A stretch of DNA of 64,000 nt from an uncultured Eubacteriales bacterium. Its GTDB lineage: Bacteria > Bacillota > Clostridia > Oscillospirales > Acutalibacteraceae. The DNA lies in assembly GCA_949292775.1 (NCBI GenBank), contig CASFBL010000002.1:146057-210056 (forward strand), read 5' to 3'. The position numbers were made by a program, and so were the translations under genes. The notes below the pieces were generated by a model, which was not told where the DNA came from, did not search any database, and saw only the letters and a list, made by a program, of their open reading frames with translations. Below, one piece after another: positions 1 through 64,000 of the stretch (its first letter is position 1; each line of letters opens with the position of its first letter).

Positions 1-2
1 AA

Positions 3-557
3 GCCCATGTTTGGGAAAAGCATCGCGGCCTTTTGGAACTTTCCGGCGGGCGCGTCTGCGTTGTCGGCTGCGGCAGTGTCGGACAGGCGTGCGCCGATTG
101 CTTTCACGCTTTGCATGTGCAAGTTACGGGTGTCGATCTTGTGGACCCGAAAAAAGACTGTTTTGACCGGTATTTTCCGGTTTCACAAATCAAACAGGCT
201 GTTCGGGACGCCGATGTTGTGATTTTAACTGTGCCGCTGACGGAAGAGACCAAACACTTGATTTCTGAAAAAATCTTAGAGGGCTTTAAGCACGGCGCGG
301 TGCTTGTGAATATCGCGCGCGGCGGCGTGGTGGATACGGAGGCACTGCTTGCGGCTTTGCAAAACGGAATTTTGGGCGGCGCGGTTTTAGATGTGTTTGA
401 AGAAGAACCGCTCTCGCCCGACAGCCCGCTTTGGAATATGCCGAATGTGCTTGTCACGCCGCATAATTCTTTTGTTTCTCAAAACAATAAAGACAGGCTG
501 TTTTCTGTCATTTATCAAAATTTAAACACATTTTTAAAGGGGGAAACCGACCAATGA
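3..557 (+). CDS. D-2-hydroxyacid dehydrogenase, 3' part (5' end outside window)
   Basis: The frame is open to the left edge, so the N-terminal part is missing; about 184 residues are visible. What remains is the NAD-binding Rossmann domain (GCGSVGQA) and the catalytic set of the D-isomer-specific 2-hydroxyacid dehydrogenases: Arg in NIARGG, Glu in VFEEEPL and His in VTPHNSF. The family reduces 2-keto acids to D-2-hydroxy acids with NADH, and includes phosphoglycerate dehydrogenase. The stop overlaps the next glycosyltransferase by 4 bases, so it is the first visible gene of the capsule operon. Inference: it may make a hydroxy-acid decoration or precursor of the polysaccharide. The substrate cannot be read from this fragment. 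Confidence 0.88.
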   Translation, partial: AHVWEKHRGLLELSGGRVCVVGCGSVGQACADCFHALHVQVTGVDLVDPKKDCFDRYFPVSQIKQAVRDADVVILTVPLTEETKHLISEKILEGFKHGAVLVNIARGGVVDTEALLAALQNGILGGAVLDVFEEEPLSPDSPLWNMPNVLVTPHNSFVSQNNKDRLFSVIYQNLNTFLKGETDQ

Positions 558-1681
558 AATTTATTTTGATTTCCCCGAAGAACCGAACTGCCTATAATTT
601 CCGCGGGGATTTGATACGGGAAATTATCGCCTGTGGCTATGAGGTGATTGTCACAGGTCCGAATCGGGACAATGTAGAAAAAATTGAAGCGCTCGGCGCG
701 CGGTTCGTGGAAATTCCGATGGAAAAGAACGGTGTCAATCCGGTTTCGGATTTGCACTATCAAAAGGCGCTTTGTGATTTGTTTTTACAGGAAAAGCCCG
801 ATGTTGTGCTCGGCTACACCAGCAAGCCCGTCATTTACGGCTCTATCGCCGCCAAAAAAGCCGGCGTGCCGCATATCGCCGCTATGGTGACCGGCGCGGG
901 GTATGCGTTTACCGCGAAGACTACAAAAGCGAAGATCATTCGCACAATTATGTCTGTGCTTTATAAAAAAGCGTTTCACTGTGCAGATGTTGCAATTTTC
1001 CAAAACAAAGATGACCGCAAGCAGTTTGTCGACTTACATTTGGTAAAAGATGAAAAATGCGTGGTAGTCAACGGTTCCGGCGTCAACACCGAAAAATTTG
1101 CCGTTGCGCCGTTGCCGGAAAGAACAAGCTTTTTTATGCTGTCAAGGGTGATGTATTCCAAAGGTATTCGCGAATACCTTGCCGCTTGCCGCTTGGTAAA
1201 ACAGAAACACCCTGAGGTGCGGTGTATGCTTTTGGGCGCGTGTGAGAATATTCAGGATTCGCTTTCTGAAGCGGATTTGAAGCCCTTTATTGACGACGGC
1301 ACGATTGAGCATTTCGGCGAAACCGATACCGTGGCGGATTATTACAAGCAGTGCTCTGTCTATGTTCTGCCGTCTTACCGTGAGGGAACGCCGCGCACAG
1401 TGCTTGAGGCCATGTCCATGGGTCGCGCGGTGATTACGACTGATGCGCCCGGTTGTCGGGAAACGGTGATTGACGGCAAAACCGGTTTTTTGGTGCCGGT
1501 GCAAAACGCCGAGGCGGTCGCCGAGAAAATGTGCGCGTTTGTGGAAAATCCGGATCTAATTGAAAAAATGGGGCAGGCAAGCGCCGAATATTGCAGGCAA
1601 AAATTTGATGTCCGCAAGGTCAATGCGGACATGTGCAGATATTTGAAAATCAAGGGGAATGAAAATGATGAATCTGTATGA
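554..1681 (+). CDS. Glycosyltransferase family 4
   Basis: The 375-residue product has the GT-B layout of family GT4: an N-terminal acceptor-side domain starting MKFILISPKNRTAYNF and a C-terminal nucleotide-sugar domain with the EX7E-type signature EGTPRTVLEAMSMGRAV around residues 276-290. It resembles the PglA/CapM branch, which adds N-acetylhexosamines to undecaprenyl-linked acceptors at the inner face of the membrane. ATG at 554 is preceded by AAGGGGG and overlaps the upstream stop. It in turn overlaps the dehydrogenase gene downstream, so translation is coupled. Donor sugar is not determined; UDP-GalNAc or UDP-FucNAc made by the same locus are reasonable candidates. Confidence 0.88.
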   Translation: MKFILISPKNRTAYNFRGDLIREIIACGYEVIVTGPNRDNVEKIEALGARFVEIPMEKNGVNPVSDLHYQKALCDLFLQEKPDVVLGYTSKPVIYGSIAAKKAGVPHIAAMVTGAGYAFTAKTTKAKIIRTIMSVLYKKAFHCADVAIFQNKDDRKQFVDLHLVKDEKCVVVNGSGVNTEKFAVAPLPERTSFFMLSRVMYSKGIREYLAACRLVKQKHPEVRCMLLGACENIQDSLSEADLKPFIDDGTIEHFGETDTVADYYKQCSVYVLPSYREGTPRTVLEAMSMGRAVITTDAPGCRETVIDGKTGFLVPVQNAEAVAEKMCAFVENPDLIEKMGQASAEYCRQKFDVRKVNADMCRYLKIKGNENDESV

Positions 1682-2987
1682 GAAAATCGTAAACGGGGAA
1701 GAAAAAATCTCGCTGGTGGGCCTCGGCTATGTCGGTATGCCGATTGCAGTTGCCTTTTCTAAGAAAGTCAAGGTTATCGGCTATGACTTAAATGCCGCAA
1801 AAATTGAATTATATAAAAACGGCGTTGACCCGACCAATGAAGTCGGCAACGAGGCGATTCAAAATTGCACCGTCGAATTTACCGCCGATGAAACGAAGCT
1901 GCGCGAAGCGAAATTTCATATTGTCGCTGTGCCCACGCCTGTAAACGACGACCACACGCCGGACTTAACGCCGGTCGAGGGCGCATCTCACACCGTCGGC
2001 CGCAACCTCACGAAAGGCTCGGTCGTCGTCTATGAAAGCACGGTTTATCCCGGCGTGACGGAGGACATCTGCGTGCCGATTCTCGAAAAAGAGTCAGGGC
2101 TTAAATGCGGCGTGGATTTCAAAATCGGCTATTCGCCCGAACGCATCAACCCCGGCGATAAGGTGCACCGCTTAGAAACCATTACCAAGATTGTCAGCGG
2201 TATGGATGAGGAAACTTTGGACACCGTGGCGAAGGTCTATGAACTGGTCGTTGAAGCCGGCGTGCACCGCGCGGAAAGCATCAAGGTTGCCGAAGCGGCG
2301 AAAGTCATTGAAAACAGCCAGCGCGACATCAACATCGCCTTTATGAATGAGCTTTCAATCATCTTCAACAAAATGGGGATTGACACCCAGTCCGTCTTGA
2401 AAGCCGCGGGCACAAAATGGAATTTCCTGAAATTCTATCCGGGGCTTGTCGGCGGGCACTGCATCGGCGTTGACCCCTATTACCTTACCTATAAGGCGGA
2501 GGAACTCGGTTATCACAGCCAGATTATCCTTTCCGGCCGCCGCATTAACGACGATATGGGCAAATATGTCGCGGAAAACACCGTGAAGCATTTGATTAAA
2601 GCCGACGTGTCGATTAAAAACGCGCGTGTTGCGATTTTGGGCTTCACCTTTAAAGAGAACTGCCCCGATACCCGCAACACGAAGATTATCGATATTGTCA
2701 AAGAACTCGGGGAATACGGCATTACGCCGGTGATTACCGACCCGACTGCCGACCGCGCCGAAGCGAAGCGGCTTTACGGCGTGGAGTTTGTCGACATGGA
2801 TTCGATCAAAGACTGCGACGCCGTGATTCTCGCCGTGGCGCACGAAGCATTCAAAGGTCTTACACAGGCGGACTTTGACAAAATGTTCAAAGCTGTCGAC
2901 AACAGCAAGAAAGTGCTGGTCGATATTAAAGGGCTTCTCGACCGCAAACAATATGAGGCGGCGGGCTATCAATATTGGAGACTGTAA
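1665..2987 (+). CDS. UDP-N-acetylhexosamine 6-dehydrogenase (TviB/WbpO type)
   Basis: The 440-residue protein has the three-domain plan of UDP-sugar 6-dehydrogenases: an N-terminal Rossmann domain (GLGYVGMP, residues 19-26), a central domain with the catalytic cysteine at about residue 266 in GGHCIGVDPYYL, and a C-terminal UDP-binding domain (TFKENCPDTRNTK). Two NAD-dependent oxidations turn a UDP-HexNAc into the 6-carboxylate. The best fit is the Vi-antigen TviB / Pseudomonas WbpO group, which forms UDP-GalNAcA, and a WbpP-like 4-epimerase lies downstream at 5875. ATG 1665 is chosen over 1659 because AAGGGG at 1652-1657 is too close to 1659. UDP-GlcNAc or UDP-ManNAc as substrate is not excluded. 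Confidence 0.9.
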   Translation: MMNLYEKIVNGEEKISLVGLGYVGMPIAVAFSKKVKVIGYDLNAAKIELYKNGVDPTNEVGNEAIQNCTVEFTADETKLREAKFHIVAVPTPVNDDHTPDLTPVEGASHTVGRNLTKGSVVVYESTVYPGVTEDICVPILEKESGLKCGVDFKIGYSPERINPGDKVHRLETITKIVSGMDEETLDTVAKVYELVVEAGVHRAESIKVAEAAKVIENSQRDINIAFMNELSIIFNKMGIDTQSVLKAAGTKWNFLKFYPGLVGGHCIGVDPYYLTYKAEELGYHSQIILSGRRINDDMGKYVAENTVKHLIKADVSIKNARVAILGFTFKENCPDTRNTKIIDIVKELGEYGITPVITDPTADRAEAKRLYGVEFVDMDSIKDCDAVILAVAHEAFKGLTQADFDKMFKAVDNSKKVLVDIKGLLDRKQYEAAGYQYWRL

Positions 2988-2990
2988 AAT

Positions 2991-4574
2991 ATGACTGATA
3001 CAACACGCCTGAAAAGCGAGCTGAACCAAAGAGAAGATTTGCAGCATTTGCTTTTCAGAAGAGGCTATCTTTTTTCAAATCGTCCGGATATTGATTTGTC
3101 GGGGTATCCGTTTTACAACCATTGGAACCGAGAACAGGTCAATTCTGAATTTTATTTGTATTTGCATAACGAACAGCACAAATACATTTTCCGCCGTGAC
3201 GGTCTGACGCTGGTGCTTGTCGGTCATGCGTATGACCCGTTTGCTATGGTGTCGGATGAAAATGTCATTTTGGAGAATTGCGCAAATGCTTATTTAAGCG
3301 GCAAAGAAACTTTCCTGGATGCGGTCAGTTCGCTTACCGGCATACATTTAATTGCGGTTTTTTCCGGGCAGGAAAATTTGTTTGTTCAAGACTGCTCCGG
3401 TATGAAATCCTGCTATTACGGCGCTTGCGGGGAAAATATTTATATCACTTCGCATTGCGCTGTCATCGGCGATATTGATGCCCCGAAAAAGAACGCCTTT
3501 GCGCAAAAGCTGCTGCAAAGCCGTTCCTTTACACACGGCAGCAAATATCTTCCGGGGGATTTGACGATTTACGAAGGTTTTTCGCGTTTGGGGCCGAACC
3601 TTTATCTGCGCCTTTGCAACGCCCTGTTTTCCGTCAAAAGATTTTACCCGGCTGCGCCGCACCCCGAAGTCTCGCAAGACGACCGGGAGATAGCCGAGAA
3701 AATTGCAAAGCTGATTAAAAACAACACAGCGTTGTGTGCCGAAAAATGGAAACGTCCTGCAATCTCACTTTCCGGCGGGGTGGACAGCCGTACAACGCTT
3801 GCGAGCGCAAACGGCAATTATGATAAATTTCAATATTACAGCTTTTTCAGTAAGCCACAGGAAAAAAGCGACGCGCAGGCGGCACATAATATTTGCCAAG
3901 CGCTGGGGTTAGAGCATAAGATTTATCCGATTGCCGAAGAAAACGAGGCTTATCCGGATTTTGACCTTTACCGGCAAATTGTTTTGCACAACAGTGCCGG
4001 AATCAGCCCGTTGAAAGATAATGAAGTTCGTAAATATATTTTCTTGAGTACATTAAATGATTTTGATGTGGAATTAAAATCCTGGGCTTCGGAAATCGGC
4101 AGAGCGTTTTGGGAAAGAAGATATGGCTTTCAGTTGCCCGATAAGCTCGTCCCGAGGCATTTCAGTATTTTCCAAACGCGGTATTTCGGCGCGCCGCTGC
4201 TTTTGCGGCAAAGCGATAAAGCCTATGCCGAGTTTCTTGAGAAATCCTCTTTTACTTATCCGATGTATAATTATGAAAATTCGGATCTGTTTTATTGGGA
4301 ATACCGTTTCGGTTCCTGGGGGACGATTGTAACAAACGGACAGGATATTTTTAATTTTGAAGTTACCATGCCGTTGAACAATCGAAAAATTATGGATATG
4401 TTTTTATGGTATCCGCACGCGTTCCGAAGAGCTGACGGCGTAAATCAGGCAGTCACTGTCATAAATGAACCCAAAATGCAGGAGATTGCTTTTAACGTGC
4501 ACAATGACTATCTGAACAAAAAACGGTTGCTTTTGGAAACCGTTTACTATCGGTACAGAATGTTTTTAAAATAA
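2991..4574 (+). CDS. Asparagine-synthetase-like enzyme, no N-terminal cysteine
   Basis: The 527-residue protein has the ATP-pyrophosphatase P-loop SLSGGVDSRTTLAS (SGGVDS at 261-266) of the asparagine synthetase family, preceded by about 240 residues resembling the Ntn-glutaminase half. True glutamine-dependent members keep Cys as residue 2 after Met removal; here residue 2 is Thr, so glutaminase activity is not expected. In O-antigen loci such as Pseudomonas O6, WbpS-type relatives amidate GalNAcA residues, and this gene sits between the dehydrogenase and the 4-epimerase that would make UDP-GalNAcA. Inference: it amidates, or makes another acyl-adenylate-driven bond on, the uronic acid. About 210 bases without a gene follow. 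Confidence 0.8.
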   Translation: MTDTTRLKSELNQREDLQHLLFRRGYLFSNRPDIDLSGYPFYNHWNREQVNSEFYLYLHNEQHKYIFRRDGLTLVLVGHAYDPFAMVSDENVILENCANAYLSGKETFLDAVSSLTGIHLIAVFSGQENLFVQDCSGMKSCYYGACGENIYITSHCAVIGDIDAPKKNAFAQKLLQSRSFTHGSKYLPGDLTIYEGFSRLGPNLYLRLCNALFSVKRFYPAAPHPEVSQDDREIAEKIAKLIKNNTALCAEKWKRPAISLSGGVDSRTTLASANGNYDKFQYYSFFSKPQEKSDAQAAHNICQALGLEHKIYPIAEENEAYPDFDLYRQIVLHNSAGISPLKDNEVRKYIFLSTLNDFDVELKSWASEIGRAFWERRYGFQLPDKLVPRHFSIFQTRYFGAPLLLRQSDKAYAEFLEKSSFTYPMYNYENSDLFYWEYRFGSWGTIVTNGQDIFNFEVTMPLNNRKIMDMFLWYPHAFRRADGVNQAVTVINEPKMQEIAFNVHNDYLNKKRLLLETVYYRYRMFLK

Positions 4575-4728
4575 AGAAAATACATTCTGTGCAAAAATAC
4601 AGAACAGCCTTTATCGGCGTGCATTTTTACCGGGCGCTTCTCAAAAGAGCCGTAAAAAAATTGCGTGAGATTCCGATTGCGGTATTTCTGTTGTTAACGT
4701 AAAATAGCGGTAAAGAGGGCTGATTTTA

Positions 4729-4755
4729 AGAAGCAGTATTTTCTGTGCTGCTTCT
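4729..4755 (+). promoter_or_regulatory. Hairpin upstream of the ATP-grasp gene
   Basis: AGAAGCAG at 4729-4736 and CTGCTTCT at 4748-4755 form a perfect 8-bp stem with an 11-base loop, ending 28 bases before the ATG at 4784. No T-run follows, so it is not a classic terminator. It could stabilise or regulate the downstream message. The rest of 4575-4783 shows no gene and no convincing promoter. Confidence 0.35.
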
Positions 4756-4783
4756 GGATTACCGTTTTAAGGAGAGGACTTTT

Positions 4784-5776
4784 ATGAGCGTACTTCATAA
4801 ATTGCATAATGTTTGGACACAAACGCGGAGCGACGCGACAGAAATCGTTAAAAAGAACCACGGGTCTCGACTGAAAACCGAACTGGATATTTTATATTGT
4901 TTGCTCAAATATAAAGCGAGTCCGAGCAATTATTTAAAGTTTGAATTTTACAATTTGAACGCGGCGCAGCGTGCGACCTATGTCACTTACGGCTTAAGCT
5001 GTAAGATGATTCAAAAATTCAATGACCCGAAAGATATCGACATTTTTGAAGATAAGCTCCGATTCGCCGAGGTGTTCCGAGATATGTTCGGCAGAGCGTA
5101 TTTGGATGTTTCCAAAATGACGTTCGAGGATTTTCAAACTTTCTGCCGGGGGCAGGAAAAGTTTATCTGCAAGCCTGTCGACGGCTCGCAGGGTGCGGAT
5201 ATTTTTGTGTACCATATAGAAGACCGCGACTTACAACAGGTATATGAAGAAATCAAAAAAGAACACGCAACCGGCTATATGCTGGAGGAATGGATTCAGC
5301 AACACCCGGTGTTGTCGGCGATCTATCCGAACGCGGTGAATTGTCTGCGTGTTATTACGGTTTATGATGGAAAAACCACTGACTTTTTAACCGGCGGCGT
5401 TACTTTCAGTCTCGGTTCGGAAATTGCGAACGGCAGCCAGCCTTCCATTGTGGCGCCTGTTGATTTTGAAACCGGAATTTTGAACAAGCCGGCCGCAACT
5501 TTCGGCAGTGAGCTTTATGAAAATCACCCCGTGACCGGGGCGCGGATTTTGGGCGTGCAGTTGCCGTTTTGGAAAGAGACGCTGGATTTGCTTCGGCGCG
5601 CAAGCGAGCGCGTGCCGTCCGTCGGCTATATCGGCTGGGACGTGGCAATTTCAACGACCGGTCCTGTTTTGATTGAAGGCAACACGAAGCCGGGCTATAA
5701 ATATTATCAGATTCCCGCGCACTTGGAAAACGGGATCGGCAACCGTGCAATCTATGAAAGAAAACTGAATGCATAA
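4784..5776 (+). CDS. Sugar-transfer-associated ATP-grasp protein
   Basis: The product is 330 residues. Central segments FICKPVDGSQGADIF and GYMLEEWIQQHP, and the C-terminal VLIEGNTKPGY, match the ATP-grasp fold: Lys for ATP phosphates, glycine-rich loop, and Glu/Asn metal ligands. It fits the ATP-grasp subfamily found in polysaccharide loci (Pfam 'sugar-transfer associated ATP-grasp'). Such enzymes join a carboxylate to an amine or thiol through an acyl phosphate, so attaching an amino acid or similar group to a capsule sugar is plausible; the substrate is unknown. ATG 4784 has AAGGAGAGG at 4769-4777, better placed than the upstream in-frame start at 4745. It is separated by 98 bases from the epimerase gene. 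Confidence 0.8.
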   Translation: MSVLHKLHNVWTQTRSDATEIVKKNHGSRLKTELDILYCLLKYKASPSNYLKFEFYNLNAAQRATYVTYGLSCKMIQKFNDPKDIDIFEDKLRFAEVFRDMFGRAYLDVSKMTFEDFQTFCRGQEKFICKPVDGSQGADIFVYHIEDRDLQQVYEEIKKEHATGYMLEEWIQQHPVLSAIYPNAVNCLRVITVYDGKTTDFLTGGVTFSLGSEIANGSQPSIVAPVDFETGILNKPAATFGSELYENHPVTGARILGVQLPFWKETLDLLRRASERVPSVGYIGWDVAISTTGPVLIEGNTKPGYKYYQIPAHLENGIGNRAIYERKLNA

Positions 5777-5874
5777 TTCCCGATAGGGAAATGCAGTTTT
5801 GCGCGATGGTTTGGTTCGGTCTCAACCCGACAAACGTCGTGCGACATAAATTTAGAATAACAGAGGGTATCAGA

Positions 5875-6849
5875 ATGGGCTATCAAGAAATTCAATTTCC
5901 TAAAAATACAACGTTTTTAGTGACCGGCGCCGCGGGCTTTATCGGCTCCAATCTTTGTGAGGCACTTCTCAACAAAGGGTGTAAAGTAAAAGCCCTTGAC
6001 GACCTTTCCACAGGGAAACAGGAAAATATTGATTTGTTTTTAGACAATCCGAATTACACCTTTATTAAAGGCGATATTAAAGACTTGGAAGTTTGTGTGA
6101 AAGCCTGTGAGGGCGTAGATTATGTTCTCCATCAGGCGGCGTGGGGGAGCGTGCCGCGTTCTTTGGAAATGCCGTTGTTTTATAATAAAAACAATATCGA
6201 AGGCACGTTGAATATGCTCGAAGCCGCACGGCAAAACGGTGTGAAAAAATTTGTTTACGCGTCAAGCTCGTCCGTTTACGGCGACGAACCGAACCTGCCG
6301 AAAACGGAGGGCCGCGAGGGCAATTTGCTTTCCCCTTATGCGCTGACCAAGCGCTGTGATGAGGAATGGGCAAAACTTTACACCAAGTTTTACGGGCTCG
6401 ACACCTACGGTATGCGCTATTTTAACGTGTTCGGCCGTCGGCAGGACCCGGACGGCGCTTATGCCGCGGTCATTCCGAAATTTTTAAAACAGCTGATGCA
6501 CGGCGAAACCCCGACCATTAACGGCGACGGGAAACAAAGCCGCGACTTCACTTATATCGACAATGTCATTGAAGCGAACTTAAAGGCTTGCCTTGCGCCG
6601 CACGAAGCGGCGGGCGAGGCGTTCAATATCGCTTACGGCGGCCGGGAATTTTTGATTGACATTTACTACGGCCTTACCAAAGCGCTCGGCGTCAATATCG
6701 AACCGAACTTCGGCCCCGACCGCAAAGGGGACATCAAGCACTCCAACGCGGATATTTCCAAGGCGAAAAAGCTGCTTGGCTATGACCCGGATTACAGCTT
6801 TGAAGACGGCATCGCGCTTGCGATTGATTGGTACAAAGCCAATTTGTAA
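5875..6849 (+). CDS. UDP-GlcNAc 4-epimerase, WbpP/TviC type
   Basis: This extended short-chain dehydrogenase of 324 residues has the NAD motif GAAGFIG (18-24) and catalytic Tyr155/Lys159 in SPYALTK. The stretches YVLHQAAWGSVPRS, YFNVFGRRQDPDGAYAAVIP and INGDGKQSRDFTYI closely follow Pseudomonas WbpP and Salmonella TviC, which interconvert UDP-GlcNAc and UDP-GalNAc. With the dehydrogenase at 1665 it would complete a route to UDP-GalNAcA. ATG 5875 with AGAGGG at 5862-5866 is preferred to the upstream 5791 start, which adds 28 residues not typical of the family. Residue numbers assume this start. Confidence 0.92.
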   Translation: MGYQEIQFPKNTTFLVTGAAGFIGSNLCEALLNKGCKVKALDDLSTGKQENIDLFLDNPNYTFIKGDIKDLEVCVKACEGVDYVLHQAAWGSVPRSLEMPLFYNKNNIEGTLNMLEAARQNGVKKFVYASSSSVYGDEPNLPKTEGREGNLLSPYALTKRCDEEWAKLYTKFYGLDTYGMRYFNVFGRRQDPDGAYAAVIPKFLKQLMHGETPTINGDGKQSRDFTYIDNVIEANLKACLAPHEAAGEAFNIAYGGREFLIDIYYGLTKALGVNIEPNFGPDRKGDIKHSNADISKAKKLLGYDPDYSFEDGIALAIDWYKANL

Positions 6850-6887
6850 TTATGCACTTTAAAAACATTTTGCAGAGAGGGAACGGA

Positions 6888-7940
6888 ATGGATAGCACAG
6901 CACAGGGAATAATGCCGAAAGTCTTTGTCATTATTCCGGTTTATAAGACTGAAAAATATTTACAAGCCTGCGTGGAGTCGGTTGTTGCGCAGGATTACGC
7001 CGACTTGCAAATTCTGCTTGTGGACGACGGTTCGCCTGACGGTTCGCCGAAACTTTGCGATGCTTTGGCTGAGCAATATGCAAATGTCCGCGTGATTCAC
7101 AAAACCAACGGTGGGCTTTCTTCCGCGCGAAACGCAGGACTGGAGTACATTCCCGAAGACACAAAATATGTTCTGTTTTTAGATTCGGACGACCGGCTTG
7201 CCACGGGGGCTGTTGCTGGCTTGGCGGCGGAAGCCTTGCGAACAAAAGCCGAAATTGTTATGCCGGACCGTTATGAAAAAGTCTTTGAAGAAAGCGGAAA
7301 AACCCAAACCGCATTTTTGTTTTCAAAGCAGTATCAAATCGAAGACCCGATACAGTTTGCTTTAGATGTTGTGATTGAAAACGCAAGGGCTTGGCGCGCC
7401 ACTTCTGTTCTTTACAGCTATGATTTGCTGAAAAGAACCGGCGCACGGTTCCCGGAAGGCTATATTTCGGAGGACATTGTCTTTAATTTGCAGTTATATG
7501 GCAGTGCCAATCGAATTGCTTTCTATCCGCACGCAACGCTTTTGAACTTGAAACGGACAGGGAGCATATCCAGTTCGTTTACGCCCGGACTTGAAAAATC
7601 GTTTTTCTATATTGATATGTGTGCGCGGGAATTTACAAAAAAAGCGGGGGTGGACCCTGCCGTCGCCGACCAAAAAACAAATGCGCTTTTGTGCCGGAAC
7701 ATGGTTGTGTTTTTCTTTTCGATTATGTCTTCTAAAAATCCGATGGATAAAGCACAGAAGCAGAAATACATTTTCGATTTGCTCGATGACACGCGTGTAA
7801 AAAAAGCAGTGCACCAAAAGCATAAGGTGCCGAATTTTGAGCGGCGTACCGTTCGCGCTGCATTTGCCATAGTTTATTTTTTGATGCGGCACGGCTGGAA
7901 CAAAGCGATGATTGCTTTGCTGGAAATGGTCCGAAGATGA
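6888..7940 (+). CDS. Glycosyltransferase family 2
   Basis: The 350-residue protein begins, after a short leader, with KVFVIIPVYKTEKYL and continues LLVDDGSPDGSP, then FLDSDDRL. These are the nucleotide-binding strand and DXD-like metal site of GT-A family GT2. EDIVFNLQL further on matches the usual catalytic-base region. Enzymes of this type add a single sugar to the lipid-linked repeat unit in the cytoplasm. ATG 6888 follows AGAGAGGGAA; an earlier in-frame ATG at 6852 lacks a ribosome site. The stop lies 10 bases before the next start, so they share a transcript. The donor is not determined. Confidence 0.88.
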   Translation: MDSTAQGIMPKVFVIIPVYKTEKYLQACVESVVAQDYADLQILLVDDGSPDGSPKLCDALAEQYANVRVIHKTNGGLSSARNAGLEYIPEDTKYVLFLDSDDRLATGAVAGLAAEALRTKAEIVMPDRYEKVFEESGKTQTAFLFSKQYQIEDPIQFALDVVIENARAWRATSVLYSYDLLKRTGARFPEGYISEDIVFNLQLYGSANRIAFYPHATLLNLKRTGSISSSFTPGLEKSFFYIDMCAREFTKKAGVDPAVADQKTNALLCRNMVVFFFSIMSSKNPMDKAQKQKYIFDLLDDTRVKKAVHQKHKVPNFERRTVRAAFAIVYFLMRHGWNKAMIALLEMVRR

Positions 7941-7950
7941 AGGGAGAAGT

Positions 7951-9243
7951 ATGCGGATTTTAGTTTTGTCAAATACGGCTTGGGATGACCAAAATAGCTT
8001 CGGCAGTTCTTTTTCCAATATTTTTTCCGGCATACAAGGGCTGCAAATTGCAAATATTTATTGCCGATACGGAACCCCCAACAATACCGTAGCTTCCGAA
8101 TACTTTCAAATTACAGAAAAATCTTTGCTACGCAATTTAAAGTCCAGGTCCCATCCTTCCGGAAAACGGGTTTTGGTTGACGAGGCCGGTATGCAACTTA
8201 ACGCACATGAGCAAGCCACATTCGATACGGCACGCAAGAAAAGATGGAAAATATTTTTCTGGTTGCGCGATTTAATTTGGCTTGTCGGACGGTGGCGTTC
8301 GCCACAGTTGCAGGCATTTATCGATGATTTTAAGCCTGATTTGATTTTTCAACCGGTGTATTATTCCAACTATCTGTTGCAGATAGCGCAATATCTCAAA
8401 GCCTATACCGGTGTTCCGATGGTCGGTTATATTTCTGACGATTGCTATACCCTACGACAGTTTAACCTGTCGCCGCTGTATTGGTTAGACAGGCTGCACA
8501 AGCGAAAAAAAGTGAAAAAAGTGATTCGGCAATGTGAACTGTTGTATGTCATCTCCGATATTCAAAAGCAGGACTATGAAAAAGCATTTGGAGTTCCGTG
8601 TAAAATTTTAACGAAATCCGCCGACTTTTCCGGCGAACCACCCGTGAAAACCCAATACAATTTCCCGTTGCAGCTGGTATTTACCGGCAACATTGGCACA
8701 AACCGCTGGAAAAGCCTTGCCATGATTGCAGAGGCTTTGGAGCAAATCAACCAAAACGGCGTGCGCGCCCAACTGCGGATTTACACCGCCACGCCGCTGA
8801 CCGCGAAAATGGAAAAGGCGCTCAAGAAAGGCGACTCTTCTTTCATCATGGGCAGTGTTCCCGCAAGCGAAGTGCCGCAGCTTCAGTCTGACGCCGATAT
8901 TCTTGTGCATGTGGAAGCCTTGGATTTGAAAAATAAGCTGGCGGTCCGTCAATCTTTTTCTACAAAACTGGTTGACTATTTTAAAGCGGCGCGCCCGATT
9001 TTGGCGGTTGGCCCGCGCGATGTGGCTTCCATCGACCACTTGATTCGCAATGACTGTGCGCTGACGGGTGAAACGGTGGAGGAAGTGAAACAGGCGCTCC
9101 TGTCTGTTTTGGACAACCCCGACAAGCTCAAAGACTTGTCACAAAAAGCCTATGCTTGCGGTAAGAAATACCACGATAAGGACAAGATGCACCAAATGCT
9201 GCAAACGGATTTGGAAACAATTGCAAGGGGAGAAAAGGCTTGA
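7951..9243 (+). CDS. Glycosyltransferase family 4-like
   Basis: The 430-residue protein starts MRILVLSNTAWDDQNSFG, as in GT-B transferases that act on lipid-linked oligosaccharides, and has a C-terminal half with LVFTGNIGTNRWKSL and DILVHVEALD, the nucleotide-sugar domain of GT4-like enzymes. The canonical EX7E motif is weak, so assignment rests on fold-level resemblance. ATG 7951 has AGGGAG at 7941-7946. The stop TGA (9241-9243) overlaps the TTG start of the next transferase, showing translational coupling. The gene looks more A/T-rich than the sugar-nucleotide genes on either side. Confidence 0.72.
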   Translation: MRILVLSNTAWDDQNSFGSSFSNIFSGIQGLQIANIYCRYGTPNNTVASEYFQITEKSLLRNLKSRSHPSGKRVLVDEAGMQLNAHEQATFDTARKKRWKIFFWLRDLIWLVGRWRSPQLQAFIDDFKPDLIFQPVYYSNYLLQIAQYLKAYTGVPMVGYISDDCYTLRQFNLSPLYWLDRLHKRKKVKKVIRQCELLYVISDIQKQDYEKAFGVPCKILTKSADFSGEPPVKTQYNFPLQLVFTGNIGTNRWKSLAMIAEALEQINQNGVRAQLRIYTATPLTAKMEKALKKGDSSFIMGSVPASEVPQLQSDADILVHVEALDLKNKLAVRQSFSTKLVDYFKAARPILAVGPRDVASIDHLIRNDCALTGETVEEVKQALLSVLDNPDKLKDLSQKAYACGKKYHDKDKMHQMLQTDLETIARGEKA

Positions 9244-10463
9244 AGATTTTGCAGATTAACGCGGTCAATAAAATTGCAAGCACAGGCAGAACCACATCTG
9301 AAATGGCGGCTTTTTTACGAAATGCGGGTCACTCTTGCGTGGTAGCCTATTCTGTAGGACCGCAAGAAAACTCTAACTGGGAATATCAAATCGGTTCTAA
9401 AGCCGACGCAAAGCTGCACGGGCTTTTCTCCCGTATTTCCGGCAAACAGGGCTATTTTTCCATGCGCGCCACCCGAAAGCTGTTGGACTTTACAGACCGG
9501 TTTGCGCCGGATATTGTTGTTCTCCGTAATCTGCACGCAAATTACATCCATTTACCTATGCTTTTGCAGTATTTGGCACAAAAGAATATTGCAACGGTTG
9601 CCGTTTTGCACGACTGCTGGTTTTACACCGGAAAATGTTGCCACTATACCGTAGCGGGGTGTTACAAATGGCGTGAAAGCTGCGGAAATTGTCCGGCACT
9701 AAAAAAATATAATACAAGCTGGTTTTTTGACAAAACAGCAGAAATGCTGGCGGATAAAAAAGCGTTGTTCAGTGCAATTCCTCGGCTTGGTGTTGTCGGT
9801 GTATCCGACTGGTTGACAAATGAAGCCAAAAAAGCACCGGTATTTCAAAATGCTAAAGTGATTGAGAGAATCTACAACTGGGTCGATACCAAAACTTTTG
9901 CGCCGCATGAAACAACAGCGCTTCGGCAAAAGCTGAATTTGCAGGATAAAAAGGTGATTTTGTGTGTGGCGAGCGGCTGGACAAAAGACAAAGGGCTTGA
10001 TACTGTTTTGCAGCTTGCCGACCGACTTACTGATGAACAGCGGTTGCTTCTTGTCGGGTGCGTCCCGGAAGGCGTTGTTTTGAATAGCAATGTCCTCCAC
10101 ATTCCGCAAACACATAATATAGAAGAACTGGTTTCCTATTATTCCATGGCGGATGTGTTTTTTCAGCCGTCTCTGGAAGAAACATTCGGGAAAGTCTCGG
10201 CGGAAGCGCTTTCCTGCGGAACGCCGGTGGTGTGTTTTAACTCGACCGCGAACCCCGAACTTGTCGGGAAGGAATGCGGCGCCGTGGTGTCAATCGGCGA
10301 TGTGGATGCGCTTATAGAACAAATCGGCAACATTCTCGGAAACGGGAAAGATGCATATGTGAAGCCGTGTCGGGATTTTGCCTTGCAAAATTTCGACTTG
10401 GATAAGAATATGCAGCAATATATACGGCTGTTTGAAACTCTAACTCTATGCGAGAATAAATAG
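9240..10463 (+). CDS. Glycosyltransferase family 4, WcaC-like with Cys signature
   Basis: The 407-residue GT-B enzyme carries the cysteine-rich signature HDCWFYTGKCCHY, then CYKWRESCGNCPALKKY (about residues 122-156), seen in WcaC-like capsule/colanic acid transferases. The C-terminal domain has SLEETFGKVSAEALSCGTPV, an intact EX7E motif. It starts with TTG at 9240, overlapping the upstream stop, with AGGGGAGAAAAGG just before it. It transfers an activated sugar to the growing repeat unit on the cytoplasmic face. The four conserved Cys may bind a metal; this is inference from spacing. The donor is unknown. Confidence 0.87.
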   Translation: MKILQINAVNKIASTGRTTSEMAAFLRNAGHSCVVAYSVGPQENSNWEYQIGSKADAKLHGLFSRISGKQGYFSMRATRKLLDFTDRFAPDIVVLRNLHANYIHLPMLLQYLAQKNIATVAVLHDCWFYTGKCCHYTVAGCYKWRESCGNCPALKKYNTSWFFDKTAEMLADKKALFSAIPRLGVVGVSDWLTNEAKKAPVFQNAKVIERIYNWVDTKTFAPHETTALRQKLNLQDKKVILCVASGWTKDKGLDTVLQLADRLTDEQRLLLVGCVPEGVVLNSNVLHIPQTHNIEELVSYYSMADVFFQPSLEETFGKVSAEALSCGTPVVCFNSTANPELVGKECGAVVSIGDVDALIEQIGNILGNGKDAYVKPCRDFALQNFDLDKNMQQYIRLFETLTLCENK

Positions 10464-10539
10464 CAGCAAAATGCCTCATGGAAAAACCGCCCGATAAGGC
10501 TGTATTATTAACATACCATATATGAATACTGAGGGAAAA

Positions 10540-11757
10540 ATGAAAACGATTTTACTGGTGACCAATTCGTTCCCGTTTGGGATTGCCGAGGCGAGCTTTA
10601 TCCGCCCGGAAATAAGAATACTCAGCCGTGACTTTCGGATTTGTATTGTAGCAAGGAATGTGAAAGAGGAACAGACCACACGGCTTCCAGAAAATGTGTC
10701 TGTAGTGCGATATGATGCGAAAGCGGGTTATTCCGTCGGCAGATTGTTTTTAAAAACACTTGGCTCCAAGGATTTTTACCGCGAGCTTTGGGAACTGTGC
10801 CGTCACGGCAATTTTCGCGGGTTTAAGCTCAAAAAGTTAATGCGCTACTGTATGCGTGTGTTCCATTTTACACAGTTTTTGGAGCCTATCCGCGCAAAAC
10901 TGCCTGAGTCGGTCATTCTTTACACATATTGGAACGATTATTCTGTTTATGCCTTATCGAAAATTAAGCGGCCGGGGGACAAGTTGGTTTCCCGCCTGCA
11001 CCGGGCAGATATTTACCTGACGGCGAGCAATCGCCATTATTTTCCTTTGAAAGTCATTTCCAATGCGAAAACAGACCTTTTGGCTTTTATCAGTGAACAG
11101 GGTATGCAATACTTTAAGGAGCACTTCTGTTCTGAAATTCCGGCACAAGTTTTTTATTTGGGCGTCAAGCCGCAAAAAAGCCAGGCGCCGTTTTCTGAAA
11201 AAGAAAGCTTGAATATATTGAGCTTTTCTTACCTTTCTCCGGTGAAGCGTGTCTCTCGTATTATAGAGTGTCTTGGGAAATTAAATGACATTCCTGTGCA
11301 CTGGGTGCATATCGGCGACGGAACCGAAAGAGAAAAAGTGACAATGGAAGCGCAAAAGTACCTTGCAGGAAAAGAGAATATCACTTATACTTTTAAGGGC
11401 GCTATGGAAAACGAGGACGCTTTGCGCTATATTTCAGAAAATGAATTTGATTTTTTACTGAATGTGTCAGAGTCCGAGGGAATTCCGGTCACGATGATGG
11501 AATGTATGTCGTTTGGCGTGCCGGTGGTTGCAACCGATGTCGGCGGCGTTTCCGAGCTTGTTGAAGACGGGCAAAACGGATATTTGCTTTCTCCGGAATT
11601 CTCTTTTGAGGAGTTTTATAAAACACTCCAAACTTATCAAAATTTATCCTATGTTCAAAAATGCACATTGCGTAAAAATGCATTGCAAACATGGGAAAAT
11701 AAGTTTAACGAAGAAACCAATATTTGCAGATATTCTAAAACGCTGCAAAATCTATAA
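10540..11757 (+). CDS. Glycosyltransferase family 4
   Basis: The 405-residue GT-B glycosyltransferase opens with MKTILLVTNSFPFGIAEASF. The C-terminal domain shows ESEGIPVTMMECMSFGVPVV, a clear EX7E signature, followed by ATDVGGVSELVEDGQNGYLL, typical of GT4. It probably adds one sugar of the capsule repeat. ATG 10540 has GAGGG at 10531-10535; the earlier in-frame ATG at 10522 has no ribosome site. A 76-base gap separates it from the previous gene, and only 23 bases separate it from the polymerase gene, so it belongs to the same operon. Confidence 0.87.
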   Translation: MKTILLVTNSFPFGIAEASFIRPEIRILSRDFRICIVARNVKEEQTTRLPENVSVVRYDAKAGYSVGRLFLKTLGSKDFYRELWELCRHGNFRGFKLKKLMRYCMRVFHFTQFLEPIRAKLPESVILYTYWNDYSVYALSKIKRPGDKLVSRLHRADIYLTASNRHYFPLKVISNAKTDLLAFISEQGMQYFKEHFCSEIPAQVFYLGVKPQKSQAPFSEKESLNILSFSYLSPVKRVSRIIECLGKLNDIPVHWVHIGDGTEREKVTMEAQKYLAGKENITYTFKGAMENEDALRYISENEFDFLLNVSESEGIPVTMMECMSFGVPVVATDVGGVSELVEDGQNGYLLSPEFSFEEFYKTLQTYQNLSYVQKCTLRKNALQTWENKFNEETNICRYSKTLQNL

Positions 11758-11780
11758 CAACATTTTGAAAGGGTTAAAAT

Positions 11781-12923
11781 ATGATATATATTTTAACAAT
11801 GTGGGCGGGGTTTGCGGTTTTGGCTCCGCTGTTCCCAAAAAAATATTATAAATTTTATTACTTTCTCATGGTGTGTGCATTAAGCTGGCTGGCCTTCAAT
11901 GTGCAGCCGCTTCCGGCAATGGATTTGTACCGCTACTACAACACCATGGACTTATACCGCACCGTCGGATGGAATTGGATTGTTCAAAATGATTTTTCCA
12001 GCAATCCATTGGCTTCTGTATATTTCTATTTGGTTTCTCTTTTAGGCGACAACCGCTTCTTACCGGCAATCACTGTGTTTTTGGTCTATGCTTTTTCGTT
12101 CTCGGTGCTTCACAAAGCTTCCATCCGCTTTAACAGCAAAAAATCGGAAATCATCGTGGCGCTTTTGTTTTTTATGCTGAACTTCAACTACTTTTATGTG
12201 GTGGATGTCATTCGAATTTATCTGTGTTATGCGATTATGGCCTATTTCCTGTATATGGATTTGGTCGAGAAAAAGCACAGGTGGCTTTGCGCTATAGTGT
12301 ATGTCGCCGTTTGCTTTATACATTATGTCATACTTTTAATCGTCTTTATCAGGCTTTTGATGATTTTTGTCCGTTATATTAAGGGGCCTATTGCCAATAT
12401 CGGGCTTTTGTTTTTCCCGCCAATCGTTTGGGTAGCCTATAGAATTTTCATTCAAATCCCAACGCTCAGCGGCATTTTTGAACTGGCGGGCAGAAAAGGT
12501 CTTAGCTATTTGAGCTATGATGTGTTTGGCATTTGGCAGTTCCTGAATTCTTTGGCGAGACTGATTTTGTTTTTGCTCATTGGCGCCTTTACTTTGTGGC
12601 TGTGTAATCAGTTAAACCGGCGCGCCGTCAAAAACGGAATTTCTTTGCTGGTGAGAGAATGCTCGGTCGTGTCCAATTACACATATTTCTGTTTGCTTAT
12701 TATTATGGCGACGCTGGGCTTTATCTCCAACTATCAAATGATGCTTCGCACACCGAACTTTATTCAAATTTTGTTTTCACCGGTTCTTTTGTATGCGTTA
12801 AGCAAGCTGCGTGAGAATAATAAGACATATCACATGGTGCTGACTTTTGTTGTTGTGCTGGAAAGCCTCATAAACTTTGTGTATCTTCTGGTTTATGTTT
12901 ACAGTTCAGCAAAATTCTTTTAA
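11781..12923 (+). CDS. EpsG-family polysaccharide polymerase (Wzy-like)
   Basis: The 380-residue protein is strongly hydrophobic, with about ten membrane segments. The segment AMDLYRYYNTMDLYR in the first outside loop is typical of EpsG proteins, which replace Wzy in many Firmicutes and Bacteroidetes capsule loci. They polymerise undecaprenyl-linked repeat units outside the membrane. ATG 11781 follows GAAAGGG. It is adjacent to the flippase gene, the usual pairing. Sequence conservation in this family is low, so polymerase is assigned from topology, the motif and context. Confidence 0.8.
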   Translation: MIYILTMWAGFAVLAPLFPKKYYKFYYFLMVCALSWLAFNVQPLPAMDLYRYYNTMDLYRTVGWNWIVQNDFSSNPLASVYFYLVSLLGDNRFLPAITVFLVYAFSFSVLHKASIRFNSKKSEIIVALLFFMLNFNYFYVVDVIRIYLCYAIMAYFLYMDLVEKKHRWLCAIVYVAVCFIHYVILLIVFIRLLMIFVRYIKGPIANIGLLFFPPIVWVAYRIFIQIPTLSGIFELAGRKGLSYLSYDVFGIWQFLNSLARLILFLLIGAFTLWLCNQLNRRAVKNGISLLVRECSVVSNYTYFCLLIIMATLGFISNYQMMLRTPNFIQILFSPVLLYALSKLRENNKTYHMVLTFVVVLESLINFVYLLVYVYSSAKFF

Positions 12924-12944
12924 TCATCCGGAAAGGAAACTGCA

Positions 12945-14471
12945 ATGAACAGAAAAGTTGGAGTTATTTATTCCAATATTTTGATGATTGTGGAGATTTT
13001 ATCCACAATGCTGTTTACACCGTTTTTAATCCGCACCCTCGGGCAGGCGGAATACGGTGTATATCAGTTGGTTACCTCCATTACTTCTTATCTTGTGCTC
13101 TTGGATTTAGGCGTCGGAAATTCTGTGATTCGCTATGTGGCAAAATATCGGGCGGACAATGATATTCAGGCGCAAAAGAAGTTTTTAGGGATTACAACGA
13201 TTTATTATTTGCTGATTGCTGTTGTGGCAATGGGTATCAGCGCGGTTATTTTAGCGTTGTTTCCGACAGTGTTCGCGAAAGGGCTTTCTGCTGAAGAAGT
13301 ACGGCTTGCTGAAAAGCTGTTTGGCATCACAATGTGTGCCGCGGCATTTTCTTTGGGTACATCTGCTTTTTCCAATACTGTAATTGCTTATGAACGGTTT
13401 ACGGTTTCAAAGGGTACAGTTATAATCTTGACCATTTTAAAAATTCTTGTGTCTGTCGTTGCCTTAAAAATGGGCTTTGGCAGTATGGGAATCGTGATCG
13501 TTAATTTCTGTATTACCATTCTGACGCGCAGTATATATGTTGTATATGTGCTGTATGTTTTAAAACTGCGACCGTCGTTTAAAAAAGTAGAATTTTCTTA
13601 TGTGAAAGAGATTGCTTCTTTTTCTTCTTTTATCCTGTTGCAAATGGTCGCCAGCCAAATCAACGCGATGTCGGACCAGATTTTGCTCGGCATTTTTGCC
13701 AAAGGTGCTTCGGTTATTATCGGCATCTATGGTGTGGGCGCGCAGATCCTGCAATATTTTAAAACTATCGGTTCCCATTTTACGAGCGTACTGATGCCCG
13801 GGCTTGTCCGGCTTGTGGAAGCCGGCGCCGATGCGAAGCGGTATGAATCGGAAATGATACGAATAAGCCGCATCGTATTTATGGTGCTTTCTGTGATTTG
13901 GGTTGTTTTTGCTTTGTTTGGCAGAGATTTTGTCTGCCTTTGGGCAGGGAAGGCGAACGAACAAGCTTATTTTGTGGCAGTGCTGCTCATGCTTCCTACG
14001 ATTTTTTCCTACTCGGAAGGTGTCGGTTACCAGCTTTTGCAATCCATGGCGAAGCACCGGATCCCCGCCATTGTGCAGGTGATTTCCGCTGCACTAAATG
14101 TGGTATTAACCATTGTCCTGATTTATTGGAACCCGTTAAAAGGTGCCGTTATCGGTACATTTATCGCATTATTTGTTTGTGACATTATAATTATGAACAT
14201 TATGTATAAGCGGCAGATTGGAATTCGGTTGACTGTCTATTTTTCCGGGATGTTCAAGGGAATTATTCCCTGTTTGGCATTGACCGCGGCAGCCGGCGGT
14301 TTAATGAAGCTTGCACACCTTGACAGCTACGGCTGGCTCGGCTTCGTTGCAAACTGCGGCGTTATGGTTTTGGTGTATGTGCTTTCCATGTGGCTGTTCG
14401 GCATGAATGCTTATGAAAAGACTATTATTCTTTCACCGCTAAAAAAATTGCAAAAAAAGATTTTGAAGTAA
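12945..14471 (+). CDS. Wzx-type polysaccharide flippase
   Basis: The 508-residue membrane protein has 12-14 predicted segments, starting NRKVGVIYSNILMIVEIL and LIRTLGQAEYGVYQLVTS, the signature N-terminus of MOP-superfamily polysaccharide exporters. It would flip the undecaprenyl-linked repeat unit to the outer face for the EpsG-type polymerase encoded just upstream. ATG 12945 has GAAAGGA. The C-terminus ends with a basic tail (KKLQKKILK). No truncation is visible; length matches the family. This gene and the previous one are noticeably A/T-rich, as is common for Wzx/Wzy. Confidence 0.9.
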   Translation: MNRKVGVIYSNILMIVEILSTMLFTPFLIRTLGQAEYGVYQLVTSITSYLVLLDLGVGNSVIRYVAKYRADNDIQAQKKFLGITTIYYLLIAVVAMGISAVILALFPTVFAKGLSAEEVRLAEKLFGITMCAAAFSLGTSAFSNTVIAYERFTVSKGTVIILTILKILVSVVALKMGFGSMGIVIVNFCITILTRSIYVVYVLYVLKLRPSFKKVEFSYVKEIASFSSFILLQMVASQINAMSDQILLGIFAKGASVIIGIYGVGAQILQYFKTIGSHFTSVLMPGLVRLVEAGADAKRYESEMIRISRIVFMVLSVIWVVFALFGRDFVCLWAGKANEQAYFVAVLLMLPTIFSYSEGVGYQLLQSMAKHRIPAIVQVISAALNVVLTIVLIYWNPLKGAVIGTFIALFVCDIIIMNIMYKRQIGIRLTVYFSGMFKGIIPCLALTAAAGGLMKLAHLDSYGWLGFVANCGVMVLVYVLSMWLFGMNAYEKTIILSPLKKLQKKILK

Positions 14472-14518
14472 ACCGGTGCTTGGTGCGCCGGATTTCACGC
14501 ACAGGAAAGGGATAAGTT

Positions 14519-15568
14519 ATGAGTCTGTTTACAAACAAAACCTTATTGATTACCGGCGGGACGGGTTCGTTCGGGAACGCGGTGCTGAACCGTTTTTTAG
14601 ACACTGAAATTGCTGAAATCCGCATTTTTTCGCGCGATGAGAAAAAACAGGACGATATGCGCCACGAGTTTCAGGCGAAGATGCCCGAAGTCAGCGATAA
14701 AATCAAATTTTACATCGGCGATGTGCGCGATTTGCAAAGCGTGAAAAATGCAATGCACGGTGTCGATTATATTTTCCATGCAGCGGCACTCAAACAGGTG
14801 CCGTCCTGTGAATTCTTCCCGATTGAAGCGGTCAAAACCAATGTTTTAGGTACAGAAAATGTCCTAACTGCTGCGATTGAGGCAGGCGTTAAGAGCGTGA
14901 TTTGCCTTTCAACTGATAAGGCCGCTTACCCGGTCAACGCAATGGGTACCTCTAAGGCGATGATGGAAAAGGTCATCGTCGCGAAATCCCGCACCGTTTC
15001 GCCGGAGCACACAAAGATTTGCTGCACACGCTATGGCAATGTACTGTGTTCGCGCGGCAGCGTTGTGCCGCTTTGGATTGAGCAAATCAAAGCCGGTAAC
15101 CCCATCACCATAACAGAGCCCGCCATGACGCGTTTTGTTATGAGCTTGGAAGAAGCGGTCGATTTGGTGCTGTTTGCTTTCGAACACGGTGAAAGCGGCG
15201 ACATTTTGGTGCAGAAAGCCCCGGCGTGCACCATCGAAGTGCTTGCCGAAGCGGTCAAACAGTTGTTCTGCCCCGAGGAGGAAATTAAAATCATCGGCAT
15301 TCGCCACGGCGAAAAAATGTATGAAACGCTTCTTACAAACGAAGAGTGCGCGAACGCTGTGGACATGGGCAATTTCTTCCGCGTGCCCTGCGACAAGCGC
15401 GATTTGAATTATGACAAATATTTCAAAGACGGTGATATAAAACGAAACACCTTGACAGAGTTTAATTCCAATAATACCGAGCTGATGACCGTGGAACAGG
15501 TAAAAGAAAAGCTGCTTTCGCTTGCCTATATCCGCGAAGAGCTTGAAAACTGGGAGCAGGCACGATGA
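14519..15568 (+). CDS. capE: UDP-GlcNAc 4,6-dehydratase/5-epimerase CapE
   Basis: The 349-residue extended SDR has the NADP motif GGTGSFG near residue 13 and CLSTDKAAYPVNAMGTSK, with Met in place of the usual catalytic Tyr (MxxxK), as in CapE, FlaA1 and PglF. CapE turns UDP-GlcNAc into UDP-2-acetamido-2,6-dideoxy-4-keto-hexose with inversion at C5, the first step to UDP-N-acetyl-L-fucosamine. It is followed directly by CapF and, after one gene, CapG. ATG 14519 has AGGAAAGGG; the stop overlaps capF. Length matches the family (about 340). Confidence 0.93.
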   Translation: MSLFTNKTLLITGGTGSFGNAVLNRFLDTEIAEIRIFSRDEKKQDDMRHEFQAKMPEVSDKIKFYIGDVRDLQSVKNAMHGVDYIFHAAALKQVPSCEFFPIEAVKTNVLGTENVLTAAIEAGVKSVICLSTDKAAYPVNAMGTSKAMMEKVIVAKSRTVSPEHTKICCTRYGNVLCSRGSVVPLWIEQIKAGNPITITEPAMTRFVMSLEEAVDLVLFAFEHGESGDILVQKAPACTIEVLAEAVKQLFCPEEEIKIIGIRHGEKMYETLLTNEECANAVDMGNFFRVPCDKRDLNYDKYFKDGDIKRNTLTEFNSNNTELMTVEQVKEKLLSLAYIREELENWEQAR

Positions 15569-16716
15569 AAATTTTGGTAACCGGCGCAAAAGGGTTTATT
15601 GGCAAGAACCTGATTGCGACACTCGAAAATATTCGCGACGGCAAGGATAAAACCACCGTGCTGTCGCCTGATATTACGATTTACGCCTGCGACATCGATA
15701 CACCTGCGGCAGATTTAGACCGCTTTTGTCAAGACTGCGACTTTGTTTTTAACCTTGCCGGTGTCAACCGTCCGAAAGAGGAAGCCGAGTTTATGCAAGG
15801 CAATTTTGGCTTTGCTTCCCGTTTGCTCGACACCTTAAAAAAACACAACAACACCTGTCCTGTGATGCTTTCGTCCTCGACGCAGGCGGCGCTTTTAAAC
15901 CCCTACGGGGAAAGCAAAAAAGCAGGGGAGGATTTGTTCTTCCGCTATTCTAAAGAAACCGGCGCCAAGGTGCTCGTGTATCGTTTCCCGAATGTATTCG
16001 GCAAATGGTGCCGCCCGAATTACAACAGCGCCGTAGCGACATTTTGCTATAATATCGCGCACAATTTGCCGATTACCGTTAACGACCGCAGCCACGAAAT
16101 GACGCTTGTTTACATTGATGATGTTGTCTCAGAGCTTGTACGCGCGGCGAACGGCGAGGAAACGCGCGACGGCGAATTCTGCCGTGTGCCTGTTGAGCAT
16201 CATGCCACGCTCGGCGAGATTGCGGACTTGCTGTATAGCTTTAAAGAAAGCCGCAAAACGCTTGCCGTGCCGGACATGAAAAACGATTCGTTTTCTAAAA
16301 AATTATATTCGACATATCTCTCTTATCTGCCGGAGGACGGATTTTCCTATCCGCTGACGATGCATGAGGACATGCGCGGCTCGTTTACAGAAATTTTGAG
16401 AACAGAGAACTGCGGGCAGTTTTCAGTCAATATTTCGAAACCCGGTATTACGAAAGGCAACCACTGGCACCATACCAAAAACGAAAAATTCCTCGTCGTC
16501 AGCGGGAAAGGGGTCATCCGTTTCCGCAAAATCGATGAAGATCAGGTTTATAGTTATTATGTCAGCGGGGAAAAGCTCGAGGTTGTGGACATTCCCACCG
16601 GCTATACCCACAGCATTGAAAATCTCGGCGACACCGATATGGTCACCTTTATGTGGTGTAATGAATGCTTTGACCCCGCGCACCCTGACACTTATGCATT
16701 GGATGTTATTGTATGA
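15565..16716 (+). CDS. capF: CapF: bifunctional epimerase/reductase for UDP-FucNAc
   Basis: The 383-residue two-domain protein has an N-terminal SDR domain (MKILVTGAKGFIGKNL) and a C-terminal cupin from about residue 260, with a metal site in NHWHHTKNEKFLVVSGKG. In Staphylococcus CapF the cupin epimerises at C3 and the SDR domain reduces C4 with NADPH. The product, UDP-2-acetamido-2,6-dideoxy-L-talose, is then passed to CapG. ATG 15565 overlaps the capE stop, and its own stop overlaps the VanZ-like gene (ATGA). Architecture and length agree with known CapF proteins. Confidence 0.93.
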   Translation: MKILVTGAKGFIGKNLIATLENIRDGKDKTTVLSPDITIYACDIDTPAADLDRFCQDCDFVFNLAGVNRPKEEAEFMQGNFGFASRLLDTLKKHNNTCPVMLSSSTQAALLNPYGESKKAGEDLFFRYSKETGAKVLVYRFPNVFGKWCRPNYNSAVATFCYNIAHNLPITVNDRSHEMTLVYIDDVVSELVRAANGEETRDGEFCRVPVEHHATLGEIADLLYSFKESRKTLAVPDMKNDSFSKKLYSTYLSYLPEDGFSYPLTMHEDMRGSFTEILRTENCGQFSVNISKPGITKGNHWHHTKNEKFLVVSGKGVIRFRKIDEDQVYSYYVSGEKLEVVDIPTGYTHSIENLGDTDMVTFMWCNECFDPAHPDTYALDVIV

Positions 16717-17201
16717 AGCATAAATTTTCTGTTGCAATTTGCGTGATTCTCATCGTCTTAACCGTTGGCTTTGTATTCAACAATTCTGCGAAGCCTACGG
16801 CGGAGTCCCAGCAGGCTTCAGCAGTAGTTGCCGAGACCATTCAAGAAGTCGCGCAAAAGACAACTTCCAACGAAGCGCAGACAACCCTTGTATCAGTGCG
16901 TTATCTCCGCAAAGCGGCGCACGCCGTGGAATTTTTTGCGCTGGGGCTGGAGCTTGCCGCGTTTTCTGTTATCATTGGCCGCCGGAAATACAGCTTTCAG
17001 AAATTTTGGAATGTGCTTTCCATGGCACTTGCCGTCGCTGTTGCAGATGAGTCGATTCAAATTTTCTCGGGCAGAGGACCGAAAGTGCAGGATGTATTGA
17101 TAGATCTCGGCGGTGCAGCGGTCGGAATATTGCTTACACTGCTTGTGCATTACATTTGGATTTCTTGCAGGAAAGGAAAAAGAAGATATGGCAAAAATTA
17201 A
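16713..17201 (+). CDS. VanZ-like membrane protein within the cap operon
   Basis: The 162-residue protein has an N-terminal membrane anchor (residues 5-21), then hydrophobic segments around HAVEFFALGLELAAF, WNVLSMALAVAVADE and the C-terminus. The segment IFSGRGPKVQDVLIDLGGAA is the hallmark of VanZ-like domains. VanZ contributes to low-level teicoplanin resistance; most homologues have no known role. It overlaps capF by 4 bases and capG by 14, so it is firmly inside the capEFG unit. A role in the envelope linked to capsule export or attachment is inference only. Confidence 0.8.
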   Translation: MKHKFSVAICVILIVLTVGFVFNNSAKPTAESQQASAVVAETIQEVAQKTTSNEAQTTLVSVRYLRKAAHAVEFFALGLELAAFSVIIGRRKYSFQKFWNVLSMALAVAVADESIQIFSGRGPKVQDVLIDLGGAAVGILLTLLVHYIWISCRKGKRRYGKN

Positions 17202-18336
17202 ACTGATGACCATTGTCGGTACGCGCCCGGAAATTATCCGGCTTGCGGCAGTCATAAAAAAATGTGACCGGTATTTTGACCAGGTCTTGGTGCATACCGG
17301 GCAGAATTACGACTATGAACTCAACCAGGTCTTTTTCGAAGATTTAGGGCTTCGTGCGCCGGATTATTATCTTGACGCGGTCGGCGGCAATCTCGGCGAG
17401 ACCATTGGCAATATCATTGCAAAATCCTACACGCTGATGACAGAAGTCAAGCCTGACGCGCTGCTTATTTTGGGCGATACCAACTCTTGCCTGTCTGCGA
17501 TTTCCGCGAAACGCCTGCATATTCCGATTTTTCATATGGAAGCGGGCAACCGCTGTTTTGACGAGTGCCTGCCGGAAGAGACCAACCGCCGAATTGTCGA
17601 CCATATCGCCGATGTGAATATGTGCTATTCCGAGCATGCGCGCCGCTATCTCAATGCCGAAGGCACCGCGCGCGAGCGCACCTTTGTGACCGGCTCGCCG
17701 ATGGCAGAGGTGTTGCACGCAAATCTCGAAAAAATCAAAGCGTCCGACATTCTCTTCCGTTTAGGGCTTGAAAAGGGGAAATACATTCTCCTTTCGGCGC
17801 ACCGCGAGGAAAATATCGATACCGAAGAAAACTTCTTCAGCCTTATGAATGCAGTCAATGCGTTAGCGCGGCAATACAATATGCCGATTTTATATTCCTG
17901 CCATCCGCGCAGTGCCAAATTCATTGAAAAGCGCGGCTTCGTGTTTGATCCGCTCGTGCAACAGCACAAACCGCTCGGCTTCCACGATTACAACCATCTG
18001 CAAATGAACGCCTTTGCCGTTGTATCCGACAGCGGCACACTGCCCGAGGAATCCTCTTATTTCCTCTCTGTCGGCAATCCGTTCCCCGCGGTTTGCATCC
18101 GCACTTCCACCGAACGCCCCGAAGCGCTCGACAAGGGCAATTTCGTGCTTGCGGGCATTACAACCGACCAGGTGCTTTCCGCTGTGGAAACCGCTGTCAC
18201 AATGCAGGAAAACGGCGATTTCGGCATTCCCGTGCCGGATTACACCGATGAAAATGTTTCGGACAAGGTCGTCAAAATCATTCAGTCTTATGTCGGTATT
18301 GTCAACCGCATGGTCTGGCGCAAAAAAGAGAATTAA
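17188..18336 (+). CDS. capG: UDP-N-acetyl-L-talosamine/GlcNAc 2-epimerase CapG
   Basis: The 382-residue protein begins MAKIKLMTIVGTRPEIIRLA and contains HMEAGNRCFDECLPEETNRR, typical of non-hydrolysing UDP-HexNAc 2-epimerases (WecB family, CapG/FnlC branch). With CapE and CapF upstream, the expected reaction is C2 epimerisation to UDP-N-acetyl-L-fucosamine. Conserved LSAHREENID and VVSDSGTLPEES loops are present. ATG 17188 follows a GGAAAGGAAAAAG site and overlaps the VanZ-like gene. A strong bidirectional terminator follows at 18348, closing the capsule operon. Confidence 0.92.
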   Translation: MAKIKLMTIVGTRPEIIRLAAVIKKCDRYFDQVLVHTGQNYDYELNQVFFEDLGLRAPDYYLDAVGGNLGETIGNIIAKSYTLMTEVKPDALLILGDTNSCLSAISAKRLHIPIFHMEAGNRCFDECLPEETNRRIVDHIADVNMCYSEHARRYLNAEGTARERTFVTGSPMAEVLHANLEKIKASDILFRLGLEKGKYILLSAHREENIDTEENFFSLMNAVNALARQYNMPILYSCHPRSAKFIEKRGFVFDPLVQQHKPLGFHDYNHLQMNAFAVVSDSGTLPEESSYFLSVGNPFPAVCIRTSTERPEALDKGNFVLAGITTDQVLSAVETAVTMQENGDFGIPVPDYTDENVSDKVVKIIQSYVGIVNRMVWRKKEN

Positions 18337-18347
18337 ACACAAAAAAG

Positions 18348-18374
18348 GCCGCCCGATTGGGCGGCTGTTTTTTT
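18348..18374 (+). terminator. Bidirectional terminator, end of capsule operon
   Basis: A perfect GCCGCCC/GGGCGGC stem (18348-18354 with 18359-18365, loop GATT) is flanked by A6 on the left and T7 on the right, so it can stop transcription from both capG (+) and the convergent nucleotidyltransferase gene (-). Confidence 0.88.
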
Positions 18375-18377
18375 ATC

Positions 18378-19526
18378 TTATAGACCGGACTGCCGGAAAA
18401 TCTTCTGCATGGCTTCGGCGCTTTTTTGGTCGGCGTTTATAAGGGCTTCTCGTTTTTTTACAAGGGATTTGTCTTTGGTGAACGCATACCCCAAAAGCCG
18501 CCAAATCCAAAAGAACGGTAAAAGGAAGGGGAGCTTTTTTAAAATTGGATATTTTGTTTTCATGTGCTTAAAACTTGGAAATGCCGCAGAAAACAACCGG
18601 TGCGCTTTGGATTGCGTTCCCAGCTTCTCATCCGCCGCGACCGCCGCATTTTTGACCGGTGGGCCGAGCGTGACATAGTTTTCCATCAAAAGCAGCGTAT
18701 CGTCCTTCGGCGCGTTTTCGAACATGCAAAGTCCTAACTTTCGGATATTTTCCGCAAATTCAGAAATACCAAGTTCCGCAAATTGAGCGCGGATATAATC
18801 AAAGTTCAGATTATCGCCCAGTTTTTTCTCCATTAAATAAAGGTCCATAACCGGCCGGAAACACGACCCCGCGGTTTCATAGTGTTCGGCGAGGTGGGCG
18901 AGGGTATAGACATATAAATCATTGTCCGTCATTTTGTATTCGTGGTTGCCGACCAATGCAGCGCGTTCCCAAACGGAAAGAAAATACGGATACATCCGAT
19001 ATTCTTCCTGGAACAGCGTTCGATGCAGCTCCACAGTCAAAAACGGTTTTTTTAGAAAAACAATATCTTTGCCGTTGTCAAAATCCAGCACAAAGCCGTT
19101 TGCAAGCAAGATTTCTTTCGCGCGCGGCTGGTCTTCCTCACGCACCAAAATGTCCATATCCACCATGAACCGCAGCTCCGGTGCGGGGTAAAGCGCTTTG
19201 AGGTGGGCGCCTTTCAAAAGCAGAAAATCAATGTCTGCGGCGTTCAACTGTTCGCGCAAAACAGAGAGTATCTGTGTTTGTGCCGCGTCACGCAAAACGG
19301 CGGCCTGAAAGGATTTTTTCAGCCGTGTAAACAATGCTTCCGGCAAAGCGTCGGGCTTTTCAGAAAACGCCGCATAAACCATGCCCTGTACTGCGTTTGT
19401 AAACGCCAGCCGAACAAATTGGTTTATATCCAACTCCTGCGGCATTGTGGGTGCTTCCTGCCCGTTTAAAATCGCCGCCACGACAGAAAGCAAATATTCT
19501 TTTGTCGCCATTGTGCTGTTTGCCAT
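18378..19526 (-). CDS. NTP_transf_5-type nucleotidyltransferase
   Basis: The 382-residue protein has LLLKGAHLKALYP, followed by RFMVDMDILV at about residues 100-127, the Gly-Ser-like loop and Asp-x-Asp metal site of the uncharacterised nucleotidyltransferase family (Pfam NTP_transf_5). Such genes often sit in or beside exopolysaccharide loci, as here, convergent with capG. The substrate is unknown; adenylylation or uridylylation of a small molecule or protein is possible. ATG at 19526 has AAGGAG and starts 14 bases after the EEP-hydrolase stop, so the two form an operon. The C-terminal 60 residues are basic (YAFTKDKSLVKKREAL). Confidence 0.78.
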   Translation of the reverse strand: MANSTMATKEYLLSVVAAILNGQEAPTMPQELDINQFVRLAFTNAVQGMVYAAFSEKPDALPEALFTRLKKSFQAAVLRDAAQTQILSVLREQLNAADIDFLLLKGAHLKALYPAPELRFMVDMDILVREEDQPRAKEILLANGFVLDFDNGKDIVFLKKPFLTVELHRTLFQEEYRMYPYFLSVWERAALVGNHEYKMTDNDLYVYTLAHLAEHYETAGSCFRPVMDLYLMEKKLGDNLNFDYIRAQFAELGISEFAENIRKLGLCMFENAPKDDTLLLMENYVTLGPPVKNAAVAADEKLGTQSKAHRLFSAAFPSFKHMKTKYPILKKLPFLLPFFWIWRLLGYAFTKDKSLVKKREALINADQKSAEAMQKIFRQSGL

Positions 19527-19539
19527 AATTGCTCCTTGT

Positions 19540-20463
19540 TTATTCTTCGTTGCCGGTCAGCGTCAGACTGACAGAAAGCGGGAAATGGTCGCTCGGGTAA
19601 ACGCCGTCATAGGTGTTTTGCACCACGGCGTAGGAATTCACCGTAAAGCCGGTTTTTGAAATCATCACATAATCAATGCAGTCGCTGTTAAGCTCTGCGC
19701 CCCAGTTTTGATAGGTGGCGCTCGTCATTGTGTTTTCAGTAAGATATTTCACATCGTCAAAACTTTCTGTTGCGCTTTTATAGGTCTCGGAATCCTCCGC
19801 TGCGTTAAAGTCGCCCATAATCATTGCCGGGTAGCCCCCGAACTGCGCGATTTTGTCAAGCACGACGGAAATGCCGTTGATGCGCGCTTCGTCACTGACA
19901 TGGTCTAAGTGCGTGTTGAAAACGACAAAGGTTTCCTTGGTTTCTTTTTCCTCTAAAATCACATAACTGCAAATACGGTAGCAGGCGGCGTCCCAGTCCT
20001 TGCTCATTTGGTCTGGTGTCTCAGACAGCCAAAACGAGCCTTTGTCTTTCAGATTGTAGAGGTCCTTTCGGTAAAATACCGGGCAGCCTTCCGAGTTTAC
20101 CGCGTTGTCGCGATAGGTGATGACAGAATCATATTCCGGCAGAGTGTCACACAAATAAGCATACTGCCACTTGGTCGCTTCCTGGAACCCGATGATTGTG
20201 GGTGCTTCGGTTTCAATGTTCTTTAAAATCAAATCCGCGCGGTAAAACCAGCTTTTCTTGCCCACATCCAAAGGATTCAAGCACCGCAGGTTGCAGCTCA
20301 TCACGCGTACTTCGCCGGGTGCCAACGCTGCCGTACCGGTTGTTACGGTCTGCTTTGCTTTGCGGTAGTGCGGGTAATAGCCAAATACCAACACACCCCA
20401 AACCAAAAGGGCGGCTAAGAACAGACAAAATACAGAAAGCAGAATTTTTTTCAGAATTTTCAT
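19540..20463 (-). CDS. Membrane-anchored endonuclease/exonuclease/phosphatase-family hydrolase
   Basis: The 307-residue protein has an N-terminal membrane segment or signal (residues 7-28) followed by a complete EEP fold: GFQEATKW (metal Glu), VFNTHLDHVS, IMGDFNAAED and the C-terminal SDHFPLSVSL (catalytic Asp/His). The family hydrolyses phosphodiester or phosphomonoester bonds in nucleic acids, lipids or inositol phosphates. An extracytoplasmic location suggests an extracellular substrate rather than DNA repair. A GGGGTGA site precedes ATG, and a good sigma-A promoter lies at 20484-20512. It is co-transcribed with the nucleotidyltransferase gene. Confidence 0.85.
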   Translation of the reverse strand: MKILKKILLSVFCLFLAALLVWGVLVFGYYPHYRKAKQTVTTGTAALAPGEVRVMSCNLRCLNPLDVGKKSWFYRADLILKNIETEAPTIIGFQEATKWQYAYLCDTLPEYDSVITYRDNAVNSEGCPVFYRKDLYNLKDKGSFWLSETPDQMSKDWDAACYRICSYVILEEKETKETFVVFNTHLDHVSDEARINGISVVLDKIAQFGGYPAMIMGDFNAAEDSETYKSATESFDDVKYLTENTMTSATYQNWGAELNSDCIDYVMISKTGFTVNSYAVVQNTYDGVYPSDHFPLSVSLTLTGNEE

Positions 20464-20483
20464 CTCATCACCCCGTTTTTTTC

Positions 20484-20512
20484 ATTGTAGCATACGAAAA
20501 GGGCAATGTCTA
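20484..20512 (-). promoter_or_regulatory. Sigma-A promoter for the EEP hydrolase gene
   Basis: On the minus strand, TAGACA (20507-20512) and TACAAT (20484-20489) are separated by 17 bases, each one mismatch from consensus, and end 20 bases upstream of the ATG. Confidence 0.65.
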
Positions 20513-20532
20513 TGTATTTTTGATGCGTGTGT

Positions 20533-20976
20533 TTATTTGTCCAACACCATTTGCAAATACGGCAGAAATTGAAAACCAAGACGCTCATAAAGGCGAATGG
20601 CGCGGGTGTTTTCGGCTTCAACTTCTAACCGGATGCGCCGCACACCTTCAGGCGGATTTTGGCAAAGCGACGCTAAAAAATCACTGCCGATGCGGTGCGC
20701 GCGAAAGGCGGGACGAATGTATATCTCCTCCACCCAAAGCACCGCGCCGCCCGCTTCCGGGGAATAGGATTTTGAGAGAAGCGCATAGCCCGCGGCGTTT
20801 TCTTCCCATTCTAAAATATAGCAAAGCAAATAGGCTTCTGACCTTAGGCACTCTTTGAATGTGTTTTCAAAAAAGAATTCTGGTACGGGCTTTAGCACGG
20901 CGTCGCTGTGGTAAAATTCATCCGCCATTTTTAAAAACACTTCCCGGTCGGTTTCCTGTAACTTGTGAAACTGCAT
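20533..20976 (-). CDS. GNAT-family N-acetyltransferase
   Basis: The 147-residue protein has the GNAT order of motifs: WVEEIYIRPAFRAHRIG (acetyl-CoA pyrophosphate-binding motif A, R-A-H-R-I-G) at about residues 82-98, then RIRLEVEAENTRAIRLYERL (motif B), and a C-terminal GFQFLPYLQ. It would acetylate an amine on a small molecule or protein; the substrate cannot be told. AAAGGAG precedes the ATG. It lies downstream of yebC on the same strand, but a terminator-like hairpin at 20991-21032 sits between, so expression is probably by read-through or a weak own promoter. Confidence 0.85.
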   Translation of the reverse strand: MQFHKLQETDREVFLKMADEFYHSDAVLKPVPEFFFENTFKECLRSEAYLLCYILEWEENAAGYALLSKSYSPEAGGAVLWVEEIYIRPAFRAHRIGSDFLASLCQNPPEGVRRIRLEVEAENTRAIRLYERLGFQFLPYLQMVLDK

Positions 20977-20990
20977 ACATGCTCCTTTCT

Positions 20991-21032
20991 AAAAAACAAG
21001 CCCGCGTTCACGGCAAAACCGTTTGCGCGGGC
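20991..21032 (-). terminator. Terminator downstream of yebC
   Basis: On the minus strand, a GCCCGCG/CGCGGGC stem (21026-21032 with 21000-21006) containing an inner ACGG/CCGT stem is followed by a T-run, seen as A6 at 20992-20997. It would end yebC transcripts before the GNAT gene. Confidence 0.72.
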
Positions 21033-21052
21033 AGTTCTATTTCCAAAAAGGC

Positions 21053-21790
21053 TTATTCGTAATCCTCTTCGTTTTCCCAGTTGTGGTAGACTTCCTGAAT
21101 GTCGTCGCTCTCGTCAAACATTTCAAGCATTCTGCCCATATTCTGAATATCGTCGGGGTTTGTAAGCTTGGTGTAAGTCGAGGGGATATATTCCACCTCG
21201 GCAGAAACATATTTGTAGCCTTTTGCTTCCAAATCGTCGCGCACAAGACCCATGTCGTTGGGCTCTGTGCGGATTTCATAGACTTCGCCGTCGGAAAGGA
21301 AGTCGGAAGCGCCCGCTTCCAGCGCGTCTTCCATTAACTTGTCTTCGTCGATATCCTCTTTTTCAATGATGATAACACCCTGGCGGCTGAACATAAACGA
21401 AACGCAGCCGGTGGTGCCCATGTTGCCGCCGAATTTGTCAAATGCGTGGCGCACATCTGCGGCGGTACGGTTGCGGTTGTCGGTCAGCGCTTCAATAATT
21501 ACAGCGATGCCCGACGGACCATAGCCTTCATATACAATGTTTTCGTAGTTATCCGCGTTGCCTTCGCCGGCAGCTTTTTTAATGATACGCTCAATGTTGT
21601 CGTTCGGCACATTGGCGGCCTTTGCTTTTGCAATAACATCTTTCAGCTTGGAATTACCCGCAGGGTCAGGGCCGCCCGCTTTTACGGCAACAGCGATTTC
21701 ACGCCCGATTTTCGTAAACACCTTGGCACGCGCGTTATCAGTCTTTTCTTTTTTGCGCTTAATGGTGCTCCATTTGGAATGTCCTGACAT
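21053..21790 (-). CDS. yebC: YebC/PmpR-family translation/transcription factor
   Basis: The 245-residue protein begins MSGHSKWSTIKRKKEKTDNA, the diagnostic start of the YebC/PmpR/TACO1 family, and has the usual acidic C-terminal half. Members were described as DNA-binding regulators; newer work on Bacillus YeeI/YebC2 and mitochondrial TACO1 indicates help with translating proline-rich sequences. Length is normal. A clear sigma-A promoter (21822-21850) and a terminator (20991-21032) make it a single-gene unit, divergent from uxaC. Confidence 0.95.
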   Translation of the reverse strand: MSGHSKWSTIKRKKEKTDNARAKVFTKIGREIAVAVKAGGPDPAGNSKLKDVIAKAKAANVPNDNIERIIKKAAGEGNADNYENIVYEGYGPSGIAVIIEALTDNRNRTAADVRHAFDKFGGNMGTTGCVSFMFSRQGVIIIEKEDIDEDKLMEDALEAGASDFLSDGEVYEIRTEPNDMGLVRDDLEAKGYKYVSAEVEYIPSTYTKLTNPDDIQNMGRMLEMFDESDDIQEVYHNWENEEDYE

Positions 21791-21821
21791 AGTTTCACCT
21801 TCTTATAAAATTACGCACAAT

Positions 21822-21850
21822 AGTTTACCATAGTATTTTATTTTTCGCAA
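21822..21850 (-). promoter_or_regulatory. Promoter for yebC
   Basis: On the minus strand, TTGCGA (21845-21850) and TAAACT (21822-21827) are separated by 17 bases, 32 bases upstream of the yebC ATG. Confidence 0.55.
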
Positions 21851-21923
21851 GATGCGTTTGTAAAATCGCGTCGGCTGAAGTCCGGCTTTTCACCTGATTT
21901 TTTGCTTTTCAGCGGCTGCAACC

Positions 21924-21951
21924 TTGCATAAGCGAAAAAATGTGGTACAAT
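21924..21951 (+). promoter_or_regulatory. Promoter for uxaC
   Basis: TTGCAT (21924-21929) and TACAAT (21946-21951) are separated by 16 bases, 36 bases before the uxaC start. No clear operator palindrome was seen in the 195-base divergent region. Confidence 0.55.
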
Positions 21952-21986
21952 AATTTTGTACATTCGTTTTTTTAGGAGGACGCGTG

Positions 21987-23390
21987 ATGAAGAAGTTTAT
22001 GGATAAGGATTTTTTGCTGACCACCAAAACCGCCAAGGAACTTTACCGCCGCGGCGCGGAAAAAACGCCGATTTTTGACTGGCATTGTCACCTGTCGCCC
22101 AAAGAGATTTACGAAAACAAACAGCCTGCCGACATTGCGGAGCTTTGGCTTTCCGGCGACCACTACAAATGGCGTGTGATGCGCTCGTGCGGCATCTCGG
22201 AAGAATATATCACCGGGCAGAAAAGCGGCTATGAAAAATTCAAAGCGTTCGCAGCAAGCCTGCCTTACTGCATCGGTAACCCTATGTATCACTGGACACA
22301 TCTCGAATTGCAGCGGTATTTCGGCGTGGAAACCCCGCTTTCAGAAAAGACCGCAGACGAGATTTATCAGAAATGCAACGAAAAAATCAAAGCGGGCGGC
22401 TTTACCCCGCGCGAACTGATTGAAAAATCCAATGTCGCGTGCGTCTGCACGACCGACGACCCGGCAGATACCCTCGAATACCACGGGCTTCTGCGAAAAG
22501 AAAAGGATTTCAAGTGCCGCGTGCTTCCCGCATTTCGCCCGGACAAGGCGCTGGGGCTGGAACTGCCGACCTTTATCCCGTGGATTACTGCGATGGAAAA
22601 AGCAGTCCGCCGCGAGATTCACACCTTTGCGGAGCTGAAAGCGGCGCTTTTAGAGCGTATGGATTGGTTCGGAGAAAACGGCTGCTGTGCAAGTGACCAC
22701 GCGTTTACCTATGTGCCGTATGCGCCTGCCACGGATTCTGAAATCGAAAAGATTTTCAAAAAAGGGCTTATCGGCGGCACGCTTTCTACTGCGGAGCTCA
22801 ACAAATACCGCACGGCGCTGATGCTGTTTTTGGGCGCGGAATACGCCCGCCGTGGTTGGGTTATGGAGCTGCATATGGGTCCCATGCGCAACAACAACCG
22901 CAAAATGTTTGCACGCTTAGGGCCTGATACCGGCTTCGATTCCATTGACGACCACGAAATTGCACAGGGGCTGTCCGGCTTTATGGATGCGCTGGAAGTC
23001 AAGGGCAATCTGCCGAAAACCGTGCTGTTTTGCTTGAATCCCAAAGACAACTATGTGCTCGGCACAATGCTCGGCAACTTCCAAAGCAGTGAAGTGCCTT
23101 CCAAGATCCAGTTCGGCTCGGCCTGGTGGTTCAACGACAATTACGACGGCATGCGTGAACAGATGAAAGCGCTCTCAAATCTCGGCGTGCTCGGCAAATT
23201 TGTCGGCATGGTCACCGATTCGCGCAGCTTCCTTTCCTATCCGCGCCACGAATATTTCCGCCGCATTTTGTGTGAACTGATAGGCGACTTGGTGGAAGAG
23301 GGGAAATACCCCAATGACCTCGAGTTTTTATCTAAAGTGACTGCGGACATTTCCTATTACAATGCCGCGAAGTATTTCGGCATCGAATAA
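21987..23390 (+). CDS. uxaC: Glucuronate/galacturonate isomerase UxaC
   Basis: The 467-residue protein starts MKKFMDKDFLLTTKTAKELY and has FDWHCHLSPKEI (metal-binding His-x-His) and RGWVMELHMGPMRNNN, conserved in uronate isomerases of the amidohydrolase superfamily. It converts D-glucuronate to D-fructuronate and D-galacturonate to D-tagaturonate, the entry step of hexuronate catabolism. ATG 21987 is best spaced from TAGGAGGA at 21973-21980; GTG 21984 is a weaker option. No other uronate-pathway gene is adjacent, so it stands alone between its own promoter and terminator. Confidence 0.96.
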   Translation: MKKFMDKDFLLTTKTAKELYRRGAEKTPIFDWHCHLSPKEIYENKQPADIAELWLSGDHYKWRVMRSCGISEEYITGQKSGYEKFKAFAASLPYCIGNPMYHWTHLELQRYFGVETPLSEKTADEIYQKCNEKIKAGGFTPRELIEKSNVACVCTTDDPADTLEYHGLLRKEKDFKCRVLPAFRPDKALGLELPTFIPWITAMEKAVRREIHTFAELKAALLERMDWFGENGCCASDHAFTYVPYAPATDSEIEKIFKKGLIGGTLSTAELNKYRTALMLFLGAEYARRGWVMELHMGPMRNNNRKMFARLGPDTGFDSIDDHEIAQGLSGFMDALEVKGNLPKTVLFCLNPKDNYVLGTMLGNFQSSEVPSKIQFGSAWWFNDNYDGMREQMKALSNLGVLGKFVGMVTDSRSFLSYPRHEYFRRILCELIGDLVEEGKYPNDLEFLSKVTADISYYNAAKYFGIE

Positions 23391-23410
23391 GATAAACGCA
23401 AAAGGCAAGA

Positions 23411-23450
23411 AAAAACAGCGGGAAAAGCAAGCGCTTTTTCCGCTGTTTTC
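23411..23450 (+). terminator. Bidirectional terminator between uxaC and SCP2-like gene
   Basis: A 14-bp stem with one G-U pair (23415-23428 with 23433-23446) is flanked by A-rich sequence on the left and T-rich on the right, placed between convergent genes. Confidence 0.82.
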
Positions 23451-23463
23451 GTTTGTGCGTATG

Positions 23464-23787
23464 TTACTTAACAAGATCAATGAGCGTCAGCACTGCGCCG
23501 GGGTCGCCGTTTACGGCAACCTTGCCGGTGGTGTAAGCGATGACCGGGTTGAGCTTGCCGTCGAGAATCTTCAAGAGATTGGTCGGCGCAACGGTAACGA
23601 CCGCTTTGTTGTCGTGATAGTCATAAGGCTCAACATTGACCTTGCCGTCTTTGGCCTCGATGTAGAAAATACCCTCTACATTTTTTCCGACCAGATTTAC
23701 CTGAATGGCGAGTGTGCCGTTCACACTGGAAGCATCAACATTTTCATATTTTGCCTTAACCTTGGCAACCACCTGTTCGTATGTCAT
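23464..23787 (-). CDS. SCP2 sterol-binding-domain protein
   Basis: The 107-residue protein (MTYEQVVAKVKAKYENVDAS) ends with KILDGKLNPVIAYTTGKVAV and a GDPGAVLTLIDLV tail, the pattern of SCP2-like lipid carrier domains. Free-standing bacterial SCP2 proteins are thought to bind lipids or acyl-CoA; a precise role is unknown. ATG at 23787 is chosen because CCTCCT at 23797-23802 (AGGAGG on the minus strand) lies 9 bases away; the upstream TTG would overlap this site. It is divergent from the hydrolase gene and convergent with uxaC. Confidence 0.8.
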   Translation of the reverse strand: MTYEQVVAKVKAKYENVDASSVNGTLAIQVNLVGKNVEGIFYIEAKDGKVNVEPYDYHDNKAVVTVAPTNLLKILDGKLNPVIAYTTGKVAVNGDPGAVLTLIDLVK

Positions 23788-23956
23788 TGGAAACAACCTC
23801 CTTTACATTCTTATTTTAGCATATGCCTTTCGTTCCTGCAACGCTTTTTCATCGTGAAAAAGCCGGTTTTTTCGACCGTGTTTTCAGGCTTTTTAGACAG
23901 AATGACGCACAAAAGCGCAAAAACTCGTCTGCTGTTTTTGAAACGCAAGAAAATGA

Positions 23957-23985
23957 GTGACAAAGCGGTGATTTTATTGTATAAT
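23957..23985 (+). promoter_or_regulatory. Sigma-A promoter for alpha/beta hydrolase gene
   Basis: GTGACA (23957-23962) and a perfect TATAAT (23980-23985) are separated by 17 bases, about 50 bases upstream of the ATG at 24035. Confidence 0.72.
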
Positions 23986-24034
23986 ACATTCTGTATGAAA
24001 AGATTCATCTGTAATCGGATTTCGGAGGTATCAT

Positions 24035-24973
24035 ATGGCGATTGTCAGAACAGAAGCATATTTTAATTCTTCTACCGGACACAACAAAATCCGCACGCGC
24101 ATTTGGCAAGAAGACTCCCTTTCGCCTATTGGCGTATTTCAGATTGCGCACGGCATGGCGGAGCATATTGAGCGCTATGATGACTTTGCCTGTTTTCTTG
24201 CAGGCAACGGTTTTGTCGTCTGCGGCAACGACCACCTCGGTCACGGCAAGTCTGTAAATGACCACGCTGACCTCGGCTATTTCGCCGAAAAAGACGGCGA
24301 CAAGCGCCTGGTTGACGATATGCACATTTTAACGAAAATCATGAAAAAGAAATATCCGGATCTGCCCTATTTCTTGTTCGGTCACAGCATGGGCTCGCTT
24401 TGCGCGCGCGTTTACACCACGCACTTCGGCTATGAGCTTTCCGGTGTCATTTATTGCGGCACAGCGGAACTGCCCGCCGTTGCGGAAGCAGCGCTGCCCG
24501 CCGTGCAGGCGCTTTGCGAAAAATTCGGTGCTAAGACCGATGTTTCTGCGCTCGGCGATGTGTTTAACACCGTTTGCAATCTTTCCGTCCGCGAAAAAGA
24601 CAGTCTGCCTGTCGCGTGGCTCAGCCGCAACCGGAAAAATCAGGAAAACTATTTAAGCGATCCGCTTTGCGGCTTCCCGCTGAAACTGGGCGGCTACCGC
24701 GATTTGTTTGCACTTGCCGTGGAATGTGGTCGGCGAGAATGGGCGACGCTTGTCCCGGAAGAGCTTCCTATTATGATTATTTCCGGCGCGAAAGACCCGG
24801 TCGGCTTTAACGGCAAAGGCACGCTGTCTGTGGCAGATAATCTGGTGCTTGCCGGGCACGAGCCGACGGTCATCCTTTACCCCGGCGACCGTCACGAGAT
24901 TTTGCTGGAGGACGACCACGAAATCGTTTATAACGACATTCTTTCGTGGCTGCACTCGATTTATCTTTCCTAA
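24035..24973 (+). CDS. Alpha/beta hydrolase, monoacylglycerol-lipase-like
   Basis: The 312-residue alpha/beta hydrolase has the nucleophile elbow FGHSMGSLCARV (Ser at about residue 115), the oxyanion-side motif IAHGMAEHIERYDDFACFL, the acid in ISGAKDPVGFNG and the catalytic His in YPGDRHEILLE. This is the serine-aminopeptidase/monoacylglycerol-lipase group. It is expected to cleave fatty-acid esters (monoglyceride or lysophospholipid); there is no signal peptide, so it is cytoplasmic. GGAGG precedes ATG 24035. The miaB gene follows after 18 bases and may be partly co-transcribed. Confidence 0.88.
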   Translation: MAIVRTEAYFNSSTGHNKIRTRIWQEDSLSPIGVFQIAHGMAEHIERYDDFACFLAGNGFVVCGNDHLGHGKSVNDHADLGYFAEKDGDKRLVDDMHILTKIMKKKYPDLPYFLFGHSMGSLCARVYTTHFGYELSGVIYCGTAELPAVAEAALPAVQALCEKFGAKTDVSALGDVFNTVCNLSVREKDSLPVAWLSRNRKNQENYLSDPLCGFPLKLGGYRDLFALAVECGRREWATLVPEELPIMIISGAKDPVGFNGKGTLSVADNLVLAGHEPTVILYPGDRHEILLEDDHEIVYNDILSWLHSIYLS

Positions 24974-24991
24974 TTTTCCAAACAGGAGTTT

Positions 24992-26410
24992 ATGATTTTG
25001 GCACAGAAAACACAGATTTCAGAAACCGAGCTTCTCTCGCAGCAGCAGTATGCCATGCAGGTGCATTCGATTTTGCAAGACCGCCTGCAACGCGCGCCGA
25101 AAGCGTTTGTGCACACTTATGGCTGTCAGGGCAATGTCGCCGACAGCGAGCGCATGAAGGGCATGCTTTGTGAAATGGGCTACACCTTCTGCGCAACCCC
25201 TGCCGAAGCTGATTTGATTTTATATAATACCTGTGCGGTGCGTGAGCACGCAGAGGACCGGGTGTTCGGCAATGTCGGCGCCATTAAGACTTATAAAAAA
25301 CAAAATCCCAATCTCATTATTGCGCTTTGCGGCTGTATGATGCAGCAGCAGCATGTGCGTGACCGCATCTATCAAAGCTATCCGTTTGTTGATTTGGTGT
25401 TCGGCACGCATGTGACGCACCGCCTGCCGGAACTGCTTTACAAAGCCCTGACCGGCAAAAAACGGGTTGTCTGCGCACCGGACGACAGCTGCGCCGTTGC
25501 AGAACACCTGCCGGTTTACCGCGACAGCGGTTTCCGCGCATGGCTGCCGATTATGTACGGCTGCGACAATTTCTGCACTTATTGCATCGTGCCGTATGTC
25601 CGCGGTCGGGAACGCAGCCGTGAACCTGAAGAGGTGTTGCGCGAAGCGCGCGAAATCATCGCCGCAGGTTATAAAGAAATCACCCTCTTAGGGCAGAATG
25701 TCAATTCCTACGGCAAAAACAACCAAACGCCGATGAATTTTGCAGAGCTTCTGCGCGCAATCAACGACCTGCCCGGCGACTTTAAAATTCGCTTTATGAC
25801 CTCCCACCCGAAAGATTGCACCAAAGAGCTTATTGATACCATAGCTTCGTGTGAAAAGGTTTCCAAGCACCTGCACTTGCCGTTTCAGTCCGGCAACGAC
25901 CGGGTGCTAAAAGCGATGAACCGCCACTACACGCGCGAAAAATATTTGGAACTGATTCGCTACGCCAAGGAAAAGATTCCGAACCTGTCGCTGACAAGCG
26001 ATGTGATTGTCGGCTTCCCGGGCGAGACCTATGAGGAATTCTGCGACACGCTGTCGCTTATTCGCGAAGTGGAGTTCACTTCGCTTTTCACCTTTATTTT
26101 CTCGCCGCGTCAAGGCACAAAAGCGGCGGAAATGCCCGACCCTGTTTCTCACGAAGAAAAAACCAAATGGTTTCAGGAGCTTTGCGCTTTGCAGGAAGAA
26201 ATTGCGGCCCGCCGTACAAAGGAAATGGTTGGCAAGACCTATACCGTTTTGGTTGAGGGTGTCAGCAAACACGATGAAAACAAGCTTTCCGGCAGAACCG
26301 ACGGCAATGTGATTGTCGAATTTCCGGGGGAGAAATCCCTTGTCGGCAATTACTGTCAGGTGCGCGTGTGTGAAGCGAAAAGCTGGGTGCTTTTCGGCGA
26401 AAAACTTTGA
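24992..26410 (+). CDS. miaB: tRNA-2-methylthio-N6-dimethylallyladenosine synthase MiaB
   Basis: The 472-residue radical SAM methylthiotransferase has an N-terminal [4Fe-4S] domain with cysteines in TYGCQGNVADSERM (Cys45), NTCAVREHAED and LCGCMMQQQ, then the radical SAM motif CDNFCTYCIVPYVRGRE (Cys191, 195, 198), and a C-terminal TRAM domain. It adds a methylthio group at C2 of i6A37 in tRNAs reading UNN codons, acting after MiaA, encoded at 31587. ATG 24992 is close to AGGAG (24984-24988); TTG 24998 would be better spaced and is an alternative start. The order miaB-ymcA-mutS-mutL follows Bacillus. Confidence 0.95.
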   Translation: MILAQKTQISETELLSQQQYAMQVHSILQDRLQRAPKAFVHTYGCQGNVADSERMKGMLCEMGYTFCATPAEADLILYNTCAVREHAEDRVFGNVGAIKTYKKQNPNLIIALCGCMMQQQHVRDRIYQSYPFVDLVFGTHVTHRLPELLYKALTGKKRVVCAPDDSCAVAEHLPVYRDSGFRAWLPIMYGCDNFCTYCIVPYVRGRERSREPEEVLREAREIIAAGYKEITLLGQNVNSYGKNNQTPMNFAELLRAINDLPGDFKIRFMTSHPKDCTKELIDTIASCEKVSKHLHLPFQSGNDRVLKAMNRHYTREKYLELIRYAKEKIPNLSLTSDVIVGFPGETYEEFCDTLSLIREVEFTSLFTFIFSPRQGTKAAEMPDPVSHEEKTKWFQELCALQEEIAARRTKEMVGKTYTVLVEGVSKHDENKLSGRTDGNVIVEFPGEKSLVGNYCQVRVCEAKSWVLFGEKL

Positions 26411-26470
26411 TAAATTTCCCCCTGTCGGGCGATTTATAATAGACAAAATACAAAAAAACAGGAGAACACT

Positions 26471-26878
26471 ATGGAACTTGAAAAACTCGCAAGAGAACTC
26501 GGCGCAGCCATTCAGAAAGACCAGGTCTATCTGGACTACGAAGCGGCGCGCAAAGCAAACGACGCTGACGAAGAACTCAATGCTCTGATGGGCAAAATCC
26601 GTCTGGTACAGCTTTCTTATCAGCAGGAAGCTGCGAAAGAAACCCCCGATGAGCAGAAAATGCAGGCGTTCAACGAGGAATTCAACGGCGTTTATAATCA
26701 AATTATGGCAAACCCCAATATGCAGGCGTTCGAAAAGGCAAGAAACGCGGTAGACGAAATGATGAACTATCTCACTGGCATTCTTGCGATGTGCGTAAAC
26801 GGTGAAGACCCCGCAACCTGCGACCCGACCGCGCACAACTGCGGCGGCGAGTGCAGCTCCTGCAGCGGCTGCCACTAA
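26471..26878 (+). CDS. YlbF/YmcA-family regulator with Cys-rich tail
   Basis: The 135-residue protein is helical, with the YlbF/YmcA-family segments EKLARELGAAIQKDQVYLDY and NPNMQAFEKARNAVDEMMNY. The last 29 residues hold six cysteines (NCGGECSSCSGCH at the end). In Bacillus, YlbF, YmcA and YaaT form the Y-complex, which carries [4Fe-4S] clusters and steers RNase Y in mRNA processing; ymcA lies between miaB and mutS there, as here. Inference: this is a YmcA equivalent whose tail binds an Fe-S cluster or zinc. The Bacillus gene cotE is absent from the position before mutS. Confidence 0.85.
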   Translation: MELEKLARELGAAIQKDQVYLDYEAARKANDADEELNALMGKIRLVQLSYQQEAAKETPDEQKMQAFNEEFNGVYNQIMANPNMQAFEKARNAVDEMMNYLTGILAMCVNGEDPATCDPTAHNCGGECSSCSGCH

Positions 26879-26920
26879 GGCAAAACAAAATTTCTGAAAA
26901 TCTCCGAGGCGAGGCAAACT

Positions 26921-29545
26921 ATGGCAGAATTATCCCCAATGATGCAGCAATATTTTGAAATCAAACAGGCGTATCCCGATGCGATCCTGTTCTTTCGCCT
27001 CGGCGATTTTTACGAAATGTTTTTTGAGGACGCCAAAACCGCGTCCAAAGAACTGGAACTTGTCTTAACCGGGCGCGACTGCGGGCAGGAGGAGCGCGCG
27101 CCGATGTGCGGCGTGCCGTTCCACAGCGCCGACGGGTACATAGCAAGGCTTGTATCCCGCGGCTACAAAGTCGCCATTTGCGAACAAATGGAAGACCCCA
27201 AGGCGGCAAAAGGTCTTGTCAAGCGCGATGTCATTCGCGTCATTACCGCCGGCACCGTCATTGAAAGCTCGATGCTCGACGAAACGCGCAACAATTACCT
27301 TGCCTGCTGCTGTCTTTGCTTTGACGCAATGGGACTTTGCTTTGTCGATGTTTCCACCGGCGAGCTCCATTTGACCTCATTTTCTGAAAACATCGACGAA
27401 AAAACCGTGGACGAGCTTGCGCGCTTTATGCCGAGCGAAATCTTAGTGAATAAAGAAGCCGCAGCCATGGAGCGCGTGCGGCAGTTTATCTCGAAAAAGT
27501 CGGAGGCCACCGCCGAAACCTTACCGGCGTCTGCGACTGCTTACGACAAAGCGCTTTCCACCGTGGAAGCGCATTTTGACCGAAAACAGGTCGAACCCTT
27601 AAAAGATGAAAACAAGCGTAGCGCGGTCTGCGCCCTTGCGGCGGCGCTGTCTTATTTATATGAAACCCAGAAAAGCGACTTGAAAAATATCCAAACGATT
27701 CAATATTATTCGGATATGAAATTTATGAAAATCGGGCTTTCCACGCGCAGAAATCTGGAGCTTACCGAAACAATGCGCGACCGGGAAAAGCGCGGCTCGC
27801 TTTTGTGGGTGCTCGACAAAACCAAAACCGCCATGGGCAAGCGTATGCTTCGCAGCTGGGTGGAATGCCCGCTTTATGACTGCGCGGGAATTTCGCGGCG
27901 GCTCAACGCCGTAGATGAATTGCTCGGCGACCCTGTGAAGCTTAAAAGCTTTACAGAAGAAATGACCGGGATTTATGACCTCGAGCGCTTAATGACGCGC
28001 GTGGTCTATAACACCGCAAACGCGAAAGAGCTGTTGTCGTTAAAAACGACTTTGGAACCGCTGCCGAAAATCCGGGAAATGCTTTCCGACAGCAGAAGCG
28101 CTCTGCTTCGCGAAATCTGCGAAGATATGGACTTGCTCGAAGATGTCCGCGAACTTGTGACGGACGCCATTCGCGAGGATGCGCCGTTTTCCGTGCGCGA
28201 GGGCGGCATGATTGCCGACGGCTTTAATGCGGAGCTTGACGAACTGCGTGAAATCGTCAAGGGCGGCAAAAGCTATCTTTCCCAGCTTGAACAAAAAGAG
28301 CAGGAGTCCACCGGCATCAAAAAGCTGAAAATCGGCTACAACCGCGTGTTCGGTTATTACTATGAGGTTTCGAACTCCTTTAAGGAACTCGTGCCCGATA
28401 CCTACATAAGAAAACAAACGCTTACCAACTGCGAGCGCTACATTACCGAGGAACTCAAAGAACTGGAATCCAAGGTCCTGGGCGCGCAGGAACGCATTGT
28501 GAGTTTGGAATATGAAGTGTTCTGCGCGGTGCGCAAAAAGATTGCCGCGCAATATGAACGCACACGCAAAACCGCCAAATCGGTCGCAATACTCGATACA
28601 TTGTGCTCGCTTGCGACGGTCGCGGCGGCGAACCATTACACCCGCCCTGAAATCAACGATTCCGGCGTAATTTCCATCACCGAAGGGCGGCACCCCGTGA
28701 TTGAAAAAATGCTCGGCGGCGCGCCGTTTGTGCCGAATGATACGCTTTTAGACAACGGCGAAAACCGCACGGCAATTATCACAGGCCCCAATATGGCGGG
28801 TAAATCCACCTATATGCGCCAAGTCGCGCTGATTGTCCTGCTTGCGCAAATGGGTTCGTTCGTCCCGGCGAAAGCGGCGTCTGTCGGTCTTTGCGACAGC
28901 ATTTTCACCCGCGTGGGCGCATCCGACGACCTTGCGGCGGGGCAGTCTACTTTCATGGTGGAAATGCGTGAAGTCGCCGAAATTTTGGAAAACGCGACTT
29001 CGAAAAGCTTGATTGTTTTGGACGAAATCGGGCGCGGCACTTCGACCTATGACGGCATGAGCATTGCCCGAGCGGTTCTGGAATTTACCGCCGACCGCAA
29101 AAAGCTCGGCGCGAAAACGCTGTTTGCCACACACTACCACGAATTGACGGAACTCGAAAACACCGTCGAGGGCGTGAAAAATTATAACATCGCGGTGAAA
29201 AAACGCGGTGATGACATTACCTTTTTGCGCCGGATTATCCGCGGCGGCGCCGATGGCAGCTATGGCATTGATGTTGCAAAGCTTGCCGGTGTGCCGGATT
29301 CAGTCGTGCGCCGTGCAAAAGTCATTTTAAAAGCCTTGGAAGCAAACGACAACGCTGCGGCGCGCAAACCGCTGCCGGTTGCGGAAGAACCGACAGACGA
29401 GTCGGAGGAGAAATTGCAAATGACCCTTTCCGGCGGAAGCGCAGGGGAGATTGTCGAAGAGCTGAAAGCCTTGGATGTCAACACTTTAACACCGATTGAA
29501 GCGATGACCAAGCTTTATGAGCTTGTCAGCAAAGCAAAACAGTAA
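26921..29545 (+). CDS. mutS: DNA mismatch repair protein MutS
   Basis: The 874-residue MutS has the N-terminal mismatch-recognition motif FFRLGDFYEMF (Phe-x-Glu wedge), connector, lever and clamp domains, and the C-terminal ABC-type ATPase with Walker A GPNMAGKSTYMRQ (around residue 622) and Walker B LIVLDEIGRGTSTYDG. It binds base mismatches and small loops as a dimer, then recruits MutL. GAGGCGAGG lies before ATG 26921. mutL follows after 44 bases. Length and motifs are complete. A C-terminal tail (residues 800-874) may carry the clamp/tetramer region. Confidence 0.97.
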   Translation: MAELSPMMQQYFEIKQAYPDAILFFRLGDFYEMFFEDAKTASKELELVLTGRDCGQEERAPMCGVPFHSADGYIARLVSRGYKVAICEQMEDPKAAKGLVKRDVIRVITAGTVIESSMLDETRNNYLACCCLCFDAMGLCFVDVSTGELHLTSFSENIDEKTVDELARFMPSEILVNKEAAAMERVRQFISKKSEATAETLPASATAYDKALSTVEAHFDRKQVEPLKDENKRSAVCALAAALSYLYETQKSDLKNIQTIQYYSDMKFMKIGLSTRRNLELTETMRDREKRGSLLWVLDKTKTAMGKRMLRSWVECPLYDCAGISRRLNAVDELLGDPVKLKSFTEEMTGIYDLERLMTRVVYNTANAKELLSLKTTLEPLPKIREMLSDSRSALLREICEDMDLLEDVRELVTDAIREDAPFSVREGGMIADGFNAELDELREIVKGGKSYLSQLEQKEQESTGIKKLKIGYNRVFGYYYEVSNSFKELVPDTYIRKQTLTNCERYITEELKELESKVLGAQERIVSLEYEVFCAVRKKIAAQYERTRKTAKSVAILDTLCSLATVAAANHYTRPEINDSGVISITEGRHPVIEKMLGGAPFVPNDTLLDNGENRTAIITGPNMAGKSTYMRQVALIVLLAQMGSFVPAKAASVGLCDSIFTRVGASDDLAAGQSTFMVEMREVAEILENATSKSLIVLDEIGRGTSTYDGMSIARAVLEFTADRKKLGAKTLFATHYHELTELENTVEGVKNYNIAVKKRGDDITFLRRIIRGGADGSYGIDVAKLAGVPDSVVRRAKVILKALEANDNAAARKPLPVAEEPTDESEEKLQMTLSGGSAGEIVEELKALDVNTLTPIEAMTKLYELVSKAKQ

Positions 29546-29589
29546 AGGGATACAGCTTTACATTAAATTATTACAGGGAGGTGACCGCA

Positions 29590-31587
29590 ATGGGCAGAAT
29601 TCACGCTTTGCCGAAAGAAATTGCACAGTTGATTGCCGCAGGGGAAGTTGTGGAACGGCCTGCCTCTGTGGTCAAGGAACTGCTGGAAAACGCCATTGAC
29701 GCCGGCGCTACGGAAATCACGCTGGAAATTCAGCACGGCGGCATCCGCTATATCCGAATTACCGACAACGGCTGCGGGATTGCCCGCGAAGATGTGCCGG
29801 TGGCATTTTTAAGCCACGCAACAAGCAAAATCCAAAAAGCCGATGACCTTGACGCCATTTTTACGCTTGGTTTCCGCGGGGAGGCGCTTGCGTCCATTGC
29901 CGCGGTGTCCAAAGTCGAAATCATGACCAAGACGCCGGAAGAGTTCGCCGGAACACGCATGGTGCTCGAAGGCGGCGAGCCGGTTTCGCTGGACGATGCG
30001 GGCTGCCCTGCGGGCACAACGATTATCATCCGCGATTTGTTTTACAACACCCCGGCGCGTATGAAATTTTTGAAATCCGACCGGTCGGAGGGCTCGGCGG
30101 TCGCCGCAGTCGCCGACCACTTGGCGCTTTCCCACCCGGAAGTGTCGGTGCGGTTTATCAAAGACGGCAAGGAGCAAATGATGACGCCCGGCAACGGCGA
30201 CCTGCTTTCGTGCATTCACGCCGTCTACGGCAAAGAATTTGCCGAAACCCTGCTGCCCGCCAAAGGTTCCGCCGGCGGCATTACCGTTCGCGGATTTGTC
30301 TCGAAGCCCTACTGTGCGCGCGGCACCAATACCATGCAGCACTTTTTCGTGAACAACCGTTATATCAAAACGCGCTCCGGCGCGGCGGCGCTCACAGAAG
30401 CTTATAAAAATTCAATGATGGTCGGGCGTTACCCCGCCTGCGTTTTATTTATGGAAGTCCAGCCGGCGCTCGTCGATGTCAATGTGCACCCGGCAAAAAC
30501 CGAGGTGCGCTTTTCCGATGAACGCAAGGTGTTTGACGCGATTTATTACGCGGCAAAAAATGCGATTGCGGCGGACAAAACCCGCCCGACAGTCACTTTG
30601 CATACGCCGCATACAGACAGAAGCGTTTTGCGACCGCCCCAACCGGAAACAGAGCAGCTGCGCATGCCCACAACGCTGGCAGCACCGGCGCAGGCTGAAA
30701 AAACGCCGACCCCCGCCGCACCAAAACAAGAGTTTTCAAAACCCACCTATACCGCGCCGAAAGCCGCGCAAACCTCTGCGCCGCAGGTGTCGCAAAATTC
30801 CAACCCCACCCCCGCGCAAATACACGCTTACGAAACGCTTCTCAAAGACAGTATAGAAGTGACTTACACGGAAGAATCGGATTTGCCCGATTTGTCCGTG
30901 CGCACCGCGAAACCGAGCGTGCCGGAAGAGCCGCAGGCATCGCCCGCGCCCCAAAAAGAAGCGGAGCCTGCGGCGGAAATTCCTATAAAGCCGGAAGAGC
31001 CCGCCGCTAAAAAAGAAGTGGAGTTTCGTCTCATTGGCGAAGCGTTCAAAGCCTATATTTTTGTCGAGTGCGAAGGGAAGCTTTTGATTATCGACAAGCA
31101 CGCCGCCCACGAGCGGATGCTTTTTAACGCCTTAAAAAAAGACAACGGCAAACTCGGCGCACAAATGCTGCTTTCGCCCGTCACGGTGACCCTCAGCAAA
31201 GAAGAATACGCCGTTTTGACCGAAAACATGGATGTGCTTCGTGACGCGGGCTTCGAAGCCGAAGATTTCGGCGAGGGCGCCGTTTTGGTGCGAGCCTGCC
31301 CCTTAAATCTCGAAACCGAAGACATCACCGCCCTGATAACGGAAATTGCCGGTTATCTTCTCAAAAACCGGCGCGAGGTGCTTTCGGAAAAATTAGACTG
31401 GGTTTATCATTCCATTGCCTGCCGCGCCGCTATTAAAGCGGGCATGGATACCACAGAATACGAGCTGCGCGACTTTACCGCAAAGCTGCTCGCGCAGGAC
31501 GATGTCCGCTATTGTCCCCACGGCCGGCCGGTGCTTATCGAGCTTTCCAAAAACGAGTTGGACAAGCAGTTCGGGAGGATTCAGTAA
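29590..31587 (+). CDS. mutL: DNA mismatch repair protein MutL
   Basis: The 665-residue protein has the N-terminal GHKL ATPase (ELLENAIDAGATE, DNGCGI, FRGEALASI), a Pro/Ala-rich linker (about residues 335-475) and the C-terminal endonuclease/dimerisation domain. The latter shows DKHAAHERMLFN where the Firmicutes nicking motif is DQHAx2Ex4E: the last Glu is Asn. ACRAAIKAG and CPHGRPV, which complete the metal site, are present. ATG 29590 has GGGAGGTGA at 29576-29584. The stop TAA overlaps the miaA ATG (TAATG), so the two are coupled. Confidence 0.96.
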   Translation: MGRIHALPKEIAQLIAAGEVVERPASVVKELLENAIDAGATEITLEIQHGGIRYIRITDNGCGIAREDVPVAFLSHATSKIQKADDLDAIFTLGFRGEALASIAAVSKVEIMTKTPEEFAGTRMVLEGGEPVSLDDAGCPAGTTIIIRDLFYNTPARMKFLKSDRSEGSAVAAVADHLALSHPEVSVRFIKDGKEQMMTPGNGDLLSCIHAVYGKEFAETLLPAKGSAGGITVRGFVSKPYCARGTNTMQHFFVNNRYIKTRSGAAALTEAYKNSMMVGRYPACVLFMEVQPALVDVNVHPAKTEVRFSDERKVFDAIYYAAKNAIAADKTRPTVTLHTPHTDRSVLRPPQPETEQLRMPTTLAAPAQAEKTPTPAAPKQEFSKPTYTAPKAAQTSAPQVSQNSNPTPAQIHAYETLLKDSIEVTYTEESDLPDLSVRTAKPSVPEEPQASPAPQKEAEPAAEIPIKPEEPAAKKEVEFRLIGEAFKAYIFVECEGKLLIIDKHAAHERMLFNALKKDNGKLGAQMLLSPVTVTLSKEEYAVLTENMDVLRDAGFEAEDFGEGAVLVRACPLNLETEDITALITEIAGYLLKNRREVLSEKLDWVYHSIACRAAIKAGMDTTEYELRDFTAKLLAQDDVRYCPHGRPVLIELSKNELDKQFGRIQ

Positions 31588-32522
31588 TGCCTGAAAAAAT
31601 TCCCGTGCTTGTAATTGTCGGTCCGACCGCGTCCGGCAAAACCGCGCTTTCCATAGCGCTTGCCAAATCACTCGACGGCGAAATTATTTCCGCCGATTCC
31701 ATGCAGATTTACAAAGGTATGGACATTGCCTCCGCAAAACCTACCGAGGAAGAGCGCGCCGGTATCCCGCACCATATGGTGGGCGTGGTTTCGCCCGAAA
31801 CGCCTTATAGTGTCGCGGATTATGTGAAGGATGCAGGGCAGGCGATTGCAGAGGTTTATGCGCGGCAAAAGTGCCCGATTTTGGTCGGCGGCACAGGGCT
31901 TTATGTGGACAGTCTGCTTTCGGGCACCCAGTTTATTCCGTCGCCGACAGATTTGAACTTGCGCAAGGAACTGCAAACGCAATATGACGCGCTCGGCGGC
32001 GAAGCGATGCTTCAAAAACTCAGGGAATTCGACCCCGAAAGCGCCGCGCGGCTGCACCCCAATAACAACAAACGCATTATCCGCGCGTTTGAAGTGTACC
32101 GCTTGACCGGCAAAACCATGACCCAGGCGCTCGAAAGTTCTCACAGTGCGCCGAGCCGCTATAAACCTGTTTATATCGGCATAAACTTTGCCGACCGCGC
32201 GGTGCTCTATGACCGCATTAACCGCCGCGTGGATTTGATGCTTCAAAGCGGACTTTTAGACGAAGCAAAAGACTTTTTCGAGCATACTACCGCGACCGCC
32301 GCGCAGGCAATCGGCTACAAAGAGCTAAAGCCCTATTTAGACGGGCAAGTCTCTCTCGACGAAGCGGTAGACCGGCTCAAACAGGTCACCCGAAATTATG
32401 CCAAACGCCAGCTGACATGGTTTAAGCGTAACCCGGAAATTCATTGGCTTTATCCCGACACCTGCGACGAATCGGAATTCTTACAGCAGGCGCGAAAGAT
32501 CGCAGAAACGGTGAAATTATGA
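31587..32522 (+). CDS. miaA: tRNA dimethylallyltransferase MiaA
   Basis: The 311-residue protein has the P-loop GPTASGKTALS near residue 12, DSMQIYKGMDIASAKP and GGTGLYVDSL, the full set of MiaA motifs. It transfers a dimethylallyl group to N6 of A37 in tRNAs that read UNN codons; MiaB, encoded at 24992, then methylthiolates it. ATG 31587 shares a base with the mutL stop and has GGGAGG at 31573-31578. Its stop overlaps the next gene in an ATGA junction. Confidence 0.96.
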   Translation: MPEKIPVLVIVGPTASGKTALSIALAKSLDGEIISADSMQIYKGMDIASAKPTEEERAGIPHHMVGVVSPETPYSVADYVKDAGQAIAEVYARQKCPILVGGTGLYVDSLLSGTQFIPSPTDLNLRKELQTQYDALGGEAMLQKLREFDPESAARLHPNNNKRIIRAFEVYRLTGKTMTQALESSHSAPSRYKPVYIGINFADRAVLYDRINRRVDLMLQSGLLDEAKDFFEHTTATAAQAIGYKELKPYLDGQVSLDEAVDRLKQVTRNYAKRQLTWFKRNPEIHWLYPDTCDESEFLQQARKIAETVKL

Positions 32523-33796
32523 AAGAAACCCAAAACGAGCAAAAGGTCGTGCAATTGAATCCGAAAAAGAAAAAGACAACAATGGTCTATTCTGTTTTGG
32601 CGATTTTGATTGTCGGCATTTGCATTTATCAGATTTTTAAAATCAATTACAGCCCTGTGAAAACAGAAATTGCGTTTGAAAAGACCATTTCCAAAACGGT
32701 CTCCACCGAAACTTTTGTTGTGCGCGACGAAACTTATATCCGCGCAGATGCTGAAGGGACGCTGGTGCCGCTGGTCGCGGACGGTAACCGTGTGGCGCGC
32801 GGCGACAATGTTGCCGTTGTGTTCACATCGGAGGAATCTGCCCGCAATTACGCCGAGATACAAAGCCTGCAGGAGGATATCGATTATTTCGAATCCCTGA
32901 AAAACAAAGTCGGCGCGCAGACAAGCGATGTAGACGCGCTTGACGACCGTGTCTATGCCGCGTGTGAAAATTATGTGCGCGCCATCGCAGAAGGCAATGT
33001 GGATGATTACAAAACCTATGAGGACGCAGTTTGCGAAACCATTACCTCCCGGCAGTTGTCTACCGGAACGGTGATTGACCCCACCGAAAAGATTGCCGCT
33101 TTGCAGGCAAGACTTTCTGAACTTCAGGCTGCCTCCGGCGGCTACACTACCATTCAGGTGGAAAACCCCGGCTATTATATCAGCCATGTAGACGGTTATG
33201 AAACCGCAATCGATTACAGCGACGCGACGAGCGCAACGGCTGACCAAATCGAAGCTTTGCTTTCTTGTGAGCCGACACCCGCATCCCAGCTTTCCGGCTG
33301 TATGGGGCGGCTGGTGGACAGCTTTAACTGGTATATGCTTTGTGTCATCGATTCCGAGTCCGCGGCATATCTGTCCGACGGCGGGCATGTTACCGTGGAA
33401 TTTCCGCTTTCTTCTGCGCAAAGCGTTTCTGCCGAGGTCGTGTCGATTCAAAACGCCGGTAACGACCGGTCTTCCGTGATTTTACGCTGTAACCTGATGG
33501 ACCAGCAATACGCCTCTTTGCGCAAAGAGCAAGTTCGGCTGGTTTTGCAGGAATTCACCGGCTATCAGGTCAACAACAAGGCAATCCGCGAAGTAGACGG
33601 TCAAAAGGGCGTTTATGTGGTCAGCGGGAATATCGTCAAATTTAAAAAGGTCAACATTGCATATTCCGATTCCGAATATTCCGTCTGCGTCACTCCGACG
33701 GACGAAAACGGGAATCCGCTTTCCGGATATGTTACGCTGTATGATGAAATAATAGTGGAAGGAACTGATTTGTATGACGGAAAGATCTTGGATTGA
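32519..33796 (+). CDS. HlyD-like membrane-anchored protein
   Basis: The 425-residue protein has a basic N-terminus, one membrane anchor (about residues 22-40), then biotinyl-lipoyl-like halves (DAEGTLVPLVADGNRVARGD) around a helical region (about 100-210), as in HlyD/RND-type adaptor proteins. It starts at the ATGA overlap with miaA and overlaps yggS by 23 bases. In monoderm bacteria such adaptors accompany ABC exporters, but no transporter gene is adjacent. The position just before yggS-sepF-divIVA suggests a link to cell-envelope growth or division; this is inference. YlmD/FtsZ-type proteins were considered and do not match. Confidence 0.68.
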   Translation: MKETQNEQKVVQLNPKKKKTTMVYSVLAILIVGICIYQIFKINYSPVKTEIAFEKTISKTVSTETFVVRDETYIRADAEGTLVPLVADGNRVARGDNVAVVFTSEESARNYAEIQSLQEDIDYFESLKNKVGAQTSDVDALDDRVYAACENYVRAIAEGNVDDYKTYEDAVCETITSRQLSTGTVIDPTEKIAALQARLSELQAASGGYTTIQVENPGYYISHVDGYETAIDYSDATSATADQIEALLSCEPTPASQLSGCMGRLVDSFNWYMLCVIDSESAAYLSDGGHVTVEFPLSSAQSVSAEVVSIQNAGNDRSSVILRCNLMDQQYASLRKEQVRLVLQEFTGYQVNNKAIREVDGQKGVYVVSGNIVKFKKVNIAYSDSEYSVCVTPTDENGNPLSGYVTLYDEIIVEGTDLYDGKILD

Positions 33797-34499
33797 GGAA
33801 AAATATAAAGACATTGAGTATAATCTCAAAGCGATTCGGGAAGAAATTGCCAAAGCGGCGGCGCTTTCCGGGCGCAGCGAGCAGGATATCGACTTTATGG
33901 CGGTGACCAAAACGGTTGATGAAATGTTTATCAACCACGCGATTGACTGCGGCATTACGCTCATCGGCGAAAACAAGGTGCAGGAAATGCTCCGTAAAAA
34001 GCCGAATCTGCATTTGGACGGCGTGCGTAAGAATCTGATTGGCCACCTGCAGTCCAACAAGGCTTCACAGATTGTCGGCGAAGTGGATATGATTGAGTCG
34101 GTGGATTCTTTGAAAATTGCACGGGAAATCAGCAAGCAGGCGCTCAAAAAAGGCGTCGTGCAGGATGTTTTGGTGGAAGTCAATATCGGGCGCGAGGAAA
34201 GCAAAACCGGCATTATGCCCGAATGTGTTGAGGAACTGCTCGGGCAGATGGGGGAACTCGAGGGTCTTTGCGTTTGCGGTCTTATGGCAATTCCGCCGAT
34301 TTGTGAAAATACCACAGAACTTTGTAAATTTTTTGAGAATATGTACAATATGTATGTTGACATTGACTCTAAAAAATTAGATAATGTATATATGAATGTT
34401 TTGTCCATGGGAATGTCCGGCGACTATGCCGAGGCAATCCGCTCAGGTGCAAATCATATCCGGGTCGGCTCTAAAATCTTCGGCCCGAGAATATACTAA
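33774..34499 (+). CDS. PLP homeostasis protein YggS/YlmE
   Basis: The 241-residue protein matches the YggS/PLPBP family. DFMAVTKTVDE contains the PLP-binding Lys, and GENKVQEML, IGHLQSNKA, VEVNIGREESKTG, CGLMAIPP and SMGMSGDYAEAIRSGANHIR are family signatures. It binds pyridoxal 5'-phosphate and regulates vitamin B6 and amino-acid pools rather than catalysing a known reaction. It lies just upstream of sepF, as ylmE does in Gram-positive dcw-type clusters. ATG 33774 overlaps the HlyD-like gene. Confidence 0.95.
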   Translation: MTERSWIEEKYKDIEYNLKAIREEIAKAAALSGRSEQDIDFMAVTKTVDEMFINHAIDCGITLIGENKVQEMLRKKPNLHLDGVRKNLIGHLQSNKASQIVGEVDMIESVDSLKIAREISKQALKKGVVQDVLVEVNIGREESKTGIMPECVEELLGQMGELEGLCVCGLMAIPPICENTTELCKFFENMYNMYVDIDSKKLDNVYMNVLSMGMSGDYAEAIRSGANHIRVGSKIFGPRIY

Positions 34500-34518
34500 C
34501 TTTGCAGGAGGTTGTTTT

Positions 34519-34989
34519 ATGAGCTTTTTAGATAAGGTCAAAAACATGGTCAATGTTTCTGAAGACGACTATTACGATGAACTGGAGTCTGACGATTTTC
34601 AGGGCAATGATGCGAAACAGGAAGGAGAATATGAAGAACCCCGCCGCCCGGTGCGCCGTGTGCGCGAATCCCGCGGTGGAGCACCTGACAATGTAGTGAA
34701 TATTCACACTACCGCGCAGCTGCAGGTCGTGTTGGCAAAGCCCGAAAGCTTTGAAGAGGCGAAGGCAGTTGCCGACAACCTCAATGAAAAGCGCACCGTT
34801 GTGCTGAACTTGGAATCTGCAAACCGCGATGTCGCAAGACGGCTGGTTGACTTCCTTTCCGGTGTGGCTTATGCCAACGGCGGGCAGTTTAAGCGTGTTG
34901 CCAACAGCACCTTTATCATTACGCCTTATAATGTGGATGTTATGGGCGATTTGCTCGACGAGCTTGAAAACAACGGCGTTTTCTTTTAA
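34519..34989 (+). CDS. sepF: Cell division protein SepF
   Basis: The 156-residue protein has an N-terminal amphipathic membrane-targeting helix (MSFLDKVKNMVNVSEDD), an acidic/Arg-rich linker (EEPRRPVRRVRES), and the conserved SepF core (KRTVVLNLESANRDVARRLVDFLSG is its centre, read as two shorter blocks). It anchors and bundles FtsZ at the septum. AGGAGGT at 34506-34512 precedes ATG. It is flanked by yggS and divIVA, the usual Firmicutes order. Confidence 0.95.
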   Translation: MSFLDKVKNMVNVSEDDYYDELESDDFQGNDAKQEGEYEEPRRPVRRVRESRGGAPDNVVNIHTTAQLQVVLAKPESFEEAKAVADNLNEKRTVVLNLESANRDVARRLVDFLSGVAYANGGQFKRVANSTFIITPYNVDVMGDLLDELENNGVFF

Positions 34990-35033
34990 TTAACAAACAA
35001 AAATAAATTTGATGGATTGGTGGAATCAGAGTT

Positions 35034-36014
35034 ATGCTTACTCCCGAAGTAGTGAAGGCGAAGGAATTTCAGGCAAGCGGCCGCGGGGCTTACCGCGCTG
35101 ACGATGTGGACGGCTTTTTTGCTGAGGTAGCCGCTTCTTATGAGCAGATGTTCAAGGAAAACGGCGAGCTGATTAAGAAAATCAGTATCCTTGCAAATAA
35201 AGTTGAAAAATACAAGGATGAAGAAGACAGCATCCGCAAGGTGCTGGTTTCCGCACAGACCATGGCGGATAAAATTGTCAAGGACGCTGAAGCCAAAGCA
35301 GAAGAAACGCTCAGCGGCCTGGAGGCACAAGCTGAGAAAACGCGTGCCGAAGCAGAAAAACAGGCGAAAGAAATTTTGGACGCCGCTAAAAAAGAAGCCG
35401 AGACGGTTGTTTTGAACAGCAAAAAAGACGCGGACGAGATTTTGGGCTCTGTCAACCGCAAGGTAATGAAAGAAAGCCTGGAATTTGAGATGCTTCAGAA
35501 AAAGGCCTCGGAATTCCGCGCTAACCTGATTGCCACTTATAAAGAGCATCTGAATCTGATTAACCAGATTCCGGAATATATTGAAAAGGAAATGGAAGCG
35601 GCTGCGCCCGAAGCGCCGGCTGCTGAACCGGAAGCAGAAAAAGAAGCGCCTGCCGCGCAGGAGCCTGTCGCTGCTGAAGAACCGGCAGAACCTGCCGCAG
35701 AGCCGGAAAAAGTAGCGGAGACCCCGGCCGAGACCGCGGAAGCTGCACCGGAGCAGTTTACGCTGTTAGACACCGAAGAAGAGCCTGAAACTGTCGAAAT
35801 GGAAGATATTGTTTCTTCTTCTGACGAAGCCGAAGCTGCTGAGGAAGAAGACGGCTTTGCGTTAGACTTCTCTATGTTGGAAGATGAAGAGGAAGAAGCT
35901 GCGGCGGAACCCTCTGCCGCTGCGCCTGCGCATACATATGCAACCATCGAAGAAGAACAGGAAGGGGAGGACGGCGAGGCCGGTTCCTTCAAGAGCTTCT
36001 TTAAGAAAAAATAA
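35034..36014 (+). CDS. divIVA: DivIVA-domain protein with long acidic tail
   Basis: The 326-residue protein begins with the DivIVA membrane-binding segment (MLTPEVVKAKEFQASGRGAY, then DDVDGFFAEVAASYEQ) and a coiled coil to about residue 190. The remaining 135 residues are an Ala/Pro/Glu-rich, highly acidic tail ending SFKSFFKKK. DivIVA proteins recognise negative membrane curvature at poles and septa. Typical DivIVA is 160-230 residues, so the tail is an extension. Ribosome binding is modest (GGTGGA). It lies between sepF and lspA in the same operon. Confidence 0.92.
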   Translation: MLTPEVVKAKEFQASGRGAYRADDVDGFFAEVAASYEQMFKENGELIKKISILANKVEKYKDEEDSIRKVLVSAQTMADKIVKDAEAKAEETLSGLEAQAEKTRAEAEKQAKEILDAAKKEAETVVLNSKKDADEILGSVNRKVMKESLEFEMLQKKASEFRANLIATYKEHLNLINQIPEYIEKEMEAAAPEAPAAEPEAEKEAPAAQEPVAAEEPAEPAAEPEKVAETPAETAEAAPEQFTLLDTEEEPETVEMEDIVSSSDEAEAAEEEDGFALDFSMLEDEEEEAAAEPSAAAPAHTYATIEEEQEGEDGEAGSFKSFFKKK

Positions 36015-36036
36015 TTGCGCTTAAGCGAGGCTTTTC

Positions 36037-36552
36037 ATGCTTCAATTACTGACTGTTTTAGGGTTGGCTGCCCTTGTGGCAGCCGATCAGGTAATTAAAT
36101 ATGTAGTTGTCCGTTTCTTGGAACCGATAGGCAGCTTTCCGTTTATCGACCGCTTTTTGCAGTTTACTTATGTCGAAAACACGGGAGCCGCCTTTGGCTT
36201 TTTCAGCCGCCATACGGAATTGTTGTCGATTTTTACCGGCATTGTGATTCTGGCGGGCTTGATTTTTCTGCTGTCTGGCAAAATCAAATCTAAATTTGCC
36301 TATGTATCGGTGCTTATGATTCTTGCCGGCGGACTCGGCAATTTAATTGACCGGGTTTTCCGTGGGTTTGTGGTGGATTACATCGAGCCGCTGTTCATAG
36401 ATTTTGCGGTGTTTAATTTTGCAGATATGCTGGTTTGTGTCGGTGCGGCTCTGTTGATTGGCTATTTGATTTACGACATCGTGCAGGAGGCCCGCAGCAA
36501 GCCGGAGCTTCCCGGCGAAGCAAATGCGGAGCAGAGCCATGAATCCGATTGA
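36037..36552 (+). CDS. lspA: Lipoprotein signal peptidase LspA
   Basis: The 171-residue protein has four membrane segments and the aspartyl signal peptidase II motifs DQVIKYVV, VENTGAAFGF, GGLGNLIDRVFRGFVVDYI (first catalytic Asp) and FNFADMLVCVG (second Asp). It removes the signal peptide from prolipoproteins after diacylglyceryl addition; a candidate substrate is encoded at 53253. The stop lies within the start region of the pseudouridine synthase gene, so the two are coupled. Confidence 0.96.
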   Translation: MLQLLTVLGLAALVAADQVIKYVVVRFLEPIGSFPFIDRFLQFTYVENTGAAFGFFSRHTELLSIFTGIVILAGLIFLLSGKIKSKFAYVSVLMILAGGLGNLIDRVFRGFVVDYIEPLFIDFAVFNFADMLVCVGAALLIGYLIYDIVQEARSKPELPGEANAEQSHESD

Positions 36553-37462
36553 AGTTTTAATTGACGCCGACTATGAGGGCGAACGCGTTGATAAATACCT
36601 TTCCGTCATTTTTCCCGACTCTTCCCGCGCTGCGCTGCAAAAAGCAGTTGAGGCGGGAAATGCGCTGGTGAACGGAAAAGCAGTTGCCAAAAACTATCGC
36701 CTGCGCGCAGGCGACAGGCTTGCTTTTTCGCCGCTTGCCGTCCGCCCTTTGAATGTGACAGCTGAAAATATCCCGCTGGACATTGCCTATGAGGACGATG
36801 ACCTGTTGGTTGTCAATAAGCCCAAAGGCATGGTGGTGCACCCGGCACCCGGCAATTATGAGGGAACGCTTGTTAACGCGCTTCTCTACCATTGCCCGGA
36901 CAGCCTTTCCGGCATCAACGGCGTTTTGCGCCCCGGCATTGTGCACCGCATCGACAAGGATACCAGCGGCCTTTTGATTGTCGCAAAAAATGATTTTGCG
37001 CACCGTGCGCTTGCACTTCAAATTGCAGAGCATTCTTTCACAAGAGAGTATCGCGCCATTGTAACCGGGCATTTAAAAGAGGATAACGGCACCGTGGTCG
37101 CACCGATTGGGCGCAATCCCAATGACCGCAAAAAAATGGCTGTGACCGACAAAAATGCAAAAAACGCTGTTACCCATTACGAGACGCTTGCAAAATATAT
37201 CGGCTATTCTTATTTGAAACTGCGTTTGGAAACCGGCAGAACGCACCAAATTCGCGTCCACATGGCTTATCTCGGCCATCCGCTTGCAGGGGATACCGTT
37301 TATGGGCACCCGCCGAAAAGTGAACTTTCGCTCGGCGGTCAGTGCCTGCATGCCGGGCTTATCGGGTTTGTGCACCCGCGAACACAGGAATATATGGAAT
37401 TTCAAAGCCCCTTACCGGATTATTTCACAAAATTTCAAAGGAGCCTAACACTTGAAGACTGA
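36539..37462 (+). CDS. RluD-family rRNA pseudouridine synthase
   Basis: The 307-residue protein has an N-terminal S4 RNA-binding domain (YEGERVDKYLSVIFPDSSRA) and the RluA/RluC/RluD catalytic core with the active-site Asp in GIVHRIDKDTSGLL. TGRTHQIRVHMAYLGHPLAG completes the signature. It isomerises uridines in 23S rRNA; the order lspA-ylyB is as in Bacillus. ATG 36539 is preferred to 36524 because GGAG at 36528-36531 is correctly spaced. It overlaps lspA by 14 bases. Confidence 0.93.
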   Translation: MNPIEVLIDADYEGERVDKYLSVIFPDSSRAALQKAVEAGNALVNGKAVAKNYRLRAGDRLAFSPLAVRPLNVTAENIPLDIAYEDDDLLVVNKPKGMVVHPAPGNYEGTLVNALLYHCPDSLSGINGVLRPGIVHRIDKDTSGLLIVAKNDFAHRALALQIAEHSFTREYRAIVTGHLKEDNGTVVAPIGRNPNDRKKMAVTDKNAKNAVTHYETLAKYIGYSYLKLRLETGRTHQIRVHMAYLGHPLAGDTVYGHPPKSELSLGGQCLHAGLIGFVHPRTQEYMEFQSPLPDYFTKFQRSLTLED

Positions 37463-38300
37463 AGAAAAAGTAAAAACTGATTTTTCCGACTGGCTGGTCG
37501 CTTCTGATATTGACGGCACGCTGAACAATAAACTGCGGCGTCTCCCAAAGCGCAATTATGAGCGTATTTGTGAGTTCGTTTTAGAAAAAAAAGGACATTT
37601 CACTTTAGCTTCCGGCCGCAATGTCAGTTCCATGCGCAAACCGTTTGAGAATTTGCCAATCCAGTCTACGCCTGCAATCCTTCTCAACGGCGCAGGACTT
37701 TATGATTACGAGCATGAAAAAATGCTTCGTTTTCACGCAATTAATCCTGCCGGCTATGAGCTTGTGAAAGCGGTTATGAAAAAATTTCCCATGGTCGAAG
37801 TTGAAATTTTGACCAGTGACAGCGCATATACTATCAACGCGCATGTTTTTGCAAATATAATGCTGAAAGCAGACAATCTGCCGCACCGGCGCTATAAAAA
37901 AGTCGGCGAAGTGCCGCCGGATGACTGGGGTAAGGTTATCTTTTTAGGCATGCCGCCGCTGATTTCTGCGGTCAAACGATATCTGCTCTCCATCAGCGAC
38001 CCCAATGTCAACTTTATGTCGTCGAGTATTTCTTCCTTTGAAATGCTTGAAAAAGGGATTCACAAGGGCGTTGGCGTGCGTGAAGTTGCAGAGCTTTACG
38101 GCATTGATTATAAGCATACCGCCGCCATAGGCGATTATTTCAACGATTACGAAATGCTTAAAAGCGTATATTTGTCGGCGTGCTGCGGGCAGGCACCGAG
38201 GGAAATGCATGAAATTGCAAAATTCCACGCCTGTCACTGCAACCGCGGTGCGGTGGCGGATCTGCTGGAATATATTATGTATGAATACAAGGAGGATTAA
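37452..38300 (+). CDS. HAD-IIB (Cof-type) hydrolase
   Basis: The 282-residue haloacid dehalogenase-family hydrolase has motif I VASDIDGTLNN (two catalytic Asp), a IIB cap domain, and motif IV AAIGDYFNDYEMLK. Cof-type enzymes dephosphorylate sugar phosphates, flavin or pyridoxal phosphates; the substrate cannot be set from sequence. It starts with TTG at 37452, which follows AAAGGAG and overlaps the upstream stop. It ends 3 bases before the transketolase pair, so it may be co-transcribed with pentose-phosphate genes. Confidence 0.9.
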   Translation: MKTEEKVKTDFSDWLVASDIDGTLNNKLRRLPKRNYERICEFVLEKKGHFTLASGRNVSSMRKPFENLPIQSTPAILLNGAGLYDYEHEKMLRFHAINPAGYELVKAVMKKFPMVEVEILTSDSAYTINAHVFANIMLKADNLPHRRYKKVGEVPPDDWGKVIFLGMPPLISAVKRYLLSISDPNVNFMSSSISSFEMLEKGIHKGVGVREVAELYGIDYKHTAAIGDYFNDYEMLKSVYLSACCGQAPREMHEIAKFHACHCNRGAVADLLEYIMYEYKED

Positions 38301-38302
38301 CG

Positions 38303-39145
38303 ATGGACAAAACCGTGAAACAGTCGTTGCAGATTTTTGCAACCAAAGCCAGAATTGGTGTTTTGGAAGGGGTATATAACGCCAAAGCCGGGCATCCGGG
38401 CGGCTCGCTTTCTATCTGTGATGTGTTGAGTTACCTTTACAATGTTGAAATGCATGTAGATCCGAAAAACCCGAAAGATGCGGGCCGGGATCGGTTGGTT
38501 CTGTCAAAAGGACATGCTGCACCCGCGCTTTATGCGACTTTGGCGCTCAAGGGGTATTTCCCCGTTGAGGATTTAAAGACCCTGCGCAAATCTGACAGCT
38601 ATCTGCAAGGCCATCCTAATATGGATAAAGTCCCCGGTATCGATATGAGCACCGGTTCATTAGGCCAGGGTATTTCCGTGGCAGTCGGCATGGCGCTCGG
38701 CGGCAAGCTGGACAAAGCAGATTACCGCGTGTACGCCATTCTCGGCGACGGTGAAATCGAAGAAGGTCAGGTTTGGGAGGCAGCTATGCTTGCCGGCAAC
38801 AAAGGCCTTGATAACCTCGTTGCGATTGTTGACAACAATAACCTGCAAATCGACGGCACCATGGAAGAAGTCAACGCGCCTTATCCGATTCCGGAAAAAT
38901 TCCGCGCGTTTAACTGGAACACCATAGAAATCGACGGTCATGACTATGACCAGATTGAGGATGCTTTCTTACAGGCAAAGCAGTGCAAGGGCAAACCCAC
39001 GGCAATCATTATGAAAACGGTTAAGGGCAAAGGCGTTTCCTATATGGAAAACGCAGTCGGCTGGCACGGCAGCGCACCGAATACCGAACAGTATGAACAG
39101 GCTATGGATGAATTGAAAGCCGCTTTGGCGAAACTGGAGGCGTAA
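38303..39145 (+). CDS. Transketolase, N-terminal (TPP-binding) subunit
   Basis: The 280-residue protein carries the thiamine diphosphate-binding half of transketolase: GHPGGSLSICDVL, LSKGHAAPALYA, GSLGQGISVAVGMALGG and GDGEIEEGQVWEAAM, followed by DNNNLQIDG. With the next gene it makes a split transketolase, common in Clostridia and archaea, which moves two-carbon ketol units between pentose-phosphate sugars. AAGGAGG precedes ATG 38303. The partner gene starts 3 bases after its stop. Confidence 0.95.
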   Translation: MDKTVKQSLQIFATKARIGVLEGVYNAKAGHPGGSLSICDVLSYLYNVEMHVDPKNPKDAGRDRLVLSKGHAAPALYATLALKGYFPVEDLKTLRKSDSYLQGHPNMDKVPGIDMSTGSLGQGISVAVGMALGGKLDKADYRVYAILGDGEIEEGQVWEAAMLAGNKGLDNLVAIVDNNNLQIDGTMEEVNAPYPIPEKFRAFNWNTIEIDGHDYDQIEDAFLQAKQCKGKPTAIIMKTVKGKGVSYMENAVGWHGSAPNTEQYEQAMDELKAALAKLEA

Positions 39146-39148
39146 ACG

Positions 39149-40099
39149 ATGGCAGAAGTAGTAAAATGTGCAACAAGAGAAGCCTACGGCAAGGCGCTTG
39201 TCGAACTGGGCGAGACCAACGATAAAGTTTTGGTGCTGGACGCGGACCTTGCCGCTGCTACCAAAACCGGCATGTTTAAAAAAGCGTTCCCTGAAAAATT
39301 CATCGATGTCGGCATCGCGGAAAGCAACTTAATGGGTGTGGCTGCGGGCCTTGCCGCAACCGGGCACATTGTGTTTGCAAGCTCGTTTGCGATGTTCGCA
39401 GCCGGTCGTGCATTTGAACAGGTGCGCAATTCCATTGCATACACCCACTTGAATGTTAAAATCGGCGCGACCCACGCGGGCATTTCCGTCGGTGAGGACG
39501 GCGCCAGCCACCAGTGCTGTGAAGATATTGCTTTGATGCGCTCCATTCCGGGCATGGTTATTTTGAACCCGGCCGATGACATTGAAGCGCGTGCCTGCGT
39601 TATGGCGGCGGCAGAGCATGAAGGTCCCGTTTATATGCGCTTCGGCAGACTTGCCGTGCCGCGCGTGTTTGATGAAAGCTATCATTTTGAAATCGGCAAG
39701 GGCAGCGTGCTCAAAGAGGGCAGCGATGTCACTATCGTCGCTACCGGCCTTATGGTCAACGAAGCGCTTGAAGCGGCCAAGCTTCTGCAAAATGACGGCA
39801 TTTCCGCGCGTGTTGTCAATATGGCGACCATCAAGCCGATTGACCGCGAAATCCTGATTGATTCCGCAAAGAAGACCGGCGCAATCGTAACTGCAGAAGA
39901 GCACAATGTGCTTGGCGGTCTTGGCGGCGCTGTTGCGGAAGTGATTTGTGAGACGGTTCCCGTGCCGGTGCTGCGTATCGGCGTGGAAGATGTCTTCGGC
40001 AAATCCGGGCCCGCAGTTGAACTTTTACACATTTACGGTCTGGATGCCGCACACATCGCTGAAAAAGCAAAACAGGCAGTTGCTCTGAAACAGGCTTAA
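39149..40099 (+). CDS. Transketolase, C-terminal subunit
   Basis: The 316-residue protein has the pyrimidine-binding and C-terminal domains: VLDADLAAATKT, DVGIAESNLMGVAAGLAATG (TPP-activating Glu), AGISVGEDGASHQCCEDIAL and a C-terminal GLGGAVAEVICE. It pairs with the N-terminal subunit encoded just upstream to form the active enzyme. CTGGAGG precedes ATG 39149. A strong bidirectional terminator follows. Confidence 0.95.
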   Translation: MAEVVKCATREAYGKALVELGETNDKVLVLDADLAAATKTGMFKKAFPEKFIDVGIAESNLMGVAAGLAATGHIVFASSFAMFAAGRAFEQVRNSIAYTHLNVKIGATHAGISVGEDGASHQCCEDIALMRSIPGMVILNPADDIEARACVMAAAEHEGPVYMRFGRLAVPRVFDESYHFEIGKGSVLKEGSDVTIVATGLMVNEALEAAKLLQNDGISARVVNMATIKPIDREILIDSAKKTGAIVTAEEHNVLGGLGGAVAEVICETVPVPVLRIGVEDVFGKSGPAVELLHIYGLDAAHIAEKAKQAVALKQA

Positions 40100-40116
40100 T
40101 TGGTTCATAAAATCAG

Positions 40117-40153
40117 AAAAGCAGCCGGAAGGATTTTCCTTCCGGCTGCTTCT
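40117..40153 (+). terminator. Bidirectional terminator after transketolase pair
   Basis: A perfect 13-bp stem (40121-40133 with 40137-40149, loop TTT) has A4 on the left and TTCTTTG on the right. It serves the + transketolase operon and the convergent - operon ending at 40162. Confidence 0.85.
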
Positions 40154-40161
40154 TTGTGTTT

Positions 40162-40437
40162 TTACAGGCTGAAATCTTCCTCTGAAAAAGATTGCAGCTT
40201 TCGCGGGCGGCGCGGCTCGCGCTTTAAAATATCATATTTATATTTCCGGCAGTGCCCGTCTCGCTCGACCACACCTTTCTTTTCACAAAGTACCGTTTCT
40301 TTGTCCGGCGAAAGGCGGCCGTGTACGCAGTATTCACATTTCGGAGAAATCGCTTCCAGCTCTGCTTTTTTCTTCAATCCATTCACAACCCTTTTGTATG
40401 CTGCTTTAATATTAGCATACTTTTCGGTTGGGTTCAA
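40162..40437 (-). CDS. Small Cys-containing conserved protein, function unknown
   Basis: The 91-residue protein has four cysteines in CEYCVHG, VLCEKKGVV and GHCRKYKYDILKREPRR, a pattern that suggests a small zinc-binding protein; similar short proteins are familiar from ruminococcal genomes but have no assigned role. Helical N-terminus (KYANIKAAYKRVVNGLKKK), basic C-terminal half. The start is uncertain: the TTG at 40437 lies inside ylbJ (26-base overlap) with AGAGG too close, and a later in-frame TTG has better spacing. It is co-transcribed with ylbJ. Confidence 0.6.
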   Translation of the reverse strand: MNPTEKYANIKAAYKRVVNGLKKKAELEAISPKCEYCVHGRLSPDKETVLCEKKGVVERDGHCRKYKYDILKREPRRPRKLQSFSEEDFSL

Positions 40438-41470
40438 CCTCTAAAATCAGAAGCACACTCATCACAATCAGCGCGACAAAAGCCGGAACCGAGACCGAAT
40501 ATACCACCGGCGTTATAGCGCTGTTGGTTGCAAACACACTGACTTCACACGGGAAGAAATGCAAAATTCCTTTGCAGAGAAAGGCGGAAAGCACCGCGCA
40601 AATGCATCTCGCTGTAAAAAACCAGCTTGCTTTGACGCCGCAAAACTGCAAATCAGAAAGAATTTGACAGTGCACAGAAAGCCCGGCAAACGAGAGAATC
40701 GCGGCAAGCACGGAAATCGGGAAATGGCCGGCCGCCGCCTGCACGCCGCCGGTGACCTCCAAAATGCAGCTTAAAAACAGCTTGGCGCCTTGTGGCAAGG
40801 CAAGCGTTTCCACACAGGCGCAAATGGCGAAAAATAACACCACCCACGCGCAAATCATCAGCATGCTGCGCGCAGCTTCTGTAACCGCTTGTGTGAGTGA
40901 TTTTGAAATGCCGTTCAGGCGAACGGTGACGCACCGTTTTCCATAGGTCGCTTTTCGGTCGTCTAAAACGCCGGTCAAAACGCCCATAATCAAAGCTGCA
41001 AGCGTCGTGGAAGCGTATAAAATCACCCCGGCACGCACGCTGTGCAAAATGGAAAAACCGACGGCGGAAATCAAAAACGCGGGGCCTGCGTTGATGCAAA
41101 ACAAGCACATGCGCATGGCTTGGTTTTGCGTGATGTGTCCGTTCGAAAGCAGCTGTGCCGTCATTTTTGCCCCTACGGGGAATCCGCCGATGAGCGCCAT
41201 GAAAATAACCCCGGCGCTAACCCCCGGCAGGTGAAACAGGTGCTTTGTAATCGGTTCTAAAAAATGTCCGGTAAGCCCCAGAACGCCGGAATTGAGCAAA
41301 AATGATGCCACCGTCATAAATACGAATAACGAGGGGATGACCACATTGCCGCAAAGCTGAATGCCGGCACGCACGCCGGCTGTGCAGACCTCGGGCTTTG
41401 TAAATAAAAACCAACAGACCGTGCCGGCAAGCAGAATGGGCGGCAGGCTTTTTAAAATCTTTTTGCGCAT
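40412..41470 (-). CDS. ylbJ: Sporulation integral membrane protein YlbJ
   Basis: The 352-residue protein has about eight membrane segments and the nucleoside-recognition 'gate' motif FMALIGGFPVGAKMTAQL, followed by CINAGPAFLISAVG, as in YlbJ. In Bacillus, YlbJ is made in the mother cell under sigma-E and is needed for heat-resistant spores; its transported molecule is unknown. On the minus strand GGGGGAG precedes ATG 41470. A sigma-E-like promoter is seen at 41497-41525, back-to-back with that of yqfC. Confidence 0.88.
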   Translation of the reverse strand: MRKKILKSLPPILLAGTVCWFLFTKPEVCTAGVRAGIQLCGNVVIPSLFVFMTVASFLLNSGVLGLTGHFLEPITKHLFHLPGVSAGVIFMALIGGFPVGAKMTAQLLSNGHITQNQAMRMCLFCINAGPAFLISAVGFSILHSVRAGVILYASTTLAALIMGVLTGVLDDRKATYGKRCVTVRLNGISKSLTQAVTEAARSMLMICAWVVLFFAICACVETLALPQGAKLFLSCILEVTGGVQAAAGHFPISVLAAILSFAGLSVHCQILSDLQFCGVKASWFFTARCICAVLSAFLCKGILHFFPCEVSVFATNSAITPVVYSVSVPAFVALIVMSVLLILEVEPNRKVC

Positions 41471-41489
41471 AATTCTCCCCCTTTTCCGG

Positions 41490-41518
41490 TAATCAATTTA
41501 TATGCTTTCGCATAAATT
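41490..41518 (+). promoter_or_regulatory. Putative sigma-E promoter for yqfC
   Basis: CATAAATT at 41511-41518 matches the sigma-E -10 (CATACAHT) at 7 of 8 positions; the -35 (TAATCAA, 41490-41496, spacer 14) is weak at 4 of 7. yqfC is sigma-E-dependent in Bacillus. Confidence 0.35.
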
Positions 41519-41525
41519 TCTATGA
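41497..41525 (-). promoter_or_regulatory. Putative sigma-E promoter for ylbJ
   Basis: On the minus strand TCATAGA (41519-41525) and CATATAAA (41497-41504) with a 14-base spacer resemble the sigma-E pattern KMATATT-N14-CATACAHT. It overlaps the yqfC promoter on the other strand around a near-palindrome (ATTTATGCGAAAGCATAAAT). Confidence 0.4.
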
Positions 41526-41541
41526 GTGGGAGGGAATCAGA

Positions 41542-41832
41542 ATGGCTCGAAAAAGCAGAAAACAGCCGGCAAAACAGCACAGGTCGATTGAGCAGACTTT
41601 GGATTTGCCGGAAATCCTAAGCCCCAGCGTGCCGCACATTGAAATGCAGGGCAATCAGGAAATCATTATCGACGGCTGCCGCGGTATTTTGGAATATGAC
41701 GAGGACCGCATCAAGCTCAACGCGGGTTCGCTGGTGCTTTCGTTTGGCGGCAGTGGGCTTGTGATAAAAACCTATTCTGAAAACCAAACCGTTCTGACCG
41801 GCGAGGTCATGCAGATTTCATTTGAAAATTAG
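41542..41832 (+). CDS. yqfC: Sporulation protein YqfC (YabP/YqfC family)
   Basis: The 96-residue protein starts with a basic segment (MARKSRKQPAKQHRSIEQTL) and has the YabP/YqfC core around IEMQGNQEIIIDGCRGILEY and VLTGEVMQISFEN. It is a mother-cell sporulation protein of unknown mechanism, always followed by yqfD as here. GGGAGGG precedes ATG 41542. It is divergent from ylbJ, with which it shares a possible sigma-E regulatory region. Confidence 0.9.
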   Translation: MARKSRKQPAKQHRSIEQTLDLPEILSPSVPHIEMQGNQEIIIDGCRGILEYDEDRIKLNAGSLVLSFGGSGLVIKTYSENQTVLTGEVMQISFEN

Positions 41833-41844
41833 GGAGGCTTCGGG

Positions 41845-43017
41845 TTGTTTATTTTGAAATTGGTGCGTTTTGTACTCGGCTATGTGCTGTTCACTGCCAC
41901 CGGGGGGTTCCCGGAGCGGTTTATCAACCTGTGCACCAAAAATCATATCCCCCTTTGGGATTTAAAGCACTTGGGCGATACCGTCGAGGGCAAAACCACG
42001 GTTTCCGGATATAAGCGCATCCGCACGGCGGCGCATCGCTCCGGGGTGCGTGTGCGCATTTCTAAAAAATGCGGTCTGCCGTTTTTGCGCGAGCGCAACA
42101 AAAAACGCGCCGGTTTGGCCGTCGGGTTAGCGCTTGCCGCCTTGCTGCTTTGCCTTTTGTCCACCCGGATTTGGACAGTTCGCGTGGAGGGCAATGTGCA
42201 GATTCACGACGAGCAAATCCTGCGCGCGGCAAAATCACTCGGTGTGGAAATGGGCGCGCGCACAAGCAAACTGGACGCGCAGAAAATCGCACAGGAACTG
42301 CAAAAGCAGGTAGAGGGGCTTTCCTGGGCGGCGGTCAATATCGATGCCTGTAAAGCGGTAATAGAAGTGCGCGAAAGCACCCCAAAGCCCGACATCCTCG
42401 ACACCAAAACGCCTGCCAATATCGTTGCGTCTGAAAACGGCGTGCTTACGCGTATCGAAGTGTATTCCGGTACGGCGGCGCTGCCGGTCGGGTCTGCCGT
42501 GCTCAAAGGCGATTTGCTGATTTCCGGCGTAGTGCTCAATAAAGATAATTCCGAAACGCTTCACGGCGCACAAGGGCATGTGTACGCCAAAGTGGAACGG
42601 GAAATCGACTGCTCGGCAGAGAACACCGCGTTTGTCAAGCTTAGCGGAGAAAACACAAGATACATTCTCTATTGCGTTGGGCTGAAACTGCCGTTGGGCC
42701 GCCCGCTTTCGGGGCAGGTGTATACTGTGGAAACCTATCTTTCCAACGGCGACACCACGCTTCCTGTAGGCATGCTGCGGGAGCACACCGCTGCGTTTTC
42801 AACCCCTTTTGCTTTGACCGAAGCGCCCCAAAAAGCACGCTACACGGCAAAACTGCTTGCAGAAGAATACCGGCGCATCTGGCAGGATTCTGTCGTGCTT
42901 GAAACCAATATTTCGTTGGATTTTGACACCGATGCCCCTTATGCCCGCGGAAAAATCGTATGTGAAAAAGAAATTGGGATAAATCAGGAGATTTTTGTGG
43001 AAAAAATTAGTGACTAA
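41845..43017 (+). CDS. yqfD: Sporulation protein YqfD
   Basis: The 390-residue protein has a cytoplasmic N-terminal part (FPERFINLCTKNHIPLWDL), one central membrane segment (about residues 90-110, GLAVGLALAALLLCLLS) and a large outside domain starting with RIWTVRVEGNVQIHDEQILR, characteristic of YqfD/SpoIV-type proteins. It is needed for an efficient late stage of sporulation in Bacillus; the mechanism is unknown. It starts with TTG at 41845, with AGGGAGG at 41831-41837. phoH follows after 61 bases. Confidence 0.92.
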   Translation: MFILKLVRFVLGYVLFTATGGFPERFINLCTKNHIPLWDLKHLGDTVEGKTTVSGYKRIRTAAHRSGVRVRISKKCGLPFLRERNKKRAGLAVGLALAALLLCLLSTRIWTVRVEGNVQIHDEQILRAAKSLGVEMGARTSKLDAQKIAQELQKQVEGLSWAAVNIDACKAVIEVRESTPKPDILDTKTPANIVASENGVLTRIEVYSGTAALPVGSAVLKGDLLISGVVLNKDNSETLHGAQGHVYAKVEREIDCSAENTAFVKLSGENTRYILYCVGLKLPLGRPLSGQVYTVETYLSNGDTTLPVGMLREHTAAFSTPFALTEAPQKARYTAKLLAEEYRRIWQDSVVLETNISLDFDTDAPYARGKIVCEKEIGINQEIFVEKISD

Positions 43018-43038
43018 TCACAAAATCGGTGGTATAAT
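43010..43038 (+). promoter_or_regulatory. Promoter for phoH
   Basis: TATAAT at 43033-43038 is perfect; GTGACT at 43010-43015, 17 bases upstream, is a weak -35. It lies between yqfD and phoH and would give the phoH-era-recO genes vegetative expression independent of yqfCD. Confidence 0.5.
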
Positions 43039-43078
43039 ATATTCAATATCCACAGAATTTTAACTCGGGAGGGTTTCT

Positions 43079-44041
43079 TTGTTCGAACAAATCATCAGCG
43101 TTGACCGTATGGAGCACGCGGTCAGTCTGTTCGGGAGTTTTGACGAGAATATCCGCCAGGTCGAAGAGGAATATTCGGTCAAGGTGATAAGCCGCGGGTC
43201 TGATTTAAAGGTCAGCGGCGAAGCGGAAAATGTCGCCAAGGCGACCCGGGCCATTGAAGGGCTCTTAACACTTATCAATAAAGGGGAAGCGCTGTCGGAA
43301 CAAAATGTCCGTTATGTGCTTTCCATGGTGAACGAGGGGGCAGAGGACAAGCTTTCTGAAATGGTCGGCGACTGCATTTGCATCACCGCCAAGGGCAAGC
43401 CCGTAAAGCCGAAAACCCTCGGGCAGAAAAAATATGTTGAAGCAATACGCAAAAATATCGTGACGCTCGGCGCCGGTCCTGCGGGTACGGGCAAAACCTA
43501 TCTTGCAGTCGCAATGGCGGTCACGGCGTTTCGTGCAAAAGAGGTCAACCGCATCATTTTGACTCGTCCTGCGGTCGAAGCGGGGGAGAAGCTGGGCTTC
43601 CTTCCCGGCGACTTGCAGCAAAAAATTGACCCGTATTTGCGTCCGCTTTATGACGCGCTGTTCGATATGCTCGGCGCGGAGGCATTCGCCCGCTATCAGG
43701 AGCGCGGCAGCATAGAGGTTGCGCCGCTTGCATATATGCGCGGCCGCACGCTCGACGACAGCTTTATTATTTTGGACGAGGCACAAAACACGACCAAAGA
43801 GCAAATGAAAATGTTTTTAACGCGTTTGGGCTTCAACTCCAAAATGGTCGTTACCGGCGATATTACGCAAATCGATTTGCCTGACGGCAAAAAATCCGGT
43901 ATGCTGCAAGCGATGCGGATTTTGAAGAATATTCCCGACATTTCCATTTGTAAATTCACCGAAAAAGATGTGGTACGCCATAAACTGGTGCAGGAAATCA
44001 TCAAAGCATACGAAAAAAGCGAGGAGGCTCATAGAAAATGA
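43079..44041 (+). CDS. phoH: PhoH-family ATPase
   Basis: The 320-residue protein has an N-terminal KH-like domain (about residues 1-100) and the PhoH ATPase with Walker A AGPAGTGKTYLAVAM near residue 131, Walker B SFIILDEAQNTTKEQMK and a conserved GDITQIDLPDGKKSG. It is a cytoplasmic RNA-linked P-loop ATPase; the exact role is not settled. It starts with TTG at 43079 after GGGAGGG (43067-43073). Its stop overlaps the ybeY start (ATGA), the normal arrangement of these two genes. Confidence 0.94.
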   Translation: MFEQIISVDRMEHAVSLFGSFDENIRQVEEEYSVKVISRGSDLKVSGEAENVAKATRAIEGLLTLINKGEALSEQNVRYVLSMVNEGAEDKLSEMVGDCICITAKGKPVKPKTLGQKKYVEAIRKNIVTLGAGPAGTGKTYLAVAMAVTAFRAKEVNRIILTRPAVEAGEKLGFLPGDLQQKIDPYLRPLYDALFDMLGAEAFARYQERGSIEVAPLAYMRGRTLDDSFIILDEAQNTTKEQMKMFLTRLGFNSKMVVTGDITQIDLPDGKKSGMLQAMRILKNIPDISICKFTEKDVVRHKLVQEIIKAYEKSEEAHRK

Positions 44042-44455
44042 CCGATAAAATCAAAGTCATCATTTCCAATCAGCAAAAAACAGTGAAAATCCCAACCGGC
44101 GTGCGGATGCTTGTCCGTCGTTGCTGCCACGCCGTTTTGATTCAAGAAAATTTTGAAGGCTCGGCGGAAATCAGTGTAACTTTCGTTGATGACGCGCAGA
44201 TTCAGGAGCTGAATAAAAAGCACCGCAATTTGGACCAGCCGACCGATGTGCTTTCGTTCCCGCTCGGCGAAAACGGGGAATACGATGTGAATCCTGAGAC
44301 GGGTGCAAAAATGCTCGGCGACATTGTAATTTCCATGGAGCGCGCCGTTGCGCAGGCAGAGCAGTATGACCACCCGCTGCAGCGTGAGATTGCTTTTCTG
44401 TTTAACACAGCTCGGGCTTAAACGCAACGGCAGCTATTATTACGACGGCGAATAA
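44038..44455 (+). pseudogene. ybeY: ybeY, internally deleted and frameshifted
   Basis: The first 121 residues follow YbeY (EISVTFVDDAQIQELNKKHR, then PTDVLSFPLGE and AQAEQYDHPLQREIAFL), the single-strand RNase for rRNA maturation. The next segment, which should hold the metal-binding HGxLHLxGYDH triad, is absent. In-frame reading stops after FNTARA at 44421. A typical YbeY C-terminus, LTQLGLKRNGSYYYDGE, is readable in another frame from 44402 to 44455. So about 30 codons plus a frame change were lost between IAFL and LTQLG. The product would lack the catalytic site. An assembly error is the main alternative. Start and RBS (GAGGAGG) are intact. Confidence 0.82.
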
Positions 44456-44461
44456 TTCAGT

Positions 44462-44974
44462 ATGAAACAACTTTTTTTAAGCTTTGGCTATGCGTTTCGC
44501 GGCATATGGACGACGCTCGTGCACGAACGCAATATGCGTATCCATTTTGTCTGCATGGCCTATATGTATACTTTTCTTTTGGTCTATGACTTTTTTGAGG
44601 TCTCAAGAACGCAGTTCGCGCTGTTATTTTTAGCAAACGCCTTGGTCGTGGCGGCAGAGCTTATCAACACTGCCGTTGAACGCGCGGTGGATTTGGCGTC
44701 CGTCAAGCGCACCGAAAACGGCAAGCTTGCGAAAGATGCGGCCGCAGGCGCAGTGCTTTGCTGCGCGATTTTTGCCGTGGCAACAGGCATTGCCGTGCTC
44801 GGGCAGAAAGCGGCGTTTTTAAAACTGTTTTTCTATTACCGTGAAAACCCCGGAATGCTTCTTGTGTTTGTGCTGTCTGTCATTTTGTCCACCTGGTTTA
44901 TTTTTAAAGGCTTCGGAAAATACAGCCGCCGCGAACCGAACACAAAAACCGGCGGAAAGGAACACCACCAATGA
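44462..44974 (+). CDS. dgkA: Diacylglycerol/undecaprenol kinase DgkA
   Basis: The 170-residue membrane protein has the DgkA core: GYAFRGIWTTLVHERNMRIH, ELINTAVERAVDL (catalytic Glu/Asn) and KLAKDAAAGAVL. In Firmicutes this enzyme phosphorylates undecaprenol to undecaprenyl phosphate, the carrier also used by the capsule machinery of this window. An extra C-terminal hydrophobic segment and basic tail extend it beyond the usual 120-140 residues. It lies between ybeY and era; ATG 44462 has a poor ribosome site, suggesting coupling to ybeY translation, which the ybeY frameshift could disturb. Confidence 0.9.
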   Translation: MKQLFLSFGYAFRGIWTTLVHERNMRIHFVCMAYMYTFLLVYDFFEVSRTQFALLFLANALVVAAELINTAVERAVDLASVKRTENGKLAKDAAAGAVLCCAIFAVATGIAVLGQKAAFLKLFFYYRENPGMLLVFVLSVILSTWFIFKGFGKYSRREPNTKTGGKEHHQ

Positions 44975-45870
44975 ATACACCCAAAACCGCATTTATTGCG
45001 ATTGTCGGCAAAGCCAATGTCGGCAAATCTTCCATTTTAAATCGTTTGCTCGGCAGCAAAATCGCCATTGTTTCGGACAAGCCGCAAACCACGCGCACCC
45101 GCATTATGGGCGTGCTGACGACCGACGACAATGTCCAGCTGGTGTTTACCGACACGCCTGGCTACCACCGCCCGCACAATAAGCTGGGCGAAAAAATGGT
45201 GCAGGCCGTCTCCGACAGCATTTCCGGCGTTGACGCCTGCTTGCTGGTTGTGGAAGCAGGGGAAAAACAGCTGAATGCTGCGGAAGAAGCTTTGCTTCAA
45301 AAAATTAAACAGGCACACATTCCGACGCTTCTTGCCATCAATAAAATCGACATGCTTAAAAACAAAGAGGATTTAATGGCGCAAATCGCAGCCGTTAGCG
45401 CCGCATGTGATTTTGAAGCGGTCATCCCCGTGAGCGCGGCGGACGGCAACGGCATGGATATTTTGCTTGATGAACTTAAAAAACAAGCGTTCGAAAGCGA
45501 ACACTTTTTCCCGGACGACACTTTGACCGACCAGCCCGAGCGCGTGCTTGCGGCGGAAATGATTCGCGAAAAAATGCTGCGGCTTTTAAGCAAAGAAATT
45601 CCCCACGGAATTGCGGTTTCCATTGAGAAAATGCGTATGCGCGACGAAAGTGATATTGTTGATGTTGAAGCCGTAATCTACTGTGAACGCGAGTCGCACA
45701 AAGGCATCATCATCGGCAAAGGCGGCGCAATGCTCAAAAAGATTTCCACTTTTGCCCGGCAGGATATGGAGCGCTTTTTTGACTGCAAAATCAATTTGAA
45801 ATGCTGGGTCAAGGTCAAAGAAGGCTGGCGCAACCGTGAGGGACTCATTCACAATTTTGGTTTAGATTAA
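44971..45870 (+). CDS. era: GTPase Era
   Basis: The 299-residue protein has the G domain (GKANVGKSSILNRL, DTPGYHRPHNKLGE, NKIDML) and a C-terminal KH domain with GKGGAMLKKISTFARQ. Era binds 16S rRNA near its 3' end and assists 30S subunit maturation, in the same pathway as YbeY. ATG 44971 overlaps the dgkA stop and follows GGAAAGGA. Length matches the family. Confidence 0.97.
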   Translation: MNTPKTAFIAIVGKANVGKSSILNRLLGSKIAIVSDKPQTTRTRIMGVLTTDDNVQLVFTDTPGYHRPHNKLGEKMVQAVSDSISGVDACLLVVEAGEKQLNAAEEALLQKIKQAHIPTLLAINKIDMLKNKEDLMAQIAAVSAACDFEAVIPVSAADGNGMDILLDELKKQAFESEHFFPDDTLTDQPERVLAAEMIREKMLRLLSKEIPHGIAVSIEKMRMRDESDIVDVEAVIYCERESHKGIIIGKGGAMLKKISTFARQDMERFFDCKINLKCWVKVKEGWRNREGLIHNFGLD

Positions 45871-45935
45871 CAGTTATATTTGCCGCAAAAAAAGGTTAAG
45901 TTAATAGCACAAAGCCTTTGAAAGCGGTGGAATAT

Positions 45936-46097
45936 ATGGCAGAGACCTACTGGGATATTTTTATAAAAAGCGGCAGCATTGAGGACTATTTGGCCTTTTG
46001 TGCCCACCGGCCGGATCTGCAAAACCAGGTTTCCAAGGAACACGAACATGACATTCAACGAAAACGGTCTGATTCTCAAAGAACAGAATATCGGTGA
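45936..46097 (+). CDS. YqzL-family small protein
   Basis: A 53-residue reading frame starts MAETYWDIFIKSGSIEDYLA. The W-x-x-F-x-x-(S/T)-G-x-I-x-x-Y-L pattern is that of the YqzL family, which lies between era and recO in Bacillus as here. Function is unknown. The C-terminal part (after about residue 27) overlaps the recO start by 50 bases in another frame and is probably less constrained. GCGGTGG is the only ribosome-site candidate. Confidence 0.7.
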   Translation: MAETYWDIFIKSGSIEDYLAFCAHRPDLQNQVSKEHEHDIQRKRSDSQRTEYR

Positions 46098-46788
46098 GCG
46101 CGATAAGCTCGTGACCGTTTTAACGGCAGAACACGGCGTGCTGCGTGCTTTTGTGCGCGGCGCGAAAGCGGTCAAAAGCAAAAAACAGTCGGCGACCTCC
46201 AAATTTTGTTATGCAAAACTGTCACTCTATCAGGGCAAAGACAGCTACATAATTGATGAGGCGCAAAGCATAGAACTGTTTTTCGGTCTGCGCGACAGCA
46301 TTGATGCGCTAGCGCTCGGGGAATATTTTTTGGAGCTTGGCTTCGTGTTTTCTCCGGAAGAGCAGGCGGCAGAAGAAAACCTGCGCGTGATTTTAAACTC
46401 GCTTTATATGCTGTCCAATAAAAAGCGCCCGCCGAAACAGCTGAAAGCCATTACCGAATTGCGCCTTTTAACGCTTGGCGGTTACGCGCCCAATTTGGTT
46501 GCTTGCGATAAATGCGGCTGCTTTGAAACCGATACCATGTATTTTGATATGGAAGGCATTTTGTATTGCGAAAACTGCGCCCCGGCGACCGCGCCGTTTG
46601 CTTTGCCTTTGGGCGTTGTCAGCGCCATGCGCCATATTGTGTTTTCCGAACTGCGCGACCTTTATAATTTCAAACTGGACGATGCACTTTGTGAAGAACT
46701 TTGCTATGTGACCGAAACTTATCTTTTGCGTCAAACCGGTCACAAATTCAAAACACTGGATTTTTATAATTCCGTGCAGGCACTGTAA
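46048..46788 (+). CDS. recO: DNA repair protein RecO
   Basis: The 246-residue protein has the N-terminal OB fold (GLILKEQNIGERDKLVTVLT), a helical domain, and a zinc-binding set CDKCGCFETD with YCENC, as in Gram-positive RecO. It helps load RecA onto SSB-coated single-stranded DNA in the RecFOR pathway. ATG 46048 with AAGGAA (46035-46040) is preferred to the upstream in-frame start at 45979, which would add residues unlike RecO. It is followed by a clear terminator. Confidence 0.94.
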   Translation: MTFNENGLILKEQNIGERDKLVTVLTAEHGVLRAFVRGAKAVKSKKQSATSKFCYAKLSLYQGKDSYIIDEAQSIELFFGLRDSIDALALGEYFLELGFVFSPEEQAAEENLRVILNSLYMLSNKKRPPKQLKAITELRLLTLGGYAPNLVACDKCGCFETDTMYFDMEGILYCENCAPATAPFALPLGVVSAMRHIVFSELRDLYNFKLDDALCEELCYVTETYLLRQTGHKFKTLDFYNSVQAL

Positions 46789-46804
46789 AGAAAAAGAACT
46801 TGTC

Positions 46805-46836
46805 AGACGGGCAAAAACAATGCTCGTCTTTTTTTC
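46805..46836 (+). terminator. Rho-independent terminator after recO
   Basis: AGACGGGCA (46805-46813) pairs with TGCTCGTCT (46821-46829), with one G-U pair, and is followed by a T-run to 46836. It ends the phoH-recO operon. Confidence 0.85.
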
Positions 46837-46907
46837 TGCAAATTTTTAAATAATTTGTCAGATTTTGCATTTTTCACGACTACTAAATGAAAGGGAGGAG
46901 AGCTCGT

Positions 46908-47456
46908 TTGAACAGCGCTGTGAAACATAAGGCGGACGAAGCCTTAAACGAGGCTTACCGGCAATATTATTTGCCGCTGCTTCGATACTGTACCGTGCGG
47001 CTGGGCGAAGCCAAAGACGCAGCAGGCGATTGCGTGCAGGACGCGTTTGTCGTTTACTACAATCGTTTGCTGTCGGGCGAAGAAGTCCAAAATCCGCGCG
47101 CGTTTTTATACAGAACGGCAGACAATTTTCGGCGCCGTGCTTTGCAGAATTATCAAAATGCGCAAAGCAAGACCGTGCCGCTGGAAAACGCAGAGCCTTG
47201 TTCCGTTCCTTTTCTTCCTTTTTCTCCGGAGGACATAGATTATGACCGGTTGGCGAAAGTTTTGTTGGATACGCTAAGCGAAGAGGAGCAAACGCTCTAC
47301 CGCTGGAAATATGCCCAAAACGCTTCGCTTTCAGAAATTGCCGAACGATTGGGAATTTCACCTGTCGCCGCGGCAAAACGAACCTCGCGTTTGCGACAGC
47401 GTATCTGCGAGAAGCTTTCAAAAACGATTGAAATGCAGACCAAAGGAGGGATGTAA
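46908..47456 (+). CDS. ECF-type RNA polymerase sigma factor
   Basis: The 182-residue protein has a region-2-like N-terminal half (YRQYYLPLLRYCTVRLGEAK, then DCVQDAFVVYYNRL and NPRAFLYRTADNFRRR) and a region-4 helix-turn-helix LSEIAERLGISPVAAAKRTS. There is no region 3, so it is an ECF sigma factor. TTG 46908 is chosen because GGGAGG (46893-46898) lies 9 bases upstream; ATG 46887 would include the ribosome site in the coding region. The next gene encodes a probable membrane anti-sigma partner, so the sigma is likely held inactive until an outside signal. Confidence 0.85.
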   Translation: MNSAVKHKADEALNEAYRQYYLPLLRYCTVRLGEAKDAAGDCVQDAFVVYYNRLLSGEEVQNPRAFLYRTADNFRRRALQNYQNAQSKTVPLENAEPCSVPFLPFSPEDIDYDRLAKVLLDTLSEEEQTLYRWKYAQNASLSEIAERLGISPVAAAKRTSRLRQRICEKLSKTIEMQTKGGM

Positions 47457-47458
47457 AA

Positions 47459-48508
47459 ATGGCTGCCTTGCAAATGAATGCGGAGATTTTAAACCGTATT
47501 TTGGATGTGCGTGCCCAACAAGAAGAAATATTTGCGTTCTTAGAAGAAGTGATAGATGACGAGCTTGCCCGCGGCGACAATGCGGACTGTGATTTGATAG
47601 ATGCGTGCGTGGAAGTGCTCGAAAGCGAAACAGAAAGTGAAAGCTTCTTGCATCTTATCGCAAAACCGTCGTTCCTGCGCGCAGTTCAGCGCCGTTCGGT
47701 GTATTACAAGAGCCGTTACCGTACAGCAGCCGCGGTGTGCGCCTGTGCTGTGCTGCTCGCGGCTGCAACTGCCGGTTCTATGCAAACCAAATCCGGCGCC
47801 GCGCTTGCAAAACGCGTCCAGCAAAGATTGGAAGCGATTTTTGCACAGGAAAGCACCGCCCCGACCCCGCAACAGGAGCCGACGACATTAGAACCGACTA
47901 CACAGTCTGAAGCGCCGGCGACGGAAGAGCCGACAGCCGCAACTGAAACGACCGGAGCGCCTGTCGTGCAAAAGACGGAAACAACCACGGCCGAAAAAAC
48001 ACAGCTCGTGCGCATTTACGGCATTTTCCCGGAAGACTTAAAAACAGAGTATATCGTCGGGGAAACGCTTGATATGCAGGGCGTGCGTGTGATGACGGTT
48101 TATGAGGACGGAAGCAAACAGGAAATCCCGCTTGATGCCTGCCTTGTCAACGCGCAGCGCGGATTCCCTTATGACCCCGGCAACTATACAATTCAAGTGT
48201 TTTATCAAGGTCTATCCTTCTCGTACCCCGTCCGGGTGACGGCGCAAAAAGAAAGCGTCATTTTAAACTCGATTTACGGCAGCTTCGAACCGGGCTTCGA
48301 TTTCACCACCGATTCGCCCGCGTCACCTGACCTGTCTTCCATGACCGTCACCGCCGTGTATTCCGACGGCAGTGAGCGTGTGCTGACATCTGACGAATAT
48401 GAAGTAACCGTTTTGCCGAATTTCTTAGATGACCCGAACAAGTCACTTGTGACCGTGTCCTATTTGGACCGTTCGTTCTCGTTTATTCTGACAAAGGAGA
48501 TGCAGTGA
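47459..48508 (+). CDS. Membrane protein with Ig-like ectodomains, probable anti-sigma factor
   Basis: The 349-residue protein has a cytoplasmic N-terminal part of about 80 residues, one membrane segment (residues 84-102, TAAAVCACAVLLAAATAGSM), a Thr/Pro/Glu-rich linker (about 125-178) and two group-3 bacterial Ig-like domains: YIVGETLDMQGVRVMTVYED with VFYQGLSF, then SSMTVTAVYSDGSE with VSYLDRSFSFIL. Single-pass topology, position 3 bases after an ECF sigma gene and before a surface-protein gene suggest an anti-sigma factor with a sensing ectodomain. No recognisable zinc anti-sigma motif (HxxxCxxC) is seen, so this is inference from context. Confidence 0.72.
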   Translation: MAALQMNAEILNRILDVRAQQEEIFAFLEEVIDDELARGDNADCDLIDACVEVLESETESESFLHLIAKPSFLRAVQRRSVYYKSRYRTAAAVCACAVLLAAATAGSMQTKSGAALAKRVQQRLEAIFAQESTAPTPQQEPTTLEPTTQSEAPATEEPTAATETTGAPVVQKTETTTAEKTQLVRIYGIFPEDLKTEYIVGETLDMQGVRVMTVYEDGSKQEIPLDACLVNAQRGFPYDPGNYTIQVFYQGLSFSYPVRVTAQKESVILNSIYGSFEPGFDFTTDSPASPDLSSMTVTAVYSDGSERVLTSDEYEVTVLPNFLDDPNKSLVTVSYLDRSFSFILTKEMQ

Positions 48509-48509
48509 A

Positions 48510-50696
48510 ATGAAAAAGAAAGCAAGAAAAATACTCCTTATGTTCCTCTGCGCTGCACTGCTTATCGGGTGTGTTCCGATAGCTTCCGTGGCGCTGACCA
48601 CCGACACGGGGCTTGAATATACCGTCTCCGACACCGCGGTGACTATTACCGCCTATTCGGGTGAAGACACCGTCGTGGAAGTGCCCACGACCTTAAACGG
48701 CCTGCCGGTCACCACCATTGCGGCAGGGGCGTTTTCTTACAAAACCCAGCTCGAAAAAGTCACCTTGCCCGAAACTGTGACCGACATTCAAATGATGGCG
48801 TTTTTCGGCTTGGAGAACTTAACGCAAGTCAATCTGGAAGCCCTTTCTTCGCTCCGGCACATCGGCGCTTACGCGTTTGTCGGTACAGGCATTTCCGGCA
48901 GTCTTGTGTTGCCCGAAAGTGTGGAGCAAATCGGTGCCGCAGCGTTCGGCATGACAAAGCTTACTGCGCTGCATCTTGGCAAAAATGTCAAACCGGTCGA
49001 GACAGAAACCGCCCAGCCTTGGGTCACGGCGTTTAAAAATGCCGGGCTGGGCAATCTTGGCGGATTAGATTTCACGAACTTCATCAGCGCTTATTCGTCC
49101 ACAGCAGAGGAAAAGAACATTGCGATTGCCTGCCCCAATTTAAAAAGCGTCACAGTGGACGAAGCAAACCCCTATTACCGCTCATACGGCGGCGTTCTGT
49201 TCAGCAAGGATATGAAAACGCTTTACTGCTATCCGGCCGGAAAAACCTCTGCGCTTTACATCATGCCGTTGTCTGTCGAGCATTTTTACAATGCATTCGG
49301 CGGCTTGCATTTGCCGAAAGTGCATATAAAATATTACGGTGATTTGGATATCATGGACAACGGCCTTTTGCCCACCGGCTGGCTTGACTTCGGTGCGACC
49401 GGCAATTTAAAGACGGTTACCATTTCCTCTGCTGTGCAAAGCATTTCGACCGCGGCGTTTTATAACACTGCCTTAACCAGCGTTTTTCTGCCGAAGAATA
49501 TTACAAAAATCGGCTCCAAAGCCTTTTGGCACTGCGCATCGCTGACCACAGTCGGCTTCGACCGGGATTCCGTCTTTCAGGAATTGCCGGAAGAATGCTT
49601 TAAAGACTGCGAAATGCTTAAAAATGTGGCTTTCGGAAAAATCGACTATCTTGCCGCGCTTGCTTTCGGAAACTGTTCTGCTATTGAAAGTGTAGATTTG
49701 ACAAATGTGCTCTCTCTTGACAGCACTGCATTTGACGGGTGCACTTCGCTTCAGAATGTCACCTATATGGATTCCGACAGCGCCGAAAAAGCGACCGTCT
49801 CCGCAAGCGCGTTTAATGACACCGCCTCTTTAAAAACCGTTATGCTCGGTTCTTCTGTCGAATCGGTCGAGGATTTGGCGTTCGCCAACTGCGAAGCACT
49901 GGAAACGGTTTATATTTCCGACGAGGTGGAAGAAATCAGCGACAGCGCTTTCCAAAACTGCGAAAATCTGACGATTGTCTGCCCGAATACAACCTGTTAT
50001 GCTTATGATTACGCAGTGCAGAATAACATCCCGGTGACAACACTTGTGGTGTCGCCGATTCCCAACCAAACTTACACCGGCGAAGCAATCACCCCGACGC
50101 TTACCGTGAAAGCCAGCGGCAAAGTTTTAACTGAAAATAAAGATTATACGGTGTTCTTTAAAAACAATACAGATGCCGGAACTGCCGATGTCGTCATTAT
50201 GGGTTGCGGCTCTTATAGCATGCTTGCGGCAGTCTGCAAATTCGCCATTATGCCGTGTGACCTTTCCGAAGTTGACATCAGCGCTGTGCCGCAGCAAACA
50301 GAGAACGGCACGCCGCTTGAGCCTGATTTTTCAGTTGTGCACGGCAGCCGTATCCTGCAAAAAGACACAGACTACACCGTAACATATACGGATAACATTG
50401 CCGCCGGAACGGCAACGATTGAAATTGTGGGGATTGGAAATTATAAAGGCAGTCGGTTCTTGACCTTTGAAATTGCTTCGGCGCCGGCAACAGAAACACC
50501 GGTCTACACGACAGGTGATGTGGACGGCGACGGAACCATTCGATTGACTGACTACGCACTGATATATGCACATATGACCGGGACGGCGGTCATTACCGAA
50601 AAAGCTTCTCTTGCCGCGGCCGATTTAAACGGTGACGGTGCAGTCGATGCGTTTGATTTGGCGCAAATGAATTTGTATTTGTCCGGCAAAAAATAG
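48510..50696 (+). CDS. Secreted leucine-rich-repeat protein with C-terminal dockerin
   Basis: The 728-residue protein has an N-terminal signal (residues 1-30) with a possible lipobox LLIGC at 17-21. It has many BspA/TpLRR-type repeats (LEKVTLPETVTDIQ, LTSVFLPKNITKIGSKAF, LETVYISDEVEEISDSAF), then two repeats of about 80 residues with PIPNQTYTGEAITPTLTV and TYTDNIAAGTATIEIVGIGN, and a type I dockerin (GDVDGDGTIRLTDYAL and ADLNGDGAVDAFDLAQ, two calcium loops). The dockerin should bind a cohesin, so the protein may join a cellulosome-like surface complex or be tethered to the wall. It is in an operon with the sigma/anti-sigma pair upstream. Confidence 0.88.
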   Translation: MKKKARKILLMFLCAALLIGCVPIASVALTTDTGLEYTVSDTAVTITAYSGEDTVVEVPTTLNGLPVTTIAAGAFSYKTQLEKVTLPETVTDIQMMAFFGLENLTQVNLEALSSLRHIGAYAFVGTGISGSLVLPESVEQIGAAAFGMTKLTALHLGKNVKPVETETAQPWVTAFKNAGLGNLGGLDFTNFISAYSSTAEEKNIAIACPNLKSVTVDEANPYYRSYGGVLFSKDMKTLYCYPAGKTSALYIMPLSVEHFYNAFGGLHLPKVHIKYYGDLDIMDNGLLPTGWLDFGATGNLKTVTISSAVQSISTAAFYNTALTSVFLPKNITKIGSKAFWHCASLTTVGFDRDSVFQELPEECFKDCEMLKNVAFGKIDYLAALAFGNCSAIESVDLTNVLSLDSTAFDGCTSLQNVTYMDSDSAEKATVSASAFNDTASLKTVMLGSSVESVEDLAFANCEALETVYISDEVEEISDSAFQNCENLTIVCPNTTCYAYDYAVQNNIPVTTLVVSPIPNQTYTGEAITPTLTVKASGKVLTENKDYTVFFKNNTDAGTADVVIMGCGSYSMLAAVCKFAIMPCDLSEVDISAVPQQTENGTPLEPDFSVVHGSRILQKDTDYTVTYTDNIAAGTATIEIVGIGNYKGSRFLTFEIASAPATETPVYTTGDVDGDGTIRLTDYALIYAHMTGTAVITEKASLAAADLNGDGAVDAFDLAQMNLYLSGKK

Positions 50697-50716
50697 AGAG
50701 AATTTGTTCCCCAAAA

Positions 50717-50749
50717 AGCAATGCGTCTTGCGGCGCATTGCTTTTTTTT
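50717..50749 (+). terminator. Terminator after dockerin/LRR gene
   Basis: AGCAATGCG (50717-50725) pairs with CGCATTGCT (50734-50742) and is followed by T8. The -35-like TTGCTT of the mutS2 promoter lies inside its 3' arm. Confidence 0.87.
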
Positions 50750-50766
50750 CGCCCGCGTGGTATGAT
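50738..50766 (+). promoter_or_regulatory. Putative promoter for mutS2
   Basis: TTGCTT (50738-50743) and TATGAT (50761-50766) are separated by 17 bases, 38 bases before the mutS2 ATG. The -35 overlaps the preceding terminator stem. Confidence 0.45.
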
Positions 50767-50803
50767 AAATAGGACTTTTACCGCTTTTTGAAAGGGTATT
50801 TTT

Positions 50804-53179
50804 ATGAATAAACATTACGAAGCCTTAGAGCTTATGAAAATTTTAGAAAAACTTGCCGGCTACACAGCGTGCCCGGATGCACATGAAGCGGCGCTTTCCC
50901 TATGCCCAAAGAATGATTATTTTGAGGCACAGTCGCTTTTGGAGCAAACCGAAGCGGCACATATCCTGATTGCAAAATTCGGTGCACCGTCATTTGGCGG
51001 ACTGAAAAATGTGCAAAACTCCCTGCACCGTGCGCAGGCGGGCGGCACGCTTTCCATGCGCGAACTGTTGGATATCGCGCAGGTCTTGCGGGTGATTCGC
51101 GGTATTTGCACCTGGCGCGAGAAAAGTGCCGGTATGGAAACGGCAATCGACGATTTGTTTTTTAGCCTGTCCCCCAATAAATATTTGGAGGACCGCATTA
51201 CAAACGCCATAATTTCGGACGAAGAAATGAGCGATAATGCGTCGCCGGAACTGAAAAATATCCGCCGCAAGCTGCGCGGGCTGGATGCAAAAATCCGCGA
51301 CCAGCTTGAAAAGCTCCTGCGCTCACCGACTTATAAAAACAGCCTTCAGGAAGCAATCGTGACCCAGCGCAACGGGCGGTTTGTCGTGCCTGTAAAAAGC
51401 GAACACCGCGCCGAAGTTGCCGGTATGGTGCACGATACCTCCGGCAGTGGGTCAACGGTGTTTATTGAACCGGCGTCCGTGGTTGAGGCGAACAACGAAA
51501 TCAAAGTGCTTGAAAGCCGTGAGCGTGACGAAATCGAGCGCATCCTTACGGAACTTTCCGAAGAAGCCGGCAGCTTTTATGACAGCGTGCGCATCAGCTA
51601 CCAAAGCGCTGTGGAACTGAACCTGATTTTTGCCAAGGCGCATTTGGCTTATGCCATGAAAGCCAGCAAGCCTGTTTTAAATGATGTTGGAGAAATAGAG
51701 TTAAAACAGGCGCGCCACCCGCTTATTCCGGCGGATAAAATCGTGCCGGTGGATATTCGCCTCGGTGCGGAATATGATACGCTGGTGATTACAGGCCCCA
51801 ATACAGGCGGCAAAACCGTGTCGATTAAAACCCTGGGGCTTTTAACGCTGATGGCGGCGTGCGGCTTGTATGTGCCCGCCGCTGACAACAGCCGTGTCTC
51901 GGTGTTCCGCCATGTGTTTGCAGACATCGGCGAAGAACAGAGCATTGAGCAGTCACTTTCCACCTTTTCGGCACACATGAAAAATATTGTTGACATTGAT
52001 GCCGAAACGGATGACAGCACGCTTGTGCTGATCGACGAGCTCGGCGCAGGCACAGACCCGGTAGAGGGCGCGGCGCTTGCCGTTGCCATTTTGGAAGCAC
52101 TGCGCAGAAAAGGCGCAAAAATCGCCGCAACGACCCATTATTCGGAATTAAAGGAGTATGCGCTCAATACCGAGCGTGTAGAAAACGCATCCTGTGAATT
52201 TTCCGTGGAAACGCTCCGGCCGACCTATAAACTGCTGATCGGTATTCCCGGGCGCTCCAATGCATTTGCGATTTCGGAACGCTTGGGGCTGTCGTCCGTT
52301 GTTATCGATGAAGCGCGCAGGTTGGTTTCTTCAGAAAATCAGCGCTTTGAAGATGTGATGGATACGCTTGAGCAGACCCGCGCTGAAATGGAGCAGGAAA
52401 AGCAGAAAACGCTGGAACTGCAAGGGGAAATAGATGAACTTCGTCAAAAAGCGCAGAATCAGCTTGAACAGGCAAAACAGAAAAGCGACCGTGAGTTAGA
52501 ACGCGCCAAGCAGGAAGCACAGCGCATTGTAGAAAACGCGCGCCGCGCGGCAAATTCGTTGCTGTTGGAAGTGGAACGCCTGAAAAAAGAACAAGCGCGC
52601 GAAAAAAATGCTGCTGAAATGGCGCGTAAAGCAAAAGCGGCCATGAAACGCCATCTGAATGACATGGACGACCTGACGGCTGACGGGTTCGGCGGCGAAG
52701 AGGACGGCGACTATGTCCTGCCGCGACCGATTGTGGTGGGCGATACGGTCTATGTCACTGTGCTTGGAGCAAACGGCACGGTGACCGCTTTGCCCGACAG
52801 CAAGGAAAATGTGGAAATTCAGGCCGGCGCCATGAAGATGAAAGTGCCGCTCAAGTCTTTGCGCCTTCGAAACGCCCCGCAAAAAAGCAAGCCGCAGCGC
52901 ACTGCCGTCACGCGTACAGACCGCGCGCCGTCCACATCCAAAACCAGCGTGGACCTGCGCGGCAAAAATGCCGAAGAAGCGCTTTTGGATTTGGACATGT
53001 TTTTAGACAGCGCCCTGCGCGCCGGGCTTTCGGAAGTGACCGTTGTGCACGGCAAGGGCACAGGGGTGCTGCGCAAAGCGGTGCAGGCGCACTTGCGTAA
53101 ACTGCCGTTTGTGCACTCGTTCCGGCTCGGTGTTTACGGCGAGGGAGAAGACGGCGTCACGATTGTGCAGTTCAAATGA
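50804..53179 (+). CDS. mutS2: Endonuclease MutS2
   Basis: The 791-residue protein has MutS-type core and ATPase (Walker A TGPNTGGKTVSIKTLG, Walker B LVLIDELGAGTDPVEGA), no mismatch-recognition domain, a long coiled coil (about residues 515-620) and a C-terminal Smr domain (VDLRGKNAEEALLDLD, VVHGKGTGVLRKAV). MutS2 does not do mismatch repair; it suppresses homologous recombination and, in Bacillus, splits collided ribosomes. AAAGGG precedes ATG 50804. It is separate from the mutSL operon at 26921. Confidence 0.96.
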   Translation: MNKHYEALELMKILEKLAGYTACPDAHEAALSLCPKNDYFEAQSLLEQTEAAHILIAKFGAPSFGGLKNVQNSLHRAQAGGTLSMRELLDIAQVLRVIRGICTWREKSAGMETAIDDLFFSLSPNKYLEDRITNAIISDEEMSDNASPELKNIRRKLRGLDAKIRDQLEKLLRSPTYKNSLQEAIVTQRNGRFVVPVKSEHRAEVAGMVHDTSGSGSTVFIEPASVVEANNEIKVLESRERDEIERILTELSEEAGSFYDSVRISYQSAVELNLIFAKAHLAYAMKASKPVLNDVGEIELKQARHPLIPADKIVPVDIRLGAEYDTLVITGPNTGGKTVSIKTLGLLTLMAACGLYVPAADNSRVSVFRHVFADIGEEQSIEQSLSTFSAHMKNIVDIDAETDDSTLVLIDELGAGTDPVEGAALAVAILEALRRKGAKIAATTHYSELKEYALNTERVENASCEFSVETLRPTYKLLIGIPGRSNAFAISERLGLSSVVIDEARRLVSSENQRFEDVMDTLEQTRAEMEQEKQKTLELQGEIDELRQKAQNQLEQAKQKSDRELERAKQEAQRIVENARRAANSLLLEVERLKKEQAREKNAAEMARKAKAAMKRHLNDMDDLTADGFGGEEDGDYVLPRPIVVGDTVYVTVLGANGTVTALPDSKENVEIQAGAMKMKVPLKSLRLRNAPQKSKPQRTAVTRTDRAPSTSKTSVDLRGKNAEEALLDLDMFLDSALRAGLSEVTVVHGKGTGVLRKAVQAHLRKLPFVHSFRLGVYGEGEDGVTIVQFK

Positions 53180-53187
53180 TTTTACCG

Positions 53188-53216
53188 TTGCAAATCCCTG
53201 TGGGGTATGGTATGAT
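53188..53216 (+). promoter_or_regulatory. Sigma-A promoter for the lipoprotein gene
   Basis: TTGCAA (53188-53193) and TATGAT (53211-53216) are separated by 17 bases, 36 bases before the ATG at 53253. Confidence 0.6.
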
Positions 53217-53252
53217 AAAAGCATACAAATCTGAGATAACGGAGGGCTTATA

Positions 53253-53693
53253 ATGCGCAAAAAAATATTAGCAATTTCCGCCGCGATTTTGTTGTTTGCT
53301 GTTTTGGCAGTCGCCTGCGGAAAAACAGATGAATATGATAAAACCGATAATTATGAACCGATTGAATACACCACCGACGAGTCCGGGGAAAAATATGTTA
53401 CCAATATTTACGGCGATTTGATTCCCGTTACAACCGGTAAAGACGGTTCCGTTGAGCTTTTGGAAGACCTTTACACCAAAACCAAGGAACAGGCTGATAA
53501 AGAAAAAGAAGAAATGGATAAAGAGGAAAACGGCGGTAACAACCAAGGTGGAAATTCCGGTGGGAACAATAACCAAGGCGGTAATTCCGGCGGGAACGAA
53601 GGCGGCGATTCCGGCAGCGGTTCATCCGGCGGTGTTCAAATCGGCTCTGAATCCCCGAAAGATGCAGACAAAGAAGCCGTCATCGTTTGGTAA
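53253..53693 (+). CDS. Small lipoprotein with Gly/Asn-rich tail
   Basis: The 146-residue protein has a signal peptide with lipobox LAVAC (Cys at about 22), a charged middle region with TTDESGEKYVTNIYGDLIPV, a Lys/Glu-rich helix (EQADKEKEEMDKEE) and a low-complexity Gly/Asn/Ser tail with three copies of NNQGGNSGGN-like sequence (about residues 94-128). It would be lipid-anchored outside the membrane by Lgt and LspA (gene at 36037). No function is recognised. GGAGGG precedes ATG 53253. The repeat tail may differ in length between strains. Confidence 0.8.
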   Translation: MRKKILAISAAILLFAVLAVACGKTDEYDKTDNYEPIEYTTDESGEKYVTNIYGDLIPVTTGKDGSVELLEDLYTKTKEQADKEKEEMDKEENGGNNQGGNSGGNNNQGGNSGGNEGGDSGSGSSGGVQIGSESPKDADKEAVIVW

Positions 53694-53712
53694 CCCCTTG
53701 ACAAAAAATTGC

Positions 53713-53741
53713 TTGACAAGGCGGGAAATATTTAGTATAAT
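53713..53741 (+). promoter_or_regulatory. Consensus sigma-A promoter of the ylxM-ffh operon
   Basis: TTGACA (53713-53718) and TATAAT (53736-53741) are both perfect, with a 17-base spacer. Another TTGACA lies 15 bases upstream (53698-53703). The expected start of transcription, near 53748, falls inside the left arm of the hairpin at 53745. Confidence 0.9.
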
Positions 53742-53744
53742 ATC

Positions 53745-53780
53745 ACCCTGTAAAGCAAAAGCCTTTACAGGGTCTTTTTT
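53745..53780 (+). terminator. Terminator/attenuator overlapping the ffh-operon start site
   Basis: A perfect 11-bp stem, ACCCTGTAAAG (53745-53755) with CTTTACAGGGT (53763-53773), is followed by T6 at 53775-53780. It can terminate the lipoprotein transcript. Transcripts from the promoter at 53713 begin within the left arm and would form a shorter hairpin, so read-through into ylxM is possible. Confidence 0.75.
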
Positions 53781-53802
53781 GTTCGGAAAGGAAGGTCTTT
53801 TC

Positions 53803-54165
53803 ATGGCCACCAATGTTGAAATTACAATTTTGCTGGATTTTTACGGTGAAATGTTGACGGAAAAACAGCGGGATTTCCTCGGGTATTATTATAACGACGA
53901 CCTTTCTCTTTCGGAAATTGCCGAAAATGAGGGCATCACAAGGCAGGGTGTGCGTGACGCAATCAAGCGCGCGGAGACATTGCTTTATGAAATGGAAAGC
54001 AAGCTCGGTTTTGCCAAGCGTCTGGATGAAATCAAGGCTACGCTCCACCAAATTATGGATTGTGCCGACTACATCAACGCCTACAACCTTGACCACGGCC
54101 TTTCCCGTGAAATCAACGAAACGACCGTCCGCATCAAATCGCTGGCGCTGGATATCATTGAGTAA
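53803..54165 (+). CDS. ylxM: YlxM/p13-like DNA-binding protein (UPF0122)
   Basis: The 120-residue protein has the sigma-70-region-4-like helix-turn-helix SLSEIAENEGITRQGVRDAI at about residues 35-54 and begins MATNVEITILLDFYGEMLTE, matching YlxM. The family lies upstream of ffh in Firmicutes and Mollicutes and has been linked to signal-recognition particle function in Streptococcus. ATG 53803 follows GGAAAGGAAGG; longer in-frame extensions would run through the promoter and hairpin and are rejected. ffh starts 13 bases after its stop. Confidence 0.93.
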   Translation: MATNVEITILLDFYGEMLTEKQRDFLGYYYNDDLSLSEIAENEGITRQGVRDAIKRAETLLYEMESKLGFAKRLDEIKATLHQIMDCADYINAYNLDHGLSREINETTVRIKSLALDIIE

Positions 54166-54178
54166 AGGAACATAAGCT

Positions 54179-55519
54179 ATGGCATTTGAAGGATTGTCCG
54201 ACAAGCTCGAGTCGGCGTTTAAACGCCTTAGAAGCAAGGGCAGCTTAAATGAAAACGATGTAAAAGAAGCTATGCGCGAGGTGCGCTTGGCACTTTTGGA
54301 AGCGGATGTCAACTATAAGGTCGCCAAAGACTTTACCAATAAAGTGACGGAGCGTGCCATCGGCGCCCAGGTCATGGAAAGCTTGACCCCTGCGCAAATG
54401 GTCATCAAAATTGTCAACGAGGAATTGACTGCGCTTATGGGCGGCACAGGCAGCCGTCTTGCGTGCGCTTCGCATCCGCCCACAATCGTGATGATGTGCG
54501 GCTTGCAGGGTTCCGGTAAAACGACGCACTGCGCAAAAATCGCCCGCAAGCTCAAAACGGAAGGCCACCGCCCGCTGCTTGTCGCGTGCGATGTTTACAG
54601 ACCCGCCGCTATCAAACAGCTGCAAGTCGTTGGTGAGCAGGTCGATGTTCCCGTGTTCGAAATGGGGCAAATTGACCCTGTTGAAATTGCAAAGAACGCC
54701 GTCCGTCTTGCCAAAGACCACGGCTATGATTATGTGTTTATCGACACCGCCGGCCGTCTGCATATTGACGAAGCGCTGATGACCGAGCTGAAAAATATCA
54801 AGGCAGAAGTTCACCCGCACGAAATCCTTTTGGTGGTTGACGCCATGACCGGTCAGGACGCTGTGACCGTTGCAAGTGCGTTTGATGAAGCGTTGGGCAT
54901 TGACGGTTTGGTGCTTACCAAAATGGATGGTGACACCAGAGGCGGTGCGGCGCTTTCTGCAAGAGCGGTTACCGGCAAGCCAATCAAATTCGTCGGTATG
55001 GGTGAAAAGCTTGACCAGCTCGACTATTTTTACCCGGACCGTATGGCGTCCCGAATTCTCGGCATGGGCGATGTGCTTTCGCTTATTGAAAAAGCAGAAA
55101 ACACGCTCGATGAGAAAAAGGCCGCCGAGCTTGAAAAGAAGCTTCGCAAAAATAAATTTGACTTAAACGATTTGCTTGACCAGCTCCAGCAGGTGCGCAA
55201 GCTTGGTTCCATGAAAGACATTCTTTCTATGCTGCCGGGTGTGGGCAACAAGCTTAAGGATGTCGATATTGACGAGCGGCAGTTTGACCGCGTTCAGGCA
55301 ATCATCCGTTCTATGACGCCTGAGGAGCGCGCAAAACCCGAAATCATCAACCCCTCGCGCAAACGGCGTATCGCTGCCGGCTGCGGTATGCAGGTGGAGG
55401 ATGTCAATAAGCTGCTCGCGCAGCACAAGCAGATGCTTAAAATGTTCAAGCAGTTTAATTCCAAAGGCGCGCGCCGCCGCATGAGCCGGATGGGCAACTT
55501 CGGGCAGTTCGGCATGTAA
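54179..55519 (+). CDS. ffh: Signal recognition particle protein Ffh
   Basis: The 446-residue SRP54 homologue has the N domain, the GTPase G domain (GLQGSGKTTHCAKIARKL, DTAGRLHID, LTKMDGDTRGGAAL) and the C-terminal Met-rich M domain that binds 4.5S RNA and signal sequences (MLKMFKQF, then MSRMGNFGQFGM at the end). It targets nascent membrane proteins to FtsY and SecYEG. It is in the same operon as ylxM upstream and rpsP downstream. Length is typical. Confidence 0.97.
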   Translation: MAFEGLSDKLESAFKRLRSKGSLNENDVKEAMREVRLALLEADVNYKVAKDFTNKVTERAIGAQVMESLTPAQMVIKIVNEELTALMGGTGSRLACASHPPTIVMMCGLQGSGKTTHCAKIARKLKTEGHRPLLVACDVYRPAAIKQLQVVGEQVDVPVFEMGQIDPVEIAKNAVRLAKDHGYDYVFIDTAGRLHIDEALMTELKNIKAEVHPHEILLVVDAMTGQDAVTVASAFDEALGIDGLVLTKMDGDTRGGAALSARAVTGKPIKFVGMGEKLDQLDYFYPDRMASRILGMGDVLSLIEKAENTLDEKKAAELEKKLRKNKFDLNDLLDQLQQVRKLGSMKDILSMLPGVGNKLKDVDIDERQFDRVQAIIRSMTPEERAKPEIINPSRKRRIAAGCGMQVEDVNKLLAQHKQMLKMFKQFNSKGARRRMSRMGNFGQFGM

Positions 55520-55585
55520 TTCGCTTCCAGCACTTTCACAGTGATTGGTATAAATAACAATTAAGATACATTGGAGGAAAATCAA

Positions 55586-55831
55586 ATGGCAGTAAAAATC
55601 AGACTGCGCCGCATGGGCGCGAAAAGAGCACCGTTCTATCGTGTGATCGTAGCAGATTCCAAATCTCCGCGTGACGGCAAGTTCATCGAAGAGATCGGCA
55701 CTTATGATCCCATGAAGAACCCCGCTGAAATCAAAATTGATGTGGAGAAGGCACAGCAGTGGATCCAGAACGGCGCACAGCCGACCGACACTGCAAAGGC
55801 ACTTCTTAAGCAGTGCGGCGCGATTAAATAA
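55586..55831 (+). CDS. rpsP: 30S ribosomal protein S16
   Basis: The 81-residue protein [20 protein letters not shown] is S16, with [19 protein letters not shown] typical. ATG 55586 has TGGAGGA 12 bases upstream; the in-frame TTG at 55571 would add 5 residues and is not used. It sits in the conserved order ffh-rpsP-khpA-rimM-trmD. Confidence 0.97.
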
Positions 55832-55849
55832 TCAGGGAGGTCTTTTGTC

Positions 55850-56083
55850 TTGGAAGAACTTCTCAAAAATATCGCAAAAGGGCTTGTAGATGACCCGGAT
55901 GCTGTCTCTGTCACCGTCGATGAACCCGACGAGCACGGCAACATTGTGTATCATCTGCATGTTGCCGAAGGGGATATGGGCCGCATCATCGGCAAACAGG
56001 GCAGAATTGCCAAAGCGATTCGTACCGTTGTCAAAGCGCGTGCCACCAAAGACGGCGTCCGCGTACAAGTGGACATTGACTGA
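55850..56083 (+). CDS. khpA: KH-domain RNA-binding protein KhpA
   Basis: The 77-residue protein is a single KH domain with the GXXG loop in IIGKQGRIAKAIRT. KhpA (YlqC) pairs with KhpB/Jag in other Firmicutes to bind many RNAs and affect cell elongation. It starts with TTG at 55850, 9 bases after GGGAGG (55835-55840). A strong hairpin separates it from rimM. Confidence 0.94.
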   Translation: MEELLKNIAKGLVDDPDAVSVTVDEPDEHGNIVYHLHVAEGDMGRIIGKQGRIAKAIRTVVKARATKDGVRVQVDID

Positions 56084-56090
56084 TGAAAAA

Positions 56091-56117
56091 CGCGCGGGAA
56101 TGCTTCCCGCGCGCTGT
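56091..56117 (+). terminator. Hairpin between khpA and rimM
   Basis: CGCGCGGGAA (56091-56100) and TTCCCGCGCG (56104-56113) form a perfect 10-bp GC-rich stem with a 3-base loop, followed by CTGTTTCTTTG. The T-run is interrupted, so it may only partly terminate and lower rimM-trmD expression. Confidence 0.65.
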
Positions 56118-56137
56118 TTCTTTGTTGGAGAAAAATT

Positions 56138-56680
56138 ATGAAGAAACCCTATTTAGAAGCGGGAAAAATTGTCGGAACACACGGCGTGCGCGGCGAATTC
56201 AAAATTCAGCCTTGGTGCGACAGCGCCGCGTTTTTGTGTAAGTTTAAAACGCTTTATCTCGACGCTGCCGGGCAAAATTCTTTAACCATGCAGTCCCTGC
56301 GCCCGCACAAAAATGTGGTGCTCGCCAAAGCCGACGGCGTGACTTCCATAGAGCAGGCCGAAGCGCTGCGCGGCAAAATTTTATATATTTCCCGTGAAGA
56401 TGCGCACTTGGAAGAGGGAAAATGGTTTGTTCAAGACCTCCTTTCCTGTAAAGTGATTGACATTGACACAGGCGAAGAATACGGTATTTTGGACGAGGTG
56501 ATTCCGGGCGTTGGTGCAAACGATGTTTGGTGTGTAAAAAGCCAAACCGGAGAGGAAACATTAGTCCCCGCCATTCCCGATGTGGTTCTCGAAACCGATA
56601 TAGATGCCGGTGTTATAAGGATTCGTCCGCTTTCCGGCCTGTTTGACGGAAAGGAGCGTGTGGTGCGCGATGCAGATTGA
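56138..56680 (+). CDS. rimM: 16S rRNA processing protein RimM
   Basis: The 180-residue protein starts KKPYLEAGKIVGTHGVRGEF, the RimM N-terminal beta-barrel, and has a C-terminal PRC-barrel with AIPDVVLETDIDAGVIRIRP. It binds S19 and assists 30S head assembly. GGAG precedes ATG 56138. The stop overlaps the trmD start by 11 bases, so the pair is coupled. Confidence 0.95.
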   Translation: MKKPYLEAGKIVGTHGVRGEFKIQPWCDSAAFLCKFKTLYLDAAGQNSLTMQSLRPHKNVVLAKADGVTSIEQAEALRGKILYISREDAHLEEGKWFVQDLLSCKVIDIDTGEEYGILDEVIPGVGANDVWCVKSQTGEETLVPAIPDVVLETDIDAGVIRIRPLSGLFDGKERVVRDAD

Positions 56681-57416
56681 TATTATGACGCTGTTCCCTG
56701 AAATGTGCGAGGCAGTGCTCTCCGAAAGCATCATCGGCCGCGCCCGCGAACGGGGGTTTGTAGATATCCGGTGTGTAAATATCCGCGACTTTACAGCGGA
56801 TAAACACAACCGTGTAGACGACGCGCCTTACGGCGGGGGAATGGGTATGCTGATGCAGGCGCAGCCAATATATGACTGCTATCAATCACTTTGCGAAAAC
56901 GCCGAAGAACGCCCGCATCTTGTCTATATGTCGCCGCAAGGCAAAACGCTCACGCAGGAAAAAGTCAAGTCGCTCGCTAAACTGCCGCACCTGGTGCTTT
57001 TGTGCGGCCATTATGAGGGCGTGGATGAACGCATTTTAGACGAGATTGTTGATGAAGAGATTTCCATAGGCGATTATGTGCTGACCGGTGGGGAATTGCC
57101 CGCCATGGTGCTTGCCGACGCCGTTTGCCGAATGCTCGACGGCGTGCTTCCCAATGACGAAGCAAAATCGCTTGAAAGCCATTATAACGGGCTTTTGGAG
57201 TATCCGCAATATACAAGACCGCCTGTTTGGCACGGCGTCTCGGTCCCGGATGTGCTCTTGTCCGGTCACCATGAAAACATTGAAAAATGGCGGCACGAAC
57301 AGTCGCTTTTGCGCACTTTTCTTCGCCGTCCCGACCTTTTGGAAACCGCCGAGCTTTCCGAAAAAGACCGAAAGTTTTTAAAAACGCTCAAAGACGAGCA
57401 AGAAAAAGAAGAATAA
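56670..57416 (+). CDS. trmD: tRNA (guanine37-N1)-methyltransferase TrmD
   Basis: The 248-residue SPOUT methyltransferase has MQIDIMTLFPEMCEAVLSES at the start and the knotted SAM site: YMSPQGKTLTQEKV, LLCGHYEGVDERI, SIGDYVLTGGELPAMV. It methylates G37 of tRNAs, preventing +1 frameshifting. ATG 56670 lies inside the end of rimM; AAAGGAGC is 13 bases upstream. A 14-bp-stem terminator follows at once, so this is the last gene of the operon. Confidence 0.96.
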   Translation: MQIDIMTLFPEMCEAVLSESIIGRARERGFVDIRCVNIRDFTADKHNRVDDAPYGGGMGMLMQAQPIYDCYQSLCENAEERPHLVYMSPQGKTLTQEKVKSLAKLPHLVLLCGHYEGVDERILDEIVDEEISIGDYVLTGGELPAMVLADAVCRMLDGVLPNDEAKSLESHYNGLLEYPQYTRPPVWHGVSVPDVLLSGHHENIEKWRHEQSLLRTFLRRPDLLETAELSEKDRKFLKTLKDEQEKEE

Positions 57417-57420
57417 GAAA

Positions 57421-57456
57421 AAACCGGCGCGGACTTTTTGTCCGCGCCGGTTTAGT
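57421..57456 (+). terminator. Bidirectional terminator after trmD
   Basis: A perfect 14-bp stem, 57421-57434 with 57440-57453, loop TTTTT, ends the trmD operon. It overlaps by 2 bases the stop of the convergent small membrane protein gene (57452). Confidence 0.82.
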
Positions 57457-57649
57457 TCCTTCGAAAACTTTCATAGGTGTTTGCGAAAAACTGGGAGACA
57501 TCCTCTAAATTGATGGTGTCGGGCGCACGACCTGTGCGCATTTTTTCAGAGTTCTGCCGTGCGCTTACAATGCCCGTTAAAAGTGAAAATGCCAAAATAA
57601 GTATACATAGAAAAATGGCAAATCTTTTTAAAACGCTTTGTGCTTTCAT
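57452..57649 (-). CDS. Small membrane protein downstream of spoIIP
   Basis: The 65-residue protein has one hydrophobic segment (about residues 8-28, LKRFAIFLCILILAFSLLTG) and a short polar C-terminal part (INLEDVSQFFANTYESFRRN). On the minus strand AAAGGA precedes the ATG, and it starts 14 bases after the spoIIP stop, so it is the last gene of the gpr-spoIIP unit and may be made during sporulation. It matches no family I recognise. A division-type (FtsL-like) protein is not supported. Confidence 0.65.
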   Translation of the reverse strand: MKAQSVLKRFAIFLCILILAFSLLTGIVSARQNSEKMRTGRAPDTINLEDVSQFFANTYESFRRN

Positions 57650-57663
57650 GTTTTCACATCCTT

Positions 57664-58824
57664 TTAGGTTATGTACTTCTCTAAAAGCTCCGCGAGCGCC
57701 GTGCCGATAAGTCTGCCGGAATAAACAGCTTCCTCAAGGGTGTTCGAGTCGCTGCCCATTTCCAAAAGTACCGAGCAGGGGGTAACATCCATATTGTATT
57801 TTCGCGCCGAGAATAAGATTGGCCGCATAAGACCGGGGTATTTGGTTTCCGCCGTCTGCTGTAATTGCAGTGCAAAGGTCAGGTTTTCTTCCCACCGCGG
57901 GAAGTTAGTGACCTTGCCGTCCTCGCAGCCGGCAATAATCATAATCTGTGCTGCTTTTTTGCCGTCAATTTCGGCTGTCGGTTTAACGCGTGTGCCGTCG
58001 CTTTGCATAATCGCGTCGCGGTGCACATCAATAACTACCTGAATGGTTGGATTTTCCGCCATGATTTTCGTAATCGTTTCCCGAGAACGGTCATAAGCGC
58101 CGGTATATTTTGCGTCGTGAATTTCGGTGTCGTGAATATAGCCGATGCCTGCTTTTTCAAGCTGTTCACAAATCGCGTCACCCACACGCACCATGTTTTT
58201 CTTGGGGTCATCCACACGCGTTAAATAAGATTTTGTGTACCACCCCATGTTCAAAAGCTCATAGCATTCTGTTGTGTGCGTGTGAAAAATCAAAACTGTC
58301 GGCTTTGTCTTATCAGCAATTTGCAAAGTCGCTTTCTTTTCAAGTGAAGTTTGAATATCAATGCTGTGCGAGGAGGTCGTGTTGCGCACTGTCACATTCT
58401 GATATACATTGGTGGCGTTGTCTTTGCCGTATTGCTTCTCAATAGTGCTGCCCGCTTTTTCGCCGGTGTCGTATTTGGCCTTTTCCGCTTCCATCATGTC
58501 AAGAATGTCTTTTGGTGTGTCGGTAAGCTTGGCGGACACCGTTTGCACAGCTTCGGTGGGTTCTTCGGTTTTGGCTTCTTCCGGTATAGCAGCCGTTTCA
58601 GCTTCGGCGGTGGTGCTTTCCTGCAGATTGTTTTTAATGGTTTCCACCGTTCCCTGAGACAGCGCAAGCGAAGCGCTCATCATGGCAACGCGGGTGACGG
58701 GCTCCGAAAAGCGAAGTCCCGCCCAAAAGGTCAACACTATGACAAACGGCAGCACAAAAAGCAGCTCTTTGCGCGCGCGTGTTTGGTCCGCGGCTTTGCG
58801 GTGTCTTGGGGTTGTATTCCTCAT
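57664..58824 (-). CDS. spoIIP: Stage II sporulation protein P
   Basis: The 386-residue protein has an N-terminal membrane anchor (about residues 20-40), an Ala/Glu-rich linker, and the SpoIIP amidase/endopeptidase domain with LIFHTHTTECYELL (metal His), RETITKIMAENPTIQVVIDVHRD in two blocks, and LEMGSDSNTLEEA at the end. With SpoIID and SpoIIM it degrades peptidoglycan to drive engulfment of the forespore. ATG at 58824 has GGGAAAGGA six bases upstream; the longer in-frame start at 58857 has no ribosome site. Next to gpr, as in Bacillus. Confidence 0.95.
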   Translation of the reverse strand: MRNTTPRHRKAADQTRARKELLFVLPFVIVLTFWAGLRFSEPVTRVAMMSASLALSQGTVETIKNNLQESTTAEAETAAIPEEAKTEEPTEAVQTVSAKLTDTPKDILDMMEAEKAKYDTGEKAGSTIEKQYGKDNATNVYQNVTVRNTTSSHSIDIQTSLEKKATLQIADKTKPTVLIFHTHTTECYELLNMGWYTKSYLTRVDDPKKNMVRVGDAICEQLEKAGIGYIHDTEIHDAKYTGAYDRSRETITKIMAENPTIQVVIDVHRDAIMQSDGTRVKPTAEIDGKKAAQIMIIAGCEDGKVTNFPRWEENLTFALQLQQTAETKYPGLMRPILFSARKYNMDVTPCSVLLEMGSDSNTLEEAVYSGRLIGTALAELLEKYIT

Positions 58825-58896
58825 AAGCGTGTCCTTTCCCGGCAACATATCCTTCATAACAGCATACGCGCGGAAAAGTGCGATTATGCGAATGGA

Positions 58897-59766
58897 CTAT
58901 ACGATAGTTAAAAGAATGTCGGGTGAAATGCTCGGCTGTAAGGCACAGTTTAGCGCAAGCGCCAAAAACCGTGCGGCGCGGCGAATGGTTACATCGATTT
59001 CACGCGGGCAGACCATCATGCTTTTGGCGTCTGCTTCCTGTTTCTCTTCCATTTTGTGCTCGCTTGTGAAATCCCGAACCAGCGTAACCGCGTCCACCAC
59101 CGTCGGCACGCCGATTGCAATGACCGGCACCCCGAGCGTTTCGCAGTCGAGCCGCGCGCGGCTGTTGCCGACGCCCGAGCCGGGCGTGATGCCGGTGTCC
59201 GTCAGCTGCACAGTTTTGCCGAGCCGATGCAAACTCCGCGCCGCCAGTGCATCCACGGTAATTACGGCGGCGGGGTGAATGGTATTCACAATGCCGCGAA
59301 TGGTTTCCGCAGTTTCCATGCCGGTTTGCCCCAGCACACCAAAGGTGATTGCGCACACATCCCGCAGCTCGCTGAAACCAAGCTCCGCCGCAAGCGCACG
59401 GTCAATGTGGCGTGTGGCAAAAATACCGTGTGCTGTGCGCGGGCCGAGCGCGTCCGGCGTGACATCTTCGTTGCCGAGTCCCGCCACAAGAACGGGCCCG
59501 TCTTCGTCCGGCAGCAGGGCGCGAATGCTTTCCGTCAGCGCGGTCAATCTGCCATCTAAAAGCTCGCTGTCGTGTGAAAAAGCCGGAATTTCCATTGTAA
59601 TATATTTTCCCTTCGGTTTGCCGAGCTCTTTTGCACCGGCATCGTTAAGGATTTCAATTTCTGTAACACTGGCGTTTTGACGCGCATATTGCCGCACAGC
59701 GACATTTTCCGAGTGCGCGGGCGTCATTTCGCGCTGTTCGATTGCAAGATCTGTACGAAAATCCAT
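58897..59766 (-). CDS. gpr: Spore protease GPR
   Basis: The 289-residue protein has the GPR signatures FRTDLAIEQREMTP at the start, GLGNEDVTPDALGPRTA and ITVDALAARSLHRLGKTVQL. This aspartic-type protease degrades small acid-soluble spore proteins at germination. Bacillus GPR carries about 15 residues before RTDLA(V/I)E that are removed by autoprocessing; here only three residues precede it, so the propeptide is very short. AGGAGG precedes the ATG, which excludes a longer start. A sigma-G-like promoter lies at 59800-59828. Confidence 0.95.
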   Translation of the reverse strand: MDFRTDLAIEQREMTPAHSENVAVRQYARQNASVTEIEILNDAGAKELGKPKGKYITMEIPAFSHDSELLDGRLTALTESIRALLPDEDGPVLVAGLGNEDVTPDALGPRTAHGIFATRHIDRALAAELGFSELRDVCAITFGVLGQTGMETAETIRGIVNTIHPAAVITVDALAARSLHRLGKTVQLTDTGITPGSGVGNSRARLDCETLGVPVIAIGVPTVVDAVTLVRDFTSEHKMEEKQEADAKSMMVCPREIDVTIRRAARFLALALNCALQPSISPDILLTIV

Positions 59767-59799
59767 AGATTTTCCTCCTTTTTAACGCTTGTACGGTTT

Positions 59800-59828
59800 T
59801 AGTATGGACAAAAGCGGAAAATCTATTG
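59800..59828 (-). promoter_or_regulatory. Putative sigma-G/F promoter for gpr
   Basis: On the minus strand CATACTA (59800-59806) matches the forespore -10 (CATNMTA), with CAATA (59824-59828) as a 4-of-5 match to the -35 GHATR, spacer 17. gpr is a known forespore gene. Confidence 0.45.
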
Positions 59829-59846
59829 CGGATTTTCAAAAAAAAC

Positions 59847-59875
59847 TTGCAATTTTCAGAAAACAATGGTAATAT
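59847..59875 (+). promoter_or_regulatory. Sigma-A promoter for rpsT
   Basis: TTGCAA (59847-59852) and TAATAT (59870-59875) are separated by 17 bases, 30 bases before the rpsT ATG. Confidence 0.6.
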
Positions 59876-59905
59876 ATATACCGCTATTGAAAGGGAGGTG
59901 TGACC

Positions 59906-60163
59906 ATGCCGAATATTAAATCCGCCAAAAAGCGCGTTATCGTCAACAACAAGCGTGCACAGCGCAACAAATCCATGCGCTCCGCTTTAAAGACTGCGAT
60001 CAAAAAAGCGAATGTTGCGATTGAGACCGGTGCTGCCGACAAAGAGGCACTCGTGACCGCAGCTGTGAAAAAGATCGACCAGGCGACCGCAAAGGGCCTT
60101 CTGCACAAAAATAACGCTGCTCGTAAAAAGTCCGCCCTCGTTTGCAAACTGAACAAGGCGTAA
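59906..60163 (+). CDS. rpsT: 30S ribosomal protein S20
   Basis: The 85-residue basic helical protein [20 protein letters not shown] is S20, one of the early 16S rRNA-binding proteins. ATG 59906 follows GGGAGGTG (59893-59900). It is a single-gene unit, divergent from gpr, with its own promoter and a double terminator downstream, as is usual for rpsT. Confidence 0.97.
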
Positions 60164-60184
60164 GGGCTTTCAAATGCTTGGTTT

Positions 60185-60224
60185 AAATGCCGCTGACTTT
60201 TTAAAGTCTAGCGGCGTTTCGCTT
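60185..60224 (+). terminator. Terminator after rpsT
   Basis: A long stem with one bulged T (60185-60200 with 60203-60219) is followed by T5 at about 60223. First of two hairpins in the rpsT-proC gap. Confidence 0.75.
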
Positions 60225-60234
60225 TTTAAAACTA

Positions 60235-60264
60235 AAAAGACCGGAGAATTCTCTCCGGTCTTTT
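60235..60264 (+). terminator. Bidirectional terminator, rpsT / proC
   Basis: A 13-bp stem (60235-60247 with 60252-60264), AAAAGACC on the left arm and GGTCTTTT on the right, can act in both directions between convergent rpsT and proC. Confidence 0.82.
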
Positions 60265-60277
60265 GTCTTTTATAAAC

Positions 60278-61075
60278 TTAAATGCGCTTGTCTTTGTCGA
60301 GCGCCGCTTCCACCGCGTGTGTGACCGCTGCGTCAAGCCCGTCTTCCTGCAACGAAGCCACGCCCTCAATCGTTGTGCCGCCGGGTGAGCAGACGCGGTC
60401 AATCAACTCCCACGGGTGGGTGTCATTTTCCAAAATCTGTTTTGCGCTTCCGTAAACGGCCTGTGCCGCAATTTTCAAAGCCGCCTGCTTTGCCATGCCG
60501 TTTTTTACACCCGCGCGTGCGAGCGCGTCAATGAACATATAGCTAAATGCCGGTGAACACCCGGCAATAACGCCGAACAGCGGGAAAAAGTCCTCCGAAA
60601 GGGGCATAACCTTGCCGAAACTTGCGCAAAGCTTTTCTGTCAGTGCCTTTTGCTCATCCGTTACATTTTCGTTCGTGCAGTAAGCGCTCATCGCCTCCAG
60701 CACGGTCGCGTTGATATTCGGCATCACGCGCACAATAGCGGCGTCATAAGAGAGCAGCGAAGCGATAAATTCAATCGTTTTGCCCGCCGCAATGGAAATA
60801 ATCAGCGGATTTTTCTCTTTTAACTTGGCAGAAAGCGCAGGTAAAAGCATGGGGAAAACATTGGGCTTTACCGCGAGAACAACCACATCCGAAGCGGTGA
60901 CCAGCGCCTCGTTGCTTTCTGCGGCAGTAACACCGAGCGAGCTTTCGAGCGCAGCCGTTTTTGCTTTATCCATGTCAGACACCAAAATATCCGAAGCGGA
61001 AAAAGCACCCGAAGAGACAGCGCCTTTTATAATGGCGCTTGCCATGTTGCCTGCGCCGATAAATCCGATTTTCAT
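60278..61075 (-). CDS. proC: Pyrroline-5-carboxylate reductase
   Basis: The 265-residue protein begins MKIGFIGAGNMASAIIKGAV (NADP-binding Rossmann) and has the C-terminal ProC signature DRVCSPGGTTIEGVASLQED. It reduces pyrroline-5-carboxylate to proline, the last step of proline synthesis. AAGGA precedes the ATG. proA/proB are not in the window. It lies 76 bases downstream of the radical SAM gene on the same strand. Confidence 0.96.
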   Translation of the reverse strand: MKIGFIGAGNMASAIIKGAVSSGAFSASDILVSDMDKAKTAALESSLGVTAAESNEALVTASDVVVLAVKPNVFPMLLPALSAKLKEKNPLIISIAAGKTIEFIASLLSYDAAIVRVMPNINATVLEAMSAYCTNENVTDEQKALTEKLCASFGKVMPLSEDFFPLFGVIAGCSPAFSYMFIDALARAGVKNGMAKQAALKIAAQAVYGSAKQILENDTHPWELIDRVCSPGGTTIEGVASLQEDGLDAAVTHAVEAALDKDKRI

Positions 61076-61151
61076 AAAATCCTTCCTTTGCTAAACCGCG
61101 CTTTTGTCGCGGAATTTCTATTTTTAATCATAACATATTTTCGAAAACAAA

Positions 61152-62030
61152 TCAAACCCCGGTTAAGTCAAACGCCGGAATAAAGCAGGTGTCCGCCGCC
61201 GTGCGTTCCTGCATAAAGCCGTTGTGCAGTCCCAAATCGAAAAACGCGTTCAGCACTTTGTCATATTCCACACTTGTCAGCCGACGGTTGAGCTCTTTAT
61301 AGGCGTAAGTTCTGCCACAGGGGGTGTATTGCGACATCAGGCTTATGTAGGTATCTTTCGAAAGATTCTTCGAAATCCAGCGGAGAATTTCAATCGATTC
61401 CGCCGTGTTTTTCGGCAAAACCAAATGCCGAATCATAAGACCCTCAAGCATCAAGCCGTCGTCTGAAAACCGGTCTTTCGTTTGCCGGCGCATTTCCAAA
61501 ATCGCCGCTTTGGTACGCTCTGGGTAATCGGGCGCGGCGGCATACTTTTTCGCAGCGGCAGGGGAGGCGTATTTGAAATCCGGCAGGTAAATATCGACAA
61601 GCCCCTCAAGCCTTTTCAGGCTTTCCACCGAATCATATCCGCCGGTGTTGTAAACGACCGGCACCGACGGCTTATAGGTGCTAAGCACATCCACCAAAAA
61701 CGCCGTAAAATGCGTGGGGTTGACGAGATTGATGTTATGCGCACCTTTTTGCTCAAGCTCCTGCATGATTTCGATAAACCGTTCACGGCTTACAGGCTTG
61801 CCAAATCTACCGTGGCTGATTTCTTCGTTTTGGCAAAAAACACAGCGAAGCGAACAGCCTGAAAAGAAAATCGCGCCCGAGCCGTTTTTACCGCTGATGG
61901 GCGGTTCTTCCCATTGGTGGAGCCCTGCACGCGCGAGCACCGCGTTATAGGGCATTTTGCAAAACCCGGAAGAAGGCGTGTTTTCCGTGCGTTCTGCGCC
62001 GCAGTGCCGCGGGCATCCAAAGCATATCAT
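61152..62030 (-). CDS. Radical SAM protein, PFL-activase-like (PflX group)
   Basis: The 292-residue protein has the radical SAM cluster motif FSGCSLRCVFCQNEEISH (CxxxCxxC) near residue 55, preceded by MICFGCPRHCGAE and GFCKM with further cysteines, then NLVNPTHFTAFLVDVL and VVYNTGGYDSVESLK. This is the group of COG1313 (PflX-like), related to pyruvate formate-lyase activating enzymes but without a known substrate. No glycyl-radical enzyme gene is nearby. GGAGG precedes the ATG; it starts 36 bases after the PHP-family gene. Confidence 0.87.
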   Translation of the reverse strand: MICFGCPRHCGAERTENTPSSGFCKMPYNAVLARAGLHQWEEPPISGKNGSGAIFFSGCSLRCVFCQNEEISHGRFGKPVSRERFIEIMQELEQKGAHNINLVNPTHFTAFLVDVLSTYKPSVPVVYNTGGYDSVESLKRLEGLVDIYLPDFKYASPAAAKKYAAAPDYPERTKAAILEMRRQTKDRFSDDGLMLEGLMIRHLVLPKNTAESIEILRWISKNLSKDTYISLMSQYTPCGRTYAYKELNRRLTSVEYDKVLNAFFDLGLHNGFMQERTAADTCFIPAFDLTGV

Positions 62031-62066
62031 TCCATCGCCTCCGTTTTTTAATCATCTGTATTTCTG

Positions 62067-62843
62067 TTAGCGGCAAAGCGCTTCTAATTCGTCTAAGCAA
62101 TAGCCGACATCCTGCGGCGTGTGCGCGTCGGATGCCGTGACAAGTGCAACGCCTTTGCGCTTAAATGCCTCTAAAAGCGGTTTTTCAGGTCCCAGCGGTG
62201 CGCCTGTGCGCCGGTGAATCCCGCTGCTGACTTCCGCCGCCGTTCCGCTTTTTTGCAAAGCGTCAGCAAATGCCTCGTAAATCGAATCTAACGAAAAAGA
62301 GGGGATATGCCCGAAAAGCTTGATGCAGTCCGGGTGCGCCGCTATGTCGAAAAGACCGCTTTTGGCAAGCGCAATTTCCGTGTCAAAAAAGTCCCGAAAC
62401 GCTTTGTCTATATCTTTGTTTTCCCAAAGCTCCGCCGTGTGGTCAAACGCAAAGCCGTTCGCATCGTGCACGCTTCCCACTAAAAAATCCAACGGCAAAT
62501 CCTTCGTCAAACGGTAAATTTCTTCGGTGTGCTCAGGCGCGAAATCCATTTCAATTCCGAACTGAATTTCCAGCGGAAAATCCGCTTTGCGTACCTTTTC
62601 CTTTAACGCTAAAAAGGCAGACAGGCTTTTGGTCGCGGCCTTGCGCTGAAACCAATCGCGGATATACGGCTCGTTGTTTTTCTCGTAGCGTGTATAAACC
62701 GGCAGGAATTCCCGGAATAAATAGGCGTGCTCCAAAAGCCCGATGCGCTCAATTTTTTCGTGAAGCGCAATATCAACAAAGGTCTGCACCCATTCGAGCG
62801 TATATTCGCCGTGTTCTAAATGGATATGCATATCCTCGCGCAC
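62067..62843 (-). CDS. PHP-domain phosphatase (histidinol-phosphatase-like)
   Basis: The 258-residue protein has the PHP metal-binding series: DMHIHLEHGEYT near the start, LLEHAYLF, FGIEMDF, FLVGSVHD, DIAAHPDCIKLFG and TASDAHTPQDVG. HisK-type histidinol-phosphate phosphatases have this fold, but other PHP phosphoesterases do too, and no his genes are adjacent. It starts with GTG at 62843, 8 bases after AAAGGAG on the minus strand. A promoter (TTGACA-17-TAAGAT) is present at 62930-62958. Confidence 0.82.
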   Translation of the reverse strand: MREDMHIHLEHGEYTLEWVQTFVDIALHEKIERIGLLEHAYLFREFLPVYTRYEKNNEPYIRDWFQRKAATKSLSAFLALKEKVRKADFPLEIQFGIEMDFAPEHTEEIYRLTKDLPLDFLVGSVHDANGFAFDHTAELWENKDIDKAFRDFFDTEIALAKSGLFDIAAHPDCIKLFGHIPSFSLDSIYEAFADALQKSGTAAEVSSGIHRRTGAPLGPEKPLLEAFKRKGVALVTASDAHTPQDVGYCLDELEALCR

Positions 62844-62929
62844 TGTAGTCGCTCCTTTCGCTTTGAAAACAGCATTACACTTTGTAATGCACCAAATCCT
62901 TGCAATACACCAAAAGAAATATCGCTAAA

Positions 62930-62958
62930 ATCTTATCATCGCCCCGGTTCTTTGTCAA
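62930..62958 (-). promoter_or_regulatory. Promoter for the PHP/radical SAM operon
   Basis: On the minus strand a perfect TTGACA (62953-62958) and TAAGAT (62930-62935) are separated by 17 bases. Confidence 0.6.
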
Positions 62959-62966
62959 TCTTTGTG

Positions 62967-62995
62967 TTGACAGAAGCCTTCGTTTTTGCTAAAAT
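62967..62995 (+). promoter_or_regulatory. Strong sigma-A promoter facing the tRNA-like array
   Basis: TTGACA (62967-62972) and TAAAAT (62990-62995) are separated by 17 bases. Expected transcript start is near 63002, just before the tRNA-Ser-like repeats. No protein-coding gene lies downstream on this strand before the tRNA, so it probably drives the tRNA-Ser region. Confidence 0.72.
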
Positions 62996-63060
62996 ATTTT
63001 GGCAGTCTAAAGAACGGTGCAAACCTCTTCTGCATAAGTGAAAAAGAATATACGGAAGCG

Positions 63061-63260
63061 TATCGAAGTGGTCATAACGAGCCTGACTCGAAATCTTGCG
63101 GGGAGCTGTCCGTTTCGTCCACCAAAAACCTTGTAACCATGCGGGTTTTACACGGTTCGAAAATTGAATAAGTTTGCTGTTCTTTCCGTCAGTTCTTTCC
63201 AAAGCCCTTTTCTATCGAAAAAAGGTGGGAAAAAACGGCGGCTGAACATAGAGGGAGAGT
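63061..63260 (+). repeat. Tandem repeat unit 1, tRNA-Ser-like
   Basis: The first 200-base unit. It starts with a tRNA-Ser-like D-arm (TATCGAAGTGGTCATAACGA), then a CTCGAAA anticodon-loop-like motif (anticodon CGA) and a T-loop-like GGTTCGAAA about 70 bases on, too far for a normal tRNA. The anticodon stem does not pair. An acceptor-like GGAAGCG precedes it. The unit carries GTTCTTTCC-GTCA-GTTCTTTCC around 63179-63201. It looks like a degenerate tRNA plus spacer. Confidence 0.75.
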
Positions 63261-63460
63261 TATCGAAGTGGTCATAACGAGCCGCACTCGAAATCATACG
63301 GGGAGCTGTCCGTTTCGTCCAACCGAAACCTTGTAGCCATGCGGGTTTTACCCGGTTCGAAAATTGAATAAGCTTGCTGTTCTTTCCGTCAGTTCTTTCC
63401 AAAGCCTTTTTCTATCGAAAAAAAGCGAGGAAAAACGGCGGCTGAACATATAGGGAGCGG
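63261..63460 (+). repeat. Tandem repeat unit 2, tRNA-Ser-like
   Basis: Nearly identical to unit 1 over its full 200 bases. The D-arm-like start and CTCGAAA motif are kept, but the bases around the anticodon loop differ (CCGCA before, TCATACGG after), so again no anticodon stem forms. The T-loop-like CCCGGTTCGAAA and the double TTCTTTCC spacer are kept. An acceptor-like GGGAGAG precedes it. Confidence 0.75.
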
Positions 63461-63645
63461 TATCGAAGTGGTCATAACGGGCCTGACTCGAAAACGAATG
63501 CCCTTTTTGGAAGCTCACCTCTGAAAAACCTTGATTTTACGGGGTTTTTCGGCTATCATTGAAAAGTAAATATCCCTTAGTTCTCTCCATCAGTTCTCTC
63601 CTTTTTCCGAGATGTTTTTGAGGGCTGATGTGAAGATAAATACAC
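63461..63645 (+). repeat. Tandem repeat unit 3, diverged
   Basis: It begins TATCGAAGTGGTCATAACGG exactly 200 bases after unit 2, with CCTGACTCGAAAA, then diverges. It keeps AAACCTTG, a degenerate CGGGG-TTTT-CGG stretch and GTTCTCTCCATCAGTTCTCTCC ending at 63601, 140 bases from the start as in unit 1. So it is a length-conserved older copy, followed by the intact tRNA-Ser in the place of unit 4. No protein gene is supported in 62844-63645. Confidence 0.65.
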
Positions 63646-63733
63646 GGAGAGATGTCCGAGTGGTCGAAGGTGCGACTCTCGAAAAGTCGTGTTCCTAACG
63701 GAACCGTGGGTTCGAATCCCACTCTCTCCGCCA
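63646..63733 (+). tRNA. tRNA-Ser (anticodon CGA), reads UCG
   Basis: A complete tRNA-Ser with encoded CCA. Acceptor GGAGAGA (63646-63652) pairs with TCTCTCC (63723-63729), then G73 and CCA. The anticodon arm CGACT-CTCGAAA-AGTCG gives anticodon CGA; a long variable arm (GTTCC/GGAAC) is typical of class II serine tRNA; T-arm GTGGG-TTCGAAT-CCCAC is perfect. A terminator follows. An integrase gene lies just beyond its 3' end, suggesting it is an integration site. Confidence 0.95.
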
Positions 63734-63744
63734 GAATGTTCAGT

Positions 63745-63785
63745 CTGCAAGCGGTTTTTACCGTTTGCAGGCTTTTTCTTTTTCT
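63745..63785 (+). terminator. Terminator after tRNA-Ser
   Basis: CTGCAAGCGGT (63745-63755) and ACCGTTTGCAG (63760-63770), loop TTTT, with one G-U pair, are followed by a long T-rich run. Confidence 0.85.
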
Positions 63786-63845
63786 CCACTCTGGAAAGAT
63801 TTTTCCGTAAGTTCTCTCCGTGATTTGAACTTAGGATATGTAGTT

Positions 63846-63872
63846 GGCGTATCCTTAGTGAAGCGATACGCC
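63846..63872 (-). terminator. Hairpin downstream of the integrase gene
   Basis: GGCGTATC (63846-63853) and GATACGCC (63865-63872) form a perfect 8-bp stem just beyond the integrase stop. There is no T-run, so it may protect or terminate weakly. Confidence 0.45.
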
Positions 63873-63879
63873 GCAGAAG

Positions 63880-64000
63880 CTATGAAATAGCCTCTAATGC
63901 GCCACTCAGACCGTTTACCATTGCGTCAGCCGATGACAGCTTGGAATTGTAATCCAAATGGGCATATACATTTGCCGTAGTTGAAAAATCGCTGTGTCCG
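63880..64000 (-). CDS. Tyrosine recombinase (integrase), C-terminal end only
   Basis: Read on the minus strand from the right edge, 39 residues plus stop (TAG at 63880-63882) are visible. They begin GHSDFSTTANVYAHLDYNSK, the end of the catalytic domain of phage/ICE-type tyrosine recombinases: the box II Gly-His and the nucleophilic Tyr in NVYAHL. The rest of the gene lies outside the window. It points toward the tRNA-Ser 3' end, the usual layout when an element has integrated at a tRNA gene. Confidence 0.88.
   Translation of the reverse strand, partial: GHSDFSTTANVYAHLDYNSKLSSADAMVNGLSGALEAIS

Follow-up and report, generated by a model that had tools for sequence, protein, structure and literature searches.

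The question posed by the end of this contig is what event, or series of events, could have left three incomplete pieces of a tRNA gene lined up, at almost regular distances, in front of an intact gene for tRNA-Ser(CGA). All positions refer to the window, that is, the whole stretch of 64,000 nucleotides that was analysed, whose end is also the end of contig C2 of its genome (G000, the own genome in what follows). A sequence-only reading had described the locus as a four-unit array built on tRNA-Ser(CGA), and the array of three upstream units plus the intact gene proved to be real, as the cores, a repeat finder and TRF agree on it. The motif CTCGAAA, common to all the units as that reading had it, lies at 63087, 63287 and 63487, and at 63678 within the intact tRNA (spacing 200, 200 and 191); the repeat finder gives 90% identity over 200 nt between 63048–63247 and 63248–63447, and a third occurrence of a 46-nt stretch at 63448–63493; and the period found by TRF is 200.

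In each upstream unit the first 33 bases come from the 5′ half of a tRNA-Ser; the loop CTCGAAA follows, and after it 152–160 bp of non-tRNA DNA. The anticodon stem, which the earlier reading rightly held to be incapable of pairing in full in any of them, forms 3, 1 and 2 of its 5 pairs in units 1, 2 and 3, compared with 5/5 in the intact gene (63646–63733 by both ARAGORN and Rfam). The idea that the units are whole tRNAs that have decayed was rejected on these 1–3 pairs and because ARAGORN calls no tRNA in units 1–3 and the Rfam tRNA model finds no match there even at E ≤ 10. The covariance check had been named beforehand as one that could refute the tRNA origin of the array, and for the units it did turn out negative, the intact tRNA scoring 52.7 bits. 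The lack of a score is what is expected of 5′ halves that have no 3′ half.

The reading that we consider very probable is that the array is the left border of integrative elements that have nested serially in the anticodon loop of tRNA-Ser(CGA). What can be read directly in the DNA are the junctions at the core, the half-genes that match, the tRNAs borne by elements, and the recurrence of all this across genomes. The process would have followed a series of steps: (i) a tyrosine integrase would recombine the core CTCGAAA of the element with the anticodon loop of tRNA-Ser(CGA), which has the same sequence; (ii) the gene would thus be split, its 5′ half becoming joined to the left end of the element (attL) and its 3′ half being displaced to the right end (attR); (iii) the element would not rebuild the target gene, carrying instead a complete tRNA-Ser(CGA) just inside its left end, followed by the integrase gene, facing back; (iv) and finally, the carried tRNA would replace the broken gene and double as a new attB, and the next element would split this carried copy. 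As each carried copy could be split by the element that follows, left-end stubs would pile up with the oldest leftmost. In the window this would amount to three insertions, with stub 1 coming from the resident gene, stub 2 from an element A, stub 3 from an element B, and the intact tRNA from an element C. The integrase of this family would presumably be the agent of these insertions, and the replacement tRNA would presumably be expressed and important to the cell. The features of the array, in these terms, are the following.

62967–62995, plus strand: promoter-like TTGACA-17-TAAAAT, 11/12 consensus positions; a consensus match only, upstream of the stubs
63054–63093, plus strand: stub 1, cut at the core 63087–63093 and read as the 5′ half of the resident tRNA-Ser(CGA); fits the 3′ half on contig C18
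63094–63253, plus strand: putative left end (attL arm, "Y") of element A, the oldest; 94% to G025, 93% to G038
63254–63293, plus strand: stub 2, read as the split 5′ half of the replacement tRNA of element A; equal to the 5′ half of the element-borne tRNA of G037
63294–63453, plus strand: putative left end of the second element, B; 90–92% identity to the left ends of G025, G037 and G038
63454–63493, plus strand: stub 3, read as the split 5′ half of the replacement tRNA of element B; equal to the 5′ half in G001, G025 and G038
63494–63645, plus strand: putative left end of the third and newest element, C; 149/152 identity to the left end in L115
63646–63733, plus strand: intact tRNA-Ser(CGA), carried by element C; ARAGORN, Rfam 52.7 bits
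63742–63773, plus strand: terminator-like hairpin and T tract 3′ of the tRNA, 14 stem pairs
63811–63819, plus strand: extra arm-type repeat in the interval between tRNA and integrase, a single GTTCTYTCC copy
63880–64000, minus strand: C-terminal end of the putative integrase of element C (tyrosine recombinase), cut by the contig end; 84% to the G025 integrase over 31 aa

The G025 integrase belongs to PF00589 by Pfam. C2 ends 267 bp beyond the tRNA, so that no body of element A, B or C is visible on it; within the intact tRNA a fresh CTCGAAA target is present at 63678–63684. The site at 62967–62995 probably served the original resident tRNA-Ser(CGA) as its promoter, and read-through from it across the stubs might extend into the newest tRNA; a weaker promoter-like site (9/12 consensus positions) lies at 63531–63559.

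If stub 1 is the front of the resident gene, the remainder should be found elsewhere in the own genome, and a 3′ half, running from CTCGAAA to CCA, is situated at the end of contig C18 (G000:C18:41587–41642), where the DNA before the core is not tRNA and tRNA calling reports no tRNA. This half pairs with unit 1 at 7/7 acceptor and 5/5 anticodon-stem positions, as against 4+3 = 7/12 with unit 2 and 5+5 = 10/12 with unit 3. Joined to unit 1, whose 5′ half is one base off the resident gene of six relatives, it produces a tRNA-Ser(CGA) with 88/89 bases as in that resident gene; in addition, two genes upstream of unit 1 have 58% and 66% identity to genes upstream of the intact tRNA-Ser(CGA) of G035. 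From the pairing, the identity of the joined gene and the synteny it follows that unit 1 is the resident gene, split. Neither DNA nor pattern searches found a second intact tRNA-Ser(CGA) in the own genome, which also has a tRNA-Ser(TGA). Elements A and B presumably still lie between C2 and C18; a search of the own assembly yielded no 3′ half for either stub 2 or stub 3. A few hundred bases beyond the displaced half there is an ORF resembling, by eye, an IS200/IS605 transposase (G000:C18, L010).

The origin of the other two stubs becomes apparent among the relatives. A search with the array region through 39 genomes of the genus, the own genome included, gave matches in 26, many of them to the tRNA part alone. 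In several of these relatives an intact tRNA-Ser(CGA) is preceded by one or two 5′ stubs and followed by a reversed tyrosine integrase gene, and it is in such element-borne tRNAs, still intact, that the identical 5′ halves are found: that of unit 2 in G037, and that of unit 3 in G001, G025 and G038. Among the origins that the sequence-only reading had left open, scars of repeated integration at the anticodon loop is thus the one borne out, as distinct 5′ halves match distinct intact tRNAs and the border lies at the core.

The arrangement extends well beyond the genus. A scan with the G025 integrase across 84,980 species, each represented by a single genome, gave 210 relatives, in Clostridia, many of them Oscillospiraceae or Ruminococcaceae and some of them cultured strains, to judge from the record titles. 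Ruminococcus sp. zg-924, Flavonifractor sp. An10 and An82, and Pseudoruminococcus massiliensis are among the cultured carriers. The best 80 were kept, and in 71 of them the flank beyond the integrase reaches 330 bp or more, being too short in the other 9/80. Within these best 80 of the 210, an intact tRNA-Ser(CGA) adjoins the integrase in 60/71 loci by a strict rule, and stubs accompany it in 54 of the 60 (one in 44, two in 8, three in 2) and are lacking in 6. The nearest stub differs from the 5′ half of the intact gene by at least 2 of 33 bases in 46/54 loci. As for the remainder, three of the 71 loci (L145, L185, L187) have stubs only and are not intact by the strict rule, although ARAGORN calls an intact tRNA-Ser(CGA) in all three; another three have a 3′ half without an intact tRNA (L144, L154 and L190, in the last of which a stub and a stretch of Ns occur as well); and five have neither tRNA nor stub. 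In L144 and L154 it is the 3′ half, and not an intact tRNA, that stands beside the integrase, as would be expected of an outer element that has been interrupted.

A stub and the 3′ half displaced from it should also be recognizable as parts of one molecule. Pairing was scored over 12 positions (7 acceptor plus 5 anticodon stem, G-U allowed), and of the 21 3′ halves in the 18 genomes with both kinds of half, 19 reach 12/12 with a stub from the genome in which they lie, compared with 27/357 across genomes; none of 20000 label permutations reached the observed pairing sum. An unusual acceptor beginning with GC is common to stub and 3′ half in G052 and for one half of G042. The count covers neither G005 (half at a contig edge), nor G019 and G036 (halves, no stub found), nor G001, G002, G017 and G024 (stub, no 3′ half found), nor G033:C4 (a pattern match); nor does it cover the 9/20 genomes, G041 among them, in which the search for 3′ halves, made with an exact pattern on draft assemblies, found none, and one match in G058 was judged by eye not to be tRNA. 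Some cases do not fit: G042 has one 3′ half without a stub, G057 has two identical halves and one stub, the half of G043 pairs 11/12, and G041, where no 3′ half was found, has two intact copies. The solitary half of G042 (Flavonifractor sp. An10, G042:C8:396384, L218) has the acceptor CGTCTCC and no matching 5′ stub, and the stub of this genome pairs with the other half, 102 kb away at 480673.

Misfits of this sort lend some substance to the explanation that comes closest to ours, in which the elements would have integrated as proposed but later recombination between cores or spacers would have changed the number of stubs, which would then not equal the number of insertions. The G042 and G057 cases favor it, as does the single 3′ half found for three stubs in the window, and as does mosaicism: the spacer of unit 1 is closest to that of G025 (94%) and the tRNA it leads to is of the G037 type (88%), so that the type of spacer is not cleanly linked to the allele of the tRNA and the elements must be mosaic. 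For the window itself, however, the three stubs have distinct 5′ halves, each matching a distinct intact tRNA, and this alternative is unlikely there, if the most serious of those considered.

Serial nesting of entire elements, the reading we prefer, is best followed where an element is closed on a single contig. This is the case in G049, G050 and G043, with a stub, an intact tRNA, and a 3′ half located 19–25 kb from the stub. G056 goes further, since one contig there contains two stubs, an intact tRNA, 26 kb, and then a 3′ half, whose pairing is complete (12/12) with the inner stub but reaches only 4/7 acceptor and 4/5 anticodon-stem positions with the outer one; directly after this half come pieces of a second integrase (48% and 59% to that of G025). 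This is the layout expected if an inner element had split the tRNA carried by an outer one; no partner of the outer stub was found on its contig. It could be argued that the stubs are minimal cassettes of 200 bp that moved alone, with an integrase acting in trans, rather than the left ends of full elements that were later split, given that the three units of the window stand head to tail with no body between them. But the closed cases have 19–25 kb, with genes, between stub and 3′ half, the 3′ halves pair with stubs, and in G056 the split replacement tRNA of the outer element flanks the inner one, which makes independent cassettes highly improbable.

The non-tRNA DNA that follows each core, or spacer, provides a further line of evidence. 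The spacer of unit 3 is the same as that of L115 at 149/152 bases, the 5′ halves preceding them differ, and the identity begins right after the core, from which it follows that the border lies at the core. Across the loci, 66 successive core-to-core distances measure 179–214 bp, and the spacers form 24 families with a common core before each; the period of the array is thus the near-constant distance from the left border of an element to the anticodon of its carried tRNA. It was claimed earlier that all units share their spacer, which does not apply to unit 3, only 40–43% identical to the spacers of units 1–2 in a MAFFT alignment; laxer pairwise scoring raises this to 62%, a scoring under which unrelated spacers are also near 60%. 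Units 1 and 2 are indeed alike, as had been claimed (90%, and 91% in their spacers), although this likeness is no greater than that between spacers of different species of the genus and could be due to independent arrivals of related elements, with no need for duplication.

Herein lies the difficulty for the scenario, put forward by the sequence-only reading, in which a single tRNA unit was duplicated in tandem and the copies then decayed, gene conversion having preserved the likeness of units 1 and 2. The 90% identity over 200 nt of two units that are exactly 200 bp apart would agree with it. Nevertheless, the units are 5′ halves joined to left ends of elements, and not decayed copies; the 5′ halves differ, each matching a different intact tRNA of relatives; unit 1 is closer in its spacer to G025 and G038 (94% and 93%) than to unit 2; of the 12 pairs of successive spacers in 10 further arrays with several stubs, 11 have no more than 57–77% identity, about the level of unrelated spacers under the same scoring, and one reaches 86%; and the border at the core, with a nearly identical unit 3 spacer behind another 5′ half in L115, contradicts it. 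Duplication and conversion of this kind therefore retain next to no credence, and we give just as little to the suggestion that the units have been retained as tRNA-like RNAs with some other function. No evidence was found for this: the good conservation of the 5′ halves and the promoter-like site ahead of them would speak in its favor, but no unit obtains a tRNA covariance score, the stub of G001 is decaying, and the conservation is explained by recent descent from intact tRNAs.

The left ends also contain what an integrase of this class would be expected to need. The doubled repeat that had been noticed in the spacers is present in all three units, as GTTCTYTCC pairs at 63179/63192, 63379/63392 and 63580/63593 (+92/+105 from the core in units 1 and 2, +93/+106 in unit 3), with the single copy at 63811. 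In G043, G049, G050 and G056, copies of GTTCTTTCC, scanned with one mismatch allowed, occur 91–92 and 104–105 bases from the start of the core, and the right ends of these four and of G025 (of which the part on C7 was covered) have two or three copies within about 200 bp, against a density of 0.18–0.53 per 900 bp in the middle parts of the elements. Repeats placed in this way at both ends would suit an integrase of the lambda type that binds arm sites. Many left ends also have, by eye, an inverted repeat, AAAACC...GGGTTTT, short and imperfect, some 30–60 nt past the core (63524–63549, for example), possibly an accessory site or a weak terminator.

With regard to what these elements are, a Pfam scan covered some of the ORFs of five elements of relatives, the element C of the window being cut by the contig end. 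Mobilisation genes are present in all five: a PF03432 relaxase in G033:C11, G033:C9 and G050, and NikA/MobC in G025 and G043, with no relaxase among the scanned proteins of these two. G025, G050 and G043 contain the PF00589 integrase as well as ParB and AAA_25, and among the cargo are proteins of the GmrSD and Abi types and a DNA methylase that occurs with a Z1 protein. No phage structural families were found among the scanned proteins of the five. The best matches to the G025 integrase in phage records are unannotated faecal contigs (52–56% identity), viral contigs hold 7 distant relatives (21–38%), and the best match in plasmids is 39.5%. The cargo varies from one element to another and looks defence-like (G025:C7, L043; G043:C34, L226; G050:C1, L228), with dnd-like genes recognized by eye. 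In G033:C11 (L105), at 9814–9965, there is an attP-like junction in the order right end, CTCGAAA, left end, intact tRNA and integrase, which could be either an excised circle or a tandem copy; as a closed circle, this contig gave no terminal overlap at the nine lengths tested. Contigs break at, or within about 500 bp of, the tRNA or a stub in G000, G004, G020, G021, G023 and G025, as would be expected if the content of elements varies within the sampled population.

The proposed mechanism matches the tRNA-dependent lysogeny described for actinobacteriophages (Guerrero-Bustamante and Hatfull, 2024, PMC10865867), with mobilisable elements in place of phages and with serial use of the site. The phages, too, have a tyrosine integrase, putative arm-type sites, and a short core in a tRNA gene (about 10 bp in common) that is not rebuilt; likewise, attB is here in a host tRNA gene with a short core, and no tRNA is rebuilt at attL or attR. 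They differ in that the phages use the mycobacterial tRNA-Lys and their requirement for it was shown by experiment (PMC10865867), whereas the present elements belong to Clostridia, have mobilisation genes and use tRNA-Ser(CGA); in addition, the carried tRNA occupies a near-constant place inside attL, and its serial use as attB is visible in the genomes. The temperate phage that is the carrier in tRNA-dependent lysogeny proper was not seen among the scanned proteins of the five elements of relatives. The Lj965 prophage of Lactobacillus johnsonii, cited in PMC10865867, also leaves the tRNA without rebuilding and has a cognate tRNA, although it is a phage and the passage on it there mentions no serial array. 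A prophage-related case in Sinorhizobium is discussed in PMC11476347.

Islander-type islands, as PMC4383910 describes them, have in common with the window a tyrosine integrase, a crossover in the anticodon loop, a displaced 3′ fragment, and possible tandem arrays; but classical islands restore their target with a carried tRNA fragment, and Islander depends on targets restored in this way, whereas in the window the gene at the junction is broken and a whole second gene is carried. No restored tRNA appears at a junction here, where 1–3 of 5 stem pairs form. Descent from such a classical element was also considered, with the start of the spacer as a decayed relic of a 3′ tRNA half, and is not supported (z < 2 in 23/24 families; z 3.0 for L184). 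Integrative and mobilizable elements (IMEs; PMC5704250) also join an integrase to mobilisation genes and accrete in site-specific tandems, although their target is kept whole by a repeat containing the gene end, whereas that of the window is disrupted and replaced.

Among the papers that searches of an open-access library listed, none was recognized as a description of elements of this kind outside phages, or of arrays of stubs. In PMC10865867, the reuse of a plasmid tRNA as attB for a second plasmid is a speculation, and the spread of tRNA-dependent lysogeny outside actinobacteriophages is said to need study. In the usual description, site-specific islands restore the tRNA gene that they target; the present family, found across gut Clostridia, would replace the gene instead. 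It would thus carry tRNA-dependent integration over from phages to elements that have mobilisation genes. If we accept serial nesting, the ordered stubs would be a relative clock of the arrivals of elements and a handle by which to search for them, and would bear on the question, posed in the same paper, of how tRNA-replacing integration is related to tRNA-restoring integration. We lean towards a broader view, in which the tRNA-Ser(CGA) gene would be a self-renewing docking site: the tRNA that reads UCG would be repeatedly replaced by horizontal arrivals, the host would come to depend on its newest element, islands with varied and partly defence-type cargo would stack there, and the left-end stubs would be a time-ordered record of the arrivals, readable from short sequences.

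Finally, the site may be shared with a second, perhaps gene-restoring, type of element, since element-like genes come after an intact resident gene in G036, in which a 3′ half is found on another contig; not all elements at the site need follow the course proposed above. The second type may consist of classical elements that have this target in common and restore its tRNA. For the same reason, G033, with two stubs on C9 and two halves on C1, was dropped as a proof of nesting by count: a Fic-like gene, recognized by eye, starts the body between the halves and is like the one beside the intact tRNA in G036 and G021, and this body perhaps belongs to a tRNA-restoring element. In G036:C28 and C17 (L094, L101) and in G021:C20 (L057), the Fic-like gene (by eye) and other genes of the second type come directly after an intact tRNA-Ser(CGA), and in G033:C1 (L096, L097) second-type genes come after a 3′ half rather than an intact tRNA; Pfam assigns a similar gene in L105 to Fic.
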